Assembly (NCBI GenBank): GCA_018819105.1 | Contig: JAHJQV010000009.1 | Location: 1 to 38,305 of the forward strand | From: Gammaproteobacteria bacterium | Lineage (GTDB): Bacteria > Pseudomonadota > Gammaproteobacteria > Xanthomonadales > Wenzhouxiangellaceae | Reading direction: 5' to 3' | Length of the DNA stretch: 38,305 bases | Shown: positions 1-38,305 of the stretch, piece by piece | Layout: each line of letters opens with the position of its first letter | Position numbering within the stretch: the first letter of the stretch is position 1 | The notes under the pieces: model-generated | What the model was told of the DNA's origin: nothing | The model's database searches: none | Seen by the model: the letters and a program-made list of their open reading frames with translations, nothing else | Translations under genes and position numbers: made by a program

Positions 1-140
1 CCCGCAGGGCGAGCCGGAAAGCACTCATCCGCTGTGTTATGGCTCTTGGCCATGGAATGGCCATGACCTGCGAGCCATGCCTTGCGGCTAAGCGCTTTCC
101 GACTCGCTGAACGTTACAGTATTTCCGGCGGGGTACACTA
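1..140 (-). repeat. Left copy of the 140-bp inverted repeat with a long internal hairpin
   Basis: This copy is the reverse complement of 38134-38273, with only two differences (positions 4 and 14). Bases 10-106 form an imperfect hairpin: CGAG pairs with CTCG, CGGAAAGC with GCTTTCCG, CCGC with GCGG, ATGGCTC with GAGCCAT, and TGGCCAT with ATGGCCA around a 3-nt loop. Size and structure recall ERIC/IRU or MITE-type intergenic repeats, but I do not recognise the family. The window begins inside or at the edge of the repeat, so its outer end is uncertain. No transposase is seen. Confidence 0.9.
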
Positions 141-207
141 GATGGCAACAAGCTGAATGTGTTCTGTTTCACCGGCGGGTCTTGAATGAGCCACGCAGTC
201 GCTCTTT

Positions 208-237
208 AACGGACTGATCACGTCGGTCCGTTATGAT
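208..237 (+). promoter_or_regulatory. Candidate promoter region with small inverted repeat upstream of yhcB
   Basis: AACGGAC (208-214) and GTCCGTT (226-232) form a perfect 7-bp inverted repeat with an 11-nt spacer. It runs into TATGAT (232-237), a 5/6 match to a -10 box. No convincing -35 lies 16-18 nt upstream, so the promoter call is weak. The inverted repeat itself is plain and could be an operator. Confidence 0.3.
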
Positions 238-283
238 GCCGCCAGGGTAGTTGCGATGAAGTGGTTGCAAACAACAGGAGGAC

Positions 284-937
284 ATGATGAGCAGCGCGGC
301 CTGGATAGCAGTCTTGATTGCCATACTGGCAGGCACCGGTTTTGGTTACTGGCTGGCGCAGTTGACCCAGCGCAAAACCAACGGCGGCAAAAGTGTGACC
401 GAATTGCGACAGGAGCATGAGCAGTTCCGCGATCAGGTCACCGAACATTTTGCCGAAACCGCGCAGCTGGTCAATCAGCTGACCGACAGCTACAAGGCGG
501 TGTTTGATCATCTGTCAACCGGCGCGCAGCAACTGGCCGATACCGACAAGCTGCAGCAGCGCCTGCCGCCGATGGATGCCAGCGCGGTCTCCATTCAGCG
601 CGTGGGTTATGGTCCGACCAGCGCGGCACCGGCATCGGCAGGCGATGCGGCTGCACGACCGCCGCAGGCATCTCAGGCACAGACTGCGACCGGTGCACAG
701 CAGGGTGCGGGAAGCGCACCAAGGCCACAGCAGAAACCCAAACCGGCAGACGGCAGCGCGCAGTCGGCCAAGAAGGGTCAGCAAGGCAGCGCCGCTGCCC
801 GGTCTGCGGCAGACAAGCCCGGTACAGGCAAAACAGATGATGCCAAGGCAGGTGCCGGCAAGGCAGGCACAGCACACAGCGGGACCGGCCAGCCGCCGGC
901 CAGCCATACTGACCCGGTGCCATCAAAAAAGCGTTGA
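284..937 (+). CDS. yhcB: YhcB/ZapG family (DUF1043) inner-membrane protein
   Basis: The 217-residue protein has one N-terminal membrane segment (about residues 7-26). A cytoplasmic helical region follows, with the DUF1043 pattern EHFAETAQLVNQLTDSYKAV (about residues 46-65). In E. coli this family is a membrane-anchored helical protein linked to cell division and envelope growth. Residues from about 110 to the end are a low-complexity Ala/Gly/Lys/Pro/Gln-rich tail, longer than in E. coli YhcB and probably disordered. AGGAGG at 276-281 is a strong Shine-Dalgarno. It is 2 nt from the ATG at 284 and 5 nt from the ATG at 287, so initiation at 287 is equally likely. No terminator is obvious before fusA2, but fusA2 has its own promoter-like sequence. 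Confidence 0.85.
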   Translation: MMSSAAWIAVLIAILAGTGFGYWLAQLTQRKTNGGKSVTELRQEHEQFRDQVTEHFAETAQLVNQLTDSYKAVFDHLSTGAQQLADTDKLQQRLPPMDASAVSIQRVGYGPTSAAPASAGDAAARPPQASQAQTATGAQQGAGSAPRPQQKPKPADGSAQSAKKGQQGSAAARSAADKPGTGKTDDAKAGAGKAGTAHSGTGQPPASHTDPVPSKKR

Positions 938-1035
938 TCCACCCATTCACGGCGGTGCGCGCAGCGCGATTGGCCTCGCTGCCGCCAGTCATCACATTGC
1001 CTGGCAGTAGTGGCCTCACCGTGAGGGATTTACTG

Positions 1036-1076
1036 TATAATGATCGGCTGACCGCAGCGGCATTGGATGCCGCTGC
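1036..1076 (+). promoter_or_regulatory. fusA2 promoter -10 and 5'-terminal mRNA hairpin
   Basis: TATAAT at 1036-1041 matches the sigma-70 -10 consensus exactly; the -35 region is weak. A transcript starting near 1048 would open almost at once with a perfect 10-bp stem (GCAGCGGCAT at 1054-1063, ATGCCGCTGC at 1067-1076) closed by a 3-nt loop. AATTGTTTAG follows the stem, which is only mildly U-rich. The hairpin could stabilise the mRNA 5' end or act as an attenuator. Neither role is shown by the sequence alone. Confidence 0.55.
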
Positions 1077-1106
1077 AATTGTTTAGAGACAACCCAGATA
1101 GCAGTT

Positions 1107-3200
1107 ATGGCAGACCTTAGCAAATACAGAAACATTGGCATTTTCGCGCACGTGGACGCTGGCAAGACCACCACCACGGAGCGCATTCTCAGCCTCACCG
1201 GCAAAATCCACAAGATGGGTGAGGTTCACGATGGTGAAGCCACCACCGACTTCATGGATCAGGAGCGTGAGCGCGGTATCACCATTCAGTCTGCTGCCAC
1301 CAGCTGCATGTGGAAAGACCATCGCCTGAACATCATTGACACCCCGGGTCACGTTGACTTCACCATTGAAGTCTACCGCTCGCTGAAGGTGCTGGATGGC
1401 GGCGTGGGCGTGTTCTGCGGTTCAGGCGGTGTGGAGCCGCAATCCGAGACCAACTGGCGCTATGCCAACGAGTCCAAGGTGGCGCGCATCATCTTCGTCA
1501 ACAAGCTGGATCGTCTCGGCGCCGATTTCTACCGCGTCGTTGAGCAGATCAAGAAAGTGCTGGCGGCCAAACCGCTGGTGATGACTCTGCCGATCGGCAC
1601 CGAAGACAACTTCAAAGGCGTGGTTGATCTGCTGACCAAACGTGCCTGGGTGTGGGACGACACCGGCAATCCGCTCAACTACGAAGAGCAGGACATTCCT
1701 GCCGACATGGTCGACAAGGTCGAGGAATATCGTCAGGAGCTGATCGAAACCGCGCTGGAACATGACGACGACGCCATGGAAGCGTACCTGGAAGGTGAGG
1801 AGCCGACGCTTGAAACGATCAAGGCCTGCATCCGCAAAGGCACCGTCGAGCTGGCCTTTTTCCCGACCTTCTGCGGTTCGGCGTTCAAGAACAAAGGCGT
1901 GCAGCTGGTGCTCAATGGTGTGGTCGACTATCTGCCGTCACCCACAGAAGTGCCGCCACAGCCGGAAGTTGATCTTGAAGGCAACGAAACCGGCGAGTTC
2001 GCCATCGTCGACACCGACCGACCGATGCGCGCACTGGCATTCAAGATCATGGACGACCGCTATGGTGCCTTGACCTTCCTGCGCATCTATTCCGGCAAGA
2101 TCGCCAAGGGCGACACCGTACTCAATACCGCCAGCGGCAAGACCGAGCGCATTGGCCGCATTGTCGAGATGCATGCCAATTCGCGCGAAGAGCGTGACTC
2201 GGCTCATGCCGGAGATATCGTCGCGGTGCTGGGCATGAAAACGGTTCAGACCGGTCACACGTTGTGTGATCCGAAAGCGCCGGCCACGCTGGAGCCGATG
2301 GTGTTCCCGGATCCGGTGATTTTCATGTCGGTGGCACCGAAAGACAAGGCCGCCTCGGAGAAAATGGGCGTTGCACTGGGCAAGATGATTGCCGAGGATC
2401 CGTCGTTCCAGGTGGAAACCGACGAGGAAAGCGGTGAGACCATTCTCAAGGGCATGGGTGAGCTGCATCTGGACATCAAGGTGGACATCCTGCGCCGCAC
2501 CCACGGGGTTGATGTGATCGTTGGCCAGCCGCTGGTGGCTTACCGTGAAACCATCACCCAGACCATCACCGACAGCTACACGCACAAGAAGCAGTCCGGT
2601 GGTTCCGGTCAGTTCGGCAAGATTGACTACACCATCTCTCCGGGCGAAACCGGCAGCGGGTTTACCTTCGAGTCCACCGTGACCGGCGGTAATGTGCCAC
2701 GCGAATACTGGCCGGCGGTGGAAAAAGCGTTCCGTCTGATGATGGATCAGGGCGTGCTGGCGGGTTACCCCTGTCTGGACGTGCACGTGAATCTTCAGGA
2801 TGGTGCCTTCCATGCGGTAGATTCATCTGCCATTGCTTTTGAGCTGGCTGGCAAAGGCGCGTATCGGCAGTCCATGCCGAAAGCCGGTCCGCAGTTGATG
2901 GAACCGATCATGAAGGTGGATGTGTTCACCCCGGACGATCACGTTGGTGATGTCATCGGCGACCTCAATCGCCGCCGTGGCATGATCAAGTCGCAGGAGC
3001 CTGGTGCCACCGGAGTACGCATTAAAGGTGATGTGCCACTGTCGGAAATGTTCGGTTATATCGGCGATCTGCGTACTATCACTTCCGGTCGTGGCCAGTT
3101 CTCTATGGAGTTCTCGCACTACATGCCTTGCCCGCGCAACGTTGCCGAGGAAGTCATCAAGGCCGCCAAGGAGCGTGAGGCACTGCGCCGCGCTTCCTGA
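1107..3200 (+). CDS. fusA2: Elongation factor G paralogue (EF-G2/FusA2 type)
   Basis: This 697-residue translational GTPase would act in the cytoplasm on the ribosome (translocation and/or recycling). The G motifs are intact: AHVDAGKTT at residues 14-22, RGITI at 56-60, DTPGH at 78-82 and NKLD at 132-135. Domains II to V follow at normal EF-G length. It begins [20 protein letters not shown] and carries [20 protein letters not shown], wording I associate with the second EF-G of Vibrio and Pseudomonas relatives. The main fusA usually sits in the rpsL-rpsG-fusA-tuf operon, and no such neighbours are present here. It therefore appears to be a stand-alone second copy with its own promoter and terminator. 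Division of labour with the main EF-G is inference. Confidence 0.93.
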
Positions 3201-3225
3201 TCAGCTTCTGATCAACAGTACGATA

Positions 3226-3256
3226 ACGGGTCGGCATTGCCGGCCCGTTTTTTTTT
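3226..3256 (+). terminator. Rho-independent terminator after fusA2
   Basis: ACGGGTCGGC (3226-3235) pairs with GCCGGCCCGT (3239-3248), with one G-U pair and a 3-nt loop. A run of nine T (3248-3256) follows. It lies 26 bp after the fusA2 stop codon. Confidence 0.93.
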
Positions 3257-3379
3257 GCGCGTGATCGGGCACACTGAAGTGACCAGCGGGACCGCGCAGA
3301 AGGTAATCAGCAGACAGCGATGAGTCCTGCCGTTTGCATGGGGGGTGCAAACCGGGTAGATTGGTGACAGTCCATTGCG

Positions 3380-3928
3380 GTGAAATCCATGCTCCGATGT
3401 ATCGTTTTCTGCATTGCCATGTTGTTGCCTGCTGCATCGGGGTTTGCCCTGCAGACAGCAGGCGAGGGTACTGATACCATGAATCAAATCACGAATTTTC
3501 TGCAAGACAAGGCAGGCTCCCGCTGGCAGGGACAGTCGGAACTGTGGCTTGATCCGCTCGGCAACGAAGCGCTGGAAAGCCCGGCCACCCTGGTCATCCA
3601 TGCCGATGGCATCGACTACACCTGGCAGTACCAGGGCAAAGATCACGCTGGTCGCCTGGCATTCACAGATACCGAGGCCAGCTGGCATGACAGCTGGCAT
3701 CAGCCCGACACCGTCAAGCTGCAATACTCGTCGGACAACCACGGCATTTTTTCCGCCTGGTATGCTTATCCGGCACCACCGGGCGAGGACTGGTACTGGC
3801 GCATCCAGCTGGCGCAACGACCTGACGACACACTGGTGTTGCAAATGACCAACATCGCGCCGTGGGGAGAAGAAACCCGTGCGGTCAGAATGCTGTTGAC
3901 CCCATTGGCGATTGCATCAGAAGACTGA
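3380..3928 (+). CDS. Small secreted protein of unknown function
   Basis: The 182-residue protein has an N-terminal signal-like sequence (positive start, hydrophobic residues about 6-20, likely cleavage near residues 23-25), so it is probably periplasmic. The mature part is rich in Trp, Tyr and Asp, with alternating patterns suggesting a beta-sheet fold such as a small lipocalin-like barrel. I recognise no catalytic motif and cannot name the family. Two cysteines occur, both in the signal region. Alternative starts are the ATG at 3389 (MLRC...) or an internal ATG near residue 34 that would remove the signal. It lies alone between the fusA2 terminator and a convergent gene. Confidence 0.65.
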   Translation: MKSMLRCIVFCIAMLLPAASGFALQTAGEGTDTMNQITNFLQDKAGSRWQGQSELWLDPLGNEALESPATLVIHADGIDYTWQYQGKDHAGRLAFTDTEASWHDSWHQPDTVKLQYSSDNHGIFSAWYAYPAPPGEDWYWRIQLAQRPDDTLVLQMTNIAPWGEETRAVRMLLTPLAIASED

Positions 3929-4004
3929 TTGTTGTTCGGCGATCCGTCGCGTGGCAGCTTAACAACTTGAATTGGCGGGCTGCTTGCACGCTGACCTGCC
4001 CGCA

Positions 4005-4826
4005 TCATCCCGGCTGCAGCATGTCCTGCACCCGCTGCAGTATTGCTCTATCCAGTTGCAGTTCGCTTGCCCACTCGGTCTGTTGCAGCCACTCGGCAGC
4101 ATCCTCGGGCAGCATGCCGTAGCGCGCGGCGAGCATGGCCGGAGCCTGCGGATTCTGCTTTAGCGCTGCGGCGGATGCGAACACGGAATCCAGCAGATCG
4201 CGCAACACAGCGAGCTGTTCATCGGACAGATCCCCGCGCGTGGCAATGACAAAACCCGGCCAGGGCGGGGGGAAATCCTCCAGCCAGTGAAACTGACCGG
4301 CCTGTACCCGCGGTTTGGTCGTGTAGTGCTCCCAGAAGAACACCTCGGCGCGCCCCGAGCCCAGCGCAGCAGCGGCACCATCCAGATCGTCGACGATGAC
4401 AAATTGCATGTGCTGTGTGTCCCAGCCCTGTTGTCGGGCGTGGATCATGGCCATCAATTGTGAACCGGAACCTTCCCGGCTGATGGCATAGCGCCGATCC
4501 CTGATCTGCGCCACGCGCTGGATACTGCCATCAGCTGGTACATGAATGCCCCAGCGCAGCGGCGAGCGCGTGAAAAAGCCGAGCAGTTGCAGTTGCTCGT
4601 GTGCGGCAATGGCGCGCACGCCGCCTTCGGTCACCAGCAGCGCCACATCCAGCTCGTTCTGCAACAGCGCCTGCACCATTGCGCCAGTGCCCGACGGCCA
4701 GTCGCTCCAGCGTACCTCTCGCTGAGGATTTCGCCGCTGCCATTCCGGCAGAGTCAGATGCCAGGGCAGGTTGAAGTGCTCGGGTACGCCGCCTATGTTC
4801 AGTGTGGTCTGATCGGTCATGCTCAC
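4005..4826 (-). CDS. Ca3427-like type 2 periplasmic-binding-fold protein, apparently cytoplasmic
   Basis: The 273-residue protein has the SsuA/ThiY/NMT1-type two-lobe binding fold but no signal peptide. It begins almost directly with the first strand (LNIGGVPEHFNLPWHLTL), followed by WSDWPSGTGAMVQALLQNELDVALLVTEG, SREGSGSQLM and a WEHYTTKP segment. This matches my recollection of the Ca3427-like PBP2 group found in bacteria and yeasts and loosely linked to thiamine-precursor binding. No permease or ATPase gene is adjacent, so it does not look like part of an ABC importer here. A soluble ligand-binding or enzymatic role is inference. The gene is transcribed against its neighbours, and the 130 bp before its start hold no clear promoter. 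Confidence 0.75.
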   Translation of the reverse strand: MSMTDQTTLNIGGVPEHFNLPWHLTLPEWQRRNPQREVRWSDWPSGTGAMVQALLQNELDVALLVTEGGVRAIAAHEQLQLLGFFTRSPLRWGIHVPADGSIQRVAQIRDRRYAISREGSGSQLMAMIHARQQGWDTQHMQFVIVDDLDGAAAALGSGRAEVFFWEHYTTKPRVQAGQFHWLEDFPPPWPGFVIATRGDLSDEQLAVLRDLLDSVFASAAALKQNPQAPAMLAARYGMLPEDAAEWLQQTEWASELQLDRAILQRVQDMLQPG

Positions 4827-4957
4827 AGGATAATGCAGCTCACACTAGCTTGCTGTGCCAATTGGCATGACCGCAAGCTGGAACAATGCAGTCGGTGCAA
4901 ATTCAACATGGCAATATTTCATCCACCATGCGCCAGCGCATGGTTTATGCTGTGCGC

Positions 4958-6205
4958 ATGAACAGCAACACAAACTCGAACGACACCTTTGATCTCATAG
5001 TCTGGGGAGCCACTGGCTTTACCGGGCGGCTGGTGGCGGAGTATCTGCTGCAGCAGTATGGCGTGGACGGCGAGGTGAGGTGGGCGGTTGCGGCGCGCAG
5101 TCAGCAGCGTCTGGATGAACTGGTCAGATCCCTGGGCGATGCCGCCAGCGGTCTGCGCAGCTTCACTGCCGACAGCGATGATCTGCAGTCCTTGCTGGCG
5201 CTGACATCACGCACGCGGGTGGTACTGACCACGGTGGGACCGTACGCGCTGTATGGCAGCAAGCTGATCGAGGCCTGCATCAGCTCGGACACCGATTATT
5301 GTGACCTCAGTGGTGAGGTGCCGTGGATGCGCCGGATGCTGGATGAGCATGGTGCTGCCGCTGCCGCCAGTCAGGCGCGCATTGTGCATTGCTGCGGGTT
5401 TGATTCGATTCCGTCAGATCTGGGCGTGCTGTATCTGCAGCAGCAGGCACGGCAGCGCTTCGGACAACCTCTGCAGCGCATCAAGATGCGTGTGCGCGCT
5501 GCACGTGGTGGCATCAGTGGCGGTACCTATGCCAGCATGCTCAACATCGGTGAGCAGGCCAGACAGGACAAGGCCGTGGCCGCGATTCTGAAGAATCCGT
5601 ACTCGATCTGTCCGCCGGATCGGCGCAAAGGCGTGCGGCAACCCTATGTGGCCGGGGCCGAGTACGATGCCGATTTCAAGGCCTGGACCGCGCCATTTGT
5701 CATGGCGGCGATCAATACGCGCATAGTACATCGCAGCAACGCCCTGCAGCCAGCCGGGACTTACCTGCCAGAGCTGGTCTACGACGAGGCGGTACTGACC
5801 GGGCGCGGTTTTGGTGGGCGCATGAAAGCCTTGTCGGTCAGCATGGGCATGGGCGCGTTTCTGATTGGTGCGGCGATTGCCCCCACGCGCGCCCTGCTGA
5901 AACGGTTCGTGCTGCCCAAGCCCGGCGAAGGGCCGAACCAGCAACAGCGCGAGCAGGGCTTTTTCAAGCTGCAGTTTTACGGGGAAACCGCTGCAGGTGA
6001 GGTGCTCAAGGGTGCGGTCAGTGGCGATCGTGATCCCGGTTACGGTTCCACCAGCAAGATGATCAGTGAAGCAGCGGTGGCGCTGAGCCGCCTGCCGAAA
6101 GCGCAGCTGCCGGGCGGGTTCTGGACGCCATCCACGGCACTGGGTGAGGATTTGCTGGAGCGCCTGCAGGCCCATGCCGGTTTGACGTTTTCGGTACAGG
6201 ACTGA
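4958..6205 (+). CDS. Saccharopine dehydrogenase-like NAD(P)-binding oxidoreductase (trans-acting enoyl reductase type)
   Basis: The protein is 415 residues from the ATG at 4958. This start places the Rossmann strand DLIVWGATGFTGRLVAEYLL near the N-terminus, as in relatives. In-frame upstream ATGs at 4940 and 4928 cannot be excluded, and none has a good Shine-Dalgarno. Conserved blocks include VVLTTVGPYALYGSKLIEAC, TDYCDLSGE, HCCGFDSIPSDLG and a C-terminal PKPGEGPNQQQREQGFFKL. These match the mycobacterial Rv2449c/Rv2953 group, where Rv2953 reduces a polyketide double bond in trans during phthiocerol and phenolglycolipid synthesis. Here no polyketide synthase is nearby, so the substrate is unknown; a lipid-linked enoyl or keto group is a reasonable guess. 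The gene ends 56 bp before a shared terminator. Confidence 0.82.
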   Translation: MNSNTNSNDTFDLIVWGATGFTGRLVAEYLLQQYGVDGEVRWAVAARSQQRLDELVRSLGDAASGLRSFTADSDDLQSLLALTSRTRVVLTTVGPYALYGSKLIEACISSDTDYCDLSGEVPWMRRMLDEHGAAAAASQARIVHCCGFDSIPSDLGVLYLQQQARQRFGQPLQRIKMRVRAARGGISGGTYASMLNIGEQARQDKAVAAILKNPYSICPPDRRKGVRQPYVAGAEYDADFKAWTAPFVMAAINTRIVHRSNALQPAGTYLPELVYDEAVLTGRGFGGRMKALSVSMGMGAFLIGAAIAPTRALLKRFVLPKPGEGPNQQQREQGFFKLQFYGETAAGEVLKGAVSGDRDPGYGSTSKMISEAAVALSRLPKAQLPGGFWTPSTALGEDLLERLQAHAGLTFSVQD

Positions 6206-6260
6206 TCAATCTGCAGATGACGGTCTGTCATGCGCTGGCATCAGCATTGCTCCACAATGA

Positions 6261-6287
6261 AAAAAACCCGCCAGTGGCGGGTTTTTT
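6261..6287. terminator. Bidirectional terminator between convergent genes
   Basis: AAAAAACCCGCC (6261-6272) and GGCGGGTTTTTT (6276-6287) form a perfect stem with a 3-nt loop. T-runs stand at the 3' side on both strands. It lies between the oxidoreductase (+, ends 6205) and yceI (-, ends 6307) and can stop both. Confidence 0.95.
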
Positions 6288-6306
6288 GCATCCGGCCGGT
6301 CAGCGC

Positions 6307-6882
6307 TTACTGGCGCACACCTTCAATGCTGAGGATCAACTCGACGTTTTTAGCTGCCGGGCCCAGATTGTAGTCGATGCCGAAATCAGCCAGTGTCAGC
6401 TCGGTGGTTGCCTCAAAGCCACGACGGTAGCCACCCCAGGGGTCGTTGCCGGCACCAATGCCTTTGACTTCCAGGGTCACCGGACGGGTATTGCCTTTCA
6501 GGGTCAAATCACCGCTGATGGTGCCGTTGCCGGTGCTGTCCAGATCAACGCTGGTGCTGGTGAAGCTGGCGGCGGGAAACTGGTCGGTGGCGAGGAAATC
6601 ATCACTGCGCAGGTGCTTGTCGCGTTCGGCGTGGTTGCTGTCGATGCTGGTGGTGTCAATGTTGACGCTGACGCTGCCGGCATCCGGGTTGTTTTCATCA
6701 AAACTGAATTGCCCGGTGAAATCGCGGAACTGCCCATACAGCCAGCTGTATCCCAGATGCTGGATGCGGAAATTGATCGCGGCGTGCATGCCTTTGGTAT
6801 CAATGACGTAATCGGCAGCCGTTGCGCTCAGGCTTGATGCTGCGATAAGTGTGATAAATCCTGCTTTAATAATGGTTTTCAT
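6307..6882 (-). CDS. yceI: YceI family periplasmic lipid-binding protein
   Basis: The 191-residue protein has the same length and close wording to E. coli YceI. It has a signal peptide ending in ...SLSATAA (residues 1-23), followed by [42 protein letters not shown] and [19 protein letters not shown]. The family forms a lipocalin-like barrel that binds long isoprenoids such as polyprenyl or ubiquinone-like chains. AAGGAG lies 8 nt before the ATG. It is the third gene of a - strand operon after pirin and cytochrome b561, 53 bp downstream of the latter. This fits the common yceJ-yceI pairing and suggests quinone handling by the pair. Confidence 0.95.
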
Positions 6883-6935
6883 GCTATTGATCTCCTTGAT
6901 AAAAAAATTGACGTTGCTTTGGATTTACTTCTTGC

Positions 6936-7541
6936 TCAGGGGCTGGAAACCTTGCGTCCCAGCATGCGTGACAGGGTGCCGTCGGCATCCAGCCACTGAT
7001 GTTTGATGGCGGCACCGATGTGCAATACCAGCAGTCCGATCAGCGTGTAGGAAGCCCAGCGGTGCCAGTCACCCATCAGGTCGGCCTGCTGATTGAAAGC
7101 CGCCGGCAGTGCCGGGATCTCGAACCAGCCGAACACACTGATGGCCTGGCCTTCGGCGGTGGTCATCAGATAGCCGGTGATGACAATGCCGGTGAGCAGG
7201 GCGTACACCAGCCAGTGACTGATCTGGGCGATGCCGATCTCCCAGCGCTTGCCGTGTATTGCTGGCGACGGATTGCTCAAACGCCAGATCAGGCGCATCA
7301 GCAGCAGGCCGGCAAACAGCATGCCCACGGATTTGTGCAGCTGCGGGGCCGGGGTATACCAGCTGTCATAGTAGGTCAGTGTCACCATCCAGATGCCCAG
7401 TGCCAGCAGGCCAACGACCAGCACGGCACTGAGCCAGTGCAGCATGATGGCCAGCCAGCCGAAGGCATCGTGGCGGTTGCGCCAGTGGCTGATCCAGCCG
7501 CTGCTCGGGTTGGTCTTGTTCATGCGGTCATCCGGGTTCAT
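6936..7541 (-). CDS. yceJ: Cytochrome b561 (YceJ/CybB-type) di-haem membrane protein
   Basis: The 201-residue inner-membrane protein has four hydrophobic helices (about residues 28-52, 70-88, 104-125 and 164-182). Candidate haem-ligand histidines occur in IMLHWLSA, QLHKSVG, DWHRW and LHIGAAIKHQW. The family moves electrons between quinol or superoxide and an acceptor at the membrane. The first ATG overlaps the pirin stop codon as ATGA. A second in-frame ATG lies at 7523. The two starts come from an 18-bp tandem duplication, so the protein begins MNPDDRMNK and the true start is ambiguous. The gene is followed by yceI, with which it probably cooperates. Confidence 0.92.
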   Translation of the reverse strand: MNPDDRMNKTNPSSGWISHWRNRHDAFGWLAIMLHWLSAVLVVGLLALGIWMVTLTYYDSWYTPAPQLHKSVGMLFAGLLLMRLIWRLSNPSPAIHGKRWEIGIAQISHWLVYALLTGIVITGYLMTTAEGQAISVFGWFEIPALPAAFNQQADLMGDWHRWASYTLIGLLVLHIGAAIKHQWLDADGTLSRMLGRKVSSP

Positions 7542-7556
7542 GCTGTCATCCGGGTC
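7521..7556 (-). repeat. 18-bp tandem duplication at the pirin/cytochrome b561 junction
   Basis: Two adjacent 18-bp units (7521-7538 and 7539-7556), CATGCGGTCATCCGGGTT and CATGCTGTCATCCGGGTC, differ at two positions. The duplication covers the pirin stop codon and both candidate cytochrome b561 start codons, creating the ATGA overlap. Confidence 0.85.
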
Positions 7557-8416
7557 AAAGTGCCATTGCGGTAATCGGCAATGGCCTGCACGATTTCCGC
7601 CTGCGTGTTCATCACAAACGGACCGCCCTGCACAATCGGTTCGCGCAGTGGCCGGCCTGACGCCAGCAGCAATCGCGCCGATTGTTGTGAGCTGAGTACA
7701 AGCCTGTTCGTCGCCGGCAAAGGCAACAGATGTCTGGCCGGCAGCGTTTGTCCCGCCAGCGCGACATTGCCTTCATAACAGTAGGCAAAGCCGGTGTGGT
7801 CGCTGCGCCAGGGCAGCACCAACTCTTGCTGGCTGCCTTTATGCGGATCTGCCCCATGCAAATCGCCCAACCGCACATCCAGCAGCAAGGCATCGGTGTG
7901 CGCATCCTGCACCGGTGCATGATGGCCGGCATGACTGCCCAGCAGCAGGCGCATGGACCAGTTCTGGTTGCCATCGCGCTGCTGCCAGTACGGCAGATCT
8001 GCAGCCTGATGCTGGCTGTAGGCGGGGGCAGACAGCTTGGCTGCGGCCGGCAGGTTGAGCCAGAGCTGAAACCCCAGCAGTTCACCGTCGTCGGGCTGCG
8101 GCATTTCTGCGTGAATCACGCCGTGGGCGGCCTGCATCCACTGGATGCCACCGGCATGCACCGTATCACGGTGGCCCATGCTGTCGCGGTGCTGCATGCT
8201 GCCGCGCAGCATGTAGGTCAGCGTGCACATGCCGCGATGTGGATGGTCGGGAAAACCGGCCACCCGATCGGTACCCGTGCTGTGCAGATGATCCAGCAGT
8301 AGAAATGGATCCAGATGGCGCAACGCCGGTGTGCCAATGGCACGGTGGATGTGTACGCCGGCACCGTCTGTGGTGGGCATGGCGGCAACCATGCGAGCTT
8401 GTGCTTGAGTGTTCAT
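7538..8416 (-). CDS. Pirin family protein (bicupin)
   Basis: From the ATG at 8416 this is 292 residues, the normal pirin length. The open frame continues upstream, and an ATG at 8425 is an alternative; neither has a clear Shine-Dalgarno. The metal site of the N-terminal cupin is intact: His58 and His60 in PDHPHRG, His102 and Glu104 in GVIHAEMP. Bacterial pirins bind Fe(II); some are quercetinases and others regulate central metabolism by protein contact. The gene heads the operon pirin - cytochrome b561 - yceI and is divergent from a LysR regulator 68 bp away. That is the usual arrangement for a pirin gene controlled by its neighbouring LysR protein. Whether it is an enzyme or a redox-sensing regulator cannot be told from sequence. 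Confidence 0.9.
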   Translation of the reverse strand: MNTQAQARMVAAMPTTDGAGVHIHRAIGTPALRHLDPFLLLDHLHSTGTDRVAGFPDHPHRGMCTLTYMLRGSMQHRDSMGHRDTVHAGGIQWMQAAHGVIHAEMPQPDDGELLGFQLWLNLPAAAKLSAPAYSQHQAADLPYWQQRDGNQNWSMRLLLGSHAGHHAPVQDAHTDALLLDVRLGDLHGADPHKGSQQELVLPWRSDHTGFAYCYEGNVALAGQTLPARHLLPLPATNRLVLSSQQSARLLLASGRPLREPIVQGGPFVMNTQAEIVQAIADYRNGTLTRMTA

Positions 8417-8431
8417 GGCGAGCATAGTATA

Positions 8432-8448
8432 TTCATTTTTGGTGAATG
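8432..8448. promoter_or_regulatory. Candidate LysR box in the pirin/lysR divergent promoter
   Basis: ATTCA and TGAAT form a perfect inverted repeat with a 7-nt spacer, which fits the T-N11-A layout of LysR operators. It lies in the AT-rich 68-bp gap between pirin and lysR and overlaps the likely pirin promoter (a TATACT on the - strand at 8427-8432). Confidence 0.5.
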
Positions 8449-8484
8449 TATATTGAATAAAAATCAATTTAATGTTTATAAAAT

Positions 8485-9393
8485 ATGAATAGAACCACGC
8501 TGGATCAATGGCGCTGTCTGCTCGCCTTTGCCGAATCGGGCACCTATGCCGGTGCCGGTGCCATGCTGCACAAGACACCGTCATCGGTGTTTCAGGCCAT
8601 GACCCGACTGGCGGCACAACTGGGGGTGGAGCTGGTGCAGGTCGAGGGCCGGCGCTCGCACCTGACCGACCAGGCCAGAGCGCTGTTGCACCGGGCAGAA
8701 CGGCTGGTCAATGAGTTCAGTGAACTGGAATCCATGGCCACCGATTTTGCTGCTGGCTGGGAGGCGGAAATCGGGCTCGCGGTAGAAAGCATTTTTCCCG
8801 GGCTGTGGCTGGATCGCATGCTGGCCGATTTTGCCGGACAGGCGCGCGCGCTGCGGCTGCAGGTCTATGAAGGCGTGCTGAGCCGCATTGATGACCTGTT
8901 GCATCGCCGAAAAGCCGATATTGCCATCTCGCCTCGCATTCCGGCCGGGTTTATCGGTGAGCCGCTGCTGTCGATGGAACTGCTTGCGGTCAGTCATCCT
9001 GAGCACCCGCTGCAGCAACAGCCGCAGCCGATCACGCTGCAGCAGCTTGCCGCCCACAGGCAATTTGTCATTCGTGATGAAGGCTCACAACCCGACAGTG
9101 CCGGTTGGCAGCAGTCCGAGCAGCGCTGGACAGTGAGCAGCTTTACCCGCAGCAAGGCGGCGGTGGTGGCCGGGCTGGGGTTTGGTCGTTTTGCGGCGGC
9201 CAGCATCGCCGACGAACTGCGCAGCGGACAGCTGCAGCTGCTGCCGCTGCGTGAAGGTGCACGCATGCCGGTACAGATGTTTCTGGTGTACGCCGATCGA
9301 GATCACCTGGGGCCCGGCGCCACGGCGCTGGCGCAGAGCATTGCCCGCGTGGCCGCAGCGGTCAGTCCGAAAGCTGCTGTCGCTGACGCTTGA
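8485..9393 (+). CDS. LysR-type transcriptional regulator, divergent from pirin
   Basis: The 302-residue protein has an N-terminal winged helix-turn-helix (about residues 5-64) with the LysR pattern LDQWRCLLAFAESGTYAGAG and a linker helix. A periplasmic-binding-like effector domain follows (about residues 90-290). The HTH recognition helix is slightly unusual (HKTPSSVFQAMTRLAAQLG instead of the common QSALSxxIxxLE pattern). Its position suggests control of pirin - cytochrome b561 - yceI and of itself through the 8432-8448 site. The effector is unknown. It is convergent with ccmI, with 86 bp between them and no clear terminator. Confidence 0.9.
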   Translation: MNRTTLDQWRCLLAFAESGTYAGAGAMLHKTPSSVFQAMTRLAAQLGVELVQVEGRRSHLTDQARALLHRAERLVNEFSELESMATDFAAGWEAEIGLAVESIFPGLWLDRMLADFAGQARALRLQVYEGVLSRIDDLLHRRKADIAISPRIPAGFIGEPLLSMELLAVSHPEHPLQQQPQPITLQQLAAHRQFVIRDEGSQPDSAGWQQSEQRWTVSSFTRSKAAVVAGLGFGRFAAASIADELRSGQLQLLPLREGARMPVQMFLVYADRDHLGPGATALAQSIARVAAAVSPKAAVADA

Positions 9394-9479
9394 TCTGCAC
9401 AGGCTTCATAAGCATGGCCGTTCTGGTCCAGAGCCGATGCGCAGCCGGTGCCTGTCCTCGCACTGTGTAGTGATCTGCT

Positions 9480-10700
9480 TCAATCTATGGTTTTGGCCAG
9501 CAGCAGTCTGACGCTGTGGATGCTGTCTTCCAGCGTCACGTTTTCTGTATTCTGCCAGTCGCCGCTGGCGGCACTGGCGTTGCCGCTCCAGGACAGACGG
9601 GCGACGAGTTCCACGGCCGCCCCCTGACCGAGACTGCCCAGATCGTTGCCCGGCACCATGGCTTGGGCATTGCTCAGCGTCAACTGCAGCGGTGCCTGCG
9701 GGTTTTCCACGCGCTGGATAGCCAGCGGCGGACCGGGACTGTCTGGACGGCGGGCAAACAGAAACAGCACCGGCGCCGGGCCGCTGTGTTGCTGCAGCCT
9801 CTGCTGCAGCGCAGTGTCGAACTCGATGGTGACATTGATTTGCGGTGCAAACGCAGTGGCCGCAGTGTCTGTGGCTGGCGCAGGAGTGCTGTTGTCGGTG
9901 GCATTCAGGTCGGCGCCGACTTCACTGTGCAGCGCGGCCAGTGCCTGGTTGAGTTGCTGCTGTATGCTGTCGCGGATGCCGGCATCGTCCACCAGCGGCA
10001 GCAGCGTCTGCCAATGGCCGATGGCGGCGCTGTAATCGGCCTGCTGAAAGGCGACCGCACCAGACAGCCACAGCGCACGCGGATTGTCGGCATCGATCTG
10101 CAGGGCCTCTTGCAGGTTGTTCAGCGCAGTGGCGGGAATGCTGCCGGTGGCGGCAAACAGCTGATTTTCGGCCAGTGATGCCAGGATGTCGGCGCGTTCC
10201 GGGGCGTCACTGGCAGTCAGCGCCAGCGCCTGCTGCAGGGCGTCGGCAGATTCCTTGAACCGGCTCTGGCGCGTCAGCGCGGAGGCCAGCCGCATCCAGT
10301 GGCTGCGATTGTCGGGTTCAGCACTGGCCAGCGCCTGCAATGATTCGATGTCATTGCCCGGGTTTTCGGCGGCAACATTGTTGCGCGCGCCGGCGGGCCA
10401 TTGCAGTGCATCGGGCGTGCCCAGTTGCTGATACAGCCAGTATCCCGCCAGCGGCATGAGCAGCAGCAGTGCCACGGCCAGCACGCTGTTGCTGCGGCGA
10501 GGACGTGCATGCGCGTGTCCGGCCTGATCCTTGATGGCCTGAAATTTCTGCGCAAACTCTTCGGCCGTGAGCAGGCCATCGCGAAATGCCTTGTGCAGTC
10601 GCTGATGCTGCGCCAGCACTGGCGAGCGAAACAGTGGCAACAGGACAATGGCAAGGGCCAGCAGCAGCAGCAGCAGGCTGGCAACAAGAAATAGGGTCAT
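9480..10700 (-). CDS. ccmI: Cytochrome c maturation protein CcmI (TPR)
   Basis: The 406-residue protein has two membrane helices (about residues 3-24 and 72-92) joined by a cytoplasmic loop with a leucine-zipper-like stretch. Periplasmic TPRs follow (about 115-250), then a C-terminal beta-rich domain (about 275-400, starting INVTIEFDTALQQRL). CcmI is the apocytochrome c chaperone that holds the unfolded C-terminus and passes it to CcmF/CcmH. The ATG overlaps the ccmH stop as ATGA. It is the last gene of the ccm operon, in the same place as in Pseudomonas. The full-length separate CcmI contrasts with E. coli, where it is fused to CcmH. Confidence 0.95.
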   Translation of the reverse strand: MTLFLVASLLLLLLALAIVLLPLFRSPVLAQHQRLHKAFRDGLLTAEEFAQKFQAIKDQAGHAHARPRRSNSVLAVALLLLMPLAGYWLYQQLGTPDALQWPAGARNNVAAENPGNDIESLQALASAEPDNRSHWMRLASALTRQSRFKESADALQQALALTASDAPERADILASLAENQLFAATGSIPATALNNLQEALQIDADNPRALWLSGAVAFQQADYSAAIGHWQTLLPLVDDAGIRDSIQQQLNQALAALHSEVGADLNATDNSTPAPATDTAATAFAPQINVTIEFDTALQQRLQQHSGPAPVLFLFARRPDSPGPPLAIQRVENPQAPLQLTLSNAQAMVPGNDLGSLGQGAAVELVARLSWSGNASAASGDWQNTENVTLEDSIHSVRLLLAKTID

Positions 10701-11146
10701 AACCTTGGGCTGTTGTCAGGGGATTCGGTAGCGTGGTCGTCATCTTGTGTCGCTGCCGGGGCCTGCTGTTGCAGTCGCCTTACGCTGCGCCAGACCAGCA
10801 GCACGCCGCCCAGCAGCAGCAACACCGGACCCAGCCAGAGCAGCAGCGTGGCAGCGGTGAAGCGTGGTCGATAAAGCACGAAGTCACCGTAGCGATCCAC
10901 CAGGTATTGCCTGATCTGCTCGTCACTGTTGCCATCGCGCATCAGCAGCAGCACTTCGTTGCGCAGGTCTTGCGCCAACGGTGCACTGGAATCGTCCAGA
11001 CTCTGATTTTGACACACCAGACAGCGCAGCTCGGCAGACAGAGCACGAAACCGCTGCTCTTCGGCGGCGTCGCGGAATCCGATCACATCGATGGCATTGG
11101 CCGCCAGGCTGCACAGCAGCAGAGCTATCCACAGCAGCGCGCGCAT
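10697..11146 (-). CDS. ccmH: Cytochrome c maturation thioredoxin-like protein CcmH
   Basis: The 149-residue protein starts at 11146, where its ATG shares one base with the ccmG stop (TGATG). A signal peptide covers residues 1-18. The redox motif is Cys42-Leu-Val-Cys45 in LRCLVCQNQSLDDS, and a C-terminal membrane helix spans about residues 98-118. CcmH is a periplasm-facing thiol oxidoreductase that reduces the haem-binding cysteines of apocytochrome c together with CcmG. The open frame extends upstream, but only this start gives a signal sequence. ccmH and ccmI overlap by 4 bases. Confidence 0.96.
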   Translation of the reverse strand: MRALLWIALLLCSLAANAIDVIGFRDAAEEQRFRALSAELRCLVCQNQSLDDSSAPLAQDLRNEVLLLMRDGNSDEQIRQYLVDRYGDFVLYRPRFTAATLLLWLGPVLLLLGGVLLVWRSVRRLQQQAPAATQDDDHATESPDNSPRL

Positions 11147-11682
11147 CAGCTTTCGTCGCCAGGCAGTGACTGAATCAATGGCCGCAGGCTGGTTTCCCAG
11201 GTGCGCTGATCCAGGATGCCCACCTGTTTGAAGCGGATGATGCCGTCGGCGTCGACGAGAAAGGTTTCCGGCGCGCCGTACACACCAAAATCGATGCCGA
11301 CCTTGCCGTCGGCATCGACAAGGATCTGCTGGTAGGGGTTGCCGAATTGGTTCAGCCAGCGTCTGGCATCGTCTTCGGCATCCTTGTAGTTGAGTCCGAT
11401 CACGGGCAGCAGGCCGGATTCGGCGATGGCGGTGATCTGCTCGTGTTCGACCCGACAGCCCGGACACCAGCTGGCCCAGACATTGAGCAGGTAAGGTTGC
11501 CCCAGCAGGTCATCGCGACGGATTAGCTGGTCACCGTCCAGTGTTGACAATGCGAACTCGGGGGCCGGTTTGCCGATCAGTGGCGACGGGATGATGTCTT
11601 TCTGGTCGGCCATGCGCAGTCCGACAAACAGCAGCACGCACAGGGCCATGAACACCGCCACGGGCAGTATACGGTTAAGCAC
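11146..11682 (-). CDS. ccmG: Thiol:disulfide interchange protein CcmG/DsbE
   Basis: The best start is the GTG at 11682, which overlaps the end of ccmF (GTGCTTAA) and gives 178 residues with an N-terminal membrane anchor (about 5-22). The longer frame back to 11763 would add 27 residues encoded inside ccmF that look unlike any CcmG. The thioredoxin-fold active site is Trp-Cys73-Pro-Gly-Cys76 in NVWASWCPGCRVEH; the residue between the cysteines is Gly rather than the Thr of E. coli WCPTC. The cis-Pro region APETFLVD is present. It is a membrane-tethered periplasmic reductant for CcmH or apocytochrome c. Confidence 0.93.
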   Translation of the reverse strand: MLNRILPVAVFMALCVLLFVGLRMADQKDIIPSPLIGKPAPEFALSTLDGDQLIRRDDLLGQPYLLNVWASWCPGCRVEHEQITAIAESGLLPVIGLNYKDAEDDARRWLNQFGNPYQQILVDADGKVGIDFGVYGAPETFLVDADGIIRFKQVGILDQRTWETSLRPLIQSLPGDES

Positions 11683-13666
11683 CGGCGTTGGCTCCAGCCG
11701 GGGCAGCGGGCGTGGTGATAACGCGGGCGCTCGCGGTCTGCTGCAAGCGATAGCGGCGATCACTGGCCGACAGCAGTGCCCCCAGCAGAATCAGCAGTGC
11801 ACCGCCCCAGATCCAGCGCACGAACGGCTTGGTGTAGATGCGCACGCTCCACACCTGGGCCGGGTTCTCGCCGTCCAGCGGCTCACCCAGCGCCACGTAG
11901 AGATCGCGCGTCAGGCCAGGTTCAATGGCGGCATCGGTCATGATGCTGCCACCGGCGGCATAGCGCCGCTTTTCCGGCAGCATGCGGGCGACCAGTTCAG
12001 TGTCGCCGCTGCGTCTGACCTCGAACACGCCTCTGGCTGCCAGATAGTTCGGCCCCTGCACATTGCGGCTGTCGGCAAAGTGGTAGTCATACTGGCCCAC
12101 GGTCACGGTGTCGCCGACTTGCATGCGCAGATCCTTCTGGATTTCGCTGGATTCGACCATGCTGACACCGACCACAAACACACCAACACCGAAATGCGCC
12201 AGTGCCATGCCGAATTCCCAGCGTCTGGGAGCGCCGTCGCGACTGCTGCGGCTGCGCTGCCACAGGTACCAGACACTGCCGATCATCAGCCAGGCGGCAA
12301 CGATCACGCCGAGCCAGCCGCGCACTCCGGCCGGATTCAGCAACAGCAGCAACAGCACGGCGATGCCAGCCGCAGCCAGCGCCATGTTGCGGGCATGCTG
12401 ACGCAGTTCCATCCAGTTGCCCTGGCGCCAGCGCGTCACCGGCCCCAGCGGCATCAGCAGTACCACCGGAATCATCAGCACAATGAACAGCGTGCCAAAG
12501 TAGGGCGGGCCAACCGAGATCTTGCCCAGCTTGAGGGCGTCGGCCAGCAGCGGATAAAGTGTACCCAGCAGTACCATGCCGGTGGCGGCGGCGAACAGCA
12601 CGTTGTTCAGCAACAGCATGGTTTCGCGGCTGTACAGGCCGATGCCGGTGTCCGGTTTCAGCGTGTGTGCACGCAGCGCGAACAGGGTCAGCGCACCGCC
12701 GGCAAAAAAGCCCAGCATGGCGAGGATGAAAATGCCGCGGGTGGGGTCACTGGCAAACGCATGCACCGAGGTCAGTGCGCCGGAGCGCACCAGAAAGGTG
12801 CCCAGCAGACTCAGTGAAAAGGCAGTGATGGCCAGCAGCAGGGTCCAGTTCTGGAACACCTTGCGTTTTTCCGTCACTGCCAGCGAGTGCACCAGTGCAG
12901 TGCCAATCAGCCAGGGCATGAAGGAGGCGTTTTCCACCGGATCCCAGAACCACCAGCCGCCCCAGCCGAGTTCGTAATACGCCCACCAGCTGCCCAGTGC
13001 GATGCCAGCGGTGAGAAACGCCCAGGCGGTCAGCGTCCATGGCCGGCACCAGCGCACCCAGCCGGATTCCATGCGCCCGCCGAGCAGGGCGGCGATGGCA
13101 AAGGCGAACGGTACCGCCATGCCGACGTAGCCCATGTACAGCATCGGTGGATGAATGATCAGGCCGGGATCCTGCAACAGCGGATTCAGATCGGCACCAT
13201 CGGCCGGCGTCGGCAGCAGCCGGCCAAACGGGTTGGAGGTGAACAGGATGAACAGCAGAAAGGCGGCCGCCACCATGCCCAGCACCGCGCTGACGCGGGC
13301 CAGAAACTGCAGCGGCAATGCAGCACTGAAGCGGGCCACGGCAGCAATCCAGATCGCCAGCACCAGGCACCACAGCAGCAGGGAACCTTCATGCCCGCCC
13401 CAGACGGCGGAAATCCGGTACTGCATGGGCAGCAGCGAGTTGCTGTTGCGGGCGACGTACTCGACGGAAAAGTCCTGGGTGATGAATGCGCTGGTGAGCA
13501 GCACGAAGGCGAGCGTGATGAAGCCCAGCATGCCGTAGGACAATGGACGACTGAGCAACTGCAGTTGCTGGTTGCCGCTGTAACTGCCCCACAGTGGCAG
13601 CACAGACTGCTGCAATGCCAGCAGCAGGGCCAGAATCAGGCTGACCTGGCCGAGTTCCGCCAGCAT
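11675..13666 (-). CDS. ccmF: Haem lyase subunit CcmF
   Basis: The 663-residue polytopic membrane protein has many hydrophobic helices. The haem-handling WWD segment GWGGWWFWDPVE lies at about residues 234-245, and conserved histidines occur in IIHPPMLYMGY (His172) and near His260. A large periplasmic loop precedes the last helix. CcmF with CcmH/CcmI accepts haem from holo-CcmE and attaches it to the CXXCH cysteines of apocytochrome c. The length is normal for the family. The ATG shares a base with the ccmE stop (TGATG), and the 3' end overlaps the GTG start of ccmG. Confidence 0.97.
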   Translation of the reverse strand: MLAELGQVSLILALLLALQQSVLPLWGSYSGNQQLQLLSRPLSYGMLGFITLAFVLLTSAFITQDFSVEYVARNSNSLLPMQYRISAVWGGHEGSLLLWCLVLAIWIAAVARFSAALPLQFLARVSAVLGMVAAAFLLFILFTSNPFGRLLPTPADGADLNPLLQDPGLIIHPPMLYMGYVGMAVPFAFAIAALLGGRMESGWVRWCRPWTLTAWAFLTAGIALGSWWAYYELGWGGWWFWDPVENASFMPWLIGTALVHSLAVTEKRKVFQNWTLLLAITAFSLSLLGTFLVRSGALTSVHAFASDPTRGIFILAMLGFFAGGALTLFALRAHTLKPDTGIGLYSRETMLLLNNVLFAAATGMVLLGTLYPLLADALKLGKISVGPPYFGTLFIVLMIPVVLLMPLGPVTRWRQGNWMELRQHARNMALAAAGIAVLLLLLLNPAGVRGWLGVIVAAWLMIGSVWYLWQRSRSSRDGAPRRWEFGMALAHFGVGVFVVGVSMVESSEIQKDLRMQVGDTVTVGQYDYHFADSRNVQGPNYLAARGVFEVRRSGDTELVARMLPEKRRYAAGGSIMTDAAIEPGLTRDLYVALGEPLDGENPAQVWSVRIYTKPFVRWIWGGALLILLGALLSASDRRYRLQQTASARVITTPAAPAGANAGA

Positions 13667-14145
13667 CAGCGACCCCCTGAGGCGACGGTTTCGCTGTCCG
13701 ACAGCTTTTTCTTCACCGGATGGCCGGCCCGCTCCAGGGCATCGGCGACTTCCGGTGCCATGTAGGTCTCATCGTGCTTGGCCAGTACATCGTCGGCGAC
13801 AAATTGACCGGAGCCGGCGAGACGGCCATGGGCGATCACACCCTGGCCTTCGGCAAACAGATCCGGCAGGATGCCCTGATACTCGACGCGGATGGTTTCC
13901 TTACCGTCGGTGACGTCAAAGCTGGCGAGCAGGGTTTGCGGATCGCGCTGCACGCTGCCACGTTCGACCAGACCGCCGAGTCGAAATTTCTGTCCGGGCT
14001 CGATGTTGCGGGCGATCACGTCGCTGGGACTCTGGAAGTAGAGCAGATTGTCCTGCAGCGCGTAGATGGCGATGCCGACAGCCAGCGAGACACCGGCGAG
14101 AATGCCAAGGAACAGGGTAAGGCGTCGTTTTCGGGTCGGGGTCAT
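13666..14145 (-). CDS. ccmE: Haem chaperone CcmE
   Basis: The 159-residue protein has an N-terminal membrane anchor (about residues 9-30) and a periplasmic OB-fold. The covalent haem-binding His124 and the axial Tyr128 stand in LAKHDETYMAPEV. A flexible charged tail ends the protein. CcmE receives haem at the CcmABCD complex and carries it to CcmF. It starts 59 bp after the ccmD stop, the largest gap between ccmD and ccmI, and overlaps ccmF by one base. Confidence 0.97.
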   Translation of the reverse strand: MTPTRKRRLTLFLGILAGVSLAVGIAIYALQDNLLYFQSPSDVIARNIEPGQKFRLGGLVERGSVQRDPQTLLASFDVTDGKETIRVEYQGILPDLFAEGQGVIAHGRLAGSGQFVADDVLAKHDETYMAPEVADALERAGHPVKKKLSDSETVASGGR

Positions 14146-14204
14146 GATTCACTCATCCGTAGCCAATGTGCTTGCGCGGCCAGCTGGTCGGTCGCAACAG
14201 TGAT

Positions 14205-14372
14205 TTATTGTCTGCTTATTTTTTCGGCCCGCTGCTGTACGCGGATGTGCCTGAGCAGGGCGCGTCGACGCAGTACCGGCTGCAGGGCACAGTACAGCAC
14301 GATGAGCGCAGAGATGCCGTAGGCGATCATGATGTAGTGACTGTGCGGGCCATGTATCCATTCGATGTTCAT
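14205..14372 (-). CDS. ccmD: Small membrane protein CcmD (55 residues)
   Basis: This small gene lies exactly where ccmD is expected, between ccmC and ccmE. The ATG at 14372 opens 55 codons ending in TAA at 14205. The protein begins MNIEWIHGPHSHYIMIAYG, has one membrane helix (about residues 13-31), then a basic tail (VLRRRALLRHIRVQQRAEK). This is the classic CcmD pattern. CcmD holds CcmE in the CcmABC complex and is needed to release holo-CcmE. At 55 codons it is easily missed by length-filtered gene calling. Upstream, at the ccmC end, sits a perfect FNR-type box. Confidence 0.93.
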   Translation of the reverse strand: MNIEWIHGPHSHYIMIAYGISALIVLYCALQPVLRRRALLRHIRVQQRAEKISRQ

Positions 14373-14416
14373 GATAAGCGTCTGTTCCGTGTTTTGCTGG
14401 ATTTTGATGGCTGCAT

Positions 14417-14430
14417 TTGATCCAGATCAA
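14417..14430. promoter_or_regulatory. Perfect FNR/Anr-type box at the ccmC/ccmD junction
   Basis: TTGATCCAGATCAA matches the FNR/Anr consensus TTGAT-N4-ATCAA at every defined base. It covers the ccmC stop codon and is centred about 51 bp upstream of the ccmD ATG. No good -10 is visible at the expected distance, so an oxygen-controlled internal promoter for ccmDEFGHI is possible but unproven. Confidence 0.45.
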
Positions 14431-15197
14431 TCGGCCACGAGCAGTTCACGTGGCCAGTTTTTATGCTGATCCTGATGCAGCAGCATGCTGCGGCTGCGTG
14501 CCAGCAGCACCGCCGCATAATAGAACTTGGTCGCCACCACCAGCAGCAGCAGCGGCACCAGCATGCTGGTGTCCATGCTCGATTCCGCCAGGTTGAGCCT
14601 GATCGTGTTGCCCTGGTGCAGCGTGTTCCACCATTGTACCGAGTAATGGATGATGGGCAGGTTGACCAGCCCGATCAGCGCCAGCAGGCTCGCCGCCCGC
14701 GCTGCCTTGCGCGGCTCCTCGATGGATTCGTACAGAGCCAGCACACCGACATAGAGAAACAGCAGCACCAGTTCCGAGGTCATGCGCGCGTCCCATTGCC
14801 AGTAAGTGCCCCAGGTGGGCTTGCCCCACAGGCTGCCGGTGATCAGCGTGATCAGCGTGAACGCGGCACCGATCGGTGCGCTGCAGATGGCCATGGTTTC
14901 GGCCAGACGGATGCGCCAGACCATGCCGATCAGTCCAAATATGGCCATCAGCGCGAAGATCATCATCGACATCCAGGCGCTGGGCACGTGAATGAAGATG
15001 ATGCGGTAGCTGTCACCCTGCAGATAGTCCGGTGGGGCCACGAACAGGCCCAGGTACAGCCCCGGCAGTGCCAGCAGTGCGAACCCGGCCCACAGCCAGG
15101 GAATCATGTGGCCACTGGCGGCATAGAACCAGGCCGGTGAACCCCAGCGATGGAACCACACCTTGATGCGTTGCCAGCTTGTCGTTGCTTCACTCAT
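14427..15197 (-). CDS. ccmC: Haem-handling membrane protein CcmC
   Basis: The 256-residue protein has six hydrophobic helices, the WWD motif WGTYWQWDARMTS (about residues 129-141) and the two axial histidine candidates His70 (FIHVPSAW) and His184 (PIIHYSVQWW). CcmC binds haem at the periplasmic face and loads it onto CcmE. The start codon is separated from the ccmB stop by one base. A TATGTT-like or other internal promoter is not evident. The 3' end overlaps the FNR-type box. Confidence 0.97.
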   Translation of the reverse strand: MSEATTSWQRIKVWFHRWGSPAWFYAASGHMIPWLWAGFALLALPGLYLGLFVAPPDYLQGDSYRIIFIHVPSAWMSMMIFALMAIFGLIGMVWRIRLAETMAICSAPIGAAFTLITLITGSLWGKPTWGTYWQWDARMTSELVLLFLYVGVLALYESIEEPRKAARAASLLALIGLVNLPIIHYSVQWWNTLHQGNTIRLNLAESSMDTSMLVPLLLLVVATKFYYAAVLLARSRSMLLHQDQHKNWPRELLVAD

Positions 15198-15198
15198 G

Positions 15199-15867
15199 TC
15201 ATTCCCGCAAGTGTATGTTCAGGGCCACCGCCACCGCCGGTGGAATCAGTGTCAACGCCAGCACCAGCATGGCGGTGATCAGCAGCAGCTGCATGTCCAC
15301 CTGCGTGCCGGCCTGGGTTTCGCGCACCGCAGAGGTGGCAAAAATCAGCAGCGGCACATACAGCGGTGCTACCAGCAGGCTCATCAGGGTGGAAGCCTGG
15401 CGGCTGCCCAGTGTCAGCGCGGCGGCCAGCGCACACAACATGGTCATGATGGGTGTGCCCAGCAGCAATGACAAGCTCAATACGACCAGCGCATCGAGCT
15501 GCAACTGCAGCCAGATGCCGAGCAGCGGGCTGATCAGCACGATCGGCAGACCACTGACCAGCCAGCGTGACAGCAATCGTGCTGCAATCAGTTTGAGCAT
15601 GCCACAATCGGCCAGCAGCCACTGTTCCAGCCGGCCGCATTTGTCGTCGTGCTGGAACACCGCCTCCAGCCCCAGCAACGAAGCCAGCAGTGCGGCGATC
15701 CAGATCACCCCGCCAGCCAGCTGTCGCAACTGCTCGGCTTCCGGGCTGATGCCCAGCGGGAACAGCGCCACCACCAGGGCCATGAACCACAGCGGCTGCA
15801 GCAGCTCGCCGCGATGCTGAAAGGCAATGTTCAGATCGGTTCGAACCAGGCTGATGAACAGACTCAT
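15199..15867 (-). CDS. ccmB: Haem exporter-complex permease CcmB
   Basis: The 222-residue protein has six hydrophobic segments and the CcmB opening LVRTDLNIAFQHRGELLQPLWFMALVV. It forms the CcmA2B-C-D ABC complex, whose ATP use releases holo-CcmE from CcmC. The ATG overlaps the ccmA stop as ATGA, so the two are translationally coupled. The length is typical. Confidence 0.96.
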   Translation of the reverse strand: MSLFISLVRTDLNIAFQHRGELLQPLWFMALVVALFPLGISPEAEQLRQLAGGVIWIAALLASLLGLEAVFQHDDKCGRLEQWLLADCGMLKLIAARLLSRWLVSGLPIVLISPLLGIWLQLQLDALVVLSLSLLLGTPIMTMLCALAAALTLGSRQASTLMSLLVAPLYVPLLIFATSAVRETQAGTQVDMQLLLITAMLVLALTLIPPAVAVALNIHLRE

Positions 15868-16514
15868 GCGACATTCCGGCTGTGGCCAGATGGTGAGCGC
15901 AGAGGCAGTCGCAGATGGCGACTGTCGGGCAGATCGGCCAGGCCGAGTTCATGACTGGCGATGATGGCAATGCCACCTTGCTGGCAGTGTTGACGAATCA
16001 GTTTCAGCATCAGATTGATGCTCGCCTTGTCCAGATTGACGAAGGGCTCGTCCAGCAGCCACAGCGGGCGCGGTGTCAGCAGCAGCCGCGCCAGCGCCGC
16101 GCGCTTGAGCTGCCCGGCGGACAATTCACTGACCCGGCGCGTGGCCAGATCGGCCACATTCAGTGCATGCAGGGCCTGCAGGCAGAGCGTGTCGGCATCC
16201 ACCGTCGTGGCCGCTTGGCCTGCAGTGGATGCACCCTGTAAATGCAAGTAATAACGCAGGTTGTCCAGCACGGTGAGCTGCCACTGCAGGCCATGCTGGT
16301 GTCCCACGTAGTGACAGCGGGCGAGCTCGATGTGACCATGGGTAGGGCGCAGAATGCCAGCCAGCAATTTGATCAGCGTGGTTTTGCCGCTGCCATTCGT
16401 TCCGCTCAGCACGACGCTGTCGCCGGCCTGCAGACTCAGGCTGAGACTGCCGAACACGCTTTCATAATGCCGTTCATAGCTGACATTGCTGGCGCTGATC
16501 AGGACTTCTGACAT
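15864..16514 (-). CDS. ccmA: ABC ATPase CcmA
   Basis: The 216-residue ATPase has all catalytic motifs: Walker A GTNGSGKTT (38-46), signature LSAGQ (131-135), Walker B LWLLDEP (about 151-157) and an H-loop His in IASHELG. It is a cytoplasmic subunit of the CcmABCD complex. The open frame runs further upstream to 16607, but the ATG at 16514 begins the normal MSEVLISASNVSYERH sequence and lies at a sensible distance from the promoter-like -10 at 16554-16559. It is the first gene of the nine-gene ccm operon and gives a useful contrast with the degenerate NBD at 33847-35514. Confidence 0.96.
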   Translation of the reverse strand: MSEVLISASNVSYERHYESVFGSLSLSLQAGDSVVLSGTNGSGKTTLIKLLAGILRPTHGHIELARCHYVGHQHGLQWQLTVLDNLRYYLHLQGASTAGQAATTVDADTLCLQALHALNVADLATRRVSELSAGQLKRAALARLLLTPRPLWLLDEPFVNLDKASINLMLKLIRQHCQQGGIAIIASHELGLADLPDSRHLRLPLRSPSGHSRNVA

Positions 16515-16553
16515 GCGGTAAACAGACACTGCAGGAAGTGGTTGGATGCCGGC

Positions 16554-16559
16554 ATTATA
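16554..16559 (-). promoter_or_regulatory. -10 box of the ccm operon promoter
   Basis: The - strand reads TATAAT (perfect -10), 40 bp before the ccmA ATG. GGCACA lies 17 nt upstream of it as a weak -35. The 105-bp gap between ccmA and the DUF3293 gene is the only promoter-sized gap upstream of ccmA. Confidence 0.5.
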
Positions 16560-16619
16560 CTGCCTATGCCTCGGCCTGTGCCGGGGCTCAGCATGGAATT
16601 CAGCCATGCACTGGGCGCA

Positions 16620-17075
16620 TTATTCATAGAGCCACAGCAGCCGCACCACAGCGGGTGACTTGCTGTCCTCGCTTGCGTGCTCGCAGACCAGCAGTGCCAG
16701 TTGCCCGAACTGCCGCCCCAACTCCAGTAGCTGCGTATCCAGTCCGGTTTGCGTCGCCGGTGGATCAAGCAGGACCAGCCAGCCATGCTCATCCGGCCAC
16801 TGACCTTTTGCATCGACATGGCGGGTCGGCAGCATGGGCAAAGCAAGCTGTTGCAGCGCGTCGCGCAGCGCCGCGCGGCGACGTCCGTTGTCATGCTCGG
16901 CCAGTTGTTGTGCCTGCGGGTTGTCGGCGGTGATGACCAGCCAGCTGCATTCCTGCAGCGGTGCAGGTGGTGGCTGTCCGACGCGCACGGTCAGGCTGCC
17001 TTCGGCATGTGCCACCAGATAGCGGGTTTGCTGGAATGCTTCTGTCAGTGCGGCCGATGGTCTGTGCCTGGGCAT
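16620..17075 (-). CDS. DUF3293 family protein
   Basis: The 151-residue soluble protein shows the DUF3293 pattern: an opening LTEAFQQTRYLV, then SLTVRVGQPPPAP, WLVITADNPQAQQLAEHDN, ALPMLPTRHVDAKGQWPDEHGWLVL and LGRQFGQLALLV. The function of the family is unknown. It is on the ccm strand, 105 bp upstream of ccmA, but a promoter-like -10 in the gap suggests ccmA is also read independently. It is divergent from gor, with 53 bp between them. Confidence 0.8.
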   Translation of the reverse strand: MPRHRPSAALTEAFQQTRYLVAHAEGSLTVRVGQPPPAPLQECSWLVITADNPQAQQLAEHDNGRRRAALRDALQQLALPMLPTRHVDAKGQWPDEHGWLVLLDPPATQTGLDTQLLELGRQFGQLALLVCEHASEDSKSPAVVRLLWLYE

Positions 17076-17128
17076 GTTCGCGGCTTATACTGGTATGGGT
17101 GTATTCATGGTAAAGGAAAGCTGAATTG

Positions 17129-18490
17129 ATGTCTGAGGCTGAGAAATTTGATCTGCTGGTGATCGGTGCCGGGTCGGGTGGCGTGCGCGCCGCGCGCATT
17201 GCTGCCGGTCATGGCGCGCGGGTGGCCATATGCGAGGAAAGCCGGGTCGGTGGCACCTGTGTAATCCGCGGTTGTGTGCCGAAAAAACTGCTGGTGTATG
17301 GCGCGCATTTCGCCGAGGATTTCGAAGACGCCAAAGCTTACGGTTGGTCGTTCAGCGATCTCAAATTCGACTGGAATCGTTTGATCGCCAACAAGGACAA
17401 GGAAATCGACCGCCTAAACGGCATTTACCACAAGCTGCTCGACAACGCCGGTGTCACCACAATCATGGGCCGGGGTGAGTTCATTGATGCCCATCGCGTG
17501 CGCATCGGTGAGCGCGTGGTACAGGCCGATCGCATTCTGGTGGCCACCGGCGGGCGACCGTTCGTGCCGGATTTTCCCGGCAGCGATCTGGTCATCACCT
17601 CGGACGAGGCGTTCCATCTGCCCGAACTGCCGGGACACATCGTCATCATCGGGGGTGGCTACATCGCGGTGGAGTTTGCCGGGATCTTCAACGCGCTGGG
17701 CAGTCGGGTCGATCTGGTTTATCGCCGTGAGCTGATCCTGCGCGGTTTCGATGACGATCTGCGACGCAATCTGGAGCATGAACTGGAGCAGAAAGATATC
17801 CAGATCATGCATCACTGCAACATTGCCAGCATCGAGCGGGATGGCCAGCGCCTGCGTATTCGTTACGACAACGATGAACAAACCGTGACCGATCAGGTGA
17901 TGTTTGCCACCGGCCGGCATCCGCACACGCGTGGACTGGGGCTGGAGCAGGCCGGTGTGAAAACCGCCAGCGACGGTGCCATTTGTGTGGACAGCCATTC
18001 ACGCAGTTCGGTGCCACACATCTTTGCCGTTGGCGATGTCACCAATCGCGTCAACCTGACCCCGGTGGCGATCCGCGAAGGGCATGCCTTTGCCGACAGT
18101 GAATTCGGTGGCACAGACCGCACTGCCGACCATGCACTGGTGCCGGCAGCAGTGTTTTCGCAGCCGCCGATCGGCACCGTGGGTTACACGGAGGCACAGG
18201 CGCGCGAGCAGTTTGGCACCATCCGGGTGTATAAGTCAGCGTTTCGTGCGCTGAAACACACCCTGTCCGGGCGGCAGGAAAAAACCTACATGAAACTGAT
18301 CGTTAACGACAGCGATGATAAAGTGATCGGCCTGCACGTGCTGGGCATGGATGCAGCTGAGATCGTGCAGGGCTTTGCCGTCGCTGTCAAAGCCGGCCTG
18401 ACCAAGCAGCAGTTTGATGCCACCGTTGGCATCCATCCGACCGCCGGTGAAGAACTGGTAACCATGCGCGACTTTGAACTGATTGGGTGA
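17129..18490 (+). CDS. gor: Glutathione-disulfide reductase
   Basis: This 453-residue FAD/NADPH disulfide reductase reduces GSSG to GSH in the cytoplasm. The FAD-binding motif GAGSGG is at about residues 13-18. The redox pair is Cys44/Cys49 in GGTCVIRGCVPKKL, the form typical of glutathione reductase rather than dihydrolipoamide dehydrogenase. The NADPH site is GGGYIAVEFAGI, and the catalytic His436/Glu441 dyad sits in HPTAGEE. The ATG at 17129 is preferred over a TTG one codon earlier. AAAGGA lies 11 nt upstream, and a TATACT at 17086-17091 could be the -10. The gene ends 4 bp before the start of the subtilase gene, so the two are probably cotranscribed. Confidence 0.96.
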   Translation: MSEAEKFDLLVIGAGSGGVRAARIAAGHGARVAICEESRVGGTCVIRGCVPKKLLVYGAHFAEDFEDAKAYGWSFSDLKFDWNRLIANKDKEIDRLNGIYHKLLDNAGVTTIMGRGEFIDAHRVRIGERVVQADRILVATGGRPFVPDFPGSDLVITSDEAFHLPELPGHIVIIGGGYIAVEFAGIFNALGSRVDLVYRRELILRGFDDDLRRNLEHELEQKDIQIMHHCNIASIERDGQRLRIRYDNDEQTVTDQVMFATGRHPHTRGLGLEQAGVKTASDGAICVDSHSRSSVPHIFAVGDVTNRVNLTPVAIREGHAFADSEFGGTDRTADHALVPAAVFSQPPIGTVGYTEAQAREQFGTIRVYKSAFRALKHTLSGRQEKTYMKLIVNDSDDKVIGLHVLGMDAAEIVQGFAVAVKAGLTKQQFDATVGIHPTAGEELVTMRDFELIG

Positions 18491-18494
18491 AACC

Positions 18495-21400
18495 ATGTGC
18501 CATAACAATAACGATATCCGCAACAACCCTTATCACAGAAACGCTGGCGGTCCTGCCAGCTCCACCATGCAGATGCTGTCAGGACTGTTTCTGACATTGC
18601 TGGTCGTCACTGCGCTGTCGGCCAAAACGCCATTGCCAACACAGCAGGGGCAACAGGCGCTGGTCGATTACATTGTCCAGCTGGAGCAGCCCGGAGCCGC
18701 GCAAGCAACGCGTTTCAGCAGCCTCTACGGCAGCCAGTCCGGCAGCAGACAAGTGGATGCCGCCGCTGAACTCGAGCGCAAACTGTACCTGCAGCAATTG
18801 CGGTCACAGCGTGCGCTGCTGCTGCAGGCAAGCGCTGCGGAACTGGGTCACGGCCTGCAGGTCAAGCATGAATACGAACATCTGCTGAACGGCTTTGCCG
18901 TCACCTTGAGCGCCGAGGAGGCGCGGCGCATGGCCGCCATGCCCGGTGTGCTCAGCGTGTTTGCCAGCCGCAGCTATGCGCTGCATCTGGATGCAGGACC
19001 GGCTCTGATCGGTGCGCCCGACATCTGGAATGGCGTCAACGGTCTGCCCACGCGCGCTGAGGGCATTGTCATCGGCATCATCGATTCCGGCATCAACTGG
19101 GAGCACCCGTTTTTTGCCGGTACGACTGAAGACGGCTTTGTCTTTACCAACCCGCGCGGCAGCCAACTGGGTTTGTGCAGCAATCCGCAGGTGCAGTGCA
19201 ACAACAAGCTCATCGGTGTGTACGATTTCACCACCGAGGGCGAGCAGATCGGTCGCGATCTGAATGGTCATGGCAGCCATGTGGCCAGCATTGCGGCTGG
19301 AAACCTGCTGACGCGCACGCTGACCATCAATGGCCTGGCACCGATCACTCTGGAGATGGCCGGCGTGGCGCAACGTGCCAACCTCATCAGTTACAAGGCC
19401 TGCCAGGCACCTGATGATGCTCCGGTCGGCTCGCCACCCAGTTGTGAGGGGCAGGCCATGGTGGATGCGCTGGATCAGGCGCTGGCTGACGGCGTCGATG
19501 TGTTCAATTTTTCCATCGGCGGCGAGGTGCGGGAGGATCCGTGGCTGTATCTGCGCACGCCGGGCATTCAGGATCTGACCGAAATTTTTCTGGAGTTGCG
19601 CGAGGCCGGTCTGATCGGTGTGGTCTCGGCCGGCAACAGCGGCCCTGGGCCCGGCACCATCGCCACCCCGGCCAATGGCCCATGGTCGCCGGCTGTCGGC
19701 AACATCAGTCATGGCCGTGAGCAGGCGAAAACCCTGGACAACCTCACTGGCGGAGCGACCACACCGCCGGGCAACATCATCGGCGTCGGTGCCACCGCAG
19801 CCAGTGCCACATTGCCCATTGTGCATGCCAGGGATTTTGGCAATGCATTCTGCGGCACCGGCCCGGCTGAACTGGGCCCGGCCTGTGGCAACAACAGCGG
19901 CGCCAGCAATCCGTTTCCGCCGGGCACTTTCAATGGCCAGATTGTGGTCTGCGATCGTGGTGTTTACGGGCGCGTGGAGAAAGGCCGCAATGTGCAACTG
20001 GCCGGTGCTGCCGGCATGATTCTGGCCAACACCGATCTGGAAGCCGAGGACATTGTTGCCGACCAGCATTGCCTGCCGGCCATGCACATTGGCGACACCG
20101 CTGGTGACGCCCTGCGCAACTGGCTGGATGCTGGCAGCAATCACCGCGGTCGCATCGGCGCGACCGAGATCATCAACGATGCGTTTTTTGCCGGCGTGCT
20201 GCGGGCCAGCAGTTCGATTGGGCCGAATGCTGAAATACCTGGCGTGCTGAAGCCGAACCTGGTGGCGCCGGGTGCCAACATCCTGGGTGCCTCGTTCGAA
20301 GATGATCTGTTTTTGTTCCTGACCGGCACCTCCATGGCCGCGCCGCACATCACCGGTGCCTATGCTTTGCTCAAAGCGGCCAATCCCGACTGGAACAGCA
20401 ACCAGATTCTGTCGGCGCTGGAAACCACCTCGATCTGGCCGCTGCCGGGCAGTTCCACGCCGTCCGGCGTCAGTGCCGATCAGCGCGGAGCCGGTGTACC
20501 GGTGCTGGCAGATGCCGTGCGTGCCGGACTTTATCTGGACATCAGCGGAGAGGATTTTCGCGCTGCCGACCCCACCACTGGCGGCAATCCGCAGGATCTG
20601 AATCTGCCCGGCATACAGCTGCTCGATTGTCAGGACAGTTGCCAGACCACGCGTCGTGTCACCGACATGCAGGGTGGTGGGCAATGGACATTGAGCACAG
20701 ACCAGTCATTTTTGCAGGTCAGTCCGACCAGCATCAATCTTGCAGACGGTCAGTCTGCCGTGATCACCGTAAGCGCCACGCTGAATAATCCCAATCTGGT
20801 TGGAACGCCGCAATCCGCGCGCGTCACCATGACCAGCAACAGTGCCCAGGGCGGGCCGCTGACACAGACATTGCCGGTGGCGGTGCAGTTCAGCGGCGGA
20901 GAACTGCCGGATCGATTGCAAGTGCAGACCGCAGCGGGCAGGGACAAGGCCAGCTTCAGCCTGTCCGGTCTGGTGGCCTTGCCACGAGCCAGCTGGCAAC
21001 CATCGCGGCTGGTACTGCCAACACGGCTGAGTGCCAACCTTGGTGCTGATCCAACATCTGGAGACCCCTATGACGACGACGCCGGTGCCCGTACCCAGTT
21101 GATCACTGTTGGCGGCAACTCATTGCGTCTGCGCGCGGTAACACTGGCTTCCACAGCCCAGGACGTGGATCTGTTTGTGGGTCAGGATCTGAATGGCAAT
21201 GGGCAAGCCGAAATTGAAGAAGAGCGTTGTCGCAGCATCACGTTTACAGATATCGAAAGCTGCGTCATCGATAACCCGCAGCCGGGCAACTGGTGGATAC
21301 GTGTGCAGGTGTTCACCGGCAGCGGCGCTGCCAGCGATCTGGTCGAGGCCGATTATGCTGTGCTCGATGCGGTCGCAAACCCTTCACAGCAGAACCTGTT

Positions 21401-22691
21401 TGTGCGCGCGCCGGGCATCACCCAGAGTGGCGAGACGTTTGACTTCACGCTGGCCTGGGATGTGGACAATCTGCGTGCGGCAGAAACGGCCTGGGGCGTG
21501 ATTGGTGTCGGCAGCTCACCGGACAATGCCAACAACATCGGTCTGATTCCGGTGGAAATTACCCGCACCAGCCTCAGCCAGCAGCAGGCCACACCGTTGT
21601 TCGATGGTCGCGAACGCATCATCACCCTGCCGGCCGGCGGCCAGCATGAGCGGCTGTTCATTGACGTGCCTGACAATGTCGTTGGTCTGCAGATCAGTGT
21701 TGACGGCAGCGACGCTGAACTGGATCTGGTACGGCAGCCTTTCGCTCAGGCGTTCGCCCAGCAACCGGCGGTTCAGGCGGCACCGGCCAATGCGGAATTT
21801 TCGCTGACAGCGGATGCCGATGGCCAGATTGAGTTCAGTGTGCCGGCCGCAGCGGTGCAGGCCGGGCGCTGGTATCTGGTCGTGCGCAATGCTGGCCAGC
21901 AATCGCGCAGCTACAGCGTTCAGGCGGTGCTGCAGCATGCCAGCGGCGAGCTGCTGGCAGCGCGTGAAACCGCCTATACCCGCGATGGCAGCACCCGCCA
22001 GGGGGTTGATTTTGGACGTGTGAATGCCAGCTACGGATTGCTCTGGTACACCTTTGATGAGCAGCAGCAGCCGATTTTCTACAACTTTGCCGGGCCGGTG
22101 CCGATGGGGCAGGGCAGTGGCTTTCAGGGGCGGCTGGTGACACCGGTGAGCGATGGCATTGTGCAGCAGACCCAGCCTGTTGGCTGGGCTGCAGTCACCT
22201 TCCTCAATGCCGATGAGTTTGTCATGAGCTATGATCTGCTGGGCACGTCCGGCAGTGAGTTGATGCAGGCCAACGCTGGACAACTGACTTGCCCGCAGAC
22301 ACCGCAGGGTGACTTCAATGTGCATGGCGTCTGGGATATTGTGCCGAAAGGCAATGGCGGCATTTCCATGCTCGCGCTGGCGGCAGCACAGGGTTACATT
22401 CGCTACTTCTTTGACGACAGCGGCGTCTCACGCTGGCTGTTCGGCACGGCCAGTGGCAACGTGGTGTCCAATCCGGCCGGCAATCTGGTGCAGATCCGCG
22501 GCGCTTGTCCGGACTGTCCACCGATCACACCAAGCCTGACCACAGTCGGCAGTTTCGCCCACAGTTTTTCATCCGATCAGCAGACCGGTGAACAACTCAT
22601 TGAATTCGATCTGTTGTCACCGTTGTCAGCCAGCCGTAACGGCATTGATCCGATCTTCCGGCTCAGTGATGCAGTGGTCTGTGAAAACTGA
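18495..22691 (+). CDS. Large secreted subtilisin-family (S8) serine protease with PA domain and long C-terminal region
   Basis: The protein is 1398 residues from the ATG at 18495. An N-terminal hydrophobic segment (about 28-42) after a long polar start looks like a signal or anchor; starts at 18567 or 18573 would give a standard signal peptide. An inhibitor I9-like propeptide (about 55-165, VDYIVQLEQPG to GFAVTLSAEEARRMAAMPGV) precedes the S8 domain. The catalytic residues are Asp197 (IIDSGIN), His259 (NGHGSHVAS), oxyanion Asn381 (SAGNSGPG) and Ser613 (GTSMAAPHITG). A PA-type insert lies between Asn and Ser (about 440-560). The C-terminal ~780 residues are beta-rich. They include a pre-peptidase-like part and two tail segments like a GxW...FxYxxDGxPxWLxG repeat (LLWYTFDEQQQPIFYNFAG, YFFDDSGVSRWLFG). 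It probably degrades extracellular protein. Confidence 0.9.
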   Translation: MCHNNNDIRNNPYHRNAGGPASSTMQMLSGLFLTLLVVTALSAKTPLPTQQGQQALVDYIVQLEQPGAAQATRFSSLYGSQSGSRQVDAAAELERKLYLQQLRSQRALLLQASAAELGHGLQVKHEYEHLLNGFAVTLSAEEARRMAAMPGVLSVFASRSYALHLDAGPALIGAPDIWNGVNGLPTRAEGIVIGIIDSGINWEHPFFAGTTEDGFVFTNPRGSQLGLCSNPQVQCNNKLIGVYDFTTEGEQIGRDLNGHGSHVASIAAGNLLTRTLTINGLAPITLEMAGVAQRANLISYKACQAPDDAPVGSPPSCEGQAMVDALDQALADGVDVFNFSIGGEVREDPWLYLRTPGIQDLTEIFLELREAGLIGVVSAGNSGPGPGTIATPANGPWSPAVGNISHGREQAKTLDNLTGGATTPPGNIIGVGATAASATLPIVHARDFGNAFCGTGPAELGPACGNNSGASNPFPPGTFNGQIVVCDRGVYGRVEKGRNVQLAGAAGMILANTDLEAEDIVADQHCLPAMHIGDTAGDALRNWLDAGSNHRGRIGATEIINDAFFAGVLRASSSIGPNAEIPGVLKPNLVAPGANILGASFEDDLFLFLTGTSMAAPHITGAYALLKAANPDWNSNQILSALETTSIWPLPGSSTPSGVSADQRGAGVPVLADAVRAGLYLDISGEDFRAADPTTGGNPQDLNLPGIQLLDCQDSCQTTRRVTDMQGGGQWTLSTDQSFLQVSPTSINLADGQSAVITVSATLNNPNLVGTPQSARVTMTSNSAQGGPLTQTLPVAVQFSGGELPDRLQVQTAAGRDKASFSLSGLVALPRASWQPSRLVLPTRLSANLGADPTSGDPYDDDAGARTQLITVGGNSLRLRAVTLASTAQDVDLFVGQDLNGNGQAEIEEERCRSITFTDIESCVIDNPQPGNWWIRVQVFTGSGAASDLVEADYAVLDAVANPSQQNLFVRAPGITQSGETFDFTLAWDVDNLRAAETAWGVIGVGSSPDNANNIGLIPVEITRTSLSQQQATPLFDGRERIITLPAGGQHERLFIDVPDNVVGLQISVDGSDAELDLVRQPFAQAFAQQPAVQAAPANAEFSLTADADGQIEFSVPAAAVQAGRWYLVVRNAGQQSRSYSVQAVLQHASGELLAARETAYTRDGSTRQGVDFGRVNASYGLLWYTFDEQQQPIFYNFAGPVPMGQGSGFQGRLVTPVSDGIVQQTQPVGWAAVTFLNADEFVMSYDLLGTSGSELMQANAGQLTCPQTPQGDFNVHGVWDIVPKGNGGISMLALAAAQGYIRYFFDDSGVSRWLFGTASGNVVSNPAGNLVQIRGACPDCPPITPSLTTVGSFAHSFSSDQQTGEQLIEFDLLSPLSASRNGIDPIFRLSDAVVCEN

Positions 22692-22876
22692 TCAGGACTG
22701 AGGCAAACCAGGCCAACGCGATGCAAGCCGGTGGCGGGCAGCGCCAGCTACCGGGGAGATCGTCAGCTGGTCTTGGTTCAGGTAAACTGGCCGCCGTTCC
22801 ATCCCATGTGCTTGCGCGGTTTGCTACTGCGTGTGCACGGATTTGCCATTCGCTTATCACAGAAAAGGACTGATTC

Positions 22877-25378
22877 ATGATACCTGTCACCTGCAACATA
22901 TGCATGCGCATGACATTCATGTTGACCGCTGCAGCAATCGGCTGCAGTCAGCCAGCGCTGGCGCAGCAGAGCGCTGTGCCGGATGCCGGCACCGCCATCG
23001 GACTGGACGAACTGGTGGTGATCGGGTCTCTGACGCAGACCCGTTCGATCATGGATTCGCCGGTTCCGGTGGACGTGTTCTCGCGCGAGGACCTGCTCGC
23101 CACCGGTGCACCCGGCAATCAGCTTGGCCTGGCGCTGTCCATCCTGGCGCCATCGTTCAATTTCCCGCAGCAGTCCAATTCGGTCACTTCCGATCACATC
23201 TCGTCACCACAGTTGCGCGGCATGAGTCCGGACCAGATTCTGGTGCTGATCAATGGCAAGCGTAAACACACCTCGGCAGTGGTCAACGACAACACCAAGA
23301 TCGGTCGTGGCACCAGTGCGGTGGATCTCAACACGATTCCGTTGAGCGCGGTAAAGCGGGTGGAGATTCTGCGTGACGGCGCCAGTGCGCAGTACGGCAC
23401 CGATGCCATTGCCGGGGTCATCAACATCATTCTGGATGACCGCCTCGGTGGCACCGACATCATGGCCAGCTATGGCGTCAATCACAGCGATGTGGCGCCG
23501 ATTGATCGCAGTGTGACCGACGGCCAGACCGTCACCGCCTACATCAACCACGGTTTTGACCTGCAGCAACAGGGCTTTGTACGTGTTGGGGCAGAGTTTT
23601 ACCATCGCGAGGCCACCAATCGCGCCGGGCTGGACCTGGTGCCACCGTTTTTCATCATTCCGCAGACCCCGGACAACCTGGCGCTGGCCGGTCAGCGCAC
23701 GCACCGTGTCGGTGATCCGGAAACCGACGACATCAGGCTGTGGCTGAATGCGGCGCTGCAGACTGGCGCGGTGGAGTGGTACGGCTTTGCCAGCTACGCC
23801 TGGCGCGATACCGAAGGTGCCGATGTCTACCGCTATCCCGACGATGATCAGAACGTGCGCGAGATATTTCCCAACGGCTTTCTGCCGGTAACGCTGGGTG
23901 AAAACCGCGATCTCAGCGCCACCGCCGGTGCCCGCTACCAACTGGGCGAATGGCAACTGGACAACAGCATCGGCTATGGGCGCAACGAGTTCGATTTTGG
24001 CGTACGCAACTCGCTGAACGCTTCGCTGGGGCCAGCCAGTCCGACTGCATTCGATTCCGGCAGTTTCGAATTCGAGCAGTTCATCGTCAACCTGGATGCC
24101 GGTCGCGCCTACGCCATGGCCGGGCTGGCCGGCCCGCTGGAAGTCGCCGTCGGTGCCGCCTACCGGCGGGAGTCGTTTGCCAGCAGCGCCGGTGATCCGG
24201 CGTCGTTTGCTGCCGGCGATTTTCGTTTTCCGCCGGAGTTGGAGGCGCTGGTCGGCCTGCCGGCGATTGGCTCACAGGCCGCCATCGGTCTGAGCCCGGA
24301 GGACACGGCCAACGACAACCGTGATGTGCTGGCGGCCTACACCGAGCTGTCGGCGCAGCTCACGCCGCGCCTGTTTGCCAGCGTGTCCGGTCGATTTGAG
24401 GACTATGACGATTTCGGCAGTACCGGCAGTGGCAAGCTGGCCCTGTCCTACGCCGTGGTGGATACGCTGCGGTTGCGTGGTTCCGTCTCCAATTCGTTTC
24501 GCGCCCCGGCGCTGAGCCAGATCAACTGGCAGCGCCGCACCACCAGTTTCGGTCCCGACGCTGATCGCATTGCCGCGCTGCTGGCGCGACCCGGTTCCGC
24601 CATCGGCCAGGCGCTGGGTGCCAGCGAACTGGATGAGGAAACGGCGTTCGATCTCAGTTTCGGGTTCACCGCCGATTTGTCAGAACAGCTGGATCTTACC
24701 GTGGATGTGTACCGCATCCGGGTGGACGACCGCATCACGCTGTCGGAATTTCTGGAAGACGATGGCAGTGGCAACACCAGCCTCAGTGAGCTGGTGCAGA
24801 ATCTGCCCGGTGGTCAGGATGTTGAATCCGTGGCGTTCTTTACCAATGCCGTGGACACGCGCACGCTGGGCACCGATGTGGTGCTGACCTGGGATCGTCC
24901 GCTGGCCTCAGGGCAGCTCAGCAGCAGCCTGGCCTACAGCTATGCTGAAACCGACATTCGTCGCATCGCCGAAACGCCCGCTGAGCTGCAGGCGATCAAT
25001 CCTGCCCTGACGCTGGTCGGGGTGGAGGAAATCAATACCATCGAATCTGCCACGCCGCAGCATCAGCTGATCATCAACAACAGCTGGCGCAAGGCCGACT
25101 GGCAGGCGCTGGTCAGAATGCGCTTTCACAGCAGCGCGGTGCGTGTGTTCAGCTTTGCCAGCCAGCGATTCGGACCAGAAACTGCGTTTGACGTGGAGCT
25201 GGGGCGTCGGTTGGGCAATGGTCTGAATCTGGTGCTGGGTGCCCGCAACCTGTTTGACAATGTGCCGGATCTGTCCAACCCGGCGAACAATTTCTTTGGC
25301 AATTTTGCCTTTGATGTGCTGTCGCCGATCGGCATCAACGGTCGCTTTGTCTACGGGCGGGTGGAACTGGCGTTATAG
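22877..25378 (+). CDS. TonB-dependent outer-membrane receptor 1
   Basis: The 833-residue protein has a signal peptide (cleavage near residue 29, PALA-Q). A TonB-box-like stretch LDELVVIGS comes next, then the plug domain with QLRGMSPDQILVLINGKRKH, VKRVEILRDGASAQYGTDAIAGVINI. A 22-strand barrel follows, ending in ...RFVYGRVELAL. The receptor imports a ligand across the outer membrane using TonB-ExbBD energy. The ligand (siderophore, glycan, peptide or other) cannot be named. AAAGGA lies upstream of the ATG at 22877. The 185-bp gap before it separates it from the protease, and it converges tail-to-tail with the sulfotransferase, 12 bp away. Confidence 0.93.
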   Translation: MIPVTCNICMRMTFMLTAAAIGCSQPALAQQSAVPDAGTAIGLDELVVIGSLTQTRSIMDSPVPVDVFSREDLLATGAPGNQLGLALSILAPSFNFPQQSNSVTSDHISSPQLRGMSPDQILVLINGKRKHTSAVVNDNTKIGRGTSAVDLNTIPLSAVKRVEILRDGASAQYGTDAIAGVINIILDDRLGGTDIMASYGVNHSDVAPIDRSVTDGQTVTAYINHGFDLQQQGFVRVGAEFYHREATNRAGLDLVPPFFIIPQTPDNLALAGQRTHRVGDPETDDIRLWLNAALQTGAVEWYGFASYAWRDTEGADVYRYPDDDQNVREIFPNGFLPVTLGENRDLSATAGARYQLGEWQLDNSIGYGRNEFDFGVRNSLNASLGPASPTAFDSGSFEFEQFIVNLDAGRAYAMAGLAGPLEVAVGAAYRRESFASSAGDPASFAAGDFRFPPELEALVGLPAIGSQAAIGLSPEDTANDNRDVLAAYTELSAQLTPRLFASVSGRFEDYDDFGSTGSGKLALSYAVVDTLRLRGSVSNSFRAPALSQINWQRRTTSFGPDADRIAALLARPGSAIGQALGASELDEETAFDLSFGFTADLSEQLDLTVDVYRIRVDDRITLSEFLEDDGSGNTSLSELVQNLPGGQDVESVAFFTNAVDTRTLGTDVVLTWDRPLASGQLSSSLAYSYAETDIRRIAETPAELQAINPALTLVGVEEINTIESATPQHQLIINNSWRKADWQALVRMRFHSSAVRVFSFASQRFGPETAFDVELGRRLGNGLNLVLGARNLFDNVPDLSNPANNFFGNFAFDVLSPIGINGRFVYGRVELAL

Positions 25379-25390
25379 CGATGGCCTGAT

Positions 25391-27433
25391 TCAGGGACTG
25401 AGCTGATCGCCCAGCGCCTGTTTGAGCGGGCCAAGCCAGGCATCGTAATGCTGCCATTGCGGCACCTGTTGCTTGCGGATTGGTTGCCGCACCTGCTCGG
25501 AACTGGCGGTGCGCACAGAACGTCGGGTTTTGTGGAATTCGATGCAGGCGGGGTCAAACGGCAACTGTAAAAAGTCCAGCATGCGCCGTACCTGACCCTC
25601 CAGGTCATTGACCACGTCTTCGTAATCGACCTGCAGTATCTTGCCTGGCAGCAGCTGCTGCCAGTGCGCCATCAGATCGACATAGCCGGCATAATAGCGG
25701 CCGATGTTCTCCAGGCTATAGCTGAACTCCTGACCTTCTGCAAACAACTGCTTGTAGCCGCTGAAGCAGCAGTCCAGTGGATCCCGGCGGGCATCGATGA
25801 TGCGCGCATTGGGCAGCATCAGGTGGATCAGTCCCAGATGGCGGAAGTTGTTCGGCATCTTGTCAATGAACAGTGGTGCCTGTTGCCGGTGAATGCGCGT
25901 GTCCTGCAGGTACTGCTGACCGAACTCGGCAAACTTTGCCGGGTCCAGTTCGCCCAGAACCGTCGGGTATCTGGGTTCCTCATGCAGATGCCGGCGACCG
26001 TTCAGGCGGTGCACCAGTGCCAGCACGTTGGGCAGCTCAAGGGTGCCGTCGATGTGCGGGTGAGACGCCAGAATCTGTTCGATCAGCGTGGAGCCGGCAC
26101 GGGGCAGGCCAACGATAAAAATCGGGTCGGGTGATGGATCGCCCGGCTGCTGCGCACACAGCTGCTGCATCCGCGCGACGCTGAAAAATGCCTTTTGCCG
26201 GGCAAATTCGGCATCAATCTGATCCGGCTGATAACGAAGCTCCAGCTGTTTCAACTGGTTGCCCTGCTGATAATGCTGAAATGACCCGGCATACTCCTGG
26301 CGGTCTTCCAGCGCCTTGCCCATGGCGAACTCCAGGTGATAGCGATCGGCGCGCAGCAGATCTTCGCGCTGCAGCTGCTGGCGCATGATGTTCAGTTCCT
26401 CATCAGTGAAGCGATAGGTTTTCAGATTTGCCAGTGACCACCAGGCATCTCCGAGTTCCGGCTTGATCCGGGTCGCCTGGCGGTAGGCCGCAACCGCTGG
26501 CTGTTGCTCGCCGATGGTTTTCAGCGCATGTCCGCGCAACAGATGAATGCCGGGGTTCTCAGGCATCTCGGCCAGCACCTGATCGTACAGCGACAGGGCC
26601 TGCTGATGCTGGCCAAGTGCCACGCACTGATTGGCATAGATGGTGACGAAGGCAGGATTGCCCGGGGTCGAGTCGCACAGTTTTCTGGCCTCGGCGTGTG
26701 CCTGAGCGAATTTCTGTCGCTTGTGCAGCACCTCGACGTATTCATAGCGCGCCTGGGTGAATTCCGGCTGCAGCACCAGCGCTGATTCGAGCAGAAACTC
26801 GGCATCGTCATACACGTGCAGCTTGCAGCCGATGCGCGCCAGCAGGCGCATACCCTCGACGTGCCTGGGGTTTTGCTTGAGAAAGTGTCGGCACAGCTTT
26901 TCTGCCTTGTACAGCTTGCCCTCATGCAGCATGCTGGTAACGCTGATCAGTTCGCGCGGCAGCGCAGCAAGACGCTGATACTGCAGGTCGGCCTGCTGAC
27001 CGGCGCTGTTCTGTCCGGCCCGATGCTGCAGCGTGCTCAACCAGCGCCAGCTGGCAATCAGGCCAGGGTTGTGGCGCACGGCCTGCGCAAATGCGGTGAT
27101 GGCAGGCTGTAAATGATCCTGCACACGGTGCAGGTGGCCCAGTTCCTGCCAGGCACGGCCATACTCCGGATCAACCTGCCGCAGCTTCTCCAGGCTTTGC
27201 TGTGCCTGCTGATATTGTTTGAGATAGCGTTGTGAGACCGCCTGCAGGTACCAGGCATCCTTGTTTTTTGGATCCTCATTGAGCACCCTGCGACATAGCC
27301 GAATGGCGCCGTGAAAATCCTCGTGGCGGACCAGTTCTCGAACCCTTGTCAGCTCGGATTGAGCATCGCCCGGCACCGAGCGCCTGGTGCTTTGCGTTAC
27401 AGTCTCATTCATCAGCGCTGTCTGCATGAGCAT
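25391..27433 (-). CDS. TPR-repeat sulfotransferase
   Basis: The 680-residue two-part protein has tetratricopeptide repeats over about residues 25-345. A P-loop sulfotransferase domain follows, with the 5'-phosphosulfate-binding loop FIVGLPRAGSTLIEQIL (GLPRAGST at 442-449) and the 3'-phosphate-binding region DARRDPLDCCFSGYKQ (547-562). It should transfer sulfate from PAPS, with the TPRs probably recruiting the acceptor. There is no signal peptide, so it acts in the cytoplasm. Three start codons compete (27433, 27427, 27412), none with a clear Shine-Dalgarno. It lies 81 bp downstream of TonB receptor 2 on the same strand, so the two probably form an operon. TPR-sulfotransferases next to TonB receptors recur in marine and soil Proteobacteria, but the acceptor is not known to me. 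Confidence 0.9.
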   Translation of the reverse strand: MLMQTALMNETVTQSTRRSVPGDAQSELTRVRELVRHEDFHGAIRLCRRVLNEDPKNKDAWYLQAVSQRYLKQYQQAQQSLEKLRQVDPEYGRAWQELGHLHRVQDHLQPAITAFAQAVRHNPGLIASWRWLSTLQHRAGQNSAGQQADLQYQRLAALPRELISVTSMLHEGKLYKAEKLCRHFLKQNPRHVEGMRLLARIGCKLHVYDDAEFLLESALVLQPEFTQARYEYVEVLHKRQKFAQAHAEARKLCDSTPGNPAFVTIYANQCVALGQHQQALSLYDQVLAEMPENPGIHLLRGHALKTIGEQQPAVAAYRQATRIKPELGDAWWSLANLKTYRFTDEELNIMRQQLQREDLLRADRYHLEFAMGKALEDRQEYAGSFQHYQQGNQLKQLELRYQPDQIDAEFARQKAFFSVARMQQLCAQQPGDPSPDPIFIVGLPRAGSTLIEQILASHPHIDGTLELPNVLALVHRLNGRRHLHEEPRYPTVLGELDPAKFAEFGQQYLQDTRIHRQQAPLFIDKMPNNFRHLGLIHLMLPNARIIDARRDPLDCCFSGYKQLFAEGQEFSYSLENIGRYYAGYVDLMAHWQQLLPGKILQVDYEDVVNDLEGQVRRMLDFLQLPFDPACIEFHKTRRSVRTASSEQVRQPIRKQQVPQWQHYDAWLGPLKQALGDQLSP

Positions 27434-27453
27434 AGGGCGTGCTGACAGCAGAC

Positions 27454-27480
27454 AGACAAGGCGGCTTAGCCACCTTGTCT
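27454..27480 (-). promoter_or_regulatory. Intercistronic stem-loop between TonB receptor 2 and sulfotransferase genes
   Basis: On the - strand transcript AGACAAGGTGGC pairs with GCCGCCTTGTCT around a 3-nt loop, giving a 12-bp stem with a single G-U pair. On the + strand the same position would be a C/A mismatch, so the structure is better on the transcribed strand. No U-tract follows, so it is more likely an mRNA stability or partial-termination element than a full terminator. Confidence 0.5.
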
Positions 27481-27514
27481 GGTGTACGTTGTCTCAGCAC
27501 GTGAATGCCATCGC

Positions 27515-30043
27515 CTACAAGGGCAGGAAGCGGTAGGTCACATTAAGCCCGACCGTGCGCGGTCGGTTGGTGGTGATGCGCGGAATGTCATCCTGGTTGT
27601 TGATGAACAATTGCGCCCGTTTGTCGAAGATGTTTTCGGCAAACAGTTCCACCCCCCAACTGCCTTTTTTCACGCCGATGGAACCGTTGAACAACTCGTA
27701 GCTCTCCTGTTTGCGGCGTTCTTCCGCCACCAGCGAGCTGAACGAGTTGCCGGTATAACTGCCTGCCACCTGCACATAGGCACCATCGGCAAACTGCCAG
27801 TCCGGCGCCCAGTCATAGCGTACTCTGGCGGTGGCCTGAAACTCGGGCACCAGCGGCAATCTGCTGCCGACCGGAGCCAGCTCGATCACCTGGGCGTCGA
27901 CCTGTGTCAACTCGGTGTCGTTGTAGGAAAAGGCTCCATAAACGGTAAGATTGCGGGTGGCGCGCCAGGTCAGGTCACCCTCGATGCCCATGATCTCGGA
28001 GTCGGCCGAGTTTTCGATAAAGGTGAGGATGGAGACGTTCTGCGGGTCAAAGCGTGACACCTGCATGTCATCCCATTGGATGAAGTAGGCGCTGCCATTG
28101 AAACGCACGGAGTTGTTGAAGAACATGCTCTTCCAGCCCAGTTCCCAGTTGGTCACGTCATCGGTATCAAAGGTGACCGATACGGTGGGGAAATCCGGGT
28201 TCACCGAGGGCAGCCCACCACCACGGTTGAAGCCGCCGGGACGGAAGCCTTCAGAATAGGTGAAGAAGAACAGGGCGTTGTCGGTGGGTGTCCAGGCCAG
28301 ATTGAATTTCGGCACGATGTCATCGATTTTCAGCTTGTCGGTACTGTGACCACCGGTCCGATCAAAGTCACGGCCGCCGGCACCGCCGCTGTCGCCCTCT
28401 ACCACAGAGTCGATCGAACCCTGAAAGATGCCATTGGCAAAGTTCGAGGAGCCCTCGAAGTTCTGCGCGATGTCGTAGTAGCGTGCGCCGACGGTCAGGG
28501 CCAGGGTTTCCGGGATCAGGTCGTAGGTGACCTCACCGAAAAAGGCGATCTGCTCTTCGGTGCGGGTGATGTCATTGAAAAAGGCAACACCGGCTGGTCT
28601 GGTTTCAGGGTTGATCGAGACTGCGGTCTCGATCGGCGCATTGGGGGCAAAGCCAAGATCCGGCGTGGCCTGATAGAAGAAATCGTCCTGGGTTTCCAGC
28701 TGGTAGTAATCATAGAAAACACCGGCCACGGCACGCAGGCGATTGTCGACCGGGGTGGCAAACCGCAGTTCGTGGGTGTGACGATCATGATTCTGGTCGC
28801 CTTTGAATCCCTTGGTGGGATCCAGGCATTCGCGGTTTTCGGTGATGAAACGCGGATCGATGTTGTAGTTGGTGATGTAGTCCGGGTTGTCGTAGGTGCA
28901 GGTGTAGTAGGCGATGAAGGCCCCGGCGTTGTTGTAGCCGGTGTAATCCACCGACTGCTGTACGTCACGATTCAGATAGGCACCGGTGTAGAGCATGTCG
29001 AGCATACCCAGACGGCCATCCAGGGTCCACGAGATCTGATTGAACTGATCGTCCAGTTCGTCCGGGAAGAAGCGGCTTACTTCCAGGTCGCCGACTTCCG
29101 GGTCGAAGTCGAAGACACCATCAGCACCGAGTTCCTGGAAGCTGTTTTGCACCAGCAGGTTCCAGTCCTCATTGAACTCGTAATAGGCACCGATGCGGAT
29201 GCCGCGGTAGAAGCTGTCGTTGAAGTTGTCTTCTGCCAGATCGGCATTGTTGGCGCTGCGGAACGTGGTGTCGTCGGGCAGGCTGCCGGCAACGGCAGAT
29301 TCGGGGTTGACGTCCGGATCCAGCGTGAACTCGCCCGGCACATTGTCGATGTAGCCGCCATAGTTGATGTTGTAGAAGGTCAGGCGGGTGGCAAGCTTGT
29401 CGGTGATGGGCAGGTTCAGATAGCCTTCCATCGAATTGTTGAACTCGCCGTTTTTGGTGAACGAGCCGCTGGCCTTGAAGCCGGCATCAAAGCCGTACAA
29501 GTCAGGCTTCTTGGTGATGTAGCGGATCGTACCAGCCTGCGAACTGGCTCCAAACAGGGTGCCCTGAGGTCCCGGCAATACCTCCACGCGCTCGAGATCG
29601 GTGGCATAGATATCCAGATTGCGACCAGGCGCGGTCACCGGCTGTTCATCCAGGTACAGCGCCACGTTGGGCTGGGTACCCTGGGCGCCAGACAGCAGAA
29701 CAGTGATCGGCTGCACCGCCATGCCGCGGATGTAGATGGTTTGCTGACCCGGGCCGCGACTCGCTGCGGTGACATTGGGCAGGAAGGTGCGCAGGTCATC
29801 AAAGTTGCCGATGTTCAATTCTTCGATCATGCGGTCATCCACGGCCTGAACCGTGACCGCCGCATCCTGGGCATCCAGCGCATTGGTCTTGGTGGCTGTG
29901 ACCACCAGTTTGGGAATGACTTTGCTGTCCTCCTCGTCCTGATTCTGTCCGGATTCACTGTCCTGTGCGTGCAGCAGTGTGGCGGTGGAAGATGCGGCCA
30001 GTGCACAAAATACGGCGTGACTCAGCTTGTTGCGAATGAACAT
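27515..30043 (-). CDS. TonB-dependent outer-membrane receptor 2
   Basis: The 842-residue protein has a signal peptide (cleavage near residue 26, LLHA-Q), then an acidic linker and the TonB box PKLVVTATKT (about 44-53). The plug follows with IYIRGMAVQP, DLERVEVLPGPQGTLFGASSQAGTIRYITKKP, then a 22-strand barrel ending in LNVTYRFLPL. Its plug wording is close to the Xanthomonadales/Sphingomonad receptors of broad specificity. The ligand is unknown. GAGGT lies 7 nt before the ATG. A long AT-rich leader and three small hairpins lie upstream, and the sulfotransferase gene follows on the same strand. Confidence 0.94.
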   Translation of the reverse strand: MFIRNKLSHAVFCALAASSTATLLHAQDSESGQNQDEEDSKVIPKLVVTATKTNALDAQDAAVTVQAVDDRMIEELNIGNFDDLRTFLPNVTAASRGPGQQTIYIRGMAVQPITVLLSGAQGTQPNVALYLDEQPVTAPGRNLDIYATDLERVEVLPGPQGTLFGASSQAGTIRYITKKPDLYGFDAGFKASGSFTKNGEFNNSMEGYLNLPITDKLATRLTFYNINYGGYIDNVPGEFTLDPDVNPESAVAGSLPDDTTFRSANNADLAEDNFNDSFYRGIRIGAYYEFNEDWNLLVQNSFQELGADGVFDFDPEVGDLEVSRFFPDELDDQFNQISWTLDGRLGMLDMLYTGAYLNRDVQQSVDYTGYNNAGAFIAYYTCTYDNPDYITNYNIDPRFITENRECLDPTKGFKGDQNHDRHTHELRFATPVDNRLRAVAGVFYDYYQLETQDDFFYQATPDLGFAPNAPIETAVSINPETRPAGVAFFNDITRTEEQIAFFGEVTYDLIPETLALTVGARYYDIAQNFEGSSNFANGIFQGSIDSVVEGDSGGAGGRDFDRTGGHSTDKLKIDDIVPKFNLAWTPTDNALFFFTYSEGFRPGGFNRGGGLPSVNPDFPTVSVTFDTDDVTNWELGWKSMFFNNSVRFNGSAYFIQWDDMQVSRFDPQNVSILTFIENSADSEIMGIEGDLTWRATRNLTVYGAFSYNDTELTQVDAQVIELAPVGSRLPLVPEFQATARVRYDWAPDWQFADGAYVQVAGSYTGNSFSSLVAEERRKQESYELFNGSIGVKKGSWGVELFAENIFDKRAQLFINNQDDIPRITTNRPRTVGLNVTYRFLPL

Positions 30044-30649
30044 CGATTGACCTCGTTGTTGATGATGATTTGCTGATTGTGTTGCTACAGATCAGCGTGA
30101 AGACGCTGAATAACGCTCACGATGAGCGCAGAGACGCTGCGTTTGCGACGTGACGTCTTACCCGAAAAGAAATCGGCCTGACGCGAGTCGCTAACGGCTA
30201 TGACTGCTGCCTGTGGCAGCGGGCTCTCAAATATTGTTCTGAATTATTCCTAAGACTTCCCACTAAATTAACATATCTGAATTAAAGTTCAACCCTTAAT
30301 CAGGTGCAAAATGTTGAAGGGGCTGCGATTGATATTATAAAAGTCATTTAATATCAATATCATATAGATGATACGGGGGCACAATAACGTTGTCAATTTT
30401 GGGTAAATAGTTAGGAATTAATATGGAATTATGTTAAATAAAGCGATATTTAAGATAATAATGAAAGAATAATCCGCGCATATTGGCGGCTGTGATGTTG
30501 GGTCGCGCCGGGAGGCTGGTGGCAGGCGAGAGGCCAGACCTGCGGCTCGCATATGCCGGGTCAGCAGTCAGTGTATCTCTATGAATGGCTGGGATTGCAA
30601 GGTCAAGATGCCCTCTCTAACACGCGCTCGAGGATCTGGTGGGGCTATT
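30044..30649. other. 606-bp gene-free, AT-rich region upstream of TonB receptor 2
   Basis: No credible gene is present. Bases about 30235-30475 are strikingly AT-rich compared with all neighbouring genes. The part next to the receptor gene (30090-30220) holds three short perfect hairpins: TCAGCGT/ACGCTGA (30092-30098 and 30103-30109), CGCTCA/TGAGCG (30114-30119 and 30123-30128) and GCTGCC/GGCAGC (30206-30211 and 30215-30220). Bases 30476-30649 hold nothing I recognise. Confidence 0.7.
30329..30357. promoter_or_regulatory. Perfect 9-bp inverted repeat, candidate operator
   Basis: TTGATATTA (30329-30337) and TAATATCAA (30349-30357) are perfect inverted half-sites with an 11-nt spacer, centres 20 bp apart (about two helix turns). 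A - strand TATAAT (30334-30339) lies inside. More partial half-sites (ATATCAT, GATGAT) follow to 30375. This could be the promoter and operator region of TonB receptor 2, but it is nearly 300 bp from the start codon. Confidence 0.45.
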
Positions 30650-31045
30650 TCAGAGCCGCTCCAGCCGCACCAGTTCATCACTGATGGTGCGTCGTGCGCC
30701 GGCGTCGCGCAGCGCCAGTGCGGACAAAGCGCTGCTGATGCGCTGATTGATTTCCCTGATGCTGGTGCCGTGTGTGCGCATCAGCTCATCCTGTGTGGTT
30801 TCCGGCAATGAGCGGATCCTGTTCACCAATGGGTTGATCTGGCTGCTCAATTCGGCGATGCGCCTGGCGGCAGTGATCGCGCTCTCCTGACTGCGGGTGC
30901 TCTCAATGATCACCGCCACTTCGGTCATATGCTTGAGGTAACTTTGCATGACATCCTGCTCGGACTCACTGCAGGCAGTGGCCATGAAGCAGGTGAGGAT
31001 GACCAGGAACGATACGCGGATCTGTCGATGACTGATGTATTTCAT
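30650..31045 (-). CDS. Small putative lipoprotein of unknown function
   Basis: The protein is 131 residues from the ATG at 31045, which has GGGGA 8 nt upstream; the open frame extends to 31075 but without a better start. It has a signal sequence with a lipobox-like MATAC (Cys25), then a mature ~107-residue, mainly helical, Arg/Glu/Ser-rich domain with no Cys. I recognise no family. The helical character and QSYLKHMTEVAVIIESTRSQESA start suggest a coiled-coil or four-helix shape. A good sigma-70 promoter lies about 170 bp upstream at 31222-31250, giving it a transcript of its own. Confidence 0.7.
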   Translation of the reverse strand: MKYISHRQIRVSFLVILTCFMATACSESEQDVMQSYLKHMTEVAVIIESTRSQESAITAARRIAELSSQINPLVNRIRSLPETTQDELMRTHGTSIREINQRISSALSALALRDAGARRTISDELVRLERL

Positions 31046-31221
31046 ATGGATGTCCCCATGCAGTTGCCCATGCATTGCTTATGCTGGCAGCACCGATGTT
31101 GACTTCCCTGTCGTTAAGCAGACGACTCGTCTGTGACTGTGACCCGAAATGACGCGTTGCAAGTACCTGTGCAGTGGCCAATGCCATCAGGCTGTCATCC
31201 CGCGATCAGTGATCTTGCCCC

Positions 31222-31250
31222 ATGATACGCTTTTTGACAGATTTTGACAA
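31222..31250 (-). promoter_or_regulatory. Sigma-70 promoter for the small lipoprotein gene
   Basis: On the - strand TTGTCA (31245-31250, 5/6) is followed after exactly 17 nt by TATCAT (31222-31227, 5/6). It reads toward the lipoprotein and lies outside the phosphatase coding region. The expected 5' untranslated region is about 170 nt. The 288-bp gap between the lipoprotein start (31045) and the phosphatase stop (31334) holds no gene. Confidence 0.6.
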
Positions 31251-31333
31251 AACCTTCACTCACTGATACATCTTCAGTTGCCGCCGTGTGGATCATCCAT
31301 GCCCGCAACGAAGTGTCCAATGGACATATGAGC

Positions 31334-32704
31334 TCAGTGTGCAGCTGCCATAATCGGCATACTGCACGCTGATCCTGCAGCAGTTTTGTCCAGAACGAAC
31401 ACATCGGCGCTGCGGCCGTGCTGATCAATCATGTTGGCTTGCAGACAGTCGCGGTCAACATCGATGATCAGCGAACCGGCGGTGGCGGTGGCCACGGCCA
31501 TGGCCGGGTGATCCAGCGGAGCCTGATCGATTTTGCTGGAACTGCCCAGTACCAGATACACCGTGCCACACTGGGTGTGACAGTCGCTGTCCTTGCGGTA
31601 AATGTCTCCCGGACCCTTGCCGCGCTGGCGCAGCATGGCTTCGGTCAGGCTGGGTGAGCTTCCATAATGTCCAGCCAGGAGATGGCTGCGTTCGTAGCTG
31701 TGGCTGTGCCCGGCCAGCACCAGGTCGACATCGGCCTGCTCCAGCAGCGGCACAATGTCTTCGCGCACCACGCGCTGACGCCAGTCGCTGCCGCTGGCGG
31801 CATCGGAATCGTTGCTGCCTTTGCTGTAGGGTGGATGGTGCAGCACGACAATGGTCCAGGGCAGCGTGTTGTGTTGCAGATCCCGCTGCAGCCAGTTCAG
31901 CATGTCCGGCTTGTCCAGACGCAACGAGGACTGGCTGTCAAGCATGACCACATGTACCGGGCCATAATCGAAGGCATAGTAACGCTGGCTGCCTGAGGCT
32001 ATCCCGCCGGATTCAGCATTGGCGGGAAAAGTGAACAGTTTGAAGAATGCCCGTCGCCGGGCATCGTGATTGCCATAGGCAGGCCAGAACGACGTTCCTG
32101 TCAACTCGCTGGCCAGTGGCTGCAACAGGGCCTCGCGGTATTCATTGAAGCGACCTGACGTGTAGGCATTGTCACCACTGGTAAGCAGCAGATCTGGCTG
32201 GCCTGTTGGCGATCGTGTCGCGTCTGGCACAACATGCGTGGACAAAACATGCGTGGACATCCATTGTCTGGCGGCAGCCTGAACCCGCTGCGCAATCTCA
32301 CCGTCTCGACCGGGATCGCCCAGCAGCCACAGCCGCACGCTGCTGTCAGCACCCGCCGGCGGGGTGCGAAACGCATGCCGCGTGGCATCGGTCGTCGCCG
32401 GCCATTGCAGTACATACTCATAGCGCGACTCCGCCTGCAGGGCGTCGAAGGTGATGCTGTGGCTGCGGCGGGTGCCGTCCAGACGCACGCTTTGCACCAC
32501 CTGTCCGGTGTCGGCGGCGAACACGGTGGCGGCAGTCGGACTGGCTGTGGGGGTGTGCCAGTAAACCCGCATGCTGGAGGCCTGGCCGTGTTGCAGCCAG
32601 GGGCCCGCTGCAGCGTCGATTCTGCTGTCCAGCATGATCTGCAGCTGTCTGCCCAGTACCGCCACGATGATAATGATGAATATTGTTTTCAGTAGCTTAC
32701 GCAT
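31334..32704 (-). CDS. Purple acid phosphatase-like metallophosphoesterase, membrane-anchored or secreted
   Basis: The 456-residue protein has an N-terminal hydrophobic segment (about residues 6-18) as signal or anchor. A fibronectin-III-like N-domain (about 35-115) and a calcineurin-type phosphatase domain follow. All five metal motifs are present: GDPG (Asp130), GDNAY (Asp178, Tyr181), GNHD (Asn212, His213), LHHPPYS (His290) and AGHSHSYERS (His333, His335). The fold would hydrolyse phosphate esters in the periplasm. A 14-bp direct repeat near 32230-32260 duplicates the peptide STHV. It is 58 bp downstream of the OxyR-like regulator on the same strand, so they may be cotranscribed. Substrate is unknown. 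Confidence 0.9.
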   Translation of the reverse strand: MRKLLKTIFIIIIVAVLGRQLQIMLDSRIDAAAGPWLQHGQASSMRVYWHTPTASPTAATVFAADTGQVVQSVRLDGTRRSHSITFDALQAESRYEYVLQWPATTDATRHAFRTPPAGADSSVRLWLLGDPGRDGEIAQRVQAAARQWMSTHVLSTHVVPDATRSPTGQPDLLLTSGDNAYTSGRFNEYREALLQPLASELTGTSFWPAYGNHDARRRAFFKLFTFPANAESGGIASGSQRYYAFDYGPVHVVMLDSQSSLRLDKPDMLNWLQRDLQHNTLPWTIVVLHHPPYSKGSNDSDAASGSDWRQRVVREDIVPLLEQADVDLVLAGHSHSYERSHLLAGHYGSSPSLTEAMLRQRGKGPGDIYRKDSDCHTQCGTVYLVLGSSSKIDQAPLDHPAMAVATATAGSLIIDVDRDCLQANMIDQHGRSADVFVLDKTAAGSACSMPIMAAAH

Positions 32705-32762
32705 TTGTTCACCGTATTGATGCAGGTTTGGGCGCTGGGCTCATGCGATCTGCTTGCGTCAA

Positions 32763-33749
32763 TTATGTCGCGCCACCCGGATGCAGCTGACGCAGATCCG
32801 GGAACTGACTGATGTAGTCGCTGATCAGGCCAGCAATCAGATCCTGCAGCATGGTGTGCAAACCCTGCGATTGCTCAGTGCGGTCTGCGTCCGAGGCTGC
32901 AGAATTAATCACGGACTTGCGAAATCCGAGCCCGATCTGACGATAAGGTTCCTGCGCTGCCAGTCGCAGCATGCAGACATCGTTGCGACCATCAATCTCT
33001 GAATGCACATACAGTGCCGGCAGAAAGGCCATGCCCAGACCCATGCCGGCCATGTGCCGCAGCGTATCCAGGCTGGTGCCCTCGAAATCCCTGAGCAGCT
33101 CCGCCTCGTAGTCATCACACAGGGCCGCGACCTGCTCACGCAAATGAAACCCGCTTTCCATGGCCAGGATGCGTTGTCCTTTGAGCTGGTGTTTTTGCAC
33201 TTTCTCCTGTCCGGCAAGTGGATGATCCGGTGACACGGCCAGCAGCAGCGGTTCTTCGAACAGCAGTCTGGTCTGCAACTGGTGGCCATTGATTGGCAAC
33301 GGGGCGATAACCAGGTCCAGATCACCCTGGCTGAGCCTGGTTTCCAGTTGCGCCGGGGCATGCTCGCGCACGGAAAGTTTCAACTCCGGCCATTGACGAT
33401 GCAGACTGGCAATCAGACTGGGCAGCAGGTAAGGGCCCAGCGTCGGCGACACGCCGAGATGAAACAGACCGTTGCCCAGTTTGTCTCCGGCTCGCGTCAG
33501 ATCCTGAATGCGACGCACTTCGGCGATGGCATTGCGTGCATGCGCGAGCACATTGCGCCCAATCGGTGTCGGCTGCACCCGTTTGCCCAGCCGCTGCAGC
33601 AGCTTGCTGCCCAGTTCACGCTCCAGCTTGCCCAGCTGCATGCTCAGGGTGGGCTGGGTGACATGCAGTTTTTCTGCCGCTTTGCCGAAATGTCCGGTTT
33701 CCGCCACAGTAATAAGATAGGTGAGTTGACGCAGACTGGGCACGACCAT
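32763..33749 (-). CDS. OxyR-like LysR regulator lacking the peroxidatic cysteine
   Basis: The 328-residue protein aligns by eye with OxyR throughout: HTH LRQLTYLITVAETGHFGKAAEKLHVTQPTLS, then GVSPTLGPYLLPSLI, TSLDTLRHMAGMGLGMAFLPALYV and YRQIGLGFRK. In E. coli OxyR the sensing segment is GHCLRDQ...C with Cys199 and Cys208. Here it is GFHLREQVAALC, so Cys199 is replaced by His202 while Cys208 is kept as Cys211. It cannot use the standard disulfide switch. The start is ATG 33749 or, with AGGA better placed, GTG 33743. It is divergent from the export operon (97 bp between them) and is the likely regulator of it. I withhold the name oxyR because the key residue is missing. Confidence 0.88.
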   Translation of the reverse strand: MVVPSLRQLTYLITVAETGHFGKAAEKLHVTQPTLSMQLGKLERELGSKLLQRLGKRVQPTPIGRNVLAHARNAIAEVRRIQDLTRAGDKLGNGLFHLGVSPTLGPYLLPSLIASLHRQWPELKLSVREHAPAQLETRLSQGDLDLVIAPLPINGHQLQTRLLFEEPLLLAVSPDHPLAGQEKVQKHQLKGQRILAMESGFHLREQVAALCDDYEAELLRDFEGTSLDTLRHMAGMGLGMAFLPALYVHSEIDGRNDVCMLRLAAQEPYRQIGLGFRKSVINSAASDADRTEQSQGLHTMLQDLIAGLISDYISQFPDLRQLHPGGAT

Positions 33750-33796
33750 CCTGACTGAACAAATATAAATTTAATCTATCAAACATTGTTCATAAA

Positions 33797-33832
33797 ATCA
33801 ATTTGATAATCAGCATGCGCGCACCATATCGT
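33797..33832 (+). promoter_or_regulatory. Promoter and candidate operator of the export operon
   Basis: TTGATA (33803-33808) and TATCGT (33827-33832) with an 18-nt spacer make a moderate sigma-70 promoter. The perfect inverted repeat ATCAATTTGAT (33797-33807) overlaps the -35. A wider pair, TATCAAA (33777-33783) and TTTGATA (33802-33808), also exists. ATAAATTTAATCTAT, just upstream, resembles half of an OxyR site (ATAG-N7-CTAT). Any of these could be bound by the divergent regulator. Confidence 0.45.
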
Positions 33833-33846
33833 GCTAAGGTCTTGCC

Positions 33847-35514
33847 ATGAGTGCACACATAGTGATCAAAGGTCAGAACAAAATTACCATGGGTACGGCA
33901 TTCAGCCTGGTGTGGCTGATACTTGCCCCGGAGAAGCAGTACATGGTGCTGGCCATGGTCTATGGTGTGGCCATCAGTCTGCTCACGCTGGCGGTGCCGA
34001 TATCGGTGCAGATGCTTATCGATACGGTGGCCAACACGGCCATGATCCGGCCGGTGATTGTGCTCTCGGTGGTGCTGTTCATTCTGCTGTTGATCTCCGG
34101 GGTACTCACGGCGGCACGCATTCACGTCATGGAAATGTTCGGTCGCCGCATCTATGCGCGGCTGACCGGCGACATTGCACTGCAGTCTGTGCATGCCAAG
34201 GCGGCTTTCTTTGACGGCACCGATCGTGCCGATCTGATCAACCGCTATTTTGACATCATGACACTGCAGCGCCGCGTGCCGCTGGTGTTGAGTGGGGCGT
34301 TTGCGATCTTCCTGCAGTCCATCATCGGCTTCATTGTCGTGTCGCTCTACCATCCGGCGCTGCTGGCCTTCAACATTGCCCTGATTGTGCTGCTGACCCT
34401 GACGGCACTGCTCTGGGGGCCGCGCGCGATTCGCCGGGTGATTGAATTGAGCCATGCCAAATACAACACCGGTGCCTGTCTGCAAGGCATTGTTGCCGCT
34501 GGTGATTTTTTCAAATCCAGTCGGCATGTGGACTACGTCTACAATCGGGTCGAACAGCAGACCAGCAACTACATTGATGCCAGCATCCGCTTCTTCGGGC
34601 CCAGTTTTGGCCAATCGCTGGCCTTGCTGCTGCTGTATGCATTGAGCAGCGCCACCCTGCTCGGGCTGGGCGGTGTGCTGGTGATCGAAGGCCAGCTGAC
34701 GCTGGGGCAGCTGGTTGCCGCCGAGCTGATCATGTCAGCGATTTTTGTCGGCATTGCCCAGTTCACCTCATATCTGGAAGCCATTTATGACATTTTCGCT
34801 GCCTGCGAGGAGCTGTCTCTGGTGTATGGCATTCCGCACCAGCGTGCGCGGGAGCGCACTGAGCTGGATGACGGTGGCGAGGAACTGTGCTTTCATGATG
34901 TGACCATGCCCGGCACCAGCAAGCAGTTGAGCCTGCGACTGCCCGGTGGCAGCATTTCCAGTCTGGTGATGGAAAAATCGGCAGACCGTCGCCGCATCAT
35001 CAATTATCTGAAAGGCTATCAGCAGCCGGAGCAGGGACACATCACACTCGGCGGGCATGATCTGCGCGAGTTCGACAGCCATGATCTGCGCGACCGCATT
35101 GTTGTCATCGATCGTCAGAGCCTGATCCAGTGCCGCATCATAGATCTGATGAAGCTGGCTGCACCGGACGCGGATCGTGCCGATTTCTGGGACATGCTGC
35201 AGATTACCGGGGTCGACAAAGTGATCCGGCAGTTGCCTGACGGGCTCGACACCTGGTTGACCAGCCGCGGCAGACCGCTGTCGGGTTTTGACACCATGCG
35301 CCTGAAACTGACCGCCGCCATGCTTGCCGGTGCCAAGGTCATTGTGCTGCCGGAACTGGACGATCTGCTCTCCGATGAGGATTATGAAAACATCGTCAGC
35401 TATCTGCGCACACGCGGTGACATCAGTCTGGTGTGCCTGACCCAGAGACGCCGGAACATTGATTTCGACGAGATCATGGATGTCGATGCCTACAAATCCG
35501 AGGCCGCGCAGTGA
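33847..35514 (+). CDS. ABC exporter half-transporter with degenerate, probably non-hydrolysing NBD
   Basis: The 555-residue protein has a type I exporter membrane domain with six helices (about residues 32-60, 66-92, 142-165, 168-190, 255-280, 286-310). There is no N-terminal C39 peptidase. The C-terminal NBD (about 345-555) aligns end to end with T1SS-type NBDs, but the catalytic motifs are gone. The Walker A position reads MEKSADRRR (375-383), with Arg381 for Lys. The Q-loop Gln is Arg423, LSGGQ is LSGFD (478-482), Walker B DE is PE (Pro502-Glu503), and the H-loop His is Gln533. The frame is intact. AAGG precedes the ATG. The TGA stop overlaps the ATG of the HlyD gene. It may pair with another ATPase or work without ATP hydrolysis. 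Confidence 0.9.
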   Translation: MSAHIVIKGQNKITMGTAFSLVWLILAPEKQYMVLAMVYGVAISLLTLAVPISVQMLIDTVANTAMIRPVIVLSVVLFILLLISGVLTAARIHVMEMFGRRIYARLTGDIALQSVHAKAAFFDGTDRADLINRYFDIMTLQRRVPLVLSGAFAIFLQSIIGFIVVSLYHPALLAFNIALIVLLTLTALLWGPRAIRRVIELSHAKYNTGACLQGIVAAGDFFKSSRHVDYVYNRVEQQTSNYIDASIRFFGPSFGQSLALLLLYALSSATLLGLGGVLVIEGQLTLGQLVAAELIMSAIFVGIAQFTSYLEAIYDIFAACEELSLVYGIPHQRARERTELDDGGEELCFHDVTMPGTSKQLSLRLPGGSISSLVMEKSADRRRIINYLKGYQQPEQGHITLGGHDLREFDSHDLRDRIVVIDRQSLIQCRIIDLMKLAAPDADRADFWDMLQITGVDKVIRQLPDGLDTWLTSRGRPLSGFDTMRLKLTAAMLAGAKVIVLPELDDLLSDEDYENIVSYLRTRGDISLVCLTQRRRNIDFDEIMDVDAYKSEAAQ

Positions 35515-36599
35515 TGGTTGAGCAACGTCCCTTTGCGGCAGAAAAAGTTTCCCACTTCAACACCCTGCACAGCCTGCGTCTGCCACGCCCGCTGCGTGCA
35601 CTGGGCTGGATCATCGTGTTTGCCGTGAGCATCACGGCGCTGGTGCTGGTGTTCACCCCCTGGGTGCAGACCGTGCGCGGCGAGGGTGTGGTCACCACCC
35701 GCAATCCGCAGGATCGTGTGCAGCAGATCAATGCGCTGGTCTCCGGTCGCATTTCCGAATGGTTTGTCACCGATGGCAGCACGGTGCGGGCAGGCGACCC
35801 CATTGCCCGCATACTGGACAACGATCCGTTGTTGCTGGACCGATTGCGTTCCGAACGGGAGGCGGTGGCCAGACAGCTGGAAGCGATCGAGCAGGCGATT
35901 GCCACCGCCACACTGAATTATGAACGTCGCAAGCGACTGTTCGACCAGGGGCTGGGTTCGCGTCTGGATTTTGAAAACGCGCGACTGCAGGTGGAAAATT
36001 TGCGCGCGCGTAAAGCCTCGGTACAGGCTGATCTGAATACCGCAGAGATCAATCTGTCGCGGCAATCCACCCAGCTGGTCACCGCCCCACGTGACGGCAC
36101 CATCATCAGCGTCAATGCCGGTGATTCTTCAACCTTTGTCAATGTCGGCCAGGCACTGGCCACGTTCATGCCGGCCGATGTGAATCTCATTGTGGAGCTG
36201 AAAGTGCCGGGACGGGATGTGCCACTGATCGAGGTCGGGCGGAAAGTGCGACTGCAATTCGAAGGCTGGCCGGCAGTGCAGTTCAGCGGTTGGCCCTCCA
36301 TCGCGGTGGGCACATTCGGCGGCGTGGTGACCTTTGTCGACCCGGTGGCGGGCCTGGACGGTCTGTTCCGGGTGATGGTCAGCGAGGACCCCATGGATGA
36401 GCCCTGGCCGGACAAGCGATTCACCATGTTCGGTGCCCGCGCGCATGGCTGGGTGCTGCTGGAGACGGTGCCGGCCGGGTATGAGCTGTGGCGACGCCTG
36501 AACACCTTCCCGCCACAGTTTCCCCAGAATAATGGCCAGAGCAATGGCCAGAGCAATGGCCAGAGCAGCGGGCAGAATGGCAGCCAGAGCAATGGCTGA
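35514..36599 (+). CDS. HlyD/MacA-type membrane fusion (adaptor) protein
   Basis: The protein is 361 residues from the ATG at 35514, which overlaps the ABC gene stop (TGATG). A short cytoplasmic N-terminus and one membrane helix (about 30-49) come first. A lipoyl half (about 68-100, VSGRISEWFVTDGSTVRAGDPIARI), a coiled-coil hairpin (about 105-188) and the second lipoyl half (APRDGTIISV, 191-200) follow, then a beta-barrel. The hairpin is short, more like MacA/RND adaptors than E. coli HlyD. It should bridge the ABC subunit and the TolC-like channel. The last ~22 residues are an unusual NGQS-rich tail encoded by 12-bp tandem repeats. Confidence 0.9.
   Translation: MVEQRPFAAEKVSHFNTLHSLRLPRPLRALGWIIVFAVSITALVLVFTPWVQTVRGEGVVTTRNPQDRVQQINALVSGRISEWFVTDGSTVRAGDPIARILDNDPLLLDRLRSEREAVARQLEAIEQAIATATLNYERRKRLFDQGLGSRLDFENARLQVENLRARKASVQADLNTAEINLSRQSTQLVTAPRDGTIISVNAGDSSTFVNVGQALATFMPADVNLIVELKVPGRDVPLIEVGRKVRLQFEGWPAVQFSGWPSIAVGTFGGVVTFVDPVAGLDGLFRVMVSEDPMDEPWPDKRFTMFGARAHGWVLLETVPAGYELWRRLNTFPPQFPQNNGQSNGQSNGQSSGQNGSQSNG
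36531..36566 (+). repeat. 12-bp tandem repeats encoding the Asn-Gly-Gln-Ser tail of the adaptor
   Basis: Three perfect copies of AATGGCCAGAGC are followed by degenerate copies up to 36598. They encode repeated NGQS in the adaptor frame. In the + strand frame of the next gene they read as repeated MARA and supply spurious upstream start codons for it. Confidence 0.9.
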
Positions 36600-36621
36600 A
36601 GCCGGCGCAAGGGTGGTCGCA

Positions 36622-38136
36622 ATGCGAGTGAGCCGGCACTGGCTGCAGTGCATCGGCTGTGGCCTGCTGTGTCTGCTGTGGTGTGTCACAGGCACCGCAG
36701 CGGCACAGTCGGACTCGGATCTGGCAGCGCAGCCACAGACACCACTGCAGGCCGATGAGCTGTTGCAACGCTCGGCCGAGCACGTGCCGCAGATTCTGGC
36801 TGCCAGCGCCGATCGGCAGGCACGGCTGGGGCTGATACAGCAGGCCGATGGTGCCTTTGACACCACCGTCAGCGCCGACAGCTACAGTCGCCTCAGCGGG
36901 TTTTATGATGGCCAGCTGGCCACGGCAAAAATCAGTCAGCCGCTGGCCGAGTACAGTGCCGAGGTGTATGGATCCTACCGCATTTCGCGCGGCAGCTTTC
37001 CAGTCTACGAAGACATCAACTTCACCAATCTGGGCGGCGAACTGAAGCTGGGGGTGGCCTTGTCGCTGTTGCGTGACCGCGATCTGGATCGCCGACGTTT
37101 TCAGCGCAATGATGCCCGCCTGGCACTGGACGTTGCCGACTATGCGTTGCAGGCGGTGTTCCTGGATGTGCAGCGCAATGCCCTCAAGGCTTACAACGAG
37201 TGGCAGGCATTCGGTTTGCAGCGGCAGGTTTTCGACAATCTGCTGCAACTGGCATTCGAGCGGGAAAAAGCTTTGCGCATCCGCATTGATGAAGGCGATG
37301 CCGCTGAAATTCTGCTCACAGAAAATCGCCAGAACATCATTCGCCGCCAGTCGTTGCTGGTGGAAGCCGAGCGCGATCTGCAGCGGGCGGCGATTGCACT
37401 GTCGTACTATTATCGCGATCAGAACGGTCAGCCGCTGCGGCCGCCACCGCAGCGACTGCCACCAGCTGCCAGCTATTTCACCCTGGAGCAGGATCTGCCG
37501 GTGCTTGACGATGCACTGCAGCAGGCGCTGCAACAGCGGCCCGAGCCGGCGCGCCTGAACACCGAAATCCAGCGTGCCAGACAGCGCATACTGCTGGCCG
37601 AAAACGACATCAAGCCGAATCTGGATTTACGCTATGAGCTGGCCCGCGATCTGGGTGATCCCGGCCAGGGCGGTTTGTCGCGTGAAGGCGTGGACAACAT
37701 TGTATCGCTGAATTTCAGCGTCCCCCTGCAGCGCAATGCCGCCACCGGCCGTCGGGTGCAGGCGCAGGCAGAAATGGAGGCGCTGGCGCACCGGCGACAG
37801 AACATCGAAGACTCCATCGCGGTGGAGCTTGAGCGGGTATTTCAGACCCTGCAGGCAGCGGCCGAGTTGCGTCAGCTGGCGGAATTGGAGATCGAACAGG
37901 CTATCGCCATGCGCGACGCGGAGCAGGAACTGTTTCGCAGTGGCGCAAGCAATTTCTTTCTCGTCAACCAGCGTGAAATCGTTGTGGCCGATGCCCGCAA
38001 CCGGCGCATTGCTGCGGTATTGCAATATCGTCAGGCATTGGCCGATCTGGCCGTGATCACGGCTGACTTTGACAGTCTGCAGATCGAACTGCTCAGCGCT
38101 GCAGAGCGCAACACTTTGCCTGACCTCGGGCGTTAG
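36622..38136 (+). CDS. TolC-family outer-membrane efflux/secretion channel
   Basis: From the ATG at 36622 this is 504 residues, with AAGGG 8 nt upstream and a signal peptide (MRVSRHWLQCIGCGLLCLLW..., cleavage near TAAAQ, residue 27). In-frame ATGs from 36532 on lie in the adaptor repeat and would add an implausible MARA-rich leader; 36592 is possible. Two outer-membrane-efflux repeats, each with long coiled helices and beta-strands (about residues 45-270 and 290-490), fit a trimeric TolC channel. It is the third gene of the ABC-adaptor-channel operon. The stop codon TAG is the first three bases of the right inverted-repeat copy. Confidence 0.9.
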   Translation: MRVSRHWLQCIGCGLLCLLWCVTGTAAAQSDSDLAAQPQTPLQADELLQRSAEHVPQILAASADRQARLGLIQQADGAFDTTVSADSYSRLSGFYDGQLATAKISQPLAEYSAEVYGSYRISRGSFPVYEDINFTNLGGELKLGVALSLLRDRDLDRRRFQRNDARLALDVADYALQAVFLDVQRNALKAYNEWQAFGLQRQVFDNLLQLAFEREKALRIRIDEGDAAEILLTENRQNIIRRQSLLVEAERDLQRAAIALSYYYRDQNGQPLRPPPQRLPPAASYFTLEQDLPVLDDALQQALQQRPEPARLNTEIQRARQRILLAENDIKPNLDLRYELARDLGDPGQGGLSREGVDNIVSLNFSVPLQRNAATGRRVQAQAEMEALAHRRQNIEDSIAVELERVFQTLQAAAELRQLAELEIEQAIAMRDAEQELFRSGASNFFLVNQREIVVADARNRRIAAVLQYRQALADLAVITADFDSLQIELLSAAERNTLPDLGR

Positions 38137-38273
38137 TGTACCCCGCCGGAAATACTGTAACGTTCAGCGAGTCGGAAAGCGCTTAGCCGCAAGGCATGGC
38201 TCGCAGGTCATGGCCATTCCATGGCCAAGAGCCATAACACAGCGGATGAGTGCTTTCCGCCTCGCCCTGTGGG
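38134..38273 (+). repeat. Right copy of the 140-bp inverted repeat, overlapping the tolC-like stop codon
   Basis: Matches the reverse complement of 1-140 at 138 of 140 bases. It starts TAGTGTACCCCGCCGG; its TAG is the stop of the TolC-like gene. The hairpin spans 38168-38264 and could act as a terminator or mRNA stabiliser for the export operon. Bases 38274-38305 after it hold nothing recognisable. Confidence 0.92.
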
Positions 38274-38305
38274 AGCGCCCCTGAGGCTGCATTACGGCGT
38301 TGCAA

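Follow-up and report, generated by a model that had tools for sequence, protein, structure and literature searches.

A conserved family of tripartite exporter-like ABC proteins whose nucleotide-binding domain lacks the catalytic motifs

In the canonical sandwich formed by the nucleotide-binding domains (NBDs) of ABC transporters, ATP lies between the Walker A of one chain and the signature of its partner. Degenerate-site exporters, such as TM287/288 and TmrAB, are common, and the degenerate sites described in the parts of the source compared here keep ATP binding (PMC7756269). In addition, the available parts of two further sources report that the transmembrane domains (TMDs) of exporters can work without an NBD: LmrA deprived of this domain (LmrA-MD) behaves as a secondary transporter coupled to protons, and E314 in TM6 is required for its pH-gradient-driven activity (PMC2704374), and MsbA treated likewise (MsbA-MD) performs pH-gradient-driven efflux (PMC4979069). 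In the portions of the literature compared here, the demonstrations of proton coupling in ABC exporter TMDs come from these engineered LmrA and MsbA truncations. Here, we describe a natural family that keeps the TMD, the adaptor and TolC under selection without a recognisable ATPase site, which makes the energy question directly testable. A search limited to the open-licence literature found no published description of such a motif-less exporter family.

The gene under study is located in the window, i.e., the whole stretch of DNA that was analysed, which is one entire contig of 38,305 bases from a genome that is 98.7% complete (Table 1). As the initial annotation had stated, it is of intact length and free of frameshift or stop, since a single frame runs from an ATG over 555 codons to its stop codon with no internal stop. 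Compared with the type IV exporters (ABCB/type I exporters), the encoded protein, hereafter pABC (pseudo-ABC exporter), displays the six-helix TMD (PF00664, ABC_membrane, 61.8 bits for a cut-off of 28) and the predicted NBD fold, but not the Walker A, Q-loop, LSGGQ, Walker B Asp and H-loop. Indeed, in the alignment with competent exporters, the Walker A Lys is replaced by R381 and the next Ser by R382, the Q-loop Gln by R423 (adjoined by Q424), the LSGGQ signature by LSGFD (residues 478–482), the Walker B Asp by P502 and the H-loop His by Q533. At the Walker B Glu position, a Glu is retained (E503), the sole catalytic-motif residue left, so that the earlier statement that every catalytic motif had been lost was slightly overstated. 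ABC_tran scored 20.3 bits on the NBD, below the Pfam cut-off of 25. Since the catalytic features tested were not found, pABC is not placed in an ATP-driven family.

Table 1. Features of the pABC locus, given in positions of the window and, where relevant, in residues of the protein.
Feature	Position	Strand	Basis
Pseudo-ABC exporter (pABC), 555 aa	33847..35514	+	ORF, Pfam, AF2 model, PDB fold matches
Transmembrane domain, residues 15-327, six long helices	33889..34827	+	Model secondary structure; PF00664 residues 34-300
E293 in TM6 (GQLVAAELI), 62/62 family rows, 0/9 competent exporters	34723..34725	+	Alignment
Pseudo-NBD, residues 345-545	34879..35481	+	Alignment, model
R381-R382 at Walker A Lys-Ser position	34987..34992	+	Alignment
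R423 at Q-loop Gln position (Arg in 55/62 rows)	35113..35115	+	Alignment
P477 (62/62) and LSGFD replacing LSGGQ (478-482); D482 (in the family: Glu, 55/62)	35275..35292	+	Alignment
P502-E503 at Walker B Asp-Glu	35350..35355	+	Alignment
D506, invariant in 62 family rows	35362..35364	+	Alignment
Q533 at H-loop His position (commonest in the family: Asn, 33/62)	35443..35445	+	Alignment
Membrane fusion/periplasmic adaptor protein (MFP), one predicted N-terminal helix (26-48)	35511..36599	+	Pfam HlyD_3/HlyD_D23; model; Foldseek best MacA
TolC-type outer membrane factor, with a probable start at 36622 as judged from the signal peptide	36532..38136	+	Pfam OEP 90.3 bits
Divergent LysR-family regulator, OxyR-like	32763..33749	-	Profile matches, neighbourhoods

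The pABC stop codon (TGA, 35512–35514) overlaps the adaptor start (GTG at 35511 or ATG at 35514), so coupling to the adaptor is likely; the likely TolC start lies after the adaptor stop, which makes coupling to TolC uncertain. The translational coupling of pABC to its partners, as first proposed, therefore stands for the adaptor but not firmly for TolC, and the upstream LysR gene is divergent. We compared 98 loci, of which one is the window, 17 come from coded genomes and 80 from named genomes (at least one genome, L048/L072, being present twice). An adaptor gene lies next to pABC in 97 of them, the contig ending at the exception, and the distant members L138, L139, L148, L149 and L054 also have an adjoining adaptor. 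TolC was found in 92/98 loci by similarity to that of the window, with no match in L054 and L134, where room was present, or in the short stretches of L066, L076, L099 and L130; L054 carries a 594-aa ORF downstream. The adaptor model (pLDDT 80.0, pTM 0.52) displays a barrel, a hairpin some 75 residues long and a single helix at the N-terminus; Foldseek places it closest to the MacA and AcrA/MexA types (best MacA 3fpp, E 2.8e-16, TM-score 0.46/0.58). Its best NCBIfam match is an RND-type adaptor model (93.2 bits for a cut-off of 94.9).

A LysR-family gene is adjacent in 27/98 loci, window included, some copies being 39–45% identical to that of the window and others 25–29%, and an FAD oxidoreductase recurs beside the operon in Erythrobacter-type genomes. 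Neither is family-wide, and no further operon-adjacent gene common across the family was found. When the neighbourhoods of 96 loci were clustered, additional gene clusters, most of them without annotation, recurred in at most 38 loci, bar one 83-locus cluster taken for opposite-strand frames over the operon, i.e., an antisense reading. This distribution weighs somewhat against a non-energised role, in which pABC would be a conduit, either gated or facilitative (like CFTR or a downhill exporter), or a regulatory or structural subunit that attaches another transporter to the adaptor and TolC. The loss of the energy-coupling residues, together with the retention of the adaptor and TolC, would suit such a role, but no more widely recurrent gene appears beside the operon, and we consider it unlikely, also in view of the TMD results given below.

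At E ≤ 1e-60, pABC was found in 4/61 related genomes, and a four-row profile (E ≤ 1e-90) detected it in 20/398 genomes of the order and 11/398 of the phylum, the window genome being counted each time. The distribution is patchy, and at the first of these thresholds no copy was detected in G001, the single genome of the same genus (88% complete). Among named genomes, at least 594 stretches matched, 521 of them with some relative at a loose tblastn limit; our sample, the best 80 of these 521 relative-encoding stretches, includes Erythrobacter, Novosphingobium, Sphingomonas, Parvularcula, Kordiimonas, Alteromonas, Halieaceae, Woeseiaceae and Methylobacterium. To the extent that their source is named or can be inferred, the 108 distinct family sequences belong to Gamma- and Alphaproteobacteria; the way in which coded genomes group with named ones suggests that the window itself is gammaproteobacterial. 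One family member is encoded within SARO_RS19820-19810 on pNL2 of the laboratory strain Novosphingobium aromaticivorans DSM 12444. Relatives at E ≤ 1e-20 occur in 18/72,556 plasmid records (15 from sphingomonad-type genera and three from Bacteroidota); the Bacteroidota members are known from these three records alone, and motifs were read in two of them (L138, L139). None of 55 viral contigs with pattern matches (0/55) encodes a relative. Pfam, NCBIfam, PHROGs and PADLOC yielded no match to a family-specific model: PADLOC gave no match to pABC, and PHROGs returned families without known function as well as phrog_2392, which covers ABC transporters in general (E 1.1e-46). Note that several relatives are annotated as ‘ABC transporter ATP-binding protein’, and proteins labelled in this manner may hydrolyse nothing.

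The initial annotation suggested checking whether the same substitutions recur in other species, and they do: motif loss extends to nearly all 108 distinct sequences, and the replacement residues are themselves conserved. In 110 aligned rows (the 108 distinct sequences), LSGGQ never occurs, the Walker A Lys is present in two rows, the Q-loop Gln, the Walker B Asp and the H-loop His in one row each, and the Walker B Glu in six, window included; L040 is the only row with a true Walker A P-loop. Over 62 diverse rows, column 381 (Walker A Lys) holds Gln in 40, Glu in 12 and Asp in 6, and column 382 (P-loop Ser) holds Arg in 47 and Lys in 8. Arg and Glu prevail at the columns of the Q-loop Gln (423) and the signature Gln (482), respectively (Table 1), R415 is kept in 61/62 rows, and G475 is as invariant as P477 and D506, the latter being a new invariant Asp. 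Moreover, R/K382 is paired with D/E482 in 51/62 rows, and three sphingomonad rows (L076, L099 and L124) have Lys at 482 and Glu at 381, which may be an exchange of charges and probably reflects one event.

No member with all motifs intact was found among the family members examined. The nearest are L140/L148 (ABC_tran 74.6 bits), with the P-loop and the Walker B DE present and the canonical signature, Q-loop and H-loop absent; L040/L054 keep the P-loop and the Walker B Asp, and L139 the P-loop alone. Such a graded series of NBD loss may help to show how a motor domain turns into a scaffold. From these motif patterns, we strongly infer that the pABC family would have lost ATP hydrolysis. It is highly improbable that the NBD still binds or hydrolyses nucleotide via unconventional residues: the fold predicted to be kept, E503 of the window, R415 and the motifs remaining in the divergent members (L140/L148, L040/L054, L139) are in favour of such an activity, but the 110 rows, L040 aside, contain no P-loop, no signature and almost no Q-loop or H-loop residues.

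Selection was estimated on close pairs (dN < 0.1; 159 pairs, 50 sequences), for which the median dN/dS was 0.093 for the NBD (range 0.016–0.247) and 0.088 for the TMD, the NBD value being above the TMD value in 106/159 pairs. A limit of dN < 0.15 gives 174 pairs, with an NBD median of 0.101 and a maximum of 0.331. Unrestricted dN/dS values (1170 pairs; TMD median 0.4, NBD median 0.589, 804 pairs with NBD above 0.5) were set aside because distant pairs were mixed in and synonymous change was saturated. As judged from these substitution ratios, the pseudo-NBD of close relatives is under purifying selection. The lowest dS between the window pABC and any relative is ~1.06, and the dN/dS figures therefore apply to the relatives rather than to the window's own lineage.

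These values bear on the possibility of a decaying gene or a sequencing error, which had been expected to show itself by intact homologues in close relatives and by a dN/dS near 1. At the family level, no intact member was seen and the NBD values of the 159 close pairs are far from 1. The window NBD agrees with only 23/35 conserved columns, the second lowest of 62 (89/102 for its TMD), so that its own NBD constraint may be weaker, and the same-genus genome G001 has no copy, two observations that would fit decay. However, equal losses are found in nearly all 108 distinct rows, the relatives are under purifying selection, the operon is intact and overlapping, and the window retains R382, R423, P477, G475, D506, E293 and K205, which leaves decay or error barely credible. 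Altogether, the shared motif loss, the conserved replacements and the low NBD dN/dS led us to reject a pseudogene at the family level, decay being unlikely for the window lineage, and they support the selection for a non-hydrolysing function that the initial annotation had put forward.

A different picture of constraint emerged when six genomes (the window genome, G693 and four of the genus coded g42) were compared as three groups, with the competent L002-type exporter of the same genomes as a control. Between groups, the identity of pABC is 0.46–0.54 in the TMD and 0.27–0.37 in the NBD, whereas that of the competent exporter is 0.40–0.46 and 0.56–0.64, respectively. Between groups, constraint has thus moved from the NBD to the TMD, which is the reverse of the competent exporter in the same genomes. 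Within g42, pABC shows only a small difference (TMD 0.89–0.94, NBD 0.85–0.91), and the shift is therefore visible only between groups. Prediction indicates that the NBD remains folded, but the TMD is now the demanding part of the protein.

The TMD, which had been described as normal, carries charged residues that are absent at the same columns in all nine aligned competent exporters. In addition to E293, K205 occurs in 62/62 rows, H169 in 61/62 and D/E315 in 60/62, and the residues E, H, K and D at columns 293, 169, 205 and 315 are each found in 0/9 of the competent exporters; this comparison left out L161 and L164, for which no frame with LSGGQ/E was found. In the model, the TM6 helix spans residues 286–327, and E293 lies some two helical turns from its beginning. 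The TM6 Glu is also found in the divergent L138 and L139 (Bacteroidota), L140/L148, L040/L054 and L141/L149, i.e., with partly intact as well as motif-less NBDs, and the divergent members that combine it with a partly intact NBD (L140/L148, L040/L054, L141/L149 and L139) suggest that the Glu was gained before the ATPase was lost. With regard to the non-energised role, a TMD more conserved between groups than that of the competent exporter in the same genomes, together with invariant charged residues, suggests more than a scaffold.

The AlphaFold2 monomer built on 62 rows has a pLDDT of 89.1 and a pTM of 0.83, with NBD blocks at pLDDT 84–97. Full-length fold matches (Foldseek, VIA-align) were PCAT1, HlyB and TmrAB, and the alignment with PDB exporters extends to about residue 550. 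The top match was TmrAB chain B (6rai; Z 27.6, rmsd 2.6 Å, 530 residues aligned), followed by HlyB (8dck), and many further exporters lie within 1–2 Z of the top. The best-scoring NCBIfam models are type I secretion or peptide-export ABC subunits, all far below their cut-offs: TIGR01846 is the best for the window pABC, with 112.4 bits for a cut-off of 725.55 and hence below the HlyB-type level, and matches 16/16 members scanned, and TIGR03375 is the best match of the divergent L148 and L149. The probable ancestor of pABC is a HlyB/LssB-like ABC transporter for type I secretion or peptide export, the NBD of which would then have abandoned ATP hydrolysis. In a quick TMD tree, all 42 family rows lie on one side of five competent exporters (support 90, not starred, with long branches). 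The window falls in no starred set, and the g42 copy groups with alphaproteobacterial copies (98*), which suggests horizontal transfer.

A further explanation is that pABC pairs with a competent half-transporter encoded elsewhere, which would hydrolyse ATP for both, so that the arrangement of the degenerate-site exporters TM287/288 and TmrAB would be taken to an extreme. The frequency of such exporters, a top fold match that is itself TmrAB chain B (though closely followed by others) and the presence of four other, competent ABC relatives in the window genome are consistent with this explanation. Moreover, in g42, a competent L002-type exporter lies two genes upstream of pABC in 4/4 loci examined (of 15 g42 genomes found). 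On the other hand, a search by similarity to four competent exporters (E < 1e-12), with 69/98 stretches reaching at least 8 kb on both sides, detected a competent ABC in the fetched stretch of only 5/98 loci, namely the four in g42 and one at a distance of 9.6 kb, and none in the other 93, window included. The g42 neighbour is also of an unspecific type, being present at E ≤ 1e-120 in 18/19 chosen genomes with pABC and in 17/21 chosen genomes without it, and it was not found at this threshold in the pABC-encoding genome G404. Three pABC-encoding genomes (G000, which is the window genome, G404 and G693) share no single competent type, as judged by blast to the four relatives of the window genome and by a PF00664 census (E ≤ 1e-5), which is incomplete since it omitted the known relatives L005 of the window genome and the pABC of G693 itself. 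In addition, pABC is devoid of the P-loop, whereas the degenerate sites described in the consulted parts of PMC7756269 keep ATP binding. The orphan competent partner that the initial annotation suggested looking for thus did not appear as a conserved one in the 40 chosen genomes, the incomplete three-genome census or the 98 neighbourhoods. With no competent type common to the pABC-encoding genomes and few ABCs nearby, the heterodimer becomes less likely, and we hold it to be doubtful.

Our preferred model, to which we grant slightly less than an even chance, places pABC in the inner membrane as the core of a tripartite efflux system, which a MacA/HlyD-like adaptor and TolC would complete. It would act as a homodimer, its pseudo-NBDs would form an ATP-free scaffold, and transport would perhaps be driven by an ion gradient; both the homodimer and the energy source are put forward as hypotheses. 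The TMDs, with the conserved E293, H169, K205 and D315, would alternate between states on the ion gradient, as in the engineered LmrA and MsbA without NBDs. The occurrence of the TM6 Glu across the family and these engineered precedents lead us to favour an ion-gradient-driven homodimer, although E293 of pABC and E314 of LmrA have only their location in TM6 in common, and the ion-gradient step is proposed by analogy. Among the three options initially offered for this protein, the heterodimer is thus weakened by the partner searches, and a transporter powered otherwise would be favoured on this analogy. The substrate may be a small molecule, in view of the MacA/AcrA-like adaptor.

Given the canonical NBD sandwich described above, an Arg–Glu contact replacing ATP is a natural structural hypothesis: the pseudo-NBDs would perhaps be held together at the former ATP place by the Arg/Lys of the old P-loop facing the Glu of the old signature. 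The absence of the pair in 11/62 rows indicates that it is not obligatory. A more specific version of the preferred model, in which pABC would be a natural secondary transporter with an Arg–Glu-locked pseudo-NBD dimer, pumping on the proton gradient via the invariant TM6 Glu and through the adaptor and TolC, is offered tentatively, as a possibility that we judge somewhat improbable as a whole.

Compared with known systems, pABC resembles the HlyB/LssB-type T1SS by its best NCBIfam matches, by the fold of HlyB (8dck, Z 26.8) and by the ABC, adaptor and TolC genes lying together in the order ABC-MFP-TolC. It differs from this system by the lack of the catalytic motifs and of a peptidase-type domain match in the window protein, and by an adaptor nearest to the MacA/AcrA types and not to HlyD (TIGR01843, 61.6 for 208.65). 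The tripartite layout and the adaptor model closest to MacA (3fpp) recall MacAB-TolC; unlike pABC, MacB has a different TMD type and is an active ATPase. With the degenerate-site exporters TM287/288 and TmrAB, pABC shares the type IV exporter fold and non-consensus NBD residues. However, only one of their two ATP sites is degenerate, whereas a pABC homodimer would lack the motifs at both, the P-loop being missing, as read from the alignment, in the window and throughout the 110 rows with a single exception. LmrA-MD and MsbA-MD are similar in having exporter TMDs without working NBDs, and a TM6 glutamate matters in LmrA-MD according to the consulted part of its description (PMC2704374). Nevertheless, they are laboratory truncations, whereas pABC is a natural family that keeps a full-length motif-less NBD and for which ion coupling is suggested by analogy. 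Overall, pABC is real and conserved, is a variant of the tripartite ABC exporter kind and is not explained by the degenerate-site exporters compared.

The regulator gene that lies divergent from the operon of the pseudo-ABC exporter (pABC), adaptor and TolC belongs to the LysR family, with OxyR as its closest model. The position of the OxyR peroxidatic cysteine seems not to be occupied by Cys, and because of this the regulator may respond to a signal other than that of OxyR. In the four loci of the coded genus g42 (L042-L045), a competent ABC exporter of the L002 type, the LysR gene and the pABC operon are all co-directional; the LysR match of L044 is split over two frames, and the g42 pABC copy clusters with alphaproteobacterial copies.

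Coordinates of features in the window and at other pABC loci
Feature	Location	Strand	Remark
LysR regulator, OxyR closest	window 32763-33749	-	209.4 bits vs cut-off 329
Metallophosphoesterase	window 31334-32704	-	upstream; purple acid phosphatase N-domain matched weakly
TonB-dependent receptor	window 27515-30043	-	upstream; 132 bits to the siderophore model, under its cut-off of 223.5
Adaptor NGQS-type repeat	window 36520-36596
ArsP_1-type permease	L011 14340-16172		directly 3' of TolC
ORF resembling the L011 permease	L041 12407-14275		after TolC
N-terminal extension	L148 7586-8050
FAD/NAD-dependent oxidoreductase	L046 10743-11885		example locus

The adaptor ends in a low-complexity repeat whose DNA, read in a different frame, is also the start of the long TolC ORF, and the likely TolC start in the window is 36622. 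Beyond TolC, both g21 genomes (L011 and L041) carry a permease-like ORF, the ArsP_1 assignment coming from the domain scan of the L011 copy.

The divergent family members L139 and L148 bear N-terminal extensions of roughly 150 residues (upstream of the match in L139), whose position suggests a putative remnant C39-like domain; a Pfam scan of the L148 extension gave no match. Metagenome bin L135, labelled Klebsiella pneumoniae, probably in error, carries a family member.

An FAD/NAD-dependent oxidoreductase gene was found upstream on the opposite strand in 23 of the 98 loci searched, i.e., 22 mostly Erythrobacter-type loci and the more distant L105, whose oxidoreductase carries fused AIRS domains, like SelD.
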